64,000 nucleotides of DNA, from contig CAUJNA010003320.1 in assembly GCA_963377175.1 (NCBI GenBank), positions 93,501 to 157,500 on the forward strand, read 5' to 3'. The position numbers and the translations under genes are program-made. Numbering within the stretch: position 1 is the stretch's first letter; each line of letters begins with the position of its first letter. The DNA is from Effrenium voratum. Taxonomy: Eukaryota > Sar > Dinophyceae > Suessiales > Symbiodiniaceae. Under the pieces are notes generated by a model. It was not told the origin of the DNA. It ran no database searches and saw only the letters and a program-made list of their open reading frames with translations. This document shows, piece after piece, positions 1 to 64,000 of this stretch.

Positions 1-66
1 GGGACCCCCCACCCCCCTCCCCCTTAAGGTAGGGGGGATTTGTGTCGATTGGGGGATGTATTTGAG

Positions 67-150
67 ACAGGCACCACGGAGGACAACTACCAGTGCCTGT
101 CAAAGGCCACCATGGAGCTCTTGCGGAATGACAAGGGGACGCTCTGCTAA
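67..150 (+). CDS. Terminal exon of an unidentified gene
   Basis: A plus-strand frame from about base 67 encodes 27 residues, including TEDNYQCLSKATMELL and ending KGTLC, then a TAA stop at 148-150. The protein-like composition contrasts with the C-rich tract before it and the minisatellite after it. Acceptors are possible at 65-66 (AG then ACAGG) or 69-70 (AG then GCACC), the second fitting the AG-G pattern of other introns here. The rest of the gene would lie left of the window. I do not recognise the family. Confidence 0.4.
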   Translation, partial: TGTTEDNYQCLSKATMELLRNDKGTLC

Positions 151-290
151 GGGTCAAAGGGCGTTGTCTCGTATTTTCTTCCCCGGAATTGGCTCCCCTC
201 TTTGCTTTGTTGCTTTTTCCCACCCGACATGAAGGGGTTGTTAGATTTTATGTTGGAATCCGCGTTTGCGATGCTTCTACACCACGCTCC

Positions 291-905
291 ACTGCCAGAG
301 CAGCTCGTCAGTGGATTCCGCCGAGTATCCCGCCAGAGCAGCTCGCCCAGATCGGCTATCCCGCTGAGTATTCCAGAGTAATCGCTGAGTATCCCGCCAG
401 AGTAGCTCGCCAGTGGATCCCGCCGAGTATCCCGCCAGAGCGGCTCACCAGTGGATCCCGCCGAGTATCCCGCCAGAGCTGCTCGCCGGTGGATCCCGCC
501 GAGTGTCCCGCCAAACCAGAGCAGCCCTCCAGGGGATCCCGCCGAGTATCCCGCCAGAGCGGCTCGTCGGTGGATCCCGCCCGCCAGATCGGCTATGCCA
601 CCAGAGCAGCCCGCCAGTGGATCCCGACGAGTATCCCGCTGAGTTCCGGAGTAATCGCTGAGTATCCCGTCAGAGTAGCTCGCCAGTGGATCCCGCCGAG
701 CATCCCACCAGAGCAGCCCGCCAGCGGATCCCGCTGAGCATCCGGCTGAGTATCCTAGAGTAGCTCGCCAGTGGATCCCGCCGAGCGTCCCGCTGAGTAT
801 CCCTTGCTGGTGGATCCTGCCGAGTATCCGGCCAGTATCGAGCCGGAGCGACTCGCCAGCATTTGCCAGTGGATCCCGCCAGTATCCCGCCAGAGCAGCT
901 CGCCA
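291..905 (+). repeat. 38-bp minisatellite (GTGGATCCCGCCGAG core)
   Basis: Tandem units contain GTGGATCCCGCC followed by GAGTATCCCGCCAGAG. Successive cores at 413, 451 and 489 are exactly 38 bases apart; outer units have insertions and point changes. Because 38 is not a multiple of three, all frames read as diverged proline/arginine-rich peptides, which explains the open frames here. No coding evidence. Confidence 0.9.
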
Positions 906-1303
906 GTCTGGTTTTGCTTAATGTCCCGCCCTGCGCACAGTTGGGTTACCCTGACCCTGACGCTCGGAAAGGGCGATGCTTTTGTGTCGCTTTGGGTTGC
1001 GAATAAGCAACTTCGTTTAATCCCCCGTCGGGTTTCTTTTTGGAAGGGGCTTGGCTTTTTGGTTAACGGAACTGATGTTTGAGTTCTCGAGATCGGCTCG
1101 CAGACAAGTGGAGTTTGACGCACAGACAGGTGGATAAGGCTCTCAATGCAAAGCTTGTTGAGCAGTCATAGGCCCCAAGCCACTCGAAAACCATGCTTGA
1201 ATTCACACAGCCGTGTTCACGGTCGTAAGCTCGTGAGTGTGGAGGGTGGGGATTGCTCGAAGCGACGTATTGTGTTTTTGTTTTTGTTTTCCAATAACCA
1301 GGC

Positions 1304-1330
1304 AAATATATATATATATATATATATATT
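1304..1330. repeat. (AT)n microsatellite
   Basis: Perfect alternating A/T run between a GT-rich spacer and the sequence before the next putative exon. Similar short AT runs occur near 17660, 19853, 20413, 36720, 40124 and 58062. Confidence 0.85.
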
Positions 1331-1473
1331 TGCTGGGGTCCAAATTCCGGCCAAGTTTTCTCCGAACTTTAGTTGCATTGAATGGGCCTAAGAAGCGTGG
1401 AAGCACCAGCGAAAGGGTCGACATGTGTTGCACAAACACAAATAATATCTTTGTAGAACTCGTAGAACGTAAG

Positions 1474-1599
1474 GTATTTGCAATCAAGAGGGCGCTGTCC
1501 CCAATGCCCAGGATATCCTTGGAGCAGAGCACCAGCTACTGGGAGAAGCTGTCCGGGTGCCTCCGCAAGCCCAAAGCAAAGGAGAGTGGACGAAGCCAG
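1474..1599 (+). CDS. Putative internal exon, function unknown
   Basis: A 126-base (42-codon) in-frame segment preceded by AG at 1472-1473 and followed by a GC-type donor (CAG then GCGCAG). The peptide contains ALSPMPRISLEQSTSYW and a basic tail, with no stop. Phase is 0 at both ends. A second weaker candidate at 1699-1762 (peptide NIALSNLRGVSESMKQLF) would continue in the same phase. Family not recognised. Confidence 0.35.
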
Positions 1600-1762
1600 G
1601 CGCAGCTTGGTTCGGTCGGTTGGCCCTGGAACGATCTGAAATTCGGCAGAGGGCTATGTCTGTTTTGGTTGGCCTAAGCGTGTTTTCCGGTGTTCCAGAA
1701 CATTGCCTTGTCCAATCTCCGGGGCGTTTCGGAGAGCATGAAGCAGCTGTTCTGCAGAACAT

Positions 1763-4658
1763 CACGCTGTTCCTTTGCTTCAATGGATGCCTATCGCGCG
1801 ATGCCATACGGGCGAATTGCATGTCGAATCCTTATGTGCCAACAGAGACGTACCAACAGGTGGGAAAACTCGGTGTCTCGCTTCCCTTGTGTTTGGTCTC
1901 GATAGGTTCGAGAAGTCCTCCCTCATAGAACCATCTTCGAGCTGTCTCAACCTCCGGCTCTTGAAATCGAGCGAGCTGGTTTATTACAGAACTGTTGCCC
2001 TTGCTAACTTGTAGCGATCCAAGCCAGTGGAGACGGTTCAACTGTGCGGCCTGTATCGATGCCGCCGCAAATGCTCTCGGCAAATCCTCTCGGCGTGTTG
2101 TGTTTGCGACTCGCTTGAAAGGCCGCTAGCCAAGAGGACGGAGCAGCCAGCTATGAGCTGAGGGTGAAGGACATTTTTTCACTCGCGCTTACGAGAGAAC
2201 CCTCGGAACTTATGAAGCGATGGCAGCGATTGCATTTTTTTTACGGCTACTAGTATGTGGTTGTCAAGTTGCGCAAGGACAATTGTTGGTTTATGCAAGT
2301 TGCGGAGGGCCGTCTCGAGACAATTCATGCTAATTTGAGGGGTATTGGCAAATGTCAGATAGCTGCATTGTCTCAGGCTGCAGATGCATGAACTTGTATA
2401 TCCTAGAGGCTCAAAGTACCTCCTGAGGATGGCTTGGGGGGGGGGGGTAAAGAGGGGTCTAAGCATCTCCTTTTAAGGTACTTGGACCCTCTGGGTATTC
2501 TGTCAAAGTGTTGACCCTTAGGCGTGGAACATGAGACATCATTTGCAGGTTGGCCAAAACCACTGCATAATGAATGCCTGCTGAGCCTGTTTGTAAGACT
2601 GTTTATGCACTCGCGAGTTTGGCGTGTCATGTGATTGCTCTCCATGCAAAACTGGGGCCTGCTTTTGTTTGTTCGTTGTAGCTTGCCTTCCTCTCATAGT
2701 GGCAGACGTCTTTGTTTGCTCGCGAAGAGCTAAGAAGATTGAGAGGACAAAGCGTGGCTGGCGCACTCACGAATGAAACAATGGTGGCACAGAGAATGCT
2801 TGCATTTATACAGATTTTGCGGAGTTTCAGGGGTCAATTTCCCTTTTGCGCGAGTGTGCAGCGGATTTGGCCAGTGCTTCGACTCAGCCCTTAAGTGAAC
2901 GCAAAGTTCGAGCAGGGTCCCTATAGCGACCAGAAACACTTGTGTCATGACGAGCCACCCTTCGTGGCGGTTGCATGCTGGTTCACCGCACCAGGATGAA
3001 TGCGAGCCGGGCAGTGCTGCGATTCAGGCGACTTCCGGCCGGCGCTTTTTGGCTTGCTTCCTCGTCAGCAAGTGACAAATGCGCAAACGAGTCTTTGGAA
3101 CCTATCAATGTCTACACGATATGTTGGGCCAACAAGAACGTGGGCTCCCAGCGCTGGTTTTGCGACCGAGCGGATGAAGACTCTTGTTTCTTGGTCCATA
3201 TTTTAGGCTGGTGAATGATAGTCATTCACCCAGATGAGCGGCATTGCTGCCTTCTGCTAGCTCTACTTCAGGTATTGCAGTGCTTGGTTAGCCATGACAA
3301 GGCCAACAAACCGGGATAGGGTTCGAAATCCGTGCAGATGAACAAGACTGTGCTCAGTCCGTAGTGGTCCATATGCATATGAAACATCCATGACCATGAG
3401 CCAAACACCTGACGTTGCTGTTTGGCAGGGTCCCATGAAGCTTCAAGTAGGTTTTTTAGGGAACATTGGTGTCACCTTGATGAATCCATAGAATACGTAC
3501 ATGCATGCCTACCTACATACATACATACGTACATACATACGTACATACATACATGTATGTGTGTGTGTGTGTTTCCGGCATCACCGGGCCATAGGGCGAC
3601 ATTGATAGCATTGTGATCGCAGGAATGGCGAGCCGCGACTCCTGGTGCCCGGCGCTTAGGTTTCCCGCGGGATCCTTGGCGGATCTTGGCGGATCCTCTT
3701 GTTTGAGGCGACTTTCCAAAAACGGCTTTGGTTTCCTGTTGGTTTCCCGTGAAAAGCAACCCAAAACGTCATCCCCCCAAAATTAGGCAACCCGATCAAA
3801 AACCAGGCTCTGCCAAAAACCAGCGAGGCGGTCGAATCAGCCCACACTAGAATCGGCATCCATGTTTTTTTTCCCGCCATGTTCTGCCGAAGGGACCCGG
3901 ACGGACGACAGAGAATTGCGCAGGTGCCTATCAGGGGATGTTTTTGGGAAAGCACAGCTGCAACAGCACTGGTTCGGGGATGGTTGGGGGTGCTGTCAAT
4001 GGTTACTCAACTCGCACCGTTGTTTGAAGCCGGTGCGGGAGATGTTGCTGTCGGTCTTGATTTGTTGCTTGGTACTGATTGGCGCTTAATTGGTGCTGAT
4101 GCGGTTGCTGATGCCTTTGGTTCCGCAAAGCGAAGTTTTGCCCCTCTGTGTCCAAAAGCCTGGGCCTTGGCCGAAACATCGGTGACTCCCGAAGACAGAC
4201 CAGAACTGGAAGCTTTGTGCTGGTTTGCTTTGCATTGGATACTTCTTGTTGAAGCTTGTCGTCAATGCGTTGCTTTGCATTCTCTGCATTCACCCTTTCC
4301 GCTTGCAGCTCCGGCATAAAAGAAAAGGAGCGGAGAGAGAGCGCGAGAGAGAGAGAGTGCATCTAACACTGCATCATACACGCCCAATGTCGACAGATTC
4401 ATCCAGGGTGTTTACTCCTTGACATGTAGTGTTCACACATACCCATAAGGACCCTTTGTTTGTCCCCTATCCAGACGGCTTCTGATGGGTCAAGCGCAGG
4501 CCTCAGCGCCCAAGCCCAAGGCGCGTGATTTGTTGCGATGGCTGTGATTCAGTGGGGAGGAAGCCAATATGTAGAGTGTGTTCCGCTTCACTTACTTGGT
4601 TTGGTGTGTGTGTGTGTGTGCGTTAGCACCCGGAAGTCCAAGTTATCTTCATTGTCAG
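1763..4658. other. Long stretch without a supported gene
   Basis: Mixed-sequence DNA with short unrelated open frames on both strands, a G run near 2439, a tetranucleotide repeat at 3508-3572 and a diverged copy of the GGTTTCC-type dispersed repeat near 3720-3790. Likely intron or intergenic; nothing else seen. Confidence 0.5.
3508..3572. repeat. (CATA/CGTA)n then (TG)n microsatellite
   Basis: Tandem tetranucleotides CATA with interspersed CGTA, passing into an alternating TG run. The repetitive YIHT peptide it encodes in one frame is a by-product. Confidence 0.85.
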
Positions 4659-4792
4659 GTTGGATGTGCGCGACTGCGGGAAGTGGTGCAGAGCATCGTC
4701 CACAATGACGTGTTCAAGGCACGAGAAGTTGGATTCCAGCCACCTCTCCGGCATGTGTTTTTTGTGCAAAGGATCTTAGGCACAGACCAGAG
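4659..4792 (+). CDS. Putative exon, function unknown
   Basis: Starts after AG at 4657-4658 (CAG then GTTGG), reads 44 codons plus two bases, and ends at a canonical GT donor (AG then GTAACC). The peptide includes RLREVVQSIVHNDVF and RHVFFVQRILGTD. Reading on gives a TAA at 4794-4796, so this could instead be a terminal exon. RLREVVQS slightly recalls the lead-in to the first membrane segment of dinoflagellate channels, and a channel-like gene follows, but the match is too weak to assign. Confidence 0.35.
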
Positions 4793-5189
4793 GTAACCCA
4801 GAGAGTTCTCGTAGAGCGCATCTATCTCCCATCAGAAAAGTCACAGCCGGAATCACATGAAATGCACAGCATCCGAGTGAGAACTTCTCGCCTTCGGAGC
4901 GTCCCAGAACCCTCGTGCTCCGCCTTCAGGTGGTTGCTGCTGTGGTGATTTTGGCAAATGCCATTCACCTGGCGGTGCAAACTGACTGGAAGCTCAGGAG
5001 CGGAAAAATGCGTGTCGGTTTCCTCTCTTTGTTAAAGCGTGTTGGTGTTTTTATCGTTTCTTTCTTTTTATAAAGAAGTCAAAAGGGTACAGACTCAAAA
5101 CATGACACGCCCATGTGAGCAGCGTTTTGTAATCAAATGAAAGGGTTTGTACAAAAAGGGAACTGCATGTACTTTGCGGAGGCAATCCT

Positions 5190-5690
5190 GGTTGGGGGCG
5201 TAGGCTCGCGTAGGCTTCAGCGCGTAGGCTGTTGTGTCACCCCTCGCGTAGGCTTTTCGCGTAGGGGCGTTTGTTGAACAAATCATGACTCAGTGCTGTT
5301 TGCCAAGTATAAATGAATTTGCTTCTTTTGCCTTCCTTCTGTTTGTTCTGGAGTCTTCGCGTAGGCTCCGCGTAGGCCCCGCGTAGGCATTCGCGTAGGT
5401 TTTCAAGGCATTTTGGATACGCAGGCCTTTTCTGGCAGCCAGATCCTTGGACAGATTTCTCACTTGTACTGCAATTCTGATTAGAGCCGGAGCTGCCAAA
5501 ACTGCACTTGTTCTGAAAAGTTGCGATTTTCCAGCTGGAGCTGCCACAGTGCACTTCGACACTTGAACTCAACATTTGCCCGCGTAGACATTCGCGTAGG
5601 CACCTGGAAGCTGACTTGTGCTCGCGTACACACCCCTCGCAGGCCGCGTAGGTTTGCGTAGGTTTTCGCGTAGGCATGCAAGTAGTGTAT
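5190..5690. repeat. Cluster of dispersed CGCGTAGG motifs
   Basis: The octamer CGCGTAGG or near variants occurs about 14 times in three clumps (5200-5270, 5355-5400, 5578-5675), usually as TTCGCGTAGGC. Spacing is irregular, so this is a motif cluster and not a strict tandem array. On the minus strand it produces recurrent LRE/AYA peptides. Confidence 0.75.
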
Positions 5691-6523
5691 AGGCCTCGAA
5701 CCACCAAAAAAAACGCTGCTCATGTGGCATGTGACGCAAACCTCTTTTTGCCCCTGGCCATGTTTGCCGCCCCTGCGCATTGAGGTCAAAGATAGGGTTG
5801 GCCTTTGTTACACCTCGGTCTTCGGCTTCAATTTCTGGTTGCCTTAGAGCCTGCGGCGCAGCGAGGCGATCGACTGCCCATGTACTGCAACCCATCTTTC
5901 AAGAAATGCTGGCATTCCAGTCGTCGTTGTTTTTTGTTCACGATATCTGTGTTTGGTGTGTGTGTGTATCCAAATAGTATGCTTTGCTTTCTGGAATTGT
6001 ACATTCGTTCTTGCCTGCCTGTTTGCCTCTCTGCTTTCTTCCATTGTTTTTGCTTGACTCATCACTTCTGTCATACTTCCGTTTGATCTGCCTTTCTTTC
6101 GGTCTTCATTTACTGATTTCTGTTGATTGTCTCCTTTGGTTGTTATTCTTCCGCATCCTTACTCTGTTCCTCTCTTTAGCTTTTGTGCCTGACAAGTTGA
6201 CACTGAAACTGCCTGAGGCAACATGCGCGGCTCCACACATATTCGCATTTGCTGGGCTGCAAAAATCGGGACCCATTCCCAGTTGGGAAAGCATTGTTCT
6301 CTCGCTCCTCTTCATCCGAGGGCTCGGCCTTTTGGGAGGGATGTTGTGGGGCCAAGAATTGGACCCGGCATTTGCGCGTTCGGTCTGAGGGATCCCGAGA
6401 CGTGGCCAGGCAAAAGATGCCCTTCCGGATGCCTTCTGGATGTGGGTATGGGTTGAATGGGGAGCGCTCTCCAATAATTGGACACGAATCCGCCAATGTC
6501 CACCCAGGGGTACCATATCAACA

Positions 6524-6627
6524 GTTGGGTGTGGGTCAAAATTGGACCAGCAGGGGACCGCAGGTTTTGGTCCATGTTTCCACTTACCAGGGCTCCATTT
6601 TGGGTACATATGTTTGCCCCGCAGCCA
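6524..6627 (+). mobile_element. Short inverted-repeat element, family B copy
   Basis: Begins near GGGTGTGGGTCAAAA and carries the family B interior (CAGGGGACCGCAGGTTTT, then TTACCAGGG). The right end is degraded (CCCCGCAGCCAG where others read GACCCACAGCCAT). Related copies are at 28511, 31341, 32296 and, inverted, 48385. No coding capacity. Confidence 0.75.
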
Positions 6628-7292
6628 GTTCACCCATGTCCAAAAATGATTGACGACCCGCCAGGAATTCCATCGTGGTGTTGAACGGCGGAATCAGGGA
6701 AGCGGCTCGCGCCACGGAGCCCGTGGACTACGCCTTTGCAGTGTGGCCGCTCGCAAATGAACCCGCGTGTCAAAGAAAATTCCAGAACCACGGTGATATG
6801 TTCCTTTGGGTTTCCCTGTCCAAGGTGCAATGGGTACGCACAAATACACACAAACACAGACACACAGACACCTGTGGGGGAAAATACCACACCACACACC
6901 TGCGACCGAAAAACAATGGTATACAGTTGTGTTTCTTTGCGAGCGCAAGTGACGAAGGCTCCTTTCTTGAAGGCGAGGGTTCCTTTCTTGGAGGTTGGTG
7001 ATAGCCATGTACCCACAACGTGCAACAAGACGTGGGCTTGCGATGGGACCTTGGTTGGAGGTGGTTGTACTGCAACAGTCAAAATATAAGGGCAACTTTG
7101 TCATGGCGATGCGATGAGTCTACAACACTGACAAGTGCGCCAGCTTCGCCTGCAAAGAGCTGAAAGAGGTTGCCTTCACAGATGCTAAAAGCCCAAGTCG
7201 GTAGAGCGCCAAGCCGGCTGAAGGCTGAAATGTTACTGGGGTTCCTCGTGGTACAAGAGAGACGCACCCGACAAAAAAAAACCGGAGCTGAG

Positions 7293-7418
7293 GTTCGCCT
7301 TGGAGATCTTGCTGCGGGTCTTCGCAGACGGTATCTCCTTTTTCTTCGGCGAGCACCAGGCCTTCGGCAAGTTCCACCCGGTTTCTTCCGGCGATGCCAA
7401 GCCTCAGTTTGGCATCAG
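7293..7418 (+). CDS. Exon: S2-like helix of the channel
   Basis: Encodes FALEILLRVFADGISFFFG, which fits the voltage-sensor S2 pattern of an acidic residue, hydrophobics, LR, then ADG and FF. Acceptor AG at 7291-7292, donor GT at 7419. The sequence after the helix (HQAFGKFHP) is not channel-like, so the true donor may be the GC directly after CACCAG. Confidence 0.45.
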
Positions 7419-10400
7419 GTCATGGTGGGTGGGGTGGCCGTTTAGGGCCACTCCCCTAGAAAGTGCCAAGTAGTCAAGGGCTCTCTGCTTCGGTACCACG
7501 GACCGAGTTATATATTTCACAGCCAACCTGCCTGAGGAGTGCATCGCATTGTGAAGCAGAAACTCAAATAGTAGCATGTGGCAACATTTTGGCTGCATTG
7601 GCATTCCAAGCCGGTGTGGCTAGATGCCGGAGCTAGTCTACAACACAACATTCAATGCACATCTGGCGGTTGACTTCGCAGAGCTATGACCGCTGTAAGC
7701 TGATTCCCGATTCCCCCAGTATTGCATGTGCGCGGACAAAGGTTGTCCAGGCAAGCTGCAACTGTTTGAGGCAGTTTGACTTGCAACATGTGGAAAGTCA
7801 GCAACAGTTTGCTATGACTTTTAAAGGACAACTCCAAAGTGTTGGCAAGCATAAAACGCCATTTGAGGAGTGTCCACCGAAGGGTCCTCAAATAAATGTG
7901 TCCGCGTCGAATGCCCGAATTTCTGGCACCATCTGGAGGCTTGGAATCTCTTCGACCTGCTCATCACGCTTCAGGTGGGTGGAGCCCTGCCAGAAAGGCA
8001 TTGGGGGAAATTAAACCTCTTGCCGTGTTTTCAAAATCTGGGCGCCCATTGCTTGGTGTCCTTTTAATTTCATCTGGCAGTTCGAGACGGGTGTTTTTTG
8101 GTTTGGCCTCGTCGGGCATTATCTTGGCCTAGCTTGTAAAGCTCCATGTAGCTGGCAATGAGATGCTCCACCCATCGGGCTAGAAGCTCAACAATCAAGT
8201 TTTAGTAAAAGCTGAGTGAGCCTTTGCTTCTTTTTTTCCATCAGTGATGTGAACACCAATGAGATCATGTTCTCACCTGCCCTCCAGAAAAGCAGGTGGT
8301 GTTGGACCTCTTCATCCAGACCTACACGCAGCTCTCGCATCTCAGCCGAATGCCATGGCTTGAGATTTGGGGTGCATGAACATCCATTTGCCACCTATTT
8401 TGATGTTCACCATGGGTACGGGGTTTTGACCCACAGCCATTTCTTCCGGGTTCCGAAGCTCGTGGCTGCACCGTGGTGCTGCCTTCGTAAACCCAGCTTC
8501 GCCTTGCGCCAGTCGAATGGCCCTGAACTTGGGACTTGAGACCTTGAGAAGGGCTAGCTCGTCTTTGTCCTGGAGCCGAAAATCTTGGCTCATCAGGTAC
8601 ACCTTACACTTGGGCCTTAGAATGCTTTAGAATGCCTTAGACAAATCTGACGAATGAAGCGATTGCCAGCTCAGAGAAAGCTAAGCAAAGTGCTTAGTGC
8701 TCAGGGCGTGGGCCGCAGAAAACAAATTCAGTGGTCACCGATGTGAGCTGAAAAGGATCCCTTGACCGTATGCCGGGAATCTTCCCTGGGAACCCGGAGG
8801 GAAATGTCTGAACTTGTGTTGCTGCTCATATATGTTTTCCTCGAAGACGCGTGCAAATCCCTCGCTTCAGGTATCTTCGCATCCTTGGCCAGGAGCTGAG
8901 CTGAAGGAGGGGCAACCATAAGGCCAGAGGAGAAATGCTGTGCTTCGGGATAGATGCCCACGGAAAGGGGCATTAGCCAAGCGACCGCACTGGAGTGTGC
9001 GTGCGTGCTTGCATGCCTGCTACGTGTGTGGGTGTGTGTGCGCGGGTGCGCGGGTGCGCGGGTGCGCGGATGCGCGTGCGTGTGTGCGTGCGTGTGTGCG
9101 TGGGCGTGGGCGTGGGCGTGGGCGTGGGCGTGGGCGTGGGGGTGGGGGCGTGTGTGTGTGGGCGTGTGTGTGTGTGTGTGGGTGCGTGCGTGCGTGCGTG
9201 CGTGCGTGTGTGTGTGTGTGTGTGTGTGAGTGAGTGAGTGATTAATTAAGTGAGTGACTGTGTGTGTGTGTGGGTGCGTTTGTGTGTGTGTGTGTGTGTC
9301 TGTGTGTGTCTGTGTGTGTCTGTGTGTGTCTGTGTGTGTCTGTGTGTGTCTGTGTGTGTCTGTGTGTGTCTGTGTGTGTGTGTGTGGTGTGTGTGTGTGG
9401 TGTGTGTGTGTGTGTGTGTCTGTGTGCGTGCGTGTGCGTGCGTGCGTGTGTGTGTGCGTGCGTGTGTGTGTCTGTGTGTGTGTGTGTGAGCGTGAGCGTG
9501 TGCTCCGCGCAGGCGTGTGTGTGTGTGTGTGTGTGCTTGCTTGCTGGCGTGCTTGCGTGCTTTGCGTGCTCGGGTGCTTGGGTGCTTGCGTGTCTGCATG
9601 CTTGTGTGTGTGTGAGTGTGTATTTCCTGCTTTGTTTGTTCGTTTGTTTGTTGATGTGTGTGTGTGTGTCTTTGCGTGTTTGCTGCTTGCTTGCTTGTTT
9701 CTGTTTTATTCTTTGTTTGGTTTTGGGTTTGTTTGTTTGTTTGTTTGCTTGTTTGCTTTGCTTCGCTTTGCTTCGCTTTGCTTTGTTTTGCTTTGTGTTG
9801 CTTTGCTTTGCTTTGCTTGTTTGTGTGTTTGTGTGTTTGTGTGTGTGTGTGTCTGTGTGTGTCTGTGTGTGTCTCTGTGTCTGTGTGTCTCTGTGTGTCT
9901 CTGTGTGTCTCTGTGTGTCTGTGTGTCTGTGTGTCTGTGTGTCTGTGTCTGTGTATTTGTGTGTGTGTGCTTTTGTTTGTGTCTTTATTTGTGTCTTTAT
10001 TTGGTTTTTTGTTTGGTTGGTTGGTTTGGTGTGTGTGTGTGACAAACAATTTGCATTGCGATGCCTTCTTCAGGTCAACAAGAAGCTTACCATTTGTAGG
10101 TCTTATGTGCGACCTGCTTTCGACAAAGCAACTCCTCGCTTGCAGTTTACCCTGGCATCTCAGGTGTCTTTCGACTAGCTCGTCTTGCCACGAGCCCAGC
10201 AATGTGTAGTTTGCTGCTGGAAAGCGCGTGCGCTATCTACGCAACAGCCAGTATGTTTTGGCTCGCATAGGCCGGAGCTTGACCTACGGTCAAAGGGATT
10301 TGTTGGGGCATGCATAAGACAAGAAGCCGGCGTAGTGAACTGAAGTGGTGAACGCTTAGTTCTTGTGGAGGGTAAATTGGAAATCCCTCCTCTCAACCAC

Positions 10401-13400
10401 CTGTACCACCCACCCGCTCCACTCACCCACTCGCCCACTGAGTGCCACATCCAAGGTGAAATTTATGAACAAGCCCAAGGCGGGCCGCGTTGCGAGCATT
10501 AGCAGCCATGCACCAGGCTAATGGGCGAGCTGCCAACACCAGCTTCGGGTTGTTTGACCACATGTTGAAACAGCATCCAGGGACATCCAGGGAAAAAGCA
10601 ACAAAAACGTAAACAAAAGGCAAAGTGAGCTTTATCGAAGCCTTGAGTGTTTGTAACGGTGAGTTCACCTTCGAGCCGAAGGCAAAGCCAACTGGAACGT
10701 GACCCAACGGATTCTTGGCCAGGCGCTTCGCAGGCTGCGGACGATGCCCTTCGACGGCAATGCCTTCGTTTCCGCCTACATGGCTGTGGGTCAAAACCAA
10801 TGGTACCAATTTGGAGTAGGTGTACCACCCATTTTAGTCTATTTTAGTGGGGATTGGGATGTTCACTGGGGATACGGGATTTTGATCCATGTGGTTTGTG
10901 TGTTTTTTGTTTTGGGTGTGCGTTGGGTGTGCATGTGTTTTTGAGGAGTACCACCCCACCCCCCCCAAGCTCTTCCGGTTGGTTTGAAGGGAGGCCCAAA
11001 GAAAAAAACATGTGTGTGTGTGTCTTTTTGTGTGTTGAGGGTTCCCTGTTGGGCTGGTCTTCGAGAGGATGCGAATGCAACCCAGCTATTTGGGGGTATC
11101 CAACTCTTAGAGAATCACCTATTTGGAAATCCCCACGACGCGAGCCCTTGCAGATCGAACTGTTTCACGTGCAAAGAAACAAAAAGAGAGTGATGCCCAT
11201 GCAGGATCACATCACCACCAGCGCAAAACTCAGGCTCCTGGCAATCGTGGACTCCTTTGCCGACCTCTTCTGGTCTTTCCTGGTGGTTTGCAGCTGAGTT
11301 GGGTTTCGCATTCGGGAGAGAGGGGACCATGAAGGGGCAGGGGAAGATCTGTTCGTGGGATGCTTGAGCTTGAGGTTCACGGTGATGTCCGTTGCTTTTT
11401 GCTTTGGACCCTGTCGTGACTCAGGGCAAACAGAGTTGCAGCAATTTGTGTTTTTACGCGAGCTGCGGAATACTACTTGCGGCCCGAGGTTGTCCAAGGT
11501 TGACACCTTTGGTTTCCCTCGTTGCCTTACCAACCAAATGTTTTTTTGTTGGGGGGCACCCTTTTTTGGTGGTTTGAAAGGGACACCAAAAGGAAGACCT
11601 ATCTCGTGGTTTTTTGTTTTTTTTGGGGTGGTCTCCCAAAAAGACGCCGAGCGGGTTCCGTCAGCCCAGCTTTCTACAGCTTCTATGACGTGTGACGTGA
11701 GGTGATCCTCATCGTTTTCGTCTACGGCGTCTTCCTCTCCGAAGCGGCAGCCCTTTCCTTGGCCCCCTTTTCGGGAAAAAACGGCTGCAATGCAGCGCGG
11801 GGTCTTGTCCATTTGCTCGCCATTCCAGTTAGATAGGGGAACATATGTGGAAGTTTGGAATGTCCCCCCATGTTTTCCCTAAACCAGCGGTAGACCGCCT
11901 TTTTGGCTCTACCTTTCTCACCGAGATGCATACTACACCGTGGCCGCCCAACCACTGGCAGATGCACAACCAACTATCATAAGAGCGACTGAGCGCGGAG
12001 AAAAGCGCGCTGAGCGCAGAAAGCACAAAGGCTCAGCAGAACCGCTGCTGCACGAGCACTCACAACAGACCCTGTCCATTGTGCACCTGTAGTTCCACCC
12101 CTTTAGTCGCACATGGCTCAGTCGAAACAGTATTGTTCGAAGGCCTTGGCCAGAGCTAAGAGTCCACCAAGAGTATTGAGCTACTCACATGGCCATGACC
12201 AATGACTCAAACAAATGGTGCCCAAAATGGCAGCTTGAATGGAACCAAAGACATCCTGCGTAAGCCTGGCTCTGTTGTTTTCAACCACACGCACATGTCG
12301 TGCTTCATGCGCTGAGATCGGCTACTTCGACTCCTTCTCGTCGTCCAACCTCACCAGCCGCTTCGCCAAACGCAGCCGAGCTGTGCAGTACTTCCGGTTT
12401 AGCGGCGGATTGTTGGAAATGGCTATTGAAACATGGTACGGTATTACCAAAAGCACGACGAATGCTCGCATGGAGGCCTTTGACCCGAGTCTAAGTTTAG
12501 GAGAAACTCGTGTCAACTGTGTGCCCTGCTGTATTTGCTGGTGCGCTTCTTTGTTTCCACCATTCCCTCCCCACCCTCCCCTCGCCTTTGATGGAAAAAC
12601 ATATCCTTGTAGTGAAGCATTCCCTTGTTGAGGGGGTCGCCCATATTTTCTCACAAAAGGTGGCAAAAAAGATTTCCCCTGCCTTCCCCCCCCCCTCCCT
12701 CTCCCTCTCCCCGCCCCCGATGGTCCCATCTCAGCTAAGCTCGGCTGAGGTGCGGCGAGGGATGAGGCTGAGCTGGCGCCCAGGTTGCACAGATCCTGCC
12801 TTCCCCATGCGGCCTGGTAGGTGCGAGGTTGGTGGAAACGGACCTCAAAAGCACCGAAAACCCCCGTTTTGGGGGTCCCCTGAGGTCCCTTTCAACACAA
12901 AACCTGGGCATAGAAACATAGAAACTCGTTTGGGGAGGGCTGGTCTGAAGATTTGCTACAGGGACAAAGAGAGCACCTACGGCAGGGGCACACCTGCTAT
13001 CTTCCTGCCCCAGGTGTGGTTTGGAAATGCCTCGCAGTAACACAGCCAAACTCGTGCCAGCAGCTGTCCAGTCATGTCCGCTGAGTTCAAGGCTCAAGGC
13101 AAATTTCGAGACAGCGAGTGGCATAGGGGCCTCAGAATCTCCATGTTGCTGATGAATATTTCTGACCCCCATATGACCACCCCACGTGGAAAATATCGCT
13201 TTATTGGTTTCCCCCAATGGTCCTCCCGCGTAAAGGTCGTTTTGCACAAAACCCGCATGTGGGAATGTGGCCAGATCCGCATGGATCCAGATGGCTGATT
13301 TCCCGCTTTGCTTGCACAGACCATTGAGAGATTCTTCATTCTCAAAACCAGGAAAGGGCATTGGTCCTTCGGAAGGTGTGTTGAGTTCATCAGGATGTCT

Positions 13401-16400
13401 AGTATAAGAAGTGCTTGAACTTTGCTTAGGGGCATTGCTAGGAGACAAACATTCAAGCAAGTTTGCTTGCCCTGGGAATCCTAAACGCCACCAACCCAAC
13501 TGAAACCGTCCTGCCCATGCGATGACCCTTTTGGACGTGTGTCGCCATGGAAATTGATCCATGTATCTACACCAGCTCTGCAGCAAAGCTTTGCGAACTC
13601 ATTCGCCAGGGAAGACTCACGAGTACAGAGCTGTTAGAAGCGTTTATTGCAAGGGTCGAAGCTGAGCCACACATCAACGCCGTGGTAGTGAAGCACTATG
13701 CACCAGCCCGTGCTCGTGCAGCTGCGGCAGACCGATGCTGGAGCGAGAATAGCGGAGGCCGGTTGTGGGGCCGCTTGCATGGTTTGCCAATGACAGTGAA
13801 GGAAGAACTGGTCGTGGAAGGCATTTGCGAAGGACGGGTGAACGGTCTGCAGGCCGATGTACCCAAAGCCAGCTGTGCAGCGGTTCAACGGCTTCTTGAT
13901 GAAGGCGCCATAATCTTTGGTAAGACCAACACGCCAACATGGTGCAAAGACTGGCAGACATTCAATGATCAATTCGGTCCAACTCCAAATCCCCATGACC
14001 GTCAGAGAAGCTGTGGCGGATCTTCCGGTGGGTCCTGTGTGGCTGTGGCTTGCGCGCACTCCCCCGTGGAGCTGGGAGCCGATGTGGCTGGGTCCATTCG
14101 GGTTCCAGCTGCTTTCTGCGGGGTCTTGGGCATGCAAGGCACATATGGACGGATCCCAACGGCCCTTTGGTGCCAACCTTTGCCTGCCAGGGAAGAGCCG
14201 GAGACGCTGTGTGTACCGTTTGACACACCTTTAATCGGCGCGCACGTCTTCAAGGTCATAGGCCCCATTTGCAAATCCGCGGAGGACTTGGCGCTGATGA
14301 ATGCAGTGCTTGAGCGGATCCCTTTGGTAGCTCCGGAGGCCGGGGCTTTTCGACTGGCTCTTCTCTCCGAGGTTTGTCCCAGCGACCCTCTGGAACCCAA
14401 GTTGAGCGATGCAGTTGATGTTGCCTGGTGCCGCCTGCGCGACAAGATGCAACAGGAGTATCCCGATGCGCCCCGATGGCTCGTGCGAACGGTGCGCAAG
14501 AAGTTTCCGGAAAACTTTGCACAAGTCAGTTACAACCTATATCAGCAAATATTGGCAGATCCAGACTTCGCTCTTCTTCCAGAGGCAAGCATTCGCAGAC
14601 AGTGGTGTCAGGCTGTTTGGAACGCTTTCTTCGATGCAAATGGCATTGACGCTGTTCTCTTGCCCATAAGCCCAACGTTGCCCTTTCTTCGAAATGAGGT
14701 CGCTGGTACAGATGCATACACACCAGACAGAATTCTTTGGACCAATGATTCCCTGACAGGAGAGTCACCTCAGCCACGATGCTCTGACGAGTATTTTTAC
14801 TGGCCGCATTTCAGCATTCTGGCGCAGTTGCCCTCTATCAGTGTGCCTTGTGGAATTGTGGAAGTTCCGGATGTGCTTCCTGGATGTTCTCCCACCGGTG
14901 CCCAGCCCATAGTTGCCATGAGTTCAGGCTTCCGAGACCCGGACGGATCCGAGGCGAAGCCATGCGAGGTTCCAGTTGGTTTCCAGTTGTTGGGCAGGCC
15001 ACACTCAGATGCATGGCTGGTTGGAATGGCAGCAGAGATCCAGCGGATTGCGTCCATTTGAGTCCTCGTCAGGTACTGATCCATCAAGGCAATGTGAATC
15101 AAGCGACGCGATCGATCTAGCAACCATATGGCTGTGGGTCAAAACCAATGGTACCATTTTGGGGTAGGTGAGTGGATTTTAGTGGGTCTTGGGATGTTCA
15201 CTGGGGGTATGGGCTTTTGACCCATGGCCATATGGAGAGTGGGGAAGCAGACCCTCCCAACTGACGATCCATGCACATCCACATGTTCCCAAGCTCAGTT
15301 TGCAAAAGCATGCTGCGAAGGGGGAGGACGTTGTGGGAATGATCAGGTTGCCTCGGTTCCACTCTGGCATTGCCCCAGACAAGTTCCTTGGCTGTGCCGG
15401 CGTGAAGGAACAAATCAACTGGCCTCTTCAGCTAGCGACACGATGGCCAAAGAAAGGGTTGCCCAAGCAAGTTGGGTGTGCCTCTTTTCGACGGTACGCT
15501 TGGCGGGGTGGTCTAGAACGGACATCAAAGGGAAACCGCCAGTTGGGTGCACTTATGAGCCATCATTATTTCGCCCTAATGTGGCTGACGGAAAGAGGGG
15601 CCGAGGTGTGGCGTTTTGCGGATGGAGGCGAGTGTCATCATTTTTCGTGGTTTCCAGTTTCCAGTTTCCACATGATGGCCGTCCATCAGATGGTTGGGGT
15701 CTGTGCAACACAACAGGCGATTGCGTTCTGAGGAAATCAGTTTTCAGACTTGGTGTCAGCTCCATCTAAGCTTGGAGAATCATGAGGTCTTCTCTTAAAA
15801 GCAAACCACACCCTGCCGTGAATCCTTCCGCCTTGACAAAAATCTGGGTAGCTCCTTGCATCACTGGGTCAAAGAGCTGGCAGGAATAAGTAAAACATAA
15901 TAAATAGATAGGTGTATACATGATATAATGTAAATATTTTGTTTTTTTCTTTCTTTTTTTAATAAGGGTACCCTTTCTGTGGGTTTGTTTGCGAGGGCAA
16001 CAGAAGGCAAATATGTTTGTTCTTGGGGGTCCCCTTTGAGACATGGCCATATGATTGTCAAGGGGCACATGCAAAGAAGTCGGTTCTCTCGCCTTAAAGT
16101 TCTCCTCCCGAAGTTTTGCAGAGGATGGTCTTCGTCCCTTGGAGGGGGTTCTTGAGAACGTGGATTTGGATTTAGATTTGTCCGATTTAATTTTTGCATT
16201 TTGGGTGGGTTTCACCACGGGGTCGACAGGGACGTTTGGCATTCAGCAGGGAATTTTCTAGGAGAAAACACACATTCCCGGTTCATTCCCAGCACCCAGT
16301 CTCGTTGTCATCCCCTACCTACCAGCAAGGGCCGTTTCGTTGTGTTTCGACTCAAGGTGACCATGAGAAGTGGAATGATCCCTCTAAATCATTTCCTATG

Positions 16401-19400
16401 GTCCTCAAAAGCGGTTCATTCCCAAAAGCCGCGTTTCGGTGGGAATGAACCGCTATGATGGACGTCCTTTGTTCGGGAATCCCCCGAAAGCTGGTGCATT
16501 CCCACCCCCCGTTTCGTCGATGACTCGAGGTGACCAAGTACTTTGGCTCCTTGCGCCAGATCATGCTGTCGCTCTGGGCGGCAGTGAGCGGCGGGAATGT
16601 CGGGGCCCCGGAGCCGGCGACGCGTTAAGTGTCTCACAAAGGTGGCGCTCGTCTTCTTGGGATTCGGAGCCCGAAAATGGATGTTGATGTTCCAAGAAGG
16701 TGTTCCTCAAGACCAAACTAGTTGACAGGTAGAATATCTTTGACCCACGGCCGAGCTGCCAACTTGTTCTGTAGGTTTCCCTTGCGCCGGTGTTGTGATT
16801 GAGTTCATTGCAGGGGGTTGAACCGCCAGTCCTGCCATCTTACTCCCCTGCGAAGCAAGGTGGAGCCCTAAAAAAGGTTTCCGTTAACACACGAATTTCG
16901 GCTAAAACTGATGGGCTTCGAGGGTTCCTTCACATCCGCAGCAGAGTGTATTCCTTTAATTACCGCCTTGTTTTGTTTGTTTCTCGTAGAATGCCTTGAG
17001 CCACCCAGGGCCACTTATTGTTTCCTCTTCAAAAGCTTAGGACGGACCATTTTCAGTGGACTCTTTGTCATTGACCTTTGTCTACTGAAGATTTGAGATG
17101 CCTTTGATTGGCGGAACCGCTTTCAGAAATGCCAAATCTGCCTCTTTGCAGCAGCCTTCCGTTTTTTCAGATCAGGCAGGGGTGGGTCAAAAATGGGTAC
17201 GCATGACTTGCCAAGGTTCCGCTCACAGGGCTTTATGGAAAGCTGATCCCACTCCAATTGGATTGACCAAGGATTGGATGACCTATGGGGAGGTCCTCAT
17301 CTCCATGGATCCTTGGCATGAAATTTGCGCACTGGCAGCGCTTTGCCATCGTACCTTTGCCTACGGACCTCTCCTGACATCCTTTCACAAGAACCTGTGG
17401 GCTTCCAAAAAAGTCGTCCGTTTGGGGCAGCTCGGGAGCTTGCTGGTGCTCCGGGTATGGAACACTGCTTGATTTAGGATTATTGGTAGCCGAAACCTGG
17501 CTTCCAAAAAAGTGGTCCACCAGGGTTCAAACATAGTTGATTGTTTGAGTGGGTGCGTGTTCAGAAACATAGTTCATCTAAACCCAGATGTGCAAAAAAC
17601 AAGTATCAAGCAGTCAGACAATGGTAATAAATAAATGAGAAGCTGACAAAATCAGTGTATATATATATATGTATACATATGTAGGCGCCCTTGTGCATAT
17701 CAGGCCGCAACTCTGAGCCTGGCTGGAGTTCCGCGCCAGAGAGGTTCTGGCCGCCCAAGGCAAACATATTGACTGGTTGACAAGAGCTCGTGGAGTGGAC
17801 TCGCATTCAGAAACACGACCTCAAAGGTCCATTTTTGTGCATCGGCAACCTGCGTTCGCGGGAGCTGTCAAATGCCCGGTGCTTTCCGGCTTCCCCACGC
17901 ACATGTCAATGTGGTTGGGGTCGCACCACGGTTTGCCTGCACGTCCATAGGCGTCCTTTTTAGGTTAGTTTGGTTAAAAATAGATGGCACTGGTTTAGAT
18001 GGGTTTGTTCCATTTGCCAGGGCCATCTATTTTTCCAAAAGGCCACCTATGGGCACGTCACGTTGGGTTTTAATATGGAGTAGTGAGAGGAGGCACCGTT
18101 GCACAAATGGATTGGATCAGCCTGGAGGTCAGAGCACAGAGCAAGCATGATCCAAACTGTGCTCTACACAGCACGCAGGAAGTTCTCCTATGCTGCGGAC
18201 AAGTGTTGTCAAGCTTCTTTTGCTTTATGTTCACCAGTTTTGGGATTCCATTCCAAGCCCAGACTTTGCATGTGACTTGTTTGCTACATCTAGGCTTGTG
18301 TCTTTCTGCCGTGTCTATGGCCATCGCCCACGTTTTTCCTTTGGCACCTTTCGCCTGGCGCAAGGACAACTCCTGGGGGTACTTCGTAACCTTCGTGCTC
18401 TACATTGCTTTCTGCGCCATCGGCCTCTTCAATGTGGTCACAGGCGGAAACCCGGTGGAACTCCCTGCCTGGTTGTGGTATCTATGATTTTAGGGTCAGA
18501 CTTTGGGGGCCTCCCATGAGGATTCGGGTCAGGTTCCGGGGTATGCGCTGTTGGAGGATTGGGACTACAGGCGTTCGGTCAAGAAGGAGAGGGCAAGGGT
18601 TTTTGCGTTGCAAGAGGGTAACCCCAGAATGAGCTTGAAGTAATGTTTGGTACAATTGCACGATCCGGGCTGGTCGCCCATTGTGACAAGATGAAGTCTG
18701 TTTATATCGCCATATCTGAGGCGTGATCTCACAACTTGAGAACATGGGCACTGACTTCCAAGCTATTGTTGACACCTTTCCTCAGGGCCGGATGGCATTC
18801 CATGCCGTCATCGGGACTTGGGGCACCTCAACCACGTCCAGCCTTTCATTTGTGCCCATGCGTCATAGATTACAATAGCCTGTGACTTCAAAGATGGTCC
18901 GTGAGGCATGAGTAGAGCAAGCCGTCTGATTTAGTGCCTGCTTTTTCCTTTCCGCGGAGCACCAAAGCTGCTGCAGCAACTGTCACCAGAAACTCCAACC
19001 AGCCAGATGGCTTGAGTTCGTTGCGTTTTTGTGCGAGGCGTTTTTGTGGATGGAGCGGTGGAAGCTGCCCAGAACTGCAAAAGCAACGCTGAGACCATCG
19101 AGCCGCTCGGCCATCACTCCACGCGCACTCGCTGGCCACCTGAAACCCGACGAGGAATGTGGGGCTCCATCTTTGTGTATGAGCTGGTGAGATGCTGTTC
19201 AGGCAAATGAAGGCCGATAGATTTTGGAGGTGGTTTCAAGAGACTGCTGTGTGTGTGTGGGTGGGGTAGGGTGGGGTTGGGTGGGGCGGGGTGTTGTGTT
19301 GTGTGTTGTGCGTGTGTGTTGAACAGGCAGCTTTTGAAGCTGCAGCTTGGGTTGGCTGTCAGCTCCTCAATACTTCGTGCAATGGTCAAGCTTGACCAGC

Positions 19401-22400
19401 ATGCATACCAGCGGCAAGTGCAATGCCAATGTTGGACACCAAGCAAATCGCAAGGTCCACCATTGGTCTACTATGTGAAAGCACGTGTTTTCGTTGATCC
19501 TGGCCACGCCATGGGATCAAGGAGACAGGCTGGCTCCTGTTTTTGCGGGGTGAAATTACTGGCTTCAGGAGGCAGCACCAGTGCTACGTTGAGGTAACTT
19601 TGTCGCGGAACGCGCAACGTCTCGTTTTCGTGGAGCGATTGAGCACGGCCACTGCTTCCCAGCTGTCATGGGTCAGCTCAGGAGTTATGAGGAGGCACGC
19701 GCCAGCGAGATCGAGGACTTCAGGACAGGGGTGACCTTCGCACCACAAGCTCGGGGTTCGGGGGCCTTCAAAAAAAGAAAGGCCTTTAGGAAGCGGCCTT
19801 TTGTGCGCAACGTTCTTTGTTTGCAAGCTGGACACTCTTACTTGGGGTGACAATATATATATATATATGTACGTCTATGTTTGGGCTGTGTGGGTAGCCA
19901 CATGGCTTTGTAGTGCGTGCGGCTGAGACGCGGGCTTTGCAAAGCCTCTAGGCCAGACATGGTGAAGCTAGTTGACGCTCGAGGTGTCCATGTTTCGTGG
20001 ATTTCTTGAAAATTGGTCATGGGCTCAGCAATGGCAACTCGACAAGGGAAAAATCGCGAGAAATACAGTGAAATGGGCGTGAGCGCTTGTTTGTTGCAGT
20101 GAAAAACGTGAAACGCCGTGAAAAGTGACAAGCGAACAGGCGCTCGAAATCGTCCTGGCCGTTGTTTTTGCCGGAGTCAAACACGTCCTGCTGAACGATT
20201 GCATCGGGAAGACGTGATTCTTCCACTGACGATGCAGAAATGCGTGTTGCCTTCGCGTCGCGGCCTTCGCAGATCTAGCTTAGCATTGAAAAGATGTTGC
20301 CGAAGATGGTAAACTTTGAACACCGAGGCCCCCATCCCGCCAATCAGACAAAGGATGTTCATGAAATGGCCTTTGTTTTGAAAGAGGCTTTTACCCCGAG
20401 GGTATACTTACATATATATATATGTAGATTGTGGAGTGTGGATTTCGTCATGTTTCCACTGGCAGCAAAGATGTGTCGTTGATTTGTTCGTGTGTTGAGC
20501 AGACGGGCCTGCAACATGTCAGGAATCAACAACAAATGTTGAAAGCAAACGCCCAGCTTTCGCAGAGACTGCAGGCTTGCTTCATTGCATGCAGCTTTAA
20601 CATGAGGTTGCACCTAGCGCTAGGAGCGCCTTTGGCACGACGGATTCGAACAACGATGGCAAGGTGAGCTACAACGAGTGCCCCGCTGCAATTAGTCCTT
20701 CGCGCCACATGCGTGATACATTGCTGCCACAGAAGTCGCATTCTGTGAAACACCATGGGAGCATTGCAGAGACGGTGCAGGCTGTTGAACAGCACATGCG
20801 CAGCAACAGCTTAGTAGGTGCTGGAGGATGTTCCGGCCAACAGCGTGTGGACTGTGGACTGTGAATGCTGACACTCAAGTGTCAGCCATGCCAGACGAAT
20901 GCCTGTTTCAAGCCAGGTTTCAAGGGAGGTTTGTTCTTCTAGACTGTGTGCAAAATAGGCCCACAGTTCTAGGCTAGGATGTCTTAGCAAATGGCCTAAT
21001 CAAGGAAGCAGTGAACCGGGCTCATCAGCTTGCATGTTCAGTGTGTCGTTGAATTTGATATGTCCTGCTGGTGCGTACTACTGTATAAGGAAAAATACAC
21101 ATGCATGTACTAGTATATAGGAATAGTAAACAGACTGTAACTAGAAACTACCCTGTAAGTACCGTTGGCAAAAAATACGTCTCTGGACCCATCCAAAACA
21201 GGGTAGGACAATCCATGTCGTGAGGCCGGCTGGCAGCTTACTGTCATTCAGTTTTGCGACGATTTGGTAGCTGACCAAAGGTTTCAGATGGTTTGTTCAT
21301 TGTTGCCCGACCCATGTTTATATTGTTCCCCACTTTGGAGGATCCTTTTCCTTGAGACGGACGTACGTACTGGCTGTACCTTCACCCAGTACGTTCTGTT
21401 GGATGTGTCCAAGTCACTTGGCTCCGTCCCTTCGCTTTAAGAGAAACCGGACGAGCCACGAACATGGGAGGCTCTGGGAAAGCCTGAAGCACAGAGAGGC
21501 CAAGGCGCCGGGAGTGGGGCTATCCCCGATGTCTCGGGTTGGCCGAGGGGCGTGAGTGCCGAGCATGCAACCGGGACCTGGCTCGTCCCCAGCTTTCCCT
21601 CACTTGAGTTCATGGAGTTGAAGCTTGTTGGGAAGACCATTGGTGGAAAACAAGAAGCTGGAACTGGTTTGTTTTCGGCCATCCACTCAGGAAGTGGGTG
21701 TGTCTCAACCAGAGAAGAGAGGGGTGCTTATGTGTTCTGTGTCAAGGCTTCGAGTGATGCAACGAATCTTCAGCGCGGTCCTCAAGGCCGCATCCGGCAA
21801 GTCCACCGATGTTCCGTGCCCCCTTTGTGCGCATGGAGCACGTCGATGTTCTTGTGGAAGAATCCGGCACAGCCTTTAAGTCGGAAGGATGCCCATGACT
21901 CGAGCAACGTCTTGCGCAAATCGCGCCAGGTAGATATGCAATCCTTTGCTTCATGTTTGTGTTCATGCAATGGTGGAGATGCCAGATCTGGAGCAGATTC
22001 ACGTGAAACCTATTGAATCATATTCATGTTGAGGGACACCAGAAGTTCAACCTTTATGGGAGAACCCTGAAACTTGTTCAACCCCAAAGAGAGAACCCCA
22101 AAAACTCCAAATTCCCATTCTTCACCAACCTGCGTTCGGCAGCTGCTTGCCTTTGCTCTCGGCGTAGGCGTACTGGAGCCAGCTGAATATCAAGCCTGAG
22201 GAGGCGAGGTGAAAGGGAACAAGGGCGCGAGATGGCGAAGCAGACGAAGAGGACAAGACCAAAGCTTTGGTGCTTGTTTCTCCGATGTTAGGAGTTGGAC
22301 TTTTTGCCAACTAATGGGTTTTCCATAGTAAACCACTAAAAGTTATTCACGTTTAGCAGGGGAGCAGAAAGGCCAGAAGAGGTGTCGAGGTCTTGAAAGC

Positions 22401-24802
22401 CTTAAATGTCCCATTGGAAATTCTGGAACTTGTTTGGGGCTAACTCGGAGGAAAGTCGCCTCGCGAGAGAAGAGGGTGCAATGGCTTTTCGGTCATCGCT
22501 GCGCACATCTGCGAAAGGGCGCCCAAAGAGGACGCCATTTGAGACCTTTTCTTTTGAGACACTTTGGGTGTGTCAGGATCATCCGGATGGCTCAGGCTTT
22601 AGAAGGTGGCATCCGGTTCCTGAAGCTTGTGACGGGGTTCCTGTCTTCCAGCATGGCCTTACAGAAAGCAGCGCTTTCGCTAGGGGTTCCTGCTTTGTTC
22701 TGAGTACGTATTCCTGAAGCAGCCCTGCAAAGCGGTTCCGAACCGGTTCGGCGCCAAAGCGGGAGGTTCTGGCAAACTGGAGCAAACGGCCCCCGAAAGC
22801 TTTCGGGCAGGCCACATTGATCTTGCAGATCCTGGATCAGCTGGACGGGCACCAGAACAACCGGGTGGACTTCAAACACTTCGTGAACTGTGCCAGGCAA
22901 GGGATCGGATTGAGGCGAGACCCGTTGTGTGGATACCCTCTAACTAAAGGTGCCTCTGGTTCCTCTCTTTTCACACCAGTGAAAGGCATCTTGTTTTTGA
23001 AGGAAAGACATCGTTGGCGCAAAAGATGGCGAGAAATGAAAACGCAGGGGCCGTCTCACTTGGCTCAAACGGGTGAGCAGCAAACCTGTGGCTGGGTGCT
23101 GCGAATCGCTGGTAAGATCAGTACGTTAGGATGTAACACCGGCGATAGGGCATCCGGTGACGCCTCGGCAGCCCGACAGATGTTGTTTGGGGTGTTTGTT
23201 CGTGTTGTTTGTTTTCATGGATACCCTGTTGGGTTCCGCCCTTGCTTTGTTTGTTTGTTCTTGTGTGTGTTTTTTGGTTTTCCTCCTTTTTTTTAAAGTG
23301 GGTACCCTGTTGGGTCCCACCCTTGCCATTTTGTTTTTTGTGTTTGCTTTTTTGGGGGGGGAGGAGCGGGGGTCCGAATTCCAGAAATGGACGAGGCGCC
23401 TATATGACAAGGTTGTTTGCTTTGATCGAGTGCAATGTCATTTGATATTGCCCGCCTTGAGGGTTGCATTGAGCTTTGAAAGTCCCGCATGACATGACGC
23501 CATTCCCATTGCTGGGAGTGGCACAATGACGACACGGGTTTGTCTCAAATGAAACTCTTCGAAAAGCTTGGCTTCCTTCAATATGTTAGTTCTCTTTAAA
23601 CCCACCCCAAAAAGAGTACCCTCCAAAAAAAGACACCCTGGGTGTGGTTCAAGCCAGCGTGGCTGGTTGCCACTTTGGTCACTTTCAGCCGACCTGAGAA
23701 GCGTGCCAAGCCTGCAGCAAGGCGTTGTTGCAGTTTTTTCATGGGGCAGCCAGGAAGTTCAAGGGCCACGCGACCAAAATCGAGATGCTGACCTTGATGT
23801 ACGACCACACCAGGCACAAACAATTGCAGTGCGGAGACCAGACGCGGCGCAGGTGTCTTGCTTGTGCGTACATGTTTGTTTCTGACAACACGTGCTGGTT
23901 AGTCTTTTAGGATATGTGTTGGTGTTGTGATTGAAAAACGGCGTAAAGGCAAGCTGCATGGTTTGGGCATGTTGTTTGTTCTAGAGACAAACTTATGTCG
24001 AAGCACTAGGACCCATGACCCACAGTGCGGGTCTTGGTACAAGAGACTTTGATCTCCTCGCGGTGTTTGCCATGTTCATAGTTGGAGGTGCACTTTCTTG
24101 GTATGTAACCTCACTTGCCCAAAGCCGACCTTTTGACCTTTTGGTTTTCCCATTTTGGTTGATTTGTAGTAAGGTTCCCAAAAGGTTAACCTGTTATTTC
24201 CAGGTCTTTTGGGCAAGTCAGTCACTCATCCTTCAAGTCGGACGTCAAGCGGCCTGGGCCTCATGAAATTCTCGGCCTCCCTTTCGTTGGCCTACGTGGA
24301 TCAAGTTCCACCCCGCTCGCAACACAATTCCTGAAGGACTAGACCATGGCAGCTGTGGTTGCAGGGCGTCCTCCTCCATCTCTCTTTCCAGAACCTCCAA
24401 AAGCGGCGTTCGTGGCAAGGGAAACCAGTAAATTGAGCTTTTGCGAAGATCCGTTCGTGACCCCTGTTTTGAGGGGTCACTTCTATTTGGGTGTGTCTTT
24501 TCAGAGGACCCCCCTCCCATCAAATGGTGGGTGTCCTTTTGGTTTCCCCCCCAAAAAACAAGTATACCACAAAAAGCAACCGGTATAGTTTCCTTACGGT
24601 ATTCCTTCAAAGCTATTTATACCACCAAAAAGGTCCCAAAAGTAATTCCTCCTGGTGTTCAGGTACTTTTGATTCCTGTTGGTTTCCCTTAAGGGAACGG
24701 GTGGCGTTTTGGTGCCAGCTCCGAATTTCTGGCCGCCGGCGGAGGCTCATGGAGAACCTCCAAGAGGAGTTCCGGCAGCTCCGGGCCTTGGTCAACCGCT
24801 GA
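7293..24802 (+). CDS. Multi-exon voltage-gated cation channel-like gene with EF-hands (partial reconstruction)
   Basis: Plus-strand exons in this span encode, in channel order, an S2-like helix (7293-7418), a possible S3 (8296-8342), an S5-like segment (11205-11287), a clear S6 (18365-18443), a post-S6 segment (from 19038), a linker plus EF-hand (19682-19723, 20624-20690), a second degenerate EF-hand (22811-22896), a basic stretch (23754-23852) and a short coiled tail with TGA at 24800-24802. The 3' half is the strongest part: four joins (18443/19038, 19723/20624, 22896/23754, 23852/24745) keep frame. S1, a clear arginine-ladder S4 and the pore loop were not found, so the 5' exons could belong to another gene and ion selectivity cannot be judged. 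A plasma- or organelle-membrane channel gated by voltage and modulated by calcium is inferred from family knowledge. The span includes a GT-rich satellite and an intact amidase gene. Confidence 0.55.
8296..8342 (+). CDS. Possible exon: S3-like segment
   Basis: After AG at 8294-8295 the frame reads VVLDLFIQTYTQLSHL, resembling the (WN)xxDLxI start of an S3 helix. The right boundary is unclear, and frame continuity with the S2 exon holds only if the upstream exon ends at the alternative GC donor. Confidence 0.3.
8353..8440 (+). mobile_element. Short inverted-repeat element, family A, degraded left end
   Basis: The right terminus reads TTTTGACCCACAGCCAT, matching the family A/B terminal repeat, preceded by GATGTTCACCATGGGTAC as in the copies at 10780 and 15124. 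The left terminus is barely recognisable. Confidence 0.65.
8984..10048. repeat. 1.06-kb GT-rich low-complexity array
   Basis: Alternating TG with interspersed patches: GCGTGG tandem units (9100-9140), octamers TGTGTGTC (9295-9370), TTGC/TTTGC patches (9530-9830) and CTCTGTGTGT (9860-9960). The plus strand has very few A residues. Long open frames on both strands (up to 318 codons) are pure repeat translations and are not genes. Confidence 0.95.
10679..10775 (+). CDS. Possible exon, basic helix
   Basis: The frame reads NWNVTQRILGQALRRLRTM followed by PFDGNAF, directly left of a family A element. It lies between the S3-like and S5-like exons where an S4 voltage sensor is expected, but its arginines do not follow the every-third-residue pattern, so I do not assign it. 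Boundaries are uncertain. Confidence 0.25.
10780..10893 (+). mobile_element. Short inverted-repeat element, family A copy
   Basis: The left terminus is ATGGCTGTGGGTCAAAA and the interior contains CAATGGTACCAATTTGG and GGGATGTTCACTGGGG. The right terminus is a diverged inverse (TTTTGATCCATGTGG). About 114 bases, no coding capacity. Confidence 0.8.
11205..11287 (+). CDS. Exon: S5-like segment of the channel
   Basis: After AG at 11203-11204 the frame reads KLRLLAIVDSFADLFWSFLVV. The LRL-(x)n-S-LFW-F pattern is typical of the S4-S5 linker and start of S5 in voltage-gated cation channels. The right boundary is probably the GT inside CTGGTGGTTTGC. The match is by family pattern, not alignment. Confidence 0.5.
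11288..13546. other. Intron/intergenic stretch before the amidase
   Basis: Contains a family E dispersed repeat (about 11544-11640, GGTGGTTTGAAAGGGACACC), C-rich tracts near 12690 and a protein-like patch at 12330-12400 (IGYFDSFSSSNLTSRF) that could be an exon but matches no known pattern. No DinoSL relic or clear promoter lies before the amidase start. Confidence 0.45.
13547..15061 (+). CDS. Amidase-signature family hydrolase, intact and intronless
   Basis: A single 504-codon frame covers the whole amidase-signature fold, a cytosolic or membrane-associated hydrolase class that cleaves carboxylic amides with a Ser-cisSer-Lys triad. Lys85 lies in LPMTVKEEL, cis-Ser159 in the glycine/serine loop CGGSSGGS (156-163), and nucleophile Ser183 in ADVAGSIR. 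The 24-residue spacing of the serines equals that in characterised members. The C-terminus has the usual VPVGFQLLGRPHSDAWLVG segment, and the length (450-600 is usual) is normal. ATG 13547 is chosen because the N-terminal helix (LCELIRQGRLTSTELLEAF) follows directly. Substrate cannot be told: fatty-acid amides, indole-acetamide and others share these residues. With no introns among gene fragments of about 100-base exons, it may be a processed retrocopy or a transferred gene. A family A element begins 63 bases after the stop. Confidence 0.92.
   Translation: MEIDPCIYTSSAAKLCELIRQGRLTSTELLEAFIARVEAEPHINAVVVKHYAPARARAAAADRCWSENSGGRLWGRLHGLPMTVKEELVVEGICEGRVNGLQADVPKASCAAVQRLLDEGAIIFGKTNTPTWCKDWQTFNDQFGPTPNPHDRQRSCGGSSGGSCVAVACAHSPVELGADVAGSIRVPAAFCGVLGMQGTYGRIPTALWCQPLPAREEPETLCVPFDTPLIGAHVFKVIGPICKSAEDLALMNAVLERIPLVAPEAGAFRLALLSEVCPSDPLEPKLSDAVDVAWCRLRDKMQQEYPDAPRWLVRTVRKKFPENFAQVSYNLYQQILADPDFALLPEASIRRQWCQAVWNAFFDANGIDAVLLPISPTLPFLRNEVAGTDAYTPDRILWTNDSLTGESPQPRCSDEYFYWPHFSILAQLPSISVPCGIVEVPDVLPGCSPTGAQPIVAMSSGFRDPDGSEAKPCEVPVGFQLLGRPHSDAWLVGMAAEIQRIASI
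15124..15235 (+). mobile_element. Short inverted-repeat element, family A, both ends present
   Basis: The left end is CCATATGGCTGTGGGTC and the right end, read inverted, CCATATGGCCATGGGTC, a near-perfect terminal inverted repeat of about 20 bases. The interior has CAATGGTACCATTTTGGGG and GGGATGTTCACTGGGG. This is the best-preserved copy of family A. Confidence 0.85.
15236..18364. other. Long stretch without a supported gene
   Basis: Holds AT-rich DNA (15890-15970), a short GGAATG-rich patch (16290-16450) and unremarkable mixed sequence. Open frames at 17098-17472 and 15189-15731 have no recognisable pattern. If the channel model is right this is intron, and the pore-loop exon should be here or just upstream; I could not identify it. 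Confidence 0.4.
18365..18443 (+). CDS. Exon: S6 helix of the channel
   Basis: After AG at 18363-18364 the frame encodes GYFVTFVLYIAFCAIGLFNV followed by VT. The FNVVTG pattern is the classic end of S6 in four-domain-type sodium/calcium channels. The exon ends one base into a codon before a GC donor at 18444; joining to 19038 restores GVFVDGA without a frame break. Confidence 0.75.
19038..19100 (+). CDS. Exon: post-S6 segment of the channel
   Basis: Starts after AG at 19036-19037 with GCGTTTTTGTGG and reads VFVDGAVEAAQNCKSNAET, the acidic/alanine helix that follows S6 in protist channels. Its left join to 18443 has the same AG-GC sequence at both intron ends. The right limit is unclear; no donor fits the phase of the exon at 19682, so one more exon is probably missing. 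Confidence 0.6.
19682..19723 (+). CDS. Exon: charged linker before the EF-hand
   Basis: A 42-base exon (acceptor AG at 19680-19681) encodes SYEEARASEIEDF and enters and leaves in phase 2. It ends at AG followed by GA, and the next exon begins after AG with GA, so the join to 20624 gives RSAFGTTDSNNDG in frame. This implies a rare GA-start intron. Confidence 0.5.
20624..20690 (+). CDS. Exon: canonical EF-hand
   Basis: Encodes SAFGTTDSNNDGKVSYNEC. The 12-residue loop DSNNDGKVSYNE has Asp at positions 1 and 5, Asn at 3, Gly at 6 and Glu at 12, a calcium-binding arrangement. The acceptor is AG at 20622-20623; the donor is probably within the next 30 bases (GAGT then GCCCC is one option). Confidence 0.65.
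21599..21700 (+). mobile_element. Short inverted-repeat element, family G copy
   Basis: The left end CCTCACTTGAGTT pairs with the right end ACTCAGGAAGTGGG, and the interior contains TTGGGAAGACCATT as in the copy at 33254. No coding capacity. Confidence 0.6.
22310..22372 (+). repeat. Dispersed repeat family F, partial
   Basis: Contains CCACTAAAAGTTATTCAC followed by GTTTAGCAGGGG, matching the fuller copies at 29861 and 61850. Confidence 0.6.
22811..22896 (+). CDS. Exon: second, degenerate EF-hand
   Basis: Reads ATLILQILDQLDGHQNN then RVDFKHFVNCA, phase 0 in and phase 2 out. The loop has Asp, His, Asn and Asp at positions 1, 3, 5 and 9, but position 12 is His where calcium-binding loops need Glu or Asp, so metal binding is doubtful. 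The GC donor at 22897 joins to 23754 and restores NCARKFKGHATK in frame. Confidence 0.6.
23754..23852 (+). CDS. Exon: basic segment after the EF-hand
   Basis: Encodes KFKGHATKIEMLTLMYDHTR and then HKQLQCGDQTRR. The (F/L)KGxAxxIxxxTLMYD pattern recurs after the EF-hands of dinoflagellate voltage-gated channels. It ends at a canonical GT donor (AG then GTGTCTTG) in phase 2. Confidence 0.6.
24745..24802 (+). CDS. Terminal exon of the channel
   Basis: The acceptor AG at 24743-24744 starts G-CTC-ATG. The 18-residue peptide LMENLQEEFRQLRALVNR is a heptad-patterned coiled-coil tail, followed by TGA at 24800-24802. The phase from 23852 gives RRRLMENL at the join. A G-rich minisatellite begins 38 bases after the stop. 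Confidence 0.55.
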
Positions 24803-24839
24803 GGCGAGCCTTACGGGAAGCAAGGGGACAGGGACAGAG

Positions 24840-25062
24840 GGGGGGGGGGGGGGCTGTGGGCTTTGGGGAGGTTTGGGGAGGAGGGTCGAGGCGGTTTTAG
24901 GGGAGGTTTGGGGAGGTTTGGGGAGGTTTGGGGCGGTTTTGGGTTGGGGAGGTTTGGGGGAGGTTTGGGTTTGGGAGGTTTGGGTTTGGGAGGTTTGGGA
25001 GGTTTGGGTTTGGGAGGTTTGGGTTTGGGAGGTTTGGGGGAGGTTTGGGGAAGTTGAGATCT
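24840..25062 (+). repeat. G-rich minisatellite, (GGTTTGGGGA)n/(GGTTTGGGTTTGGGA)n
   Basis: A run of about 15 G at 24840 leads into tandem units of 10 to 15 bases with repeated GGG/GGGG blocks. The plus strand can form G-quadruplexes. It lies just downstream of the channel stop codon. Confidence 0.9.
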
Positions 25063-26596
25063 CTCGTTTCAAACTATGTCACATGTTAAGGTTTGCTAAA
25101 TGTGGACCAAATCAAATGTCATATTCTTGTTTCTTAGGTTGGTTGGATGTGAACAACGGCACACCAGAGCGGTGACTCACCGAATCGAATATCATTTGGT
25201 CAACAAATTTGTAGCGAGCGCATTTCATGGGCTTGATTCCTTCCCCAAATTACGAATACTCCCCCGCCAACAAAATATTCGCCTGGGTGGGGAAATTTGC
25301 TGGCTTGACTTGGCTTTGTGTTTGGCTAGTTCTTCGGAGATCAGGGGTCTGGAAAACTTATATGTGTTAGTTCGGTGCATTCATCAGCAGGAGCACGCAA
25401 CATTTTGAAGAAGCAAAACGGGCCGCAATTCCAAGCCACTGCTGAGAAAGAACCCGAAGTGCGAACCTGAACACATGTTTCGCAAGGGTGAGGTGCCAGT
25501 AGAAATGCCAAGCATTGGTCCCCTTCGACTTGCTGGAAGTCCAAAGGCCCTCATTAGGAAGAAGGGGGGGGTATTTTCTACTGACCCATCAAGTGCAATT
25601 GGGTGAAAAAGCACATGGCACAATCACCCCATTTAGGCTTTATCAAGTAGATCTTCAAATCACACCATGTAGTTTTTTTTAATCATCTTGCCCACACAAC
25701 TTGAATTGTGCCATCTGGTGTAGAGGCCCATGGTAGTTGGAATGACTTTGAGCACACGAAAAGGTGGAGGTGTTCTATGGCAGCTATGGGTAATTCTCAC
25801 ATAGGGGACCATCAAAGATGGTTGGTTTCCTTGTGCTTCCCCTCAAAACAATGAAAGGGAGGGTCCTCTATGTGAAAAAAATATCTTCATGGGTACTTCT
25901 GATGGTTGAATGGATGTTTGCTCATTCCATTGTTTCAAGCCGGGGGCACGCTTCATTGATAGCTCGCCAAGGCACGAGCTTGATCCTTTTGCTTCCCCCT
26001 ACCTAGCATACAGGGGGAACCAGGGATACGGGAGCATTCCAACCCGTTTAATGAGCCTTAGGTTTGATATGGGAAATGGTGCCAAGGGAATCCCCACATA
26101 TCCCCGCTCCCTCCGTATCCCCGCTTGTTCGTTTCTCCAACCCTTGATTTGATGCAGAACACGCGAGAAGCCACCGGCCTTCCAGATGATTCCAGATGCT
26201 CTTGCACCAGACTCCCCGTCTGAGCGAGCCCGAGCCAAGCCGAGTCTCGGGCTGTTCAACGGCAAGCGTTTATCCTTTGGGTACGTACGGGGTTCCCTTA
26301 GTACTCAATGGATTATCAACAGGGATTCAGGATAAGGATTGGCAGCTCTCTATTTTGAGCAGCCAAGAGTGCATTGCTGAGAGCAGTGGTGGCGGTGGCA
26401 TTGTTTGTGCCGAGCCTTTCGCAAAATAATTTCCGATTGGCACCGATGGCGCCATTCCGAAAGTACCGGCTAGATTCATCACCCACGGATGTTAAATTGC
26501 CGTGGATCATGGTGCAATCTAGCATTTCAAGCTTGAACTGACACAAGGCAGTTGGTGCTTACGCACAGGGCAAATCAACCAACCAATCAACCAACG

Positions 26597-26629
<33 letters not shown>

Positions 26630-28367
26630 GTCAGTCAGTCAGTCAGTCAGTCAGTCAGTCAGTCAGTCAGTCAATCAATCAATCAATCAATCAATCAACT
26701 AATCCACAAATCAATCAATCAATCAACAAATCAACCAATCAACCAATCAATCAGAAGCTTGGAGTACTGTTTGACGCAACATGGTGTTCGTTCAGGGAGT
26801 ATGACATAATTGGTTTGCAATCAATAGCCATAATCTGCCTTTTCACAACATACCTTGGACGAGGTCGAGGAGCTGCATGTTGGCCTCACGCCTTGGAAAC
26901 ATTCGCGTCTCAGGGATCTGGGATGTTGATCGGTCAAGATGTCCAGGCTCTGGCTCATTTGGCTGGGAAGTGGGGGGGGGGGGAACTCAATAAATGCGAA
27001 CTCAACAAATGTCCACCCACACCTGGTGACGTTGTCCTTTCGGGAAAAATATGCGTGTTGACCGGTCCTCAAGTGTCTCTGACTTTGCTTCACTGTTGTT
27101 GGCATGTGTTTAGGTCAGTGTGTGTTTTTTTGTTTTTAGTGGGGGAGCTGCAAAAACAAAGTTACTTGCTACCATACCAAGGGTTTGAAAGAAGGTGAGA
27201 GCAACTCTGATTGCAAGTGCGCATGCACTGTGCAAATTGCAAACCTGCTTGCTTTCAGGAACGGGAATTGGGAAAATTGGTATCAGGTCAAGAAGGTCAT
27301 GTAGCCAGTTACGGAGTCTGCGTTGAGGCAGAACCATCTATCCATCAGAGGCCAGGACGTGGAGTCAGGCTTGAAGCCTCAAGGCGACGTGGAGCTCACA
27401 TCACATCTGTTGCATTTGGCTCCAAGCGTGACCTTGTGAACATTACCGCATGTCGCTCTGCGAGTTTCTCTCATGGCTCACGGATTCGAGGTGTTCTCGC
27501 CACATTTTTTGTTGTTTTTTGGCCAGAGGCAAGCGGCGAAGAGTTGCAAGAACGGGGTATAGCTAAGAGCATGTCTTCAGGTCCGGGGTTCACAAAACAA
27601 AGCTGAACTCACCTCCCGTGCAGCGAAGTGCGCCGGACAGCTTTGGCCCATGGTCTCCCAGTTTAATCGTCAGCTCTTTCGAGCTTTGCAACCAGTACAG
27701 ATCCAAAGGCCGGGGAGAAATGGAGGATTTGAAGCTGGGTTGATCAAAAGGTCTGGTGACTCTTGGGATGACCTTGGTTGCGAAACCACTAAGTTTTCAT
27801 ATTTCACCATACCAACTTGGTCTGTTGCCATAAGGAGTATTAATCAGCCCCCTATTTTGGCAGGCAGAGCTACCCATTTCCGGGTTTCCCCTTGTTGGAG
27901 ACAACCCCAAACGAAGCTTTCAAAGAAAGATGGTTGGTTTTGTGAGATTTCAGGCAGGCGTCGGTGTTCAGAGGTCTGCTTTTGTTCTCACAGTTTTGTT
28001 CAATTGTGACGGTGAGAATTTATTTGGTACTTAACTCAGTTGGCTTTTTCTTGGCTGGATTCCTATTGATTAGCCATTCTTGTTGACCATAGGCCCTCAA
28101 GAAGTCTTGACCATGTCCACACGTGGTACGTGTTCTTTGATTTCTCATAACGCTCTCGCCTTGTCCGTGGATCTGCAGTGGATCTGTCTATCGCTGGCGG
28201 GCTTCTTCCAAGAATGGTCTTCTTTGGCTTTGCATTCTTGAGGGGGGTTGTGCAACAAGGCATCTGTGTTTGGAGGCTGTCCCTTTTTGTGATATCAAAG
28301 TAGGTAGTCCCAAAGATCCCCCTGCCCCGCTGCTTTTGTTTACTTGGGCATATTGTTTCTGTACCCT
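25063..28367. other. Long stretch without a firm gene
   Basis: Mostly mixed sequence with one tetranucleotide array (26574-26756). One candidate exon starts after AG at 27580-27581 with GTCCGGGG and reads about 70 open codons (NKAELTSRAAKCAGQLW early on). No family recognised. Confidence 0.35.
26574..26756. repeat. (CAAT)n/(CAGT)n tetranucleotide array
   Basis: CAAT units flank a central block of about 14 CAGT units, with CAAC variants at the edges. The NQSINQS and SVSQSVSQ peptides in the plus frame are translation of the repeat. Confidence 0.9.
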
Positions 28368-28500
28368 TTTTGAGGATATAGGAGGCAGGCAACGGAGAGG
28401 CGTGCCATTTCCCCCCCCTGCTCGCCTTGGTTGTTTCTGTACCCTTTTTGAGGTTTTAAGGCGAAGAAGCCAACGGACAGGCGTGCCACTTTCCGCTTTG
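28368..28500 (+). repeat. Two tandem copies of a 69-base family E unit
   Basis: GTTTCTGTACCCTTTTTGAG occurs at about 28368 and 28437, each followed by CAACGGA(G/C)AGGCGTGCCA. The unit resembles the dispersed family E repeat. Confidence 0.7.
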
Positions 28501-28510
28501 GTTTCCCCAT

Positions 28511-28615
28511 TTGGCTGTGGGTCAAAATTAAACCACCAGGGGACCGCAGGTTTTAGTCCATGTTTCCTTCTACCAGGGTGCCATTCTTGGGTACCTATTT
28601 TTGATCCACAGCCAT
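28511..28615 (+). mobile_element. Short inverted-repeat element, family B, both ends present
   Basis: The left end TTGGCTGTGGGTCAAAA pairs with the right end TTTTGATCCACAGCCA. The interior has CAGGGGACCGCAGGTTTT and TACCAGGG. The termini are those of family A but the middle is different. Confidence 0.85.
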
Positions 28616-28639
28616 TTCGGTGAAGAAAACCTCGAGCCG

Positions 28640-28730
28640 CGAGCCGCGAATCAGTTGGCACCAGCTGGGCCGCGGTACCACGCAGAGCAACTTCCTGCGG
28701 GAGCTCGCGGACCGCCTGCTCGTGGGTGAG
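28640..28730 (+). CDS. Putative exon, function unknown
   Basis: GC-rich plus-strand segment just right of a family B element, reading WHQLGRGTTQSNFLRELAD and continuing RLLVGE. Possible donors are GT in CTCGTGGGTGAGG or GC in GAGGCGCGG. The peptide looks coding-like but no domain is evident. Confidence 0.35.
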
Positions 28731-29860
28731 GCGCGGAGATGGCCAAAAGAAACTGCCCGAAAGAAGGGTCGCCGGTTGTGGCCAGTCTCCAAATCAATGA
28801 AAGGGCGGAGCCTTTTTTTTTTGGGGGGGGGGTCATGGGGGGGAGGGGGGGGGGTCTGAGATAGAGCAAGGATGTGTCTTGTGAGTTGCCCGTTGTAGCG
28901 CTGCAAAAAGAAGAAACTAAAGCACACCAACGGGATGTCATTTGAGTTTGTCCCAAAATAAGGCTTCCCCTGAGCATGGTTGTTATCCTTCGGATTCTTT
29001 TTCCCCTTACTCCAAAATTGGTACCTTTTGAAAAAAATACATCCAGGTGATTGAGGTTTTTCTCGAATTCGGAGACAAAGCATGCAGCGGAAACATGCAG
29101 TCAGAACATATAAACAGTTCCTGGGATCCTTTGGGTGTGAGAAATGGAAAGCTGCAAGATGCGCAAAATTCCTTGATGTTTTTTCCAGCATGTTTCAAGT
29201 CAAATCGGTGTACAGCATCCTACCTACAAGCATGTGACATGCCTGAAGCTGGTCAGGGTACGACGTGTGCTATGGATGCCCGGTAGACATCTGGTGACTT
29301 GGGAAGAATAGACACGGTTATCAACCTCCGTCACACGTTTAAGAATCCATTGCAGAATTTCAGATATACAGGTTGTGCCGGGGGTCAACACAAGATAGCG
29401 ACATACTCCGGCCATGTTCCGGTTCAAGACATTGCTGGTAGGGCGGTGACAGGGATGGTGGCGTCAGTTTCAGACCTACGATGTCGCATATAGAAACAGG
29501 CATACTGGTCCTGCCTCCAATGGGAAACTAAGCCAATGGGGCCAATGCGAGCAAACTAGGAGGCAAAGATCAGATATTCCAAGTCAAATATTGAACCGTT
29601 GGTCCGGGTGTGAACTTATTGGGTCAGACTCCCTTGAAAAGCGCAAAGTTTGGGTATGTGCCGTGCGACGTGTTTTGCACATGCTTGCACATGTTACAGG
29701 AGATAGGCTTGTCGTTCTGAAACTGAAAGCGTATGGCTTCTTCCCGTTTGCCCAGCAAAAGCAAACCAGGCCTTGGCATTACTCCTGTATCGCCTGGCTG
29801 GTTGCAAGGATTCACCTCAACATGGCGTATGTGCTTGTTTGCATGTTGTAGACGAACCTT

Positions 29861-29975
29861 GGTGGCTCCCAGCCATCCCCGTAGCTTTTTAGCCTTTTTG
29901 TCTTTAGTGTGGATTTCCATTTAACCCACTAAAAGTTATTCACTTTTAGCGGGGGGGATCTGAGGACAGCCCAGA
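29861..29975 (+). repeat. Dispersed repeat family F, full copy
   Basis: Starts near GGCTCCCAGCCATCCC, then TTTAACCCACTAAAAGTT, and ends GATCTGAGGACAGCCCAG. Same order as the copy at 61850. No terminal inverted repeat seen; non-coding. Confidence 0.7.
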
Positions 29976-30059
29976 AACGCTTTCGATGATCAGGCCGGCC
30001 TGGGTGGCGACTTCCTCTTCGCTGGGGCGCCGATTTGAGCTCGTCGGTTTGGGGTGCCT

Positions 30060-30188
30060 ACATGCTAGGTCCCCAAGCTAGGTGCCAGCTTATACAATTT
30101 TTTGGGGGGGAGGATTCCGCTACTAAAATAGACTACAGAAAAAGAATGGTACCCCTATTCCAACCTTTCTACTGGAGGACCTAGCATG
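30060..30188 (+). mobile_element. Short inverted-repeat element, family D, both ends present
   Basis: The left end ACATGCTAGGTCC is the exact inverse of the right end GGACCTAGCATGT. The interior carries the family D core GCTACTAAAATAGACTA. Related copies are at 34803, 47570 and 49345. Confidence 0.85.
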
Positions 30189-31340
30189 TGTCTTTTTCTG
30201 AGGATACCCTTTTTGAGTGGTTTTAACGGGAGACCAAAGGAAAGCCACCATTTTGGGCGGACCGCCAAAGAAGGGCACACCCATGCAACCAATGCCAGAG
30301 ACCGAGCGGTTAAACGATGAAGTGTGAGCTTTGCCTTAAGTCCAACATGCGGCGGTTCAAAGCACCTTTCATTTTGACAAGCCGACTCCCGCGACCGAGC
30401 AAGGAGTCAAAGCACCCCATGACCTGAAACCTCGTGCGCTTCCGCGTATCCCTTGGCTCCCCCTCTACCCCATTTCCTTGGCTTCCCGTGCCATGGTTTG
30501 ATATCAGTGCGTGTTGGTTGGATCTCTTTGGACCCCTTGCATCCTTTTTTTTGGCATTTGCTGCTGGGGAGAACACTTGCCAGAGCTCGGAGCCCCTGTT
30601 GTAGATGGTTTGACAACGCACTGGCCTAAGACCATCGATGTGTGCGGGGGGCCTAAACGGGTTCCAGCCGGACAATCACGTGTGTGGCATCCGAATGAAC
30701 CCATTTGTTACAACCCATGGGTTACTTTTGTTGTGAGTATTTTCCATGTCACTTCGCTTTAGGCGGCTGAGCGGGTGTACTGGTTCAGCCGCCCAGAGTT
30801 GCCAGGCGCGCCCAGCAAGCGGCAGGGTCAGCATGCATCTCTCCCATGGGCGTGCCGCCTACGAACGGAATATCAAAATGTGTTAGATGTCCCTTTTGCT
30901 GAGTGTCACAAGGAAACTGCGAGCGGCAGACCTTTCGGAGGCCGGAAGGATTCAGACACACAGCCTCTTGACACGAGCTTGTGGTGCGAGCTGCCAAGAT
31001 GGTCAGCCATTCGGCGCTGCAGCAAGTGTGAAACATGCTTTGATTTTATCCGTTCTCTTATCTAAATCAATCAGCTAGGTGCCTTTCTCACCCCTTTGGT
31101 TGGGAGACGGTTCCCCCAAGACGAAATCGAAGAAAGAAACGATGCCCTTCGAGCTCGCAGGCGCCTTCGAAGCCGGCGGCCCAGCTGGCACTCGGACGGC
31201 TCAAGGTGTCGGGGAAATTTCCAAATTTGGGTGTTTTTGGGTGTTTCTTGGGTGTTTCTTGGGTGTGTGTTTGTTCCTTTGGGATGTTTTTTGTGTGTTT
31301 TTGGGCGCCAAGACTGAATGAGACGCTCCTCTTTTCTTCA

Positions 31341-31444
31341 AATGGGTATGGGTCAAAATCAATCCACCAGACCGCAGGTTTTAGTGCTTGGTTCCATTTA
31401 CCAGGGTTCCATTTCAAAGTTTCCCGTTTTTTGACTCACAGCCA
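31341..31444 (+). mobile_element. Short inverted-repeat element, family B copy
   Basis: The left end GGGTATGGGTCAAAA and right end TTTTTTGACTCACAGCCA are diverged inverse termini. The interior has ACCGCAGGTTTTAGT and TTACCAGGGTTCCA. Confidence 0.75.
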
Positions 31445-32077
31445 GATGACTTACGCCGTTTGAGAAAGACTTGTGCCGAGTTTGAGGGTTGTTGAGACGT
31501 GGAACTAGGGTACACCGTGGTCTAATTTCTGATATGGTAATTTCGATAAAAAACATGTTTCCCTGGGTGCATGCCTACTATACCACCCCCAGTCACCACT
31601 AGGCAAAACGCATCTTGTTTGCACCGAACCGTTACATGAAAGAGTACCGCATGTCTCTTTTGGAGGTAGCTGCTTTTGTAGATGTTGGTTGTGTACACAT
31701 TTTGCCCTTGAAACAATTAGAGTCAAGGGACACCATGGCTGTGCAAATGGTCATGGGATCTAGGGCCCATTCTGCGAAAGAAACTCCATATCAATCCCAA
31801 AAATGCGGCGGGAAAGCAGTCGTGAGGATGGGAATCAACAAGCTCGGTATCACGGAAAAGGTTATGGATCATATCTATGCAGCCTCAAACTGCAAACCAA
31901 AAGGACCCCCCCCCCCCCTTTTTGGTGGCTGAATCCCCTAAAAAGGCCCGCATTAAAATTCTGAATCCAAGATACAAGATTGCTGGAAGACTTCTGAGGA
32001 CATCTTGGACCATGAATGTCTCTCCTTGAAATCTCTAAACTCCAAAATCCCTAACCCCCTCCCCCCCGCCCTGGTCG

Positions 32078-32207
32078 TACTGTGGATGGACGAAATCCTG
32101 CACCACCTAAGCAACCCTGGAATGGCGATTCCTCCTGTCAATACCCACAGACGCTCTGGTTTCAACCCCGGTTTCAAAGTGTTGAAGGGAGTTTTCGTCC
32201 ATCAGTA
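32078..32207 (+). mobile_element. Short inverted-repeat element, family C copy
   Basis: The left end TACTGTGGATGGACGAAAT is the diverged inverse of the right end TTTTCGTCCATCAGTA. A second partial copy follows at 32209-32287, ending TTTTCGTCCATCCACGG. Non-coding. Confidence 0.75.
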
Positions 32208-32295
32208 GGTCAATTCCCCTATACCAACAAACCTTCTGGAATCAACCCTGGTTTCAAAGTGTCAAACAGAATTTTCGTCCATCCACGGGTCACGT

Positions 32296-32384
32296 TTGTC
32301 ACCAGGGGACTGCATATTTTAGTCCTTGGTTCCATTTACCAGGGCTTGCGCCATTTTGGGGTTTCCCTCTTGACTCACAGCCAT
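32296..32384 (+). mobile_element. Family B element lacking its left end
   Basis: The interior (CACCAGGGGACTGCA, then TTACCAGGG) and right end (TTGACTCACAGCCATG) match family B. The left terminus is missing, replaced by the partial family C copy ending at 32287. Confidence 0.65.
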
Positions 32385-32572
32385 GTCTGGTCCAGTCATT
32401 CACCGTAGGTCATGTCTGCAGTGACCTGCTCGAGAAAACAACAAATCGGAGGACGGGCTGGAAAAATCGATCAAATGACAAGAATCACCAAATGACCAAG
32501 TTTTGTGCGGGGAAAATCCACATTGCACCCCTTTCAGTTGGGAGTCTGGTTGTCTCCTCGAGTCGATTGAAG

Positions 32573-32647
32573 GCCGGGGTGGCCACCCTGGAGCAGCAGA
32601 AGACCTCCGCGCGCCTGGTGCTCGGCCTCTTCGAAGCGCAGGCGGAG
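32573..32647 (+). CDS. Putative exon, helical peptide
   Basis: Exactly 25 codons in phase 0 (AGVATLEQQKTSARLVLGLF then EAQAE) between AG at 32571-32572 and a GC donor (GAG then GCGGGAGG). The regular hydrophobic spacing suggests an alpha helix. Gene unknown. Confidence 0.4.
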
Positions 32648-33253
32648 GCGGGAGGATCTGGGTTCCTTCGACGGGAATTGGTTGGTTGGGGACTTTTCAG
32701 GTTCACTCAACAACTCAAAATGGGCCAGAATCTGGATCTAATTCGGAATTGTCTTTTGGCTGCTAATTCCACACATGATGCCCTCATGATCTTGGCTAGA
32801 CTTGATTTCACAGCACCCTACATCCTTATGGGCCACGCTGCTAATGGACAAATCCACAAAGCGCAGCGTATTACGGGCATGTGAAGCCATATGAACCCCT
32901 TCCTGTCTTGATCCACACAAATCGAGTGCACTGGGCAAACTCTACGCCAGGCACCAGTTGGCGCCAGTGTTCACCGGGAATTCATTCCAACTTGGTTTTG
33001 TCCATCCATAGGGCAGAGAAGCGGAATGCATGCGGTTGTAGTTGTGCGGTGGGGTGAGATCGTCTTGCCAAGCACGGGGTATAGTCCGTATGTTGGACTC
33101 TTGCAAAAGCGCAAATCCATGGCGTTGGATATGTGGTGTTTCTTGAGTTGCTGCTTTCTGGGAGCTCATGAATCAATGTTCACGCGGCAGGGAGCAAGAC
33201 GGATAGTTGCATCGGCCAAGCTGTGCGAAATGGCAGTTGGGATGATAAATCTT

Positions 33254-33355
33254 GCTCACTTCCTGAGTTCCTGCACTATAATTTGATTGGGAAGACCATT
33301 TTCGCGGCAAGTAATCAGTTCAGGCTTGTTTGGCCAATCCACTCAGGGAGTGAGC
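33254..33355 (+). mobile_element. Short inverted-repeat element, family G, both ends present
   Basis: The left end GCTCACTTCCTGAGT pairs with the right end ACTCAGGGAGTGAGC. The interior contains TTGGGAAGACCATTTT. A very short copy, nearly termini only, lies at 40068-40101. Confidence 0.8.
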
Positions 33356-33558
33356 TTGTCTCCAGAAGACCCGTGTTGGTTGCGAAGTGTGGCAGAGGTG
33401 TACTGAAGCTGTTGGCAAAGGAACCACCACGGGTAATATGTTGACGGGCCTTCCGGCTCCAAACCATACTCATAGAGTCAAGGCCAGATAGGGGGGTGGA
33501 GTGTCAAAAGTGCAGGACCGATTCTGTTTGCGTGTTTCCCTCCTTTACCAAAGGGTGA

Positions 33559-33683
33559 TACTGTGAATGGACAAAATCCTGCACTACCCAAGAAACCCCG
33601 GAAGGATGATTCCCCTGTAAATACCAACAAACAACGGTCTCCCAGGGTTTCAAAGCGGTGCAGGATTTCGTCCATCCACAGTA
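33559..33683 (+). mobile_element. Short inverted-repeat element, family C, both ends present
   Basis: The left end TACTGTGAATGGACAAAATC pairs with the right end GATTTCGTCCATCCACAGTA. About 125 bases, non-coding. Confidence 0.85.
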
Positions 33684-33706
33684 CCAATACGAAGCAAACA
33701 ATGCTG

Positions 33707-33841
33707 GTCATCCGGGGGATGACTCCGGGCACATGGCTTGGAGCGACCCGAAACGAGCCAAGAGAGACAACGCGCCCACGGCATCTGCGTTGAAGCTACG
33801 CGGCCGGCAGATGCTGAATGACTTCCAACTGGCTTTGCTAG
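33707..33841 (+). CDS. Putative exon, basic peptide
   Basis: The frame reads MAWSDPKRAKRDNAPTASAL and then KLRGRQMLNDFQLALL before a GT donor at 33842 (phase 1). The left boundary is uncertain. It begins just after a family C element. No family recognised. Confidence 0.4.
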
Positions 33842-34044
33842 GTCAGCATGAAGTACCTCCTCTTCGTTTCTTGCTTCGTATTCCGTCTGGGGAGGAAACA
33901 CCTCACTTCCAGGGCTCCTCCAAAGATCTCCATTTTGCCACCACTTGAGTTACCTGTGGCTTCTTCCACCAAATAACGGGAAACCACCAGTGACGAGTGG
34001 CAATGCTCAGATGTGTTTCTAATGCCTCCGGATCCCTGTCCGGG

Positions 34045-34135
34045 GTCCCATTCCGAACTTCGCCTCCGAGCGAGGAGCCGGTGCTTCTGTACGCCGCTGA
34101 TCGGCTTTCGCTGGACCCCGGGGGGGTGAGGCGAG
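34045..34135 (+). CDS. Putative exon, function unknown
   Basis: The frame reads VPFRTSPPSEEPVLLYAAD and then RLSLDPG before a GT donor (GGG then GTGAGG). The left boundary is uncertain. The codon composition resembles exons nearby; no domain seen. Confidence 0.35.
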
Positions 34136-34802
34136 TCGAGGGGTCGATCAAAAGCTCCGTACGGATGACCATAGCTTGGAAGACCCAAAGAGGATACCTT
34201 GCCACATGGAAAAAGCTATGGTCAAAACTGCGGGGCGAGGGAAGATTGATCAACAGCCAAGTTGATGAAGTTGATGATGTCAGGTCGCGAACGGTGCTTC
34301 GTTGTTTTGCAGAAGCCAAAAGGATTGCAACAGCAGCTCGGTTGAGCTGAGTTTCGAGCTGAGAATACATTCCCACAGTTCCGTTTCTTTCAGCAGGCCC
34401 GGTTCCTTGGTGCGAGTCTGTCCCTTTTGAAGGCCAACCTACGTTCTGCTTGCTCCGTGGATCGAACTTCTGGCTGTCAAGCTAAAGCTCTTTTGATGCC
34501 AGGTGATCTGCGAGCCGCGAGGTTTCAAGTCCTGAAGGTGTTTGGGGGTCAAAGTGTTGCGAACGGGCAGACGTTTGGGCGTGCCGCTTTTTAGGAGACT
34601 CCCCCAAGAGGGTGGTTGGTTTTCCTTTTTTTCACCATCCTCAAAAGTGCACCCATGTGTTGTGCACACGTGCGTTTGCGTGTCCAGCAGGTTGCCGCAA
34701 TGGCTCAAAGGCACATTTGCCACTCGCTCAGTTTGAAAATCTCGCGAGCGGTAGATCTTCGGGGTTCATGCGAAGCAACGGTTTAGACTTTCTGATGGTT
34801 CA

Positions 34803-34912
34803 CTAGGTCCCCCAGTAGTGCCCGTTCACCCTTTTCGGAGGGTTCCCCTACTGCAATAGACTGCAAGAAAAAAATCGGGTACCCTGATTCTCTCATCTCT
34901 ACTGTCCAGCTG
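34803..34912 (+). mobile_element. Short inverted-repeat element, family D copy
   Basis: The left end CTAGGTCCCCCAGTAG and the interior GGAGGGTTCCCCTACT match the copy at 47570; the right end is degraded (CTACTGTCCAG). Non-coding. Confidence 0.75.
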
Positions 34913-35194
34913 CCTCTGTTCCGGCGCACGTTGCGATGGGTGAGATCAAGCTGGGCGGCTTTTGGCGGCCTGACTTGGCTCTGAAGCCCAGCTGCAGTGG
35001 CGCCCTTGTTTCTTTTTTTTGGGGAAGGGTTTCGGTTTCCCTTGAAACTCAACCTTACCTCTTAAACACACAACTTTTCAACTTTTTGGGGGTAACATGG
35101 GCTATATGTCTGTAAACGATTAACTTCCCCAGGGCTTGGAGTTTTAAGGGGTAAGCAACCAACAAGACAAGGGTGTCCATTTTGTTTTTTCCCC

Positions 35195-38100
35195 ATGGAA
35201 ATCCACTGGCATCTGAGTAAGCCGGGGGAACGTGTGGTGGACGACTTGGGCTTTGTGAAGTCCTGCTTCGGATGTCTGCAATACTTCCTCTGCCCGCCCT
35301 GCTCCGAGAAGTGCCGCCGCACAGCTCTGAACACGAGACTCAAGCTGAAAGCCAGCGTGCAGGTGCTGGACGCCCGCAAGAAGGAGCTTCCAGCCGTGAT
35401 GTGCTTTATGTTGACCCCGGATGAAGAAGCCCCTGTTGATTAACATGGGGGTGTCCCTGGTTTTAGTGGGGATTCGTGACTGTCGGATAAAAACACCCGC
35501 CATTTTCATAAAGAGGGGTTTACTCCTCCGGAGTAAACATTAGCCCATGTGCTCTGTGAAAAGCTTTCCCAGAAAGCCAAAAGGCATGGCAAACTGGCTT
35601 CCCCCTTTGCAGATTTGTCCAGATAATTAGGACCCAGGGTTGCTTTTGTCGGGGGTAGCTGCGGCGCACAGATTCTTCTGTCCACGGCTGCCTTCACCTG
35701 AGGCTTGAAGAGGGGCTGTCCAAGCGGGAGTTCTTCGAGAAGTACGGCTTTGTGCTTATGCCCCACAAGACCCAGATGACAGCAGAAGACTGGCTTTACT
35801 GTGGTCCAAACCCTCCAGTTCTAGAGGCAAGCTCGCAGAAAAAGGGGAATCGGTGCAAAAAAATTAGTGGGTTCCTTGCAATTGTTCGTGAAACCAAGCC
35901 AAAAGGGATCCCCTTAACAGACACACCCCAGGTCTATTCCAAAGAGATTGATCCTCTGCTTCGGGAGCTGGTGGACGTTGCTGAGATCAACTACCCTTCC
36001 TATGTGCTTCGACGTGGCCCCGGGGGGCCGAACAACTTCTTCGGCACCGGGGCGGGAGTTTCTCAAAGTGACGGACCCGTTTTGGCATTTTGGGGGACAC
36101 CATGTGGATCAATTCAGGGCCTTACTTTTCGCCAGGCCAATGGCAAAACCCTAGATACCCACCAACACCCCCAAACAAGGGAACACAAAGGCAAACCCAC
36201 CATTTTCAGCGGCCTTCTTAGGGGAAACACGGAGGTGCATCAAGATTTCGGGCTCTACCCCGAGGACATGCGCCACTCAGCAAGCCGAGAGTGCGAACAG
36301 CCCGCATGAAAATTAAGCCAGGGCTTGCGGAAAGGAAGTGCTTCTAGTGGTGCCGAAGTTTGTAGAGAGAGTGGTCGACCCCATCTCCAGTGCTGCAAAG
36401 GAAATGGTTTCCGCTGACTAGTGCGTGGTGTCCTAGTTTGTACATAAAGTGAGTGAACCTCCCCGATCACAAGGGCTTTAGTAAGTAACATGTTGTTGTT
36501 TTTCCGAACTCGAAAAAGCCGCAAACATAGACGATTCAACCTCCGCAGGTTTTAAGTGAGCAAACCGCAGCAGGAATCATCTGGAGTTTGAATGCTTATT
36601 GCGAAGAGGACGGGAAAACCACGAAGGCTTGGGACAGAAGAGAGCAGTCAAGGGAATGAAACAGAAGTGACTCTGAGCAGACCCATGCAGACGGACATCC
36701 TCATATAAAGATATTATAATATATATATATATATATTCATATTTATTCTTAAGAGTGGCGCTCATGTACAGTAACTCTTACACACCTTGGCGTTGCGCAT
36801 CAAGGCTTTGAGCCTACTGCAGCTTCGCTGGCCTAAAAAGTGCTGCTCGGTTGACACCCGGAATGCAGCATCTGCATGGCGTGTGGCAGTTTCTCGGGAT
36901 CTGTCGCAGTCTGCATCATGAAAGACCGGAACTGGCGTAGCGACTCACAAGCTCTTGCGCAGTCGACGCAAGCGAAGCGCAGAATCACCTTCGCCGTCCT
37001 TTGACCCAGCCTGGTGCCAGAGTAGTTTGCTGCAACGTTGCTCGCTGCAATCGTTCAGGCCTGCTACACTGAGTACACACGCAGGGTTGTTCCGGATAGT
37101 CCTGAGGGAATCCAAGTGCCAGCAAGCAAGTATTCAAACAATCACACGGCCAAACAAGCACGCAAGCATACCAAGAAATGAACGAGCAAGCAAGCAAGAA
37201 AGCAAACTCACACAGACATGCCCAGAAACAGGCACGCACCCACTGCCCCCCACTCACCCACCCACCCACACACACACACACACAAGAAACACATCCTGAT
37301 TTCACTTGCCTGGTTCGGGGCAAGCACATCCTGGTTTCACTTCTGAACTTCACTCGTTAGTTGCAAGCAAATAAAGCGCTTCCTTTTCCTAGGAAGCATC
37401 TTTGGAGCGGAGTTCTTCGATGAGTGGTTCTCGAAACTTGACTCTGGCGGCGGGTACTCGATGATCAACTTCTGGCGCCCGGTGCTGCCGATGGTTGGCC
37501 CAGTTCGAGGTGCGGGCAGCTTTGGGTTTTTGAGCTGGGCGCGTTTTCTTTGCTTTTTGGGCCTTTCAGGGAAACCGAAAGTTGAAAGGTATCACTCGGT
37601 CAAGCCTATTTTGACACAAAAAAACCATTGAGGGCTGGGTTTTCAAGGGTTGGGTTTTGTCAACAAGCCTATTGTTGACCCATTTTGATGTATTCCCGAC
37701 ATGTGTTTTTAGTTTTTCATTTCGTCCACACGCCAGGCGTGCCGCTGGCGGTGTGCGATCCCAACACCATCAGCGTGGAAGATATCGTGCCCCAAGAAGT
37801 GCACGGCTTTGTGCCGGGCGGGCAGTACAACATGGGCTTGAAGTTCAACCCCAAGCAGCAGTGGCACCCATGCCCGAAGAGTCCCACTGGACTGCGATTG
37901 GGTAACGGATCTTTAGACTTTAACTTGGTTGAAATCAAGTTGGGCTGTCCACTAGACCAAACCCAGAAAAAGAGTCAAACTCTTGCAGAGGGGTCAACCG
38001 CAACCAACAACATCTGTGTCACTTCTAGGATTCGGAGCCCTAACATCGCTTCAGTTTCCGGTTGGTTTCCTTTTGAAAGATCCAAAACAGGGGGGGGGCC

Positions 38101-38601
38101 TCAAAATGAAACACCCTGTTGTCCGCGCTAGTGTGTGTTCAAGCCATATTTGGTTTATTCAACCGGCCGTCCAACTGAGCAGGCGCAATCGCGACGAATG
38201 CTGTAGCTGTAGTTGTCACATAGTTGCCGTTTGCTCTCCCTTCCCCTTGCTCACAGGTTTGAGCTGTTCAGCGGAGCTCGTTCGTTTCCCTTGTTGATGT
38301 TTTAAGCATTCTTTGTTTTAGTAGCGACAGCCACTCTGGGTTGTTTGTTTGAACATTTGGCATTTTACCCCATGTTTATGCTTCAGAGATTTGAGCCCCT
38401 GATATTCCGAGGTATTTCTACCCAGAAATGACCAAGGACGAGGTCCTGATTTTCCGGCAGTTCCATTACCAACCGAAGACGCCGCAGCCTTACAGCAGCA
38501 TCAAGACCGTGTTCCACTCGGCCTTCAGGAGCCCTTGGGCTTCTAAAGACGAGGAGGTCCGCTGCAGCAGCGAGTATCGCGTGCCCGTTTGGTTGAAATG
38601 A
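35195..38601 (+). CDS. 2-oxoglutarate/Fe(II) oxygenase, CmcJ/AsaB-like, seven exons
   Basis: Exons at 35195-35397, 35703-35826, 35932-36051, 36235-36283, 37393-37509, 37737-37863 and 38412-38601 join in frame to about 309 residues with TGA at 38599-38601, the normal length for this family. The N-terminal strand VQVLDARKKELPA matches the DAR element of the family, followed by FFEKYGFVLMPH. The iron ligands are predicted as His151 and Asp153 (VHQDFG) and His282 (VFHSAF). MINFWRPV, PLAVCDP and KDEVLIFRQF are the conserved core. The family (cephamycin 7-alpha-methoxylase CmcJ, AsaB, NvfI) uses 2-oxoglutarate and oxygen to oxidise small molecules; the substrate here is unknown. ATG 35195 is the simplest start; an upstream exon remains possible. 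Donors are GC in four introns counting 36284, GT at 37510, and GA at 35398 (least certain). All acceptors are AG before G. Confidence 0.78.
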
Positions 38602-39008
38602 GTGGAAAATATGTCCGCGAGAAGCGCAAAAAGGCATAAACCAGCGGCCGGCAGCTGTGCCGGTGTGGCGCGCACAGCTTTACTCGTTGGGACGTGTCGC
38701 TTTCCATGCCTTCAATCTATTCATGAAAGAACTTCAGTAGTGGCGCAACGCCCCTCCTGGATGAGCCATGATGCCCTCCTTGCGCCCAAATCCGAGCCCC
38801 TTTTTCAACTCCTCTCTTCGCCCAGGCCAATTGACATCGCCTGTTATGCAGACGTTCTTGGTTGACCAATCTCACGCGTGGTTTATTTCGGGGCTGCGGT
38901 CCATTTGAAGTTGTGGCTTTGAGGCTACCTTCCAATATCCATGAATTCGAATAGATGTCCACCACAGTATCCCTTATTAAACCTTTCCAGGCCATATCAA
39001 CCTTTCCA

Positions 39009-39140
39009 GGTTGCGCTATGACAACTCTGGCTCCGCTTGAGCCGCAGGACAAAGGCCGGCCGGCGGCCGCGTCCCCGGCTTTGGCGGCAGCCTTGCAGCG
39101 CCATCAGAGCCCCCCAGGGCCGGGGCCCCGGCGCATGCGC
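39009..39140 (+). CDS. Possible exon, GC-rich
   Basis: After CAG near 39008 a plus frame reads MTTLAPLEPQDKGRPAAASP and runs on through alanine/proline-rich sequence into a TG-rich repeat. The minus strand is open too, so coding strand is uncertain. It could be a first exon or simply GC-rich sequence. Confidence 0.25.
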
Positions 39141-39173
39141 GCAGGGCTGCGTTTGTTCTTGCGGGCGTGCTTG

Positions 39174-39395
39174 CTGTGTGTGTGTGTGTGTGTCTGCTTT
39201 TTTGTGGGCGTTGTTTGTTTATCTGGTTGCTTGCTGGCTGGCTGGCTGGCTTGCTGGCTTGCTTGCTTGCTTTCTGGCTTTGTTTGCTTGATGTTGTAGT
39301 TTGTTTGGTTTGTTTGCGTGCTTGCTTTTTTGTCGGCTTTTCTTGTTTGCTATCCCAGTCAGTTGCGCTTATTTGTGTGTGTGTGTGTGCGTGTG
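39174..39395. repeat. TG and TTGC/TGGC low-complexity DNA
   Basis: TG runs at 39174-39192 and 39375-39395 flank tandem GCTTGCTGGC-type units. Open frames rich in Cys, Leu and Ala are repeat translations. Confidence 0.75.
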
Positions 39396-40189
39396 TTGCA
39401 GAAAGAATGGGTGTAGGAATCATGCGTTTATTTGCGGTGTTGTGTTTCCCTCGTTTGCGGGCAATGTTTCGCTCAGAAAACCGCTTCATTTGTTGAGCAA
39501 TTGACTCAGTTCACTGGTTGAGCTTTGTGGCGTTTCCCAGACAAGACAATTGATATCAGACCGACATCCCCCCCCAGCATCCACTGCTAGTGGGACAGTG
39601 GGACTCGGGCAAAGCCAACATTTGACTTGTTTTGAGGAAGGTTCGGGTATTGCAACATGCATGGCTTGCTCCTCCAAAGCTTTTTGTTGGCTTGGCCGTG
39701 TTCCTTGTTTGCGCACAGATTCTACAAGCACAGCTGTACAGGCCCGCAAAGACCAGGACCTCTTGCTTGTTGCAGACTGAGTGCGAGTGTGAGAAACGGA
39801 AAGATGCCTCGGCGCATAGCCCTTCAAGGTCTATGAGCTTTAAACCTTGAGCACTCTGGAGCTAGGAAAGAAAAGCTCAGCCCTTGCGTGTCTTCTGTTT
39901 TTTTTTGTTTTTATCAATGTCCCGCTGGTCAGATCACGGATTTGTTGAATATGGGCATCCATGTTGCGGCCTGCCTTCTCAGATGCTGAGGGCAAAGCAG
40001 TGGCTTCAAAATGCCAGGCACCGGGGCCAGGCTTGCCATGTCTCGAGCGATGGCTGCCGCTATATACTCACTTCTGAGTTCAATCCACTCAGGAAGTGAG
40101 CATGTGCATATACGTGTATGTGTTATATATATATATATGTATATATTTTAGTGCCTCCGGCTCAGGCCGCCGACATTACAGGCCTGCTT

Positions 40190-43100
40190 TCTTATTTGCG
40201 TCCCTTTGGAATTGTCCCCTTGCCCCCTTCCCCTCTGAGATTTTTGCCCCCCTTTCTTTGTTGAGATCCATTCCCCCTTTCCGCCCTAAGGCCTTTTCTC
40301 CCTCTGATGTTTCCCTTTTCCTCCCTAAGATGTTTTCCCCCCTCTCCCTGTTGAGATCCTTTCCCCCCTTTCCCCCCTAAGGCCTTTTCCCCCCTGAGAT
40401 CTTCTCCCTTTTCCTCCCTTTCCCCCACTTCCCCCCCTACGGCCTTTTCCTCCCTGGGATCTTTTTCCTTTCCTCCCTGAGATCTTTCCCCCCCTTTCCC
40501 TGTTGAGATCCTTTCCCCCCTTTCCCCCCTACGGCCTTTCCCCCCGCTGAGATCTTCTCCCTATTCCTCCTTAAGGGAAAGGGGGGAAAAGATCTTTGGG
40601 AGGAAAATGGAAATCTTTCTCGGGGGGAACAGGCCCTAAGGGGCAATGGGGGGACAGGATCTCAAACGGGAAAGGGGGAAAAAGACTTTGGGAAGAGAAG
40701 GGTGGAGATCTTGGGGGGAAAAGGCCTTAGGGGGGAAACGGGGGAAAGGATCTTAAGCGGGAAAGGGGGGAAAAGATCTTAGGGAGGCAAAGGGAGACAA
40801 ACTCAGGGAAAAGGACTTAGGGAGGAAAGGGGGGGAAAGATCTTTGGGAGGAAAAGGGAGAAGAACTGAGGGTGGGAAAAGGCCTTAGAAGGAAAAGGGG
40901 GGAAATAAATGATCTCAACAGGGAGCTGGGGGGGGGGGGGAAGATCTTAGGGAGGAAAGGCAGAAGATCTGGGGCAAAAAGGCCTTAGGGGGGAAAGGGG
41001 AGAAATGATCTCAACAGGGAAAGGGGTGGAAAAGATCTTAGGGAGGAAAGGGAGAAGATCTGGGGAAAAAAGGCCAACATGGAAAGGGGGGAAAAGATCT
41101 TCATGGGGGGAAAGGCCTTGGGAGGGAAAGGGGGGAAAGGATCTCAACAGGGAAAGGGTGGGAAAGATCTTAGGGAGGAAAGGGGGGGGAAGATCTTAGG
41201 GAGGAAAGGGAGAAGATCTGGGAGAAAAGGACTTAGGAAGGAAAGCCCAACAGGGAAAGGGGGGAAAAGATTTAGGAAGGAAAAGGGAAGCTCTCAGGGG
41301 GGGGAAAGGCCTTAGGGGGGAAAGGGGGAAAAGGATTTCAGCAGGGAAGGGGGGGGGGGGAAAGATCTTAGGAAGGAAAGGGAGAAGATCTGGGGACAAA
41401 GGCCTTAGGGGGGAAAGGGGAGAAATGATCTCAACAGGGAAGGGGTGGAAAAGATCTTAGGGAGGAAAGGGAGAAGATCTGGGGGAAAAAAGGCCAACAG
41501 GGAAAGGGGGGAAAGATCTAAGGAAGGAAAAGGGAGAAGCTCTCAGGGGGGGGAAAGGCCTGAGGGGGGAAAGGGTGGGAAGGATCTCAACAAAAAAGGG
41601 GGGAAACAATCTTAGGAAGGAAAAGGGAGAAGATCTGGAAAGGCCTTACAGGGAAGGGGGGAAAGGATCTCAACAGGGAAAGGGGGCAAAGGATCTTAAG
41701 GAGGAATAGGAAGAAGATCTCAGCGGGGGGAAAGGCCGTAGGGGGGAAAGGGGGGAAAGGATCTCAACAGGGAAAGGGGGGGAAAGATCTCAGTGAGGAA
41801 AGGGAGAAGGTCCCAGGCAGGGAAAAGGCCTTAGGGGGGAAAGGGGGAAAGGATCTCAACAGGGAAAGGGGGCAAAGGATCTTAGGGAGGAAAAGGGAGA
41901 AGATCTGAAAAGGCCTTAGGGGGAAAAGGGGGAAAGGAGCTCAACAGGGAAAGGTGGGAGAAGATCCTAGGGAGGAAAAGGGAGAAGATCTCGGGGGGAA
42001 AGGGGGAAAGGATCTCAACCAAGGGAAAAGATCTTGGGGAGGACAAGGGAGAAGATCTCAGGGGGGGAAAGGCCTTAGGGGGGAAAGGGGGGAAAGGATC
42101 TCAACAGGGAAAGCAAGCAAAGGATCTTAGGGAGGAAAAGGGAGAAGACCTTGGGGGGGAAAACGCCTTAGGGGGGAAAGGGCGGGAAAGGATCTCAACA
42201 AGGAAAGGTGGGAAAAGATCCTAGGAAGGAAAAGGGGGAAGATCGCGGGGGGAAAAAAGGCCTTAGGGGGGAAAGGAGGGAAAGGATCTCAACAGGGAGA
42301 GGGGGGAAAACATCGTAGGGAGGAAAAGGGAAAACTCAGAGGCAGAAATAGGGTGGAAAGGAGGAATGGATCTCAACAGGGAAAAATGGCAAAAGATCTT
42401 AGGGAGGAAAAGGGAGAAGATCTCAGGGGGGGAAAGGCCTTAGGGGGGAAAGGGGGGAAATGATCTGAGCAGGGAAAGGGGGGGAAAGATCTTAGGGAGG
42501 AAAGGGAGAAGATCTGGGGGCAAAGGCCTTAGGGGGGAAAGGGGAGAAATGATCTCAACAGGGAAAGGGGTGGAAAAGATCTCAGGGAGGAAAGGGAGAA
42601 GATCTGGGGGAAAAAAGGCCAACAGGGACAGGGGGGAAAGACCTACGGAAGGAGAAGCTCTCAGGGGGGGAAAGGCCTCAGGGGGGAAAGGGTGGGAAGG
42701 ATCTCAACAGGGAAAGGGGGGAAACAATCTTAGGAAGGAAAGGGGGGGGGGAAGATCTTAGGGAGGAAAGGGAGAAGATCTGGGAGAAAAGGACTTAGGG
42801 GGGAAAGCCCAACAGGGAAAGGGGGGAAAAGATCTTAGGAAGGAAAAGGGAGAAGCTCTCAGGGGGGGGAAAGGCCTTGGGAGGGAAAGGGGGGAAAGGA
42901 TCTCAACAGGGAAAGGGTGGGAAAGATCTTAGGGAGGAAAGGGGGGGGGAAGATCTTAGGGAGGAAAGGGAGAAGATTTGGGAGAAAAGGACTTAGGGGG
43001 GAAAGCCCAACAGGGGGAAAGGGGGAAAAATCTTAGGGAGGAAAGGGAGAAGATCTGGGGACAAAGGCCTTAGAGGGGGAAGGGGAGAAATGATCTCAAC

Positions 43101-44710
43101 AGGGAAGGGGTGGAAAAGATCTTAGGGAGGAAAGGGAGAAGATCTGGGGGAAAAAAGGCCAACAGGGAAAGGGGGGAAAGATCTAAGGAAGGAAAAGGGA
43201 GAAGCTCTCAGGGGGGAAAGGCCTTAGGCGGGAAAGGGTGGGAAGGATCTCAACAGGGAAAGGGGGGAAACAATCTTAGGAAGGAAAAGGGAAAAGATCT
43301 GGAAAGGCCTTAAAGGGAAGAAGGGAAAGGATCTCAACGGGGAAAGGAGGCAAAGGATCTTAAGGAGGAATAGGGAGAAGATCTCAGCGGGGGGAAAGGC
43401 CTTAGGAAGGAAAGGAGGGAAAGGATCTCAACAGGGAAAGGGGGGGAAAGATCTCAGTGAGGAAAGGGAGAAGATCCCAGGCAGGGAAAAGGCCTTAGGG
43501 GGAAAGGGGGAAAGGATCTCAACAGGGAAAGGGGGCAAAGGATCTTCGGGAGGAAAAGGGAGAAGATCTGAAAAGGCCTTGGCAAAAAAGGGGGAAAGGA
43601 GCTCAACAGGGAAAGGTGGGAGAGGATCCTAGGGAGGAAAAGGGAGAAGATCTTGGGGGGAAAGGGGGAAAGGATCTCAACCAAGGGAAAAGATCTTGGG
43701 GAGGACAAGGGGAAGATCTCAGGGGGGGAAAGGCCTTAGGGGGGAAAGAGGGGAAAGGACCTCAACAGGGAAAGGGGGCAAAGGATCTTAGGGAGGAAAA
43801 GGGAGAAGATCTTGGGGGGGAAAACGCCTTAGGGGGGAAAGGGCGGGAAAGGATCTCAACAAGGCAAGGGGGGGAAAGATCTTAGGAAGGAAAAGGGGGA
43901 AGATCGCGGGGGGAAAAAAGGCCTTACAAGGGAAGGAGGGAAAGGATCTCAACAGGGAGAGGGGGGAAAACATCGTAGGGAGGAAAAGGGAAAAGCTCAG
44001 AGGGAGAAAGGGCCTTAGGGGGGAAAGGGGGAATGGATCTCAACAGGGAAAGGTGGCAAGAGGAAAAGGGAGAAGATCTCAGGGGGGGAAAGGCCTTAGG
44101 GGGGAAAGGGGGGAAAGGATCTGAGCAGGGAAAGGGGGGGAAAGATCTTAGGGAGGAAAGGGGGAAGATCTGGGGGCAATGGCCGTAGAGGGGAAAGGGG
44201 AGAAAGGATCTCAACAGGGAAAGGGGTGGAAAAGATCTTAGGGAGGAAAGGGAGAAGATCTGAGAGAAAAAGGCCAACAGGGAAAGGGGGGAAAGATCTA
44301 AGGAAGGAAAGGAAAAGGGAGAAGCTCTCAGGGGGGGGGAAAGGCCTGAGGGGGGAAAGGGTGGGAAGGATCTCAACAAGGAAAGGCGGGAAACAATCTT
44401 AGGAAGGAAAAGGGAGAAGATCTGGAGAGGCCTTAAAGGGAAGGGGGGAAAGGATCTCAACACCCTTAAGGCATTTTTTCCTCAGATCTTCTCCCTTTCC
44501 TCCCTGAGATCTTTCCCGTTTGAGATCCTGTCCCCCCATTGCCCCTTAGGGCCTGTTCCCCCCAAGAAAGATTTCCATTTTCCTCCCAAAGATCTTTTCC
44601 CCCCTTTCCCCCTTAAGGCATTTTTTCCCCAGATCTTCTCCCTTTCCTCCCTGAGATCTTTCCCCCCCTTTCGCTGTTGAGATCCTTTCCCCTTTCCCCC
44701 CTTCATTTCC
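40190..44710. repeat. 4.5-kb polypurine/polypyrimidine satellite with inverted ends
   Basis: Units of about 92 bases contain, in order, GGCCTTAGGGGGGAAAG, GGATCTCAACAGGGAAAG, AGATCTTAGGGAGGAAA and GGGAGAAGATCT. The plus strand is pyrimidine-rich at 40190-40570, purine-rich at 40571-44460 and pyrimidine-rich again to about 44700. A block at 40571-40670 recurs inverted at 44517-44613. Inside, a segment of about 1.66 kb is repeated in tandem (for example 42160 and 43826, or 41420 and 43085). All open frames here are repeat translation. Confidence 0.95.
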
Positions 44711-45104
44711 TTCACCAGCATGGGCAACATCCCCAGCATCACTTGCATCATCCGCATCCTTGGCAGGCGCTGATGCGGATGATGCAGGTGATGCTGGCGA
44801 TGTGCCACTGGAACTGCTAAGGATGCGAAAGCGCACCCGGGGGGAATCGAACACCCCAATGTTTTTGACAAACTGAGCCCGCACAATGAACAGATTTAGT
44901 GAAGCGTCTTCGAATCACCGCGTGGTACGTGGACCCCCCCCCCCCCCAATAGTCTGAAATGCTGCCCCTGGGGAGGGGTTAGGGGAGGGGTAACAGGTAA
45001 AGAGCATTTCTTATGTCCAACACGCCGTCTGTTGTCGGCGGATATATGTAGTAGGATATGGACTTCAGCAATTGAAGTGCACTGTCCAGGCCTCCTTTCC
45101 CCAG
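44711..45104. other. Right flank of the satellite
   Basis: Contains CATC/GATG-rich sequence (44725-44800) and a C run at 44934-44947. On the minus strand a frame from 44884 reads MRAQFVKNIGVFDSPRVRF then alanine/serine/aspartate repeats before running into the satellite; it might be a fossil 5' exon but has no support. Confidence 0.3.
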
Positions 45105-45231
45105 GGTTTGTTCCAGCCACTTCAAAGCTCGTCCGCATCAGTTTTGCCGGGCCCGAGGATCAACTACGCGAGATTTGGGCTGCTGAGATGAGTGCGGCGA
45201 AAAGAGCAGCAAATGGGATAGAGTCAGATCC
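45105..45231 (+). CDS. Putative exon, function unknown
   Basis: Enters after AG at 45103-45104 and reads FVPATSKLVRISFAGPEDQL then REIWAAEMSAAKRAANG before a GT donor at 45232 (CC then GTGAGG). Another patch at 45278-45400 (HPQVLMKRMSGWERECYEVA) could be a following exon, but the phase does not join directly. Confidence 0.4.
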
Positions 45232-45409
45232 GTGAGGTCCTGTGCCAATGGATGCATGCTGCAACCTTTGCCTCTCAGTTCAAAGTGTTGCACGACTCGA
45301 AAGCAATTCACCCACAGGTGTTGATGAAAAGAATGAGCGGTTGGGAACGGGAATGCTACGAAGTTGCTTGCCAGCACACAGCAGCTCCGTTGCGAAATGC
45401 AAGTCCGCT

Positions 45410-47569
45410 TTCTGCCCCATCTCCTTCCATTTGCTGAAATGAATATGAGTTGTGTTCCCTTGCTGGTTTTTAAAGGGCATCTATCACTATTGGAAATACG
45501 TGTTTTTTTTCTTCCCCAGGCAGGGTTAAGCAGCTGGATTTCTTTCCTGAGGTCTTTCAATATGAAAAAACACTTCTGAGCCAAAGGGAGGTGCGACACA
45601 GCTCAGCTTCACCTGCTGTTTGCGCTCAAAGCATGGAATGGAAGGCCTTCGTCGCGAGTTGGAGGCGCAGATTTGAAGGCTTAGGCAGACGGCGTTGTTC
45701 AAAATAAATCCTGAATCCTCACAGGTAGCAGTGGTTGGGTGGTTTCCCTCCTTCTGGTGGCATCCTTGCTTAGCAGACCCCATTAAATTTTCAGCAACCC
45801 CAGGCAGATGAGGGGTTATGCTGCCTTTTGTTTGCTTGTGTTTCATGCCCGGCGGTCACAAATTCACCTGGGCCGGAATCTTGTGCTTGCGGACGGGACC
45901 ATTTGTTGCCTTCACTGCTTCAGCGTTAAATTGCCCTTGGAATGGAGTTGTGCTGACTGGATGAGACAGTGTTGAGACTGGTTTATGCTGAATTGAACTT
46001 GACATGGAGTTCATCTACATGTTCGGCAGGGCACGTGCAGCTCAATAGTTTCACAGCCTTCCCGGCCGCCTTCAGCGACGACTTGCTCACTTCAGTTGAT
46101 TAAGACCCTATCCATGCGCCTTTGCTCACTGCGATGGTCCAAGGTGTCTTCACCTTGGGGTCTACACGCGCCACACACGCCCCCAGCTGCCCAGCCGCCA
46201 GCGCCCCCCGTCGCGAAGTCGCGAGGCCTTGCGCGAGGCGCCGGCACGGGGCCATGAGCTATGGCAGCGCATGCCAGGCGCGCTGCGAGGTTTGTCAATG
46301 ACCCTTTGGCCTTGGCGATCGTGCCCCCTGTGGCAAAATGATGACATGATGATTGGTAGATGACATGAGGACACTAGTGGTGAACAGCAACTTTATGGTG
46401 TTGGCCGATCAGGAAGTGAGACTTAGCTGCTCTTTGGGCCAACCACCATGGCTTTCAAAGGCGGTGCCCCCAATTGCAAAATTCAGTGGAGAGAAGACAT
46501 GATGACTGTGACGTGATTGGTTTCCCCCTAAAGATGCATCCAATTCGGGAGCCCCGCTGTTTTTCATCTTCCCCGGGCTGATGGACCCAGACCCTATGAA
46601 CTCGGGAACCGCAGCCTCCGGGATGTTCACTTTGTCTTTGTCGCTTGAAGAAAATGCAAGTGGAACAAACAAGGGACGCAGTGAAACCTTCCGGGCTGGT
46701 CGAAAGTGATTACTTCCTCTTGGCCCATGTCGGCCCAAAGGCCTCAAATTGTCTCCTGCCGGCCTGATCTTCAGAGACCAAAAACACACAACTGCAGGAG
46801 AAGCGAGCCTTTGAAAACACGTGTGGATCCAGGAGTTTACGCCGAGTTTACCGCTCGTTTTCTCTGCAGAGCCTTGCTGCTTGTGCGGATCAAACCATGG
46901 GCCACAGAACCACCTGCCGCGCTTCATCAAGAGATTCACGTAGAACGCCCGTGTTCTAAACAAAGCCGAGTTACACGCCCTATGGTTGTTTTTGTTTGTT
47001 ATAGCCCTTCAACTCCTTAGGTTCGCGGAAAACAAGGCGGCTGGACTTCCCACATGTCTTCACCCGGAAACGTTTTGTAAGGAAGCAACGAAGCCGCTCT
47101 AGTTGCACTCATAACAAAGGCATCTTGAGGTTCGAAAGCTTCATGTCAGGTTTGTGCCAGTCGGAGCTTGTGCTAAACTCCGCATTCTCCGACTCGGTTG
47201 CATCTGCTTTCATCGTAGTCTGGCCATTGCCAATCCCCATACTCACCCGGCGCCCTGTGTAGGCTGTGGCGGATGCGATTCGTAGACTCCGGGTAGGAAG
47301 CTAAGCAGTACCAAACCCCGAAGAACCAACAAAAACATTGAGAATTGATTATCCCTTCAAAGTGAAGATGTCTTTTTCGATGAGTTGGACATGTGTTTCA
47401 GTGTGTGGTTCCTTTGTTTTGTCTAGAAGACGCCCAGCCCCCATTCGCATTTCTTTGTTCCGGTGTTTGTGCCAATCACTATAGTCACCGGACGAATCCG
47501 CCTCTCAAGGCTGGTTTCAAACATCACATGTTGGGCCAATTTATGGGGAGTTGTCGTTTGCTAGGGTGA
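45410..47569. other. Stretch without a supported gene
   Basis: Mixed sequence. GC-rich DNA at 46150-46310 is open on both strands and could hide an exon, but no splice-consistent reading stood out. Confidence 0.4.
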
Positions 47570-47673
47570 CTAGGTCCCCCAGTAGTGCCCTTTTACCCTT
47601 TTGTGGGGGAGGGTTCCCCTACTAAAATACAAAAGCGTACCCTTAGTTTAACCTCTCTACTGGAGGACCTAGG
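47570..47673 (+). mobile_element. Short inverted-repeat element, family D, both ends present
   Basis: The left end CTAGGTCCCCCAGTAG and right end CTACTGGAGGACCTAG are inverse with one mismatch. The interior has GGGAGGGTTCCCCTACT. About 104 bases. Confidence 0.88.
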
Positions 47674-48168
47674 TGATCTCTATAGGAGAAAAGTAGGACA
47701 CCGTGCCTTGATTGTTTTAGAGGGCGGGTTGCATGGGGCACGCGTATTTCAGCAGTCATTTGACATCGTCATGACTCTTTTGCCTCAAGAGTCCCCTCTT
47801 TTGGTCCCTAGCACGGCGTCCCACTGGCTCTCTCATTTTGTTTCGCAGTATTCCGCCTCCAAAGTCTTAGAAGAGTCTCAGGCGAAATAGCACTGGCGTT
47901 GTCGTTTGTGGGCCCTGCACCTTTTTGGGGGATGGCTGAGGGAACTGAAAGAAACATGTATCAAAGTGTCGGGAGTCAAACATCATGGGTTTGTCTCAAA
48001 ACAGGAATCGGTGCCCCTTTTTTTCCGGTAGTTTCCCTTTGGCTTAGGGCACTTAGAAACCCACAAAGGAATGGTGGGTTTGCCTTTTGGTTCCCCTTTA
48101 CAACCCCCAAAACAAAAAAGACGGGGCCACCCTCCGAAACCCGCCGCATCCGCGTCTGTTCGCCGGAG

Positions 48169-48560
48169 GCACCGGCAACCCCCTGCCAGTGGTGCTCGGT
48201 TGCCTCATGGTGCACGCCAGCCGCACTGGGGTGCACGTGGATCAGGAGGTCGGCGAGTGAGGGGACCCATCTGAAGAGAGGATGTGACGGTGGTGGTCAA
48301 AAATTTGTTGCCCTTCCACCAAGTTCCATAGGTCCCCAAACTGAGACCAAAAATTCCTCTTGGAAAGATTGGGGGGATAACGACAAAATGGGTTGCGCGG
48401 GTAAATGGAACCAAGGGCTAAACCTGCGGTTCCCTGGTTTAACTTTGACCCATAAGTGTGACACTTAAAGGGTGCAGCAATCTTGTGGATCAACTGGATG
48501 CTTGTCAATCCATGGAAGTCCAACCAAATCATGCTAGAGAGCGTTGGTAGGCACGAAACT

Positions 48561-48610
<50 letters not shown>

Positions 48611-48795
48611 CTCTCTCTTTCTCTGTCTCGCTCTCTACAACCCCAAAGCTCCAGTCCTATCCAATCCAACATGACTGCTTGTGTCAGGTGCTTCATGCAA
48701 TCTTTTCGACATTCAAGCAGAGGGGTCAAACACAATTTCAAGAGGAGCTACAAAGTCTTGCCGCGTCCAACTTCGGCCCGTTCGCCGAGTTTTAA
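48169..48795 (+). CDS. Last two exons of an unidentified gene
   Basis: Exon 48169-48248 follows AG at 48167-48168, reads TGNPLPVVLGCLMVHASRTG and then VHVDQE, and stops at a GT donor in phase 0. Exon 48688-48795 follows AG at 48686-48687 and reads VLHAIFSTFKQRGQTQFQEE then LQSLAASNFGPFAEF with TAA at 48793-48795, also in phase 0, so the two join cleanly. The intron contains an inverted family B copy and a CT microsatellite. Function not recognised. Confidence 0.45.
48385..48455 (-). mobile_element. Family B element, inverted orientation, degraded
   Basis: Reads inverted as the family B interior (CCTGCGGTTCCCTGG here, matching the ACCGCAGG motif) and ends TTTGACCCATAAG. It lies inside the intron between two putative exons. 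Confidence 0.55.
48561..48640. repeat. (CT)n microsatellite
   Basis: Run of CT dinucleotides with occasional TTT and GT interruptions; repeated Ser/Leu peptides in all frames are artefacts. Confidence 0.92.
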
Positions 48796-49344
48796 GCGAG
48801 CGGGCCACATTTGCAGGCCCCACAATTCGGCGAAGACTGGGCTCAGATGGGAGGTGATTGATGGACCCTCGATGTGCACCAGGTGATGTCGAATTGATGA
48901 CCCCAGTGGTTGATAGTGAGGTGAGAAGTGGGGGTTGATCTATCTGTCCCCCGCATGGCTATGGGTAATTGTTTTCCCATTCAGTGGGAACTATCAGGTT
49001 TTAGTTGTTTTTTCAAGGGTCATCCCATGTAAAGGACCTTTTGACTAGCCCCCAAGTGTGCCTCAGGTGGATGTGCCTTTTGCTGCCTCGTCCCTCATGT
49101 CTGCTGCCTGTGTTTGAGGATTTGTGCTTTGCTATTCCATGCGTGATAGTTTGCATGCAAGCCGCCCTCTACGAGTTTGTATATGCGATCAAAAGGCCTC
49201 GCTCGCGGTTCAGCCCTCCAGCAACAACAGGCAACCAATCAGATTTTTGTCAAGGTGATCTTGACAATGGTCCAGTTTGCCGGCCACTAATTATTTGGCA
49301 AAGTCTTGCAACCTGCCACTTTTCCGCAACATGGCGTTGATCGT

Positions 49345-49471
49345 GTTTCCCAACTTTTGTTGGGGAGGGTTCCCCTACTAAAATCCACAAAAAAGCCAAA
49401 AAAATATAAATCAAAAAACTTATTCTGATCTCTACCCTTATTCGAGCACCTCTCAAGTCTGGAGGACCTAG
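49345..49471 (+). mobile_element. Family D element lacking its left end
   Basis: Contains GGGAGGGTTCCCCTACT and TAAAATCCACA, and ends CTGGAGGACCTAG as in 47570 and 30060. The left terminus is lost. Confidence 0.7.
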
Positions 49472-49529
49472 CCGTGAGAGCCTTGCGCTTGCTATAGCCC
49501 AACCTCCGAACAGCGCCTCGTCCTGCCAG

Positions 49530-49614
49530 GTGCTCCGCAGCTTTTGGCCTCCGGAGATGCGGCGGGAGGCGAAGCAGCGCCTGGCGGCCGCGTCTCGGAT
49601 CAGAAACGTCAGAG
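49530..49614 (+). CDS. Putative exon, basic helix
   Basis: After AG at 49528-49529 the frame reads VLRSFWPPEMRREAKQRLAA then ASRIRNVR, ending near a GT donor (AGAG then GTTTGT). It lies between a family D and a family C element. Gene unknown. Confidence 0.4.
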
Positions 49615-49630
49615 GTTTGTGCGTTGTCCA

Positions 49631-49740
49631 TACTGTGGATGGACGCAATCCTGCACCACTTGGAAACCATGGGAAACCTTTGTTCGTTGGTATTTACAGG
49701 GGGTTCCTTACGTGGTGCAGGATTTCGTCCATCCGCAGTA
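49631..49740 (+). mobile_element. Short inverted-repeat element, family C, best copy
   Basis: The left end TACTGTGGATGGACGCAATC and right end GATTTCGTCCATCCGCAGTA are inverse with few mismatches, and the match continues inward (CTGCACCAC/GTGGTGCAG). About 110 bases, 29-base termini. Confidence 0.92.
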
Positions 49741-49904
49741 GCACCTAAGAACCTCGTTGTCCGCACCACTTGAGACACATGAGACGGACTACCCAAAGAG
49801 GCGCAGAGGGGGCGTTGTTTAAACAAGAAAGAAAAAATCCCACTACAGGGGACAACCGCGCCCCATAGCTGCTGCGCTGGCCACCCAAACAGCTAGTGCT
49901 GTCG

Positions 49905-50948
49905 GGCTGATGCTGGTGATGCTGGTGATGCTGGTGATGCTGGTGGGGTCGGGCCGAAATGTCTTAGAGAAGCACAGGGCAACAGGAGGAAGACTCATTC
50001 GTCCAATCATCGACTCTTGGGGCTAGCCTGGGGTTAGCGCTGGGTGGAGCCTTTACCAAGTCTTGTCCTGACCGTTCCCAGTGTCCATTGCAGAGGCTTC
50101 TAAAAATCAACACCAGAAGGCCAAGCTGTTTGGCCAACACCCAAACTATTGGCCAAATTGTTTGGCCTTTTCGGGGCCCCTCTATTGGTTTGCTTTCAAG
50201 CGGAATGCGGGGACACCACCCATGTTGGCGTTCCATATCAACTCCAGGGGTTGCTTGAGGGTGAATCTCCTGGCGAGGGTGCCCTCGTGGTTTCATGGAA
50301 ATAGGACACCATAGGAAAACGTCGACCTTGTTCGGTTCCACAGCAAGTGCTTCGACAAAGGAGGGCGAAGCTGCCTTCACAGCGCTGCTTCCCCGTTGTG
50401 CTGAGAGCCTTCTGGCAGCGCTCACGGAGGCCCAAAGGGCTATGGCACCACTTCAGGACACAGGAGACTTCATTGGTAGGGCTCTTCGTATCAAAATTAT
50501 TCACTCATCCCCATTTGTACTTAGCGGCTTCTCCCCCGCACGCAGAGCGAGTCGCTTGTAAAAGCTAACATATACCAATATATTTTAGTGCTGAAGTAGT
50601 TAGAAATTATGAAGGAACAAATAGAGGAAATGATACTTGAAAGTCCATTACTATGATAGCCAGAGTTTAATAGTTTAATAGTCCAGTCCTGGTTCTGTCG
50701 TGGTTATAGTTGAGAGATCCTTGATTCTTGTCTTAGCTTGGTGCTAGTCCTAGTTGAGATATGTTTGGTTCAGTCTTAGTTTGGTCCTAATCCCACTTAG
50801 TGAGACTTGAGAGATCTGTGGTTCTAGTGCTAGATGGGTAAAACATGAACTGGAGAGGAAGAAGGAAGAAGGTAGGTTCCTTTGGGGAGGAGCGCGGATA
50901 TATAGTTGACATATACATGTACATATTCATGTGCATATAATGCATATG
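49905..50948. other. Left flank of the retroelement
   Basis: A TGATGCTGG tandem repeat (49910-49945) is followed by mixed sequence. A patch at 50340-50480 is open in two frames and may be an exon. The last 100 bases become AT-rich with CATATA/ATGCAT motifs, the presumed integration target. Confidence 0.45.
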
Positions 50949-51026
50949 TGTACCACCTCCAAGGTCCCTAATCCCATTGAAGGCGGTTGGGATATGCCCG
51001 CAATTTACTCTCAAGCTTTTCCTGTT
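50949..51026 (+). repeat. Left split direct repeat A1
   Basis: Begins TGTACCACCTCCAAGG and ends GCTTTTCCTGTT. All 78 bases are identical to A2 at 56262-56339, and similarity continues about four bases with one mismatch. Confidence 0.95.
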
Positions 51027-51039
51027 CTCCTTTTGGTGA

Positions 51040-51450
51040 TTGATGTGGTGGAGCCATCTGGGTTGGGTCGTCAGCCTGATCGCAGTGTTGGACTGGCGTC
51101 GTACCTCAACATCTCAGCTGGCAGTTGCAGAGGCTGAGCTTTTGCGAGTGGAAGTGGCGCAACTTCGGTATCTGGTTCAACAGCTGGAAGGTAGTTGTTC
51201 AGGCTGTGACTGGGAACTTTTCTGGTGGCGGTGGTTCTCCCGTGTGCTGGCTGTGGCTTTGCTTGGTCTAGTCATAGCGGTGCTATTCCCAATGTTTAGG
51301 ACCCCAAAGCTGACACTTGAGCTACCTGTGGCGACGACTACCCTGACATCGCGAACTGGGCCAAAGCGACCCTCAGACCTGAAGCGGCGACTCAATGGCT
51401 CTGACTCTGGACATTCCGGAAGTGCAAGTGCTAGTGTCATATCCGCATGA
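51040..51450 (+). CDS. Retroelement ORF1, membrane/coiled-coil protein
   Basis: 136 codons starting 14 bases after A1. Residues 27-51 form a heptad-like coil (EAELLRVEVAQLRYLVQQLE), residues 67-86 a strongly hydrophobic helix (VLAVALLGLVIAVLF), and the tail is Ser/Thr-rich. Its end overlaps the next ORF by 56 bases in another frame. No nucleic-acid-binding motif is visible. It may be a structural accessory protein or a fortuitous frame; its position just inside A1 favours a real ORF. Confidence 0.5.
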   Translation: MMWWSHLGWVVSLIAVLDWRRTSTSQLAVAEAELLRVEVAQLRYLVQQLEGSCSGCDWELFWWRWFSRVLAVALLGLVIAVLFPMFRTPKLTLELPVATTTLTSRTGPKRPSDLKRRLNGSDSGHSGSASASVISA

Positions 51451-52166
51451 CCCCAATGGTTTGACATGGCACCATAGGATCTTGCTTCACCGAGTGGATG
51501 CTGGAGACTGGATCACGTTGACACCCGACCTCGAATTCCAACGCCATAACCTGGCCACTCAGGCTCACCGAATTCTGGACAGATGCATGCCCTTTCCCCA
51601 GGACATCGAGAACGAGGTCTATGCCCATGACCCAATTTCCCGCGCTTCGGTTCTGAACTACAAGCGACAGTCTCAGGTCATGGCAGCAATTCTGGGAGAG
51701 GGAGCCGTTGAGCTGGATTCGGTGGGCTGGGTTGTTGCTGATCCTTCCCCATCCCAATTTTGGGGAGGTGATTGATGCCCAGCTCATGGCTACGGAAGCG
51801 ACAGGTGTTGGCTTCACCTCAGAAGGGTTGGTTCTTCGCGAGAATGAGCTCTTTGTTGAGAAGATCTCCATGCGGGATCTGGATGATTGGAGGGCCAAGA
51901 AAGGCAAGGAGCTTGGGGACCTCCGTTTGTTGGGGGACCACCGTGACAATGCTGGCAAGCGGCGGTTGGAACTTAGCGCAGCGGTGGCCCTCATGCACAA
52001 TGCCGAGGACAAGGAGTTCCCGATTGCCGGAACCCGATCTTCGAAGGAGTTGCGCGAGAGTGTGGCCCTTGGCCCTGGCAACGTCCTCAGCTACCATGCC
52101 GAGTGGTTGCGGTTGTCAGGGGTTTCAGGTCGAAGCTCCTCGGCCCATGGCCGATGCATGGAGTGA
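51395..52166 (+). CDS. Retroelement gag-like ORF, frameshifted
   Basis: Starts MALTLDIPEVQVLVSYPHDP with LTWHHRILLHRV soon after. Around 51755-51765 the reading shifts +1, and the second frame continues through LGDHRDNAGKRRLELSAAVA and GNVLSYHAEWLRLSGVS to a stop at 52166. I recall closely similar sequences as abundant predicted proteins in Symbiodinium genomes, usually continuing into a basic tail and then reverse transcriptase; this is from memory. Here the region after LSGVS is deleted. It presumably packages the RNA. Confidence 0.65.
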
Positions 52167-52357
52167 TTTCGGAATTCGGTTCCGATCAGATGATCGGAAG
52201 CATGGGGGCCCTTTTCCTTTGCCCCGTTTGACCTGCACAGCACAGCGGAGGCGGGTGGATCATTCCTTCAAGACGTTGAATGACCTCGCTGCAGTTCCTT
52301 TTCAGACAGCTAATTCACACCTTCCACTGACTTCCGTGCAAGAATGGATCATGGAGG

Positions 52358-53464
52358 ATGTATTCACAGGAGGCTGCTCATTTAGTTGCTACGGACTTGA
52401 GCAAGATCAAGATTTTGCACCGGCGCTTGGGTGTCAAGCCTGCGGAAGACCTTCTGCCACCTGAGGCTAGCATCTACTTGAAGAACTACCAGTACTTCAT
52501 CGAGAAGTCTCCTGCCGAGCTGGAGGCGGATGTCAACGCTTCTGATCCAGTGGAGCCTTACTGGGATCCTGGTCTGCGATCAGATTGGGGCCGCAGATTT
52601 GAGCTTTTCAGGGCTTTGGATTCTTCAGGCCTTTTGACCTTCAGACGGCGGCGAAAAGGGAGGGTGGCATTCTTCACAGTTGCCAAGAAGGATGGAATGC
52701 AGCGACTGATTGTGGATGCTCGTGATGCGAATGCCAAGCAAAAGAGACCACCGTGTACGCAACTTAGCACTCCTTCGAGCTTCATGGACTTGGATTTCGC
52801 CGACTTCGTGGATGGGGTTGGTGACGTCATGGAGCTTCCGGCTTTTGCCATGTGCGCAGGTGTCGTGGGGGATTGCTTTTAAATTTCTCGGTTGGTCCTG
52901 GGCCCTTTTCTTGGCTAACGAGGTGGTGGTTCACGGCAGGCGACCGTTTTCTTCGCGATAAGGTTCCTTGCCCGGATGTTCGTTCTGGCCCAGTGGTTGG
53001 CGTCTACGTGGACAACGTCAATGTGGTTGTGGCCAGCTCTGATCAAGTTGATGCCACAATGAATGGCATCGCGCAGCGCTTTGCAGCACTTGGCATCCCC
53101 TTTGAGATCACGGACCGAGTCATTGGGGCTTCAGTTCAACTTTGGCTCCAGGGTCTTCATAAGGAATAAGACTTCGAGAGCATCGCGGCTATACTTGTCC
53201 ACCAAGGCCATCCAAAAGAGGAAGCGGGTGTCGGGCGATTTGCTTCGAGTGTGGCTCGGGCACACCAACTTCTTTTTGCAGTTGAACCGCCTGGGGCTTT
53301 CTTGCCTATCTGCAGTTTACAAGTTTTCAGCTATGCACCTGGGGCGGCGGGCTCCTATGTGGCCTAACATTCGACGGGAGCTGCGACAGGTTATGGGCTT
53401 GGTGCTTCTGGTGGAGCATGAGCTTACAGCTCCTAGATCGGCTCGGCTTACGGATTTGCCCTGA
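52358..53464 (+). pseudogene. Reverse transcriptase domain, broken
   Basis: Three frames carry consecutive RT blocks. The first (to 52882) has FFTVAKKDGMQRLIVDARDA, an RT fingers/palm motif. The second (about 52880-52960) has FLGWSWALFLANEVV. The third (about 52965-53169) has GPVVGVYVDNVNVV, the catalytic box with YVDN in place of YVDD, then a shifted frame to 53464 with thumb-like DLLRVWLGHTNFF. About 100 or more residues between the first palm block and YVDN are missing, including the first catalytic Asp region. At least three frameshifts and an internal deletion make it inactive. Confidence 0.75.
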
Positions 53465-53491
53465 TGTCTACCAAGGCCAGTTCTGCAGAGA

Positions 53492-54180
53492 TTGGCAAGG
53501 AGGTCAGGATTCGAGAGAAGTGGCGGTTGGTTGGACGAACGCGCTGCCATCCTTGCAGATGATGAGGAGGCGATGAGTGACCTTCATTCCTATGGCCATT
53601 CTGCTCAGCCTTCGCTGGGTGTTATCACTGGCTATGGACGTGAATTGCGGCAGCGGATGGAATCTTCAGAGCCCAGAAAGATGCGAGCCAAAAAGCAGCA
53701 GTTATTTGGGAGTGCAAAGTCAAGACCAAGTACGCTCATGGAGGCGGTCTCTCGCCCTCCAGTCCGTGATGTGTGGCATGATCGCAGCCGATGGACACTG
53801 ATTTCGTCAGGCCGTTGGAAGCTTGCAAAAGAGCACATCAATGGCAAGGAGGGTCGAGTCTTGTTGATGGGGTTGCGAAGGTGGGCACGCAGTGTTCCCA
53901 ATATGGGCAAGATGGTGTTTCTTTGGGTAACCTGGTTACGGTGCTTAGCTATGAGAAGGGTCGGTCATCATCCATGCTGTTGAATAACCTTTGTAGACGA
54001 GCATGTGGATACGTTTTTGGATGCAGATTTATATGGCGAATCCGGCATGTACGCACGCAATACAATGTTGCAGGCGGCCCATCCCGGGCCTTCGATCCTG
54101 GGAGAAAGCGTGAGACTTGGGCATCTGGTGATAGTGGAATCTTGGGCAGACATGTCGCTGCGCACTCCTATGAGCAAGGA
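53492..54180 (+). pseudogene. RNase H-like region, broken
   Basis: One frame reads WTLISSGRWKLAKEHINGKE (an RNase H-type Glu segment). A shifted frame then reads VTVLSYEKGRSSSMLLN and IWRIRHVRTQYNVAGGPSR, the H-x-x-x-N-x-A-x-x-PSR signature closing RNase H in DIRS-like pol. The Asp expected before NLVTVLS is missing (GNL). Interpretation rests on motif order after RT. Confidence 0.6.
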
Positions 54181-54223
54181 TCCACTCCCTCAACACCCTT
54201 GGTTTCGCCTGTGAAACTGTTCG

Positions 54224-54839
54224 GAACTCTTTGCTGGAGCAGGGGGTTTTTCAGCGGCACTTCAACGTAAAGGGCTTCGCACTTTGACAGCATTGGATTT
54301 GCATCATGGACCCCATCATGACCTTTCACGAGTCTCCACAGCAACTCATTCTACAACTGGTCTCTATGTCACTTATTTGGTTTTTGCATGGAGCCGCGCT
54401 CGACATGCGATCAAGAATGTGGCTCGGGCTAGAGGTCGGGAGCTTCTGGGGGTACAGCTAGCAGCTTTTCTGCAGTGTTGATACGCATATGCTTGGAGAA
54501 GAATATTGCGTTTACACTGGAAAATCCCTGGGGGTCCCTGCTCTGGAAGTTTCATCCCATTGCCGAGCTCCTCAAAGATCCTCGTTGTTGTCTAGTCGTT
54601 TTTGATGCTTGCATGTATGGGTCACCGTATAGGAAGAGCGCAGCAATCCTCACCAACAGACCTGAGCTTTTAGCGCTGGCCAGACGTTGCAATGGACAGC
54701 ATCGACACGAACAGCCTGGAAAGTGAAGCGCGGCGACAAGTGGGTCTACGAGAACAAGACCACCATGGCCGGAGCCTACTCAAAGGCCTTGGTGGAGGCG
54801 TGGACCAGCAAGATAGTCTCGCTGGCCCAGGATTCCTTC
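54224..54839 (+). pseudogene. DNA methyltransferase-like domain, broken
   Basis: A frame from 54224 begins ELFAGAGGFSAALQRKGL and then TALDLHHGP, the AdoMet-binding motif I and following acidic strand of C5-type DNA methyltransferases. After a frameshift near 54475 it continues RICLEKNIAFTLENPWGSLL, with an ENP motif, then VVFDACMYGSPYRKSAAILT, and after another shift a tail with GDKWVYENKTTMAGAYS. The Pro-Cys catalytic motif expected between these is not visible; the region is shortened to FAWSRAR. The call comes from motif I and ENP. DIRS-1 and PAT carry a Dam-like methyltransferase here, while cytosine methyltransferases have been reported in dinoflagellate retroelements. It presumably methylated the element's DNA. 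Confidence 0.65.
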
Positions 54840-54886
54840 TGAGAAAATGGTGAGGACAATGGCTGGTTCTCACAGAAGGAGACAAG

Positions 54887-56029
54887 ATGTGGATGCGGAA
54901 GGGGTCAAGAACACCGACTCCTTCAAGCCCATCGCTGCCGAGGATGCCAGATCCTATATCAAGCAGGGGGTTGTCTTCGGCCAGCACACTAAGGAGGAAG
55001 CCCGTCGACTTGGCGGTGGGAACTTCAAAGGTGCATACCCTCAAGCCTCAAAAGCCGAAGAAGCCACCTCTGGTTGACCTTCAGAATCATCCTTTGCGGG
55101 CCTTTGTCCGCATGCGAGCCTCCAGGGTTACACAGAAGACTCTGGATCAGTATCATCGACAGATAGCGGGGTTTCATACATGGGCGAGGCGGCAGAAGCT
55201 GAGAGTGAACAAGGGCAACCTGGACGCTATGGTTGTCAAGTACATGACCTACATGCATGAGCGGGAAGGGGCTGAGCCTAGAGTTGGGTCCTATCTTATC
55301 TATGGTCTGCAGCTGCTGCAATGTGATATCCCAAAGGCTCTCTTTTTGCCGAAGGAAACTTTGGCCAGTTGGCGGAAGTTGAAGCCTGGGTCTATGCAGC
55401 TGCCAGTTCCGGAGGAGCTGATCTTCGATGTGGCGGTACAGCTGTCTCAGTCAAGGTTGGACTTCATGTGCCTTCTCCTGCTGCAGTTTGATGGTTGCCT
55501 TAGACCTAGTGAAGCCACCGGGCTGACATGGGACAATGTGGTGGAACCTGTGGGGCGCCGGTATCCTTGTTGGGCATTGGTGCTTTTTCCTGCGGAGATG
55601 CAATCTCGCTCGAAAACTGGCAAGGCGGATGATTCGATCCTTCTGGGGGATCTTCCAGAACGGAAATGGATGACGCAAGTGATGAACTACTTGCACAAGC
55701 GCACAGAGCATCGCCTGTTTCCGAACATCAGCTTAGCTCAGTATGAGCGGATTTTGCATAACACATGTGGGCTGCTTGAGTACTCGTCTCCGGTGGTCCT
55801 CCCTCACATAGTCCGACACAGTAGTGCTAGCAACGATGCTTGTCACCGTCGACGAGATCTACGGGCCATTCAAAAGCGGGGCAGGTGGGCAGCCAAGAGC
55901 TCTGTCAACAGGTATGAACAGCATGGTCTTCTACAACGAGCTTGGAAGTTTGTACCTGCGCGCCGGAAGAGCCAAGTCGAAAAGGAAAAGCAAAGACTGG
56001 TATCGGTCATCAATACCCGACTGAAGTAG
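54887..56029 (+). CDS. Tyrosine recombinase (integrase) of the retroelement
   Basis: 380 codons, uninterrupted. A SAM-like N-terminal domain (TLDQYHRQIAGFHTW, residues 85-99) is followed by the catalytic domain. Arg206 lies in GCLRPSEATGL, with Lys243 or Lys246 as the probable beta-strand lysine, His307 and Arg310 in PHIVRHSSAS, Trp334 in the usual His/Trp site and nucleophile Tyr343 in VNRYEQHG. The complete R-K-HxxR-H/W-Y set is present. The enzyme would join the circular DNA intermediate to the target at a short core without target duplication. The first 60 or so residues are proline-rich, and an overlapping frame from 54847 also looks protein-like, so the true N-terminus may be frameshifted. 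The stop is 41 bases before B1. Confidence 0.92.
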   Translation: MWMRKGSRTPTPSSPSLPRMPDPISSRGLSSASTLRRKPVDLAVGTSKVHTLKPQKPKKPPLVDLQNHPLRAFVRMRASRVTQKTLDQYHRQIAGFHTWARRQKLRVNKGNLDAMVVKYMTYMHEREGAEPRVGSYLIYGLQLLQCDIPKALFLPKETLASWRKLKPGSMQLPVPEELIFDVAVQLSQSRLDFMCLLLLQFDGCLRPSEATGLTWDNVVEPVGRRYPCWALVLFPAEMQSRSKTGKADDSILLGDLPERKWMTQVMNYLHKRTEHRLFPNISLAQYERILHNTCGLLEYSSPVVLPHIVRHSSASNDACHRRRDLRAIQKRGRWAAKSSVNRYEQHGLLQRAWKFVPARRKSQVEKEKQRLVSVINTRLK

Positions 56030-56070
56030 CGGTTTCTACCAGAGCCTGGATTGCATATCGGAATGGGTTG

Positions 56071-56265
56071 TGGTGCTGCATTTCATTTGAATTCCTTCAT
56101 TTCGGCATGATGATGGCTTCAGAAATTGCCATCGTCAAGTGCGCCCTTTTTAAGCGAGGTGCACTGGATGTAGCGCTGCAGCAACACATATCGAAATCAC
56201 AGCTGTCAAAAAGACAACAGCTTTTCGTGCTCTGGGCATAGGACAGTAGCATCAGTTGGATTGTA
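56071..56265 (+). repeat. Split direct repeat B1
   Basis: 195 bases from TGGTGCTGCATTTC to GGATTGTA. It differs from B2 (56374-56568) at only about two positions (AAATTGCC/AACTTGCC and CATATCG/CATTTCG). It overlaps A2 by TGTA. Confidence 0.95.
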
Positions 56266-56339
56266 CCACCTCCAAGGTCCCTAATCCCATTGAAGGCGGT
56301 TGGGATATGCCCGCAATTTACTCTCAAGCTTTTCCTGTT
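56262..56339 (+). repeat. Split direct repeat A2
   Basis: Identical to A1 over 78 bases. It directly follows B1, so the B1-A2 junction mimics the joined ends of a circular element. Confidence 0.95.
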
Positions 56340-56373
56340 TTCCCCCGTTGCCAGCCCTGGCCTTGAAAGGTTA

Positions 56374-56568
56374 TGGTGCTGCATTTCATTTGAATTCCTT
56401 CATTTCGGCATGATGATGGCTTCAGAACTTGCCATCGTCAAGTGCGCCCTTTTTAAGCGAGGTGCACTGGATGTAGCGCTGCAGCAACACATTTCGAAAT
56501 CACAGCTGTCAAAAAGACAACAGCTTTTCGTGCTCTGGGCATAGGACAGTAGCATCAGTTGGATTGTA
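56374..56568 (+). repeat. Split direct repeat B2 (right end)
   Basis: Second copy of B1, separated from A2 by about 34 bases, ending GGATTGTA at an AT microsatellite that is probably host DNA. Confidence 0.95.
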
Positions 56569-56670
56569 TATATATATGTATGTATGTACAATGCATATGT
56601 ATAGAGAGAGAGAAATATATATATATATATATGTATATATATGTGTGTATATATGTATATATGTACCTGG
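56569..56670. repeat. (TA)n/(TG) microsatellite at the element's right flank
   Basis: Alternating TA with GTAT and a GAGAGA patch. AT-rich, ATGCATATGT-containing sequence also flanks the left end, consistent with insertion inside such a tract. Confidence 0.85.
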
Positions 56671-56674
56671 CCAG

Positions 56675-59600
56675 GGCGAGGCAGCACCCGGGCCGGACTG
56701 GCTGGCGCAGTGGATCGATGAGGATGAGCCAAAGGAGCCAGAGGTGGAGGAGGCCGCACAGCCGAGCCGCCGAACCGAGGATTCAAGTGTCGAGTCAACA
56801 GGCCATGGTTCAAATCCGTTTTGGGATCCCATTTTGGAGGTTTTCGGTGAATTCACCACACTTGGGTTGCCAGGATGAAAGTTGCATAGGCTAGAAAAGG
56901 AAAGTGTGGAAAATGGGGGCAGGCCATGACTGAAGCGCTTGTGTTTTGTATTGGTGATTCGCGCTGACATGTTGAGAAAACCTTGTCCCGTCTTGCGCTT
57001 GTCTTCACAGAATGCAAGGTTTGGGAGAATCAGCCGCGGCAATCAAAGCTTGGTGATATTTGGACAATTCATCGCAGTGAGAAGCCAGGCGCCAAATGTG
57101 CCTGACCTCTACGTCTTCGGCTGCTCAGATCCAGAAGCCACTGCGCTGCTGTCTGGCCACTACAGGCCCATAAGTGAAAATCGGGAGATGTGGGTCAGCC
57201 AGGTCGTTTACTTGTTAGTGTACGCAAGGGCGTTGATTAGTCAGCCTTCCAATGCATTGCCTAAAAAAGTTTCTTCATCTCTCATTTGAAGAAGAACAGC
57301 CACTTCACATACGGGTCTCAAAAGACCTTACCCGTTTTTGTTCTTTTCTTGGAGATCCATTGCAGCTGTTACCCGCTCTTTTGCGTTTATGTCAAAACAA
57401 GGGTTCCTGAAGAGGACTAGTCTTGCCTTCATCCACAGGTGCAGCGGCTCCAACCACGGCAAACCTACCTGGGCCAAAGTGTCAGACGCGGAGGAGGCGT
57501 GTTGCCAATGCGTGCGGCGTCCCGAAGGGGAACGGGTTGGCTGGTTTCTCCATCTGCCAAAGTGACGACCTTGGATGCACAAGGACAGTTTGATTGACAT
57601 GAGACGTCTACATTGGATGTATTCAAAAAACCTTGATTGGTCGTTTTGATTGCTGGCTTCCCTTGCCACAAGAATCCTCCAATCTTGACCCACTGAGCCG
57701 CCATCACCACATGCAAATGGCCACCAGGCATGTTCAGTGCGCCTTACCATATGGAGGCTTTTTGAGGCCGTGTTTTTTGTTTATGTTTTGCTCCCTTTTG
57801 GCTTCTTGGCTTTTGGCTTCTTGGCTTTTCGGCTTCTTGCTGGTTTATGTGGCTTTTGGTGCTTTGACTTTTCACATCCTCTGCATTCCCAGTTCCTCTC
57901 CGGTAGTCCTCTGCTTTCCCGGTTCCTCTCCGGCAGGTGGCTATTTGGCTTTTGCACCCTGTAGTTGGTTTTTGGCGTTGCCGCACCCTCAGCACCACCA
58001 GTTCCTCTCCAGCAAGTGTTCTTTATATTCATGTTGATGTATGCATGCATGTAATCTATGTAATATATATATATATATGCATGATTGTATGTATGCACTT
58101 CTTCGCACATCATGGGAGGTGCCCGTTCAACCCCCCTGCTGCTTTTTTATTCTTTGCAGAAATTGACGCACCCTTTCTTCCATCGTGGCTGCCCCCAAAC
58201 CCTCCCGCTACTTTTTAGATTTTTCCACAGAAATGCACCCATATTTGATCCATCGTGCGGGGGCTGCCGCCCCCGCCAATTCCCCTGCTACTTTTCAAAA
58301 TGCATACATACATACCTACCTACCTTGCCGGACAGTAAGCAATTATCCTAAGGGTAGAGAGCCACCGCTACCTGCTGGTGATGCTGGGGGTGGTGGCGGA
58401 ACATGCGGGGAATATTGAAAGCGATGCTGGGGATGTTTCCGTGAGAAAATGCTGCAAAACACAACATTTTACAGGCCAAGACGAACAACGAAAGCAAATT
58501 CCACAAACATCCCAAAATAAATCCGCACCCCTACAATATGCCTTTTGCAAAACCAAGGCCTGAAGGGAGCATCACGTTGGTGAGGAGGGGGTTTGCGTTG
58601 ATGTGCTGACTCCTTTTTTCTTCCGGCGCAGGCAACCATGCGACCATTCTGGGTGTTCGTTGCTTTGCTGGAATCCCCAAATTCGGGAGTCAAATCTACA
58701 TTTGGCCCAATCCTGGTTGTTGTTGGGAAACATTTGTGATTTTTGCTTATTCCCGAAAGCATTGCGAAGGGTTCTTCCGGTAAAATCGCCAGCCTTATCA
58801 CACAGCTAAACTTGCACGAGCCAACTTGCACCAGCCCTATCGTATAGCTAAACTTATACGAGCCAACTTACACGAGCCAACTTGCGCGAGCCAACTTGCA
58901 CGAGCCAACTTGCACGAGCCAATTTGCCCGAGCCAACTTGCACGAGCCAACTTGCTCGAGTCAACTTGCACAGCCAACTTACACGAGCCAACTTGCACGA
59001 GCCAACTTGCACGAGCCAACTTACACGAGCCAACTTGCACGAGCCAACTTGCACGAGCCAATTTGCCCTAGCCAACTTGCATGAGCCAACTTGCACGAGC
59101 CAACTTACACGAGCCAACTTGCACGAGAACAACTTGCACGAGATGAGCCAACTTACACGAGCCAACTTACACGAGAACAACTTGCACAGCCAACTTACAC
59201 GAGCCAACTTGCACGAGCCAACTTGCTCGAGCCAACTTACACGAGCCGACTTGCACGAGCCAAATTGCCCGAGCCAACTTGCCCGAGCCAACTTGCATGA
59301 GCCAACTTGCACGAGCCAACATACACGAGCCAACTTGCACGAGAACAACTTGCACGAGATATCACGCAGCCAAATTCGCACGAGACATTTGGACACGAAA
59401 GTAATTAGTTAGTCTCTTAAGGCGGCGCGGTGGGACCGAACCCACCCTTCGAAAATGACACTCTCTGCGGGGATTTGCGTGGTCGATGTCCAAAAACTGA
59501 GGACTTTTTGTGATTTTTCTGAGGTGCCCGCGCGACCCTCTGCAGGGATTGGCGTGGTCGATGTCCAAAAACTGAAGACTTTTTACGATTTCTGAGCTGC

Positions 59601-62600
59601 GCGCGCGACCTTCTCCGAGGATTGGCGTGGTGGATGACACGAAATGCTAGTAAAATGCTACTTTTTCAAGTCGGAACGCGGGCTTGAGAGTTTGTCTCGT
59701 GGTCACGCGCCTGCTCTTCAAAAAGACCGGCCCGGCTCGAATCCTGCTTGGTCTCCGCGGCCTTGAAGTTAGAAAGTCCGGCTCAAATAGAAAGGTTGCC
59801 ATGTTGCGGTCAGCGCTGCACGCAGAGAACTTGCTCGGAGAACTTGCTCATAGAAACTTGTCCCGAGCTTGCGCAGCATACTTTTGCGTAGCACTTGCGC
59901 ATCGCAACTTGCTTAGAGCATGCACCCGCAGAGCAACTTGCTCTGAACACTTGGGCCGAGCACTTGCGCAGAGCAACACTTGTATAGAGCTCGCAACACC
60001 GAAGCTTATCAGTCACCGAGGGGCAAACTTTGCAGATATCCGCGGTAGCACGCGCGCACGCAACACCAACTCTTGAGCAACCACTCCACTGGCACCCCTG
60101 CATGTCGGCTCGCTTTGCTGGTCTTTGGTCACTTTCCATTATGCTTTCGGGCCACCCGTGGTTCTAGTTATGGTTTAGTGCGAAACCCCCACTTAACTGC
60201 TAAAAAAAATGCTCCCCTTCCAACGTCAACCAAGCCATGACACCGCGCAGGCCCATTGATGTACTCCGCTCAAAAAGCTTTTTGAAGGCGCCGCAGATCT
60301 GCCTCTACTGCTGGTCCGAGCCCAGCCTCTCCGGGTGGTGGCCCGAGCCCCGAGTGAGCAGGCTATGCCGTTCAGCCCGGATGTGGCCATGGTAGAATCT
60401 ATAGTCCATGGGTCCATAGAGCTTGGGCGCTTTCTCAACTGATTGCCAGACCTTCGAGGATGTACCATTGGGGTAGGTTCCAATTTGGACATTCCCTCGA
60501 ATACTCACTCCCTGAGAAGCCAACCAAAAAGATCACAAAGTTTGAGTCATACCATTTTGCAGCGAGATGGCACGAGTGAGCCTCAAGCCTGCATTGACCA
60601 TCTAGTAGGCTTTACTTTCAGGCTTCATGGAGGCTACAGGTAAGACCTCAATATGCCACTCTGAGCCAACCAAGATGGGCTTCCAACGCAAATTGATTTA
60701 TGCACCACGTATTCGTGCAAGTCCACTGAAGCATTCCGCTGTTGATCGCTTTGCAGACCGTCGGGGTTGCCTTTAAAACGAAGCAATCCAATCGAGCACC
60801 AAGGCCCCTGCTTCCCCTCGCCAGTATGCCTTTGAGAGTGTGAGGGCCATTTGATGCCAGAAGTGCGGCCTGCTCCCTACACAATGCCCCCGCCCTCTCA
60901 AGCTATCAGCCGGGACACGGATGAGCCAAAAGAAGTTGAGGACAAGAAGGTAAGCTCCCAGCACAACCCAAAACTTGTACTCGCCATCTTGTCCCTGGCC
61001 AATCGGTTTCACGATGCGACTCAGCTCGCAGCTCCCTTAGGTTTGGCACCTCCGTGGGCGGTGATGCAGTCATCGCCTTCCATCCAGACCCGCGCGCGGA
61101 GCCGCCGGAGTCAGGCGCGGGCACTGCTGTTGCAGGGCGACATCTCAGCGACGACAACCTTGCTTTCTGGCTATTTGGTTGGATCTTGGGACTTGAACTG
61201 TTTGGGGAACAGAGTATTTTCTGTTGGAGCCACAGAATAGAGAAAGACGTTTTGCAGAGGGGTCTTTGCAGCAACCAACTTTGAACCATGCGGTTTTTGC
61301 TTTGGTCAATTGTGAGTCGAGGCTGCAAGAAGCTGTTGGTGTTGGAACTTTGTTTGTCTTGCTCGCCAGGCCTCTCATTGTTTCGGTCCTACACCTAAAC
61401 GCATCTGATAACAGCGGAATGGCACATGCATGCTGGGACATATTTTCCAAAGTACAGGACGTGCAGGGCTTTGAGGTGCAAAACTTCCCAGCAGATGCCC
61501 CGATTATGGAATTATTTGGCCGTGGGTCAACACCAATGGTACCATTTGGTGTAGGTGCACCACCCATTTTAGAACCTATTTTGGTGGTTGGATTGGGATG
61601 TTCACTGGTTTGGGTTTTGACCCATGGCCATTTATCTTTCCAATGGCTTAGATCCAAGACATCACGGTGAACCTGCGGCCGGAAGATACCTGCAGGCTGG
61701 CACGTACCCTTCAACGGCCCGGTGGACGTGGGTTTGGAGATCTCCAGCTCACCGTTGCGCCCTGAGCAAATGAGCAAAAGCGTTTGGGGAAGCGAAAGCA
61801 GCACTGGGGCTTGGTCTTGGGAAGGTGTCATGAAGACTATCTTTTCTTGGCTCCCAGCCATCCCTTTCCTTAGCCTTTTAGTTTTTTAGTGTTTAGTGGT
61901 TGGATTTCCGAATTTAACCCACCAAAAGTTAAACTTGTAGCGGGGGATTTGAGGGCAGCCCAGTTTTTTGGGTGTTCAGCATGCCAGGAAACTCGGAAGG
62001 TGCCGAAACATAACAGAATCCAAGAGGATCTGCCAACTGCCAGCACAGATGGGTGTCTCTTTTTGAGGCTTCGGGCCCCCAAAATGGGTGGGGTGTCCTT
62101 TTGGTTTCCCTTTAAGACCACCCGAAAGGGGGTACCAAAAAACAAAAAAGATTAGCATGGAGAGCAAAATTCTACCAGCATAGACCCAAGATAGCAAAAA
62201 TGAACTAAAGACGCCTATTCCAACACACCACCCGGCAGAGCGGCCACAAATAATTCTCAGAACAGCGTGCTCCGTCAATTCGCTTCCAAAACCTGCACAA
62301 GCAATATGATTGCAGCATTGGCACTCACTTTCCGGAGTTTGGTGGATTTGCTTAACGCGCCGCCTCTCAGAGCCGATGATTTGGCGGATTTGCCTAGCGT
62401 GTCGGCCAGAATAATTCTCACAATAGATTGCTCTGGCAATTCGCTTGCTAAACTTTGCATAGATAATGTTGCAGCATTGGCGAGGTTTGGTGGATTGGCT
62501 GAACGCGCCGCCTCTCAGCCAATGTCTTGGTCGATTTGCACAGCGCTTCGCCTCCCAGAGCTCCGGGAAGAATACGGGAAGACTACGGCGCCACGACCGG

Positions 62601-63560
62601 CGGCCGACAGAGCCACCCGAAGAAATATTCAGCTGACAAGCTGTCGGCCACCCGGACGGCTTGTCAGCTAAAAAAAAATGCGGCGCCCAAGTTTAACGTC
62701 CTGTCGGCTTGTCAGCTGAAGACTTGTGTCCGGCTTCCAAGTTCGACGTCCTGTTGGCCACCCGGACGCGTTTTAGCTTTTCTTGGGGAGCCGAGAGGCC
62801 GACAGGATGTTGAACTTGGAAGCCAAACAAAAGTCTTCGGCTGACAAGCCGTCCGGTGGCTGACAGGTTGTTAAACTTGGGGAGCCGCGACAAAAACTTC
62901 CGCTGACATGCCGTTCGGGCAGCCGACGAGGCGCCGACAACTTGCCAAAAGACCCTTTTGTGTTTTGTTTTTAGACCTGCTTTGAATTGCGCGTTGCCCT
63001 CAGGGCAAGCCCCCTGTAACTCACCTGGCAACAACAACCCTGCGCAACTCTGAGTCTCGGCCCGCAGCGCCCTGAGTTTCGGCCTGCAGCACCCTGCAGC
63101 ACCCTTGCAACAGCACCTGGCGCCATGCTGAGTCTCACCCACCCCTCCTCTGGAACCCCTTCAGCTTTCAGCTATCTGGGGAATTTTTGAATCTTCTTTG
63201 GGGGGGGGCTCCCGCAACGCGCGTGCCTCACAGGCCGCCGGTGCTAGCTCTGAAGACGTTCCAGGCGTGACATGCCTGACGCCGGGTGTTGGTCGGATTG
63301 CACCTGTTGACAAAAACCCAGGATGCGCCAATTGGGAGGCGGTTTATCCCAGTGTTTACTGTACCGGCTTTTATCTATCCCATTTGAGGGATTGGTTCGT
63401 CCACTGGCTGTTTCTCTTGGAAGCCCCCACTTCGGCCGAATTCTGCAACAGCCAAAGACCCAAAGGGCCACCTGGCATGAAAGGGTGTTCCCCTGTCAGC
63501 CAGGACGATGCGGCGATGGATCTTCTAATTCAGGAGCTGTCTCTGCCACAGTTTCTCTGA
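56675..63560 (+). CDS. Multi-exon gene with a recurrent dinoflagellate module, function unknown
   Basis: Exons 56675-56743 (acidic, DWLAQWIDEDEPKEPE), 57089-57165, 57439-57543, 61041-61114 and 61696-61727 join in consistent phase. The joins give LSGHYRCSGSNHGKPTW, VGWFGTSVGGDAVIAFHPD and PPESGWHVPFNGPVD. The order GxY, NHGKP, GWWFG-like, VGGDxVxAxHP and GWxVPxxGPVD is one I recall from many predicted dinoflagellate proteins as a small, probably beta-rich module; its role is not known to me. A possible terminal exon in the same phase is 63504-63560 (DDAAMDLLIQELSLPQFL, then TGA). Donors are GT (56744, 57544, 61728) and GC (57166, 61115); acceptors are all AG before G. The 3.5-kb second-last intron contains the 14-bp tandem array. 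Upstream exons may lie beyond the retroelement. Confidence 0.6.
57775..57850. repeat. TTGGCTTCTTGGCTTT short tandem repeat
   Basis: Several 10-16-base units of GGCTTCTTGGCTTTT. Two CTTTCCCGGTTCCTCTCCGG-type units follow at 57885-57945. Lies in an intron of the module gene. Confidence 0.7.
58808..59372. repeat. 14-bp tandem array (GCCAACTTGCACGA)
   Basis: About 40 units of GCCAACTTGCACGA with variants (TTACACGA, TTGCCCGA, TTGCTCGA) and a few expanded units containing GAACAACTTGCACGA or GATGA. Both strands stay open in several frames (14-residue periodicity such as HEPTCTSQLARANL), producing spurious proteins up to 180 residues. Confidence 0.95.
59462..59640. repeat. Three tandem units of 73-74 bases
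   Basis: GATTGGCGTGGTCGATGTCC or variants recur with CTCTGC starts at about 59462, 59536 and 59609, each (third partial) followed by AAAAACTGA and GACTTTTT. Non-coding, directly after the 14-bp array. Confidence 0.85.
59815..60065. repeat. Diverged GAACTTGC-rich repeats
   Basis: GAACTTGCTC, GAAACTTG, GCAACTTGC and GCACTTGCGC recur at irregular spacing. They share the ACTTGC core of the 14-bp array and may be its decayed relative. Confidence 0.55.
61516..61632 (+). mobile_element. Short inverted-repeat element, family A copy
   Basis: The left end TTGGCCGTGGGTCAA and right end TTTTGACCCATGGCCAT pair. The interior has CAATGGTACCATTTGG and GGGATGTTCACTGG. It lies within the intron between exons 61041-61114 and 61696-61727. 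Confidence 0.85.
61850..61965 (+). repeat. Dispersed repeat family F copy
   Basis: GGCTCCCAGCCATCCC, then TTTAACCCACCAAAAGTT, then GGATTTGAGGGCAGCCCAG, in the same order as 29861-29975. Confidence 0.72.
62080..62150 (+). repeat. Dispersed repeat family E copy
   Basis: GGGTGTCCTTTTGGTTTCCC, then TTTAAGACCACCCGAAAGG and GGTACCAAAAAAC. Similar segments, in either orientation, occur near 11544, 23214, 24525, 30195 and 48060. Confidence 0.65.
62222..62545. repeat. Two tandem units of about 150-165 bases
   Basis: AATAATTCTCA, AATTCGCTT, TTGCAGCATTGGC, TTTGGTGGATT and CGCGCCGCCTCTCAG occur in the same order in 62222-62390 and 62393-62540. The copies are clearly diverged. Confidence 0.75.
62635..62935. 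repeat. Long imperfect hairpin
   Basis: The arm around 62700-62761 (TGTCAGCTGAAGACTTGTG, TTCCAAGTTCGACGTCCTG) reappears inverted at 62800-62860 (CAGGATGTTGAACTTGGAAG, AGTCTTCGGCTGACA). Outer parts (62640-62700 and 62860-62930) pair more loosely through TTTAAC, GTCAGC and GGACGGC blocks. Total arm length is near 130 bases with a loop of about 38 bases. Confidence 0.8.
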
Positions 63561-63859
63561 TACGGGGCTCCATGTACGTTGTGATCCTCTGTTTTCCCGT
63601 TGGCTTCCCAAATTGCCAGTTTGAGGTTTTTTTTTCAGCGCAGACTATGGAGAAAATGATGGGGCCATGTTTGCCGTCGAAGCAATCCCAGCTTTGGGAG
63701 CCAGGCTCTTGAAAGGAAGAAATGGTTGTGGTTGTCAACAGGGTAACCCCGGAATGGAGCCCTGCGAAATGGAAACATGAACTAAAACCAATAGGAGAGT
63801 CATGGAACATCTCCAATTTCCAGCCAAATGTTGTGCCACTCGGCTGGCACCGGCATTCA

Positions 63860-64000
63860 CCTCGGTGCTTCAGGATGCGCCGGAAGTTCTAACTCAGGCC
63901 GCGCCGTTGGCCCAGCCGGACGTCGGACGGTTGTCGTCGTCGTGTTTACTGGGGGTGGTCTCACCGGGTCAGGGGCTCCCGGGTCAGGGGCTCCCGGGTC
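63860..64000 (+). CDS. Possible exon cut by the window edge
   Basis: After CAG near 63871 a plus frame reads DAPEVLTQAAPLAQPDVGRL and stays open to the edge, where a GGGTCAGGGGCTCCC tandem repeat starts (63965-64000). Coding status is uncertain. Confidence 0.25.

Follow-up and report, generated by a model that had tools for sequence, protein, structure and literature searches.

Target choice and joining in DIRS-type retrotransposons have been inferred mainly from sequence. Split direct repeats have been reported for PAT, Ngaro or VIPER elements (PMC4157794, PMC9210276, PMC6681497, PMC3783388, PMC8547959), and DIRS1-like elements are described as having a 3-bp junction in the circle and as integrating with no duplication of the target (PMC3266345). 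In dinoflagellates, de Mendoza et al. (2018) reported SymbioDIRS-Dnmt3, which has the order A-coding-B-A-B, a pol that includes DNMT and reverse transcriptase (RT), a recombinase apart from it, and RTs that align poorly by Pfam (PMC5890265). As far as it describes the element, that account gives no ends, core or empty site (PMC5890265).

The present study concerns a stretch of 64,000 nucleotides from Effrenium voratum (the window), in which a complete retroelement with the order A1-ORFs-B1-A2-B2 had been predicted. The prediction stands, as the repeats and ORFs are present (Table 1) and sister copies 2 and 3 have the same order. The tyrosine recombinase, the RT and the split direct repeats A1-B1-A2-B2 (PAT/Ngaro/VIPER type) are those of the DIRS order, and the A-coding-B-A-B arrangement in a dinoflagellate is that of SymbioDIRS-Dnmt3. 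Going by its sequence, the element is of a kind already known, a SymbioDIRS-Dnmt3-like dinoflagellate element. We consider it rather likely that the window holds a dead copy of a DIRS-order retrotransposon whose family integrates as a circle at a TA core.

Table 1. Positions of the element's parts in the window and of its copies in the assembly
Feature	Position	Strand	Remark
A1 repeat	50949..51026	+	match starts with TGTA; only the TA at 50951-50952 is common to sister copies
ORF1, 135 aa, small hydrophobic protein with helix-rich stretch	51043..51450	+	kept in four homologues
Gag-like region, two frames	51467..52103	+	on the N-terminal side of RT in homologue P0101; named gag-like from its position alone
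RT pieces, several frames	52147..53166	+	internal segment deleted between motifs A and B
C-terminal part of RT, with probable RNase H	53105..53980	+	homologue P0072; RNase H from its position and visual inspection
Possible C5-methyltransferase-like region, broken frames	54215..54714	+	PF00145; homologues P0077, P0037, P0001
Tyrosine recombinase ORF, 391 aa stop to stop	54854..56029	+	PF00589, E 3.6e-7; 66 homologues
B1 repeat	56066..56265	+	sequence match to B2
A2 repeat	56262..56339	+	B1/A2 joint GGATTG-TA-CCACC, TA at 56264-56265
B2 repeat, outer right end	56369..56568	+	sequence match to B1
TA run (TA x5)	56567..56576	.	starts with outer TA; element-associated in preferred reading
Copy 1	window		
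Copy 2	C1524:317927-324177		
Copy 3	C3426:169234-175631		
Copy 4	C2701, ~651356-657013	minus	without A1 and about the first 380 bases (alignment)
Copy 5	C3168:1603998-1604197 (L014:1501-1700)		solitary B repeat

The likeness to SymbioDIRS-Dnmt3 of Symbiodinium extends from the dinoflagellate host and the repeat order to a divergent RT undetected by Pfam, a recombinase in its own ORF and a methyltransferase-like region after the RT (PMC5890265). In contrast, the methyltransferase here is only C5-like by a weak PF00145 match (E 0.031; 14.1 bits, cut-off 22), which does not establish a Dnmt3 identity, and the hydrophobic ORF1 is unmentioned for SymbioDIRS-Dnmt3, the words 'gag' and 'transmembrane' being absent from the main text of that report (PMC5890265). 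As described for Ngaro, the order is A1-ORFs-B1-A2-B2 with the internal repeats after the recombinase, and lone repeat units are reported there too (AB in Cafeteria); however, Ngaro elements in these descriptions are without a methyltransferase, whereas here there is a weakly supported methyltransferase-like region (PMC8547959, PMC9210276, PMC3783388). PAT-like elements combine split direct repeats with a methyltransferase-type domain, which has been described as of DIRS type (PMC4157794) or Dam-like (PMC3783388), whereas the sole weak match here is to a C5 methylase.

The named homologues of recombinase and RT come from Symbiodinium pilosum, Cladocopium goreaui and Symbiodinium sp. CCMP2456. 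The catalytic positions of the tyrosine recombinase are conserved, and its profile gave only two matches to solved structures, both weak and unrelated. For the RT pieces 37 homologues were found (P0067-P0103); P0083 has a predicted RT fold, and Pfam recognised none of the 12 RT homologues scanned. RT motif C (window 52936-53166 and homologues) reads YxDN, not YxDD, in 23 of the 24 homologues with a pattern-matched stretch, the exception being YVDS, and 13 of the 37 homologues have no matching stretch. YxDN is hence not unique, YVDN having been reported earlier for Cer7-Cer12 elements (PMC554778). The region between RT and recombinase is conserved in homologues P0001, P0037 and P0077; pieces of two homologues gave no match, and for the P0037 methyltransferase piece a sequence search against solved structures found none. 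ORF1 has 34 invariant columns among five sequences (window and four homologues), the homologues reach 19-residue hydropathy maxima of 2.4-2.7, and its fold model (pLDDT 58.7, low confidence) gave no useful structural match. One ORF1 homologue lies on a 133,400-long contig, and the pieces P0001 and P0074 likewise come from a 133,400-long contig. No relatives were confirmed in the collections viral_contigs (including DNA patterns) and genome_contigs, and Rfam and tRNA scans of the window found nothing.

The A and B repeats of the window copy are far above chance expectation. A1 and A2 are identical at 78 of 78 bases, and TGTA occurs at 50949-50952, 56262-56265 and 56565-56568, both as predicted. 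The match of B1 and B2 is real as well, at 197 of 200 bases with three mismatches (56070, 56125 and 56190) rather than the roughly two differences in 195 bases of the prediction. Taken alone, the four bases in which B1 and A2 overlap are poor evidence for a core; a blunt-junction null yields such an overlap at 1.0-1.5% of positions picked at random in the window and at 6-7% of those in the AT-rich flanks nearby, where TGTA was counted 10 times in 181 bases. As a possible target duplication, the 10-base AATGCATATG on both sides (50939-50948 and 56590-56599) was rejected. Its right-hand copy lies 21 bases beyond the B2 end, simulated flanks match the last 10 flank bases in 2.0% and give any 10-base match in 36%, and the pair is treated as a low-complexity coincidence.

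The queries against the assembly that contains the window (1.156 Gb, 3699 contigs) were 252 bases of the left end, B1 and a 901-base part of the recombinase region. At least five loci were found including the window, i.e., at least four sister loci. Copies 1, 2 and 3 all have the order A1-ORFs-B1-A2-B2, between flanks that are unrelated, and among the matches listed, 7/7 for A and 8/9 for B lie inside copies 1-4, those in the window being A1, A2, B1 and B2 only. Copy 5 is a B repeat alone; it starts exactly at the B boundary, with TA before it and a TA run after it, and no A or ORF match lies within 1500 bases on either side. The original prediction had named A/B repeats without the ORFs as a refuting sign, and this solitary B bears that sign out in part, set against the matches inside copies 1-4. 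It is also what speaks for A and B being independent repeats that met by chance, which, with the whole order repeated at unrelated flanks, is scarcely credible.

The ends of these copies can be read to the base at several insertions. Left ends read CATATGTG-TA-CCACC in copy 1 (GTG before TA), ACCGATA-TA-CCACC in copy 2 (one extra TA), CTGCAAA-TA-CCACC in copy 3 and GTATG-TA-GGTTATGG in copy 5. Right ends read GGATTG-(TA)5-TG in copy 1, GGATTG-(TA)7-TG in copy 3 and GGATTA-(TA)5-TT in copy 5; copy 4 has GCATTG-AA-(TA)3-TT, with AA where TA is expected, and in copy 2 the B repeat breaks off at GGGCATA, 25 bases before its end, and (TA)6 follows. The B1/A2 joint GGATTG-TA-CCACC is the same in all four copies that have one (copies 1-4), and TA is all that the three full left ends share with it. 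Since these left ends read GTG-TA, GATA-TA and CAAA-TA before CCACC, a common core would comprise TA only. A crossover core of TGTA, as originally predicted, agrees with the three TGTA of the window copy but would need the left ends of copies 2 and 3 to have been altered after insertion, and is very improbable. The TG before TA instead belongs to the end of B, and the left flank of copy 1 carries it by coincidence. No paper on DIRS with a tyrosine recombinase, a circle and TGTA was found in the open-access literature.

As in DIRS1-like elements, a short junction is common to the target and target duplication is absent (copy 3, below), but those elements have inverted terminal repeats and a 3-bp junction, whereas here there are split direct repeats and a common TA (PMC3266345). 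Cryptons likewise have a tyrosine recombinase and short terminal direct repeats taken as the recombination substrate, but they are DNA transposons without RT and with terminal repeats of 4-6 bp, whereas here RT pieces are present (PMC3212892). A 2-base common core would be shorter than both, as these sources give them (PMC3266345, PMC3212892).

Copy 3 offers a view of the target before insertion. The last ~65 bases of its left flank are part of a short palindromic repeat, possibly a small DNA transposon, which was found at at least 40 places including copy 3's own (40 of 255 candidates scored). This repeat (L034-L043), with arms like CTTCCATTTGCTTAAG and CTTAAGCAAATGGAAG, has many copies in the assembly. 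All nine other copies that were read run uninterrupted to the second palindrome arm and are paralogous empty sites, with which the joined flanks of copy 3 align arm to arm. The filled site reads AAATA on the left and TATG on the right after the TA run, and target duplication, which DIRS-order integration also lacks, is absent. Together with the constant joint, this insertion supports the predicted circle logic, in which the joint reads B-core-A; the original prediction was right in anatomy and circle logic, and wrong in core length. The empty site predicted for the window insertion was not found in its own assembly, where no other place matches the left flank over its full length.

A TA run lies 3' of the right end in 5/5 loci and before the left end in none. 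For comparison, 87 kb were taken from the window outside the element and from nine loci similar to its left flank, a non-random sample in which a run of (TA)4 or longer starts at 110 of 3035 TA sites; the loci with an intact right end and TA core do so in 3/3. TA runs in the nine empty sites are at most 2, versus 7 in copy 3, and because the empty sites are without a run, the TA run probably arises with insertion. The AT-rich tract predicted as the genomic target is therefore probably not simply the target on its right side. That the recombinase puts the circle into existing TA tracts, usually near the left edge, would fit the run at every right end and the microsatellite-like DNA that continues to the right of copies 1, 2 and 4. 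Against it stand the short TA runs of the nine empty sites and the left ends, which carry no TA run (one extra TA in copy 2). Since a tract's first or second TA accounts for 48 of the 110 eligible sites, a left-edge position in 4/4 is improbable only at the ~4% level and is not strong alone. Furthermore, the host repeat of copy 3 could have gained its run before insertion. On these two grounds tract targeting is retained as a possible, though doubtful, explanation.

A target-primed, LINE-like insertion with a TA tail, the recombinase having another role, would account for the one-sided run, the 5'-truncated copy 4 and the solitary B at the 3' end. Such an entry is improbable, as full copies start exactly at TA-CCACC, the constant B1/A2 joint is what circle closure predicts, copy 3 is without target duplication, and random 5' truncation does not predict a solitary B that starts exactly at the B boundary.

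Under the preferred reading, integration as a circle at TA, a working member would be transcribed and then reverse transcribed. With the internal B1-A2 stretch as template, the cDNA would be closed into a circle that has the joint B-GGATTG-TA-CCACC-A. The recombinase would exchange this joint with a TA in a chromosome, so that TA stands at either end and the target is not duplicated; slippage during or soon after insertion would most likely produce the right-hand TA run. Several observations stand against it. B1/B2 differences in copies 2 (8/174) and 4 (6/116) are not below several between-copy values. Inverted recombinase-binding arms at the B1/A2 joint are not above chance (best 7/12, equalled by 49% of shuffles). 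The right ends of copies 2 and 4 depart from expectation, and the palindrome loop is variable, with AAATAT at the insertion point in only 4/9 empty sites and other sequence in 5/9. The solitary B and the one-sided run are also unexpected under plain circle exchange. Tentatively, the family may insert at a bare TA, leave a variable, 3'-only TA microsatellite and be able to deposit B alone. If so, insertion would include a slippage or priming step at the TA joint beyond plain circle exchange, and the family would seed TA microsatellites. The common TA, one insertion without target duplication and the one-sided TA run appear to be what is new here. With readable ends, and paralogous empty sites for one insertion, it becomes possible to test how long the core is, whether the target is duplicated and how the TA run originates.

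The window copy is much decayed. Its pol is split over many frames (tblastn with homologues, ~51750 to 54714), with ~14 frame changes counted by hand. By alignment, it is without ~450-490 bases present in three sister copies (border repeat CATG), ~81 bases present in copies 3 and 4 (border repeat TGTAT) and ~163-167 bases present in copies 4 and 2 (3-base border overlap against copy 4), the last taking out the RT segment between motifs A and B. Deletion borders with short repeats are compatible with template switching in reverse transcription or with microhomology deletion. The arms carry substitutions at 3/196 (B) and 1/80 (A) and no indels, whereas 2.6 would be expected at the pol rate (chance of zero 7%, using the hand count); this hints, weakly, that some damage predates the last jump.

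Elsewhere in the window, a long TG/CG-rich, microsatellite-like array starts at 9013, and copies spaced 14 bases form an array at 58753-59402. At ~40204-44719, a long array of related G/A-rich units has inverted C/T-rich counterparts at both edges.
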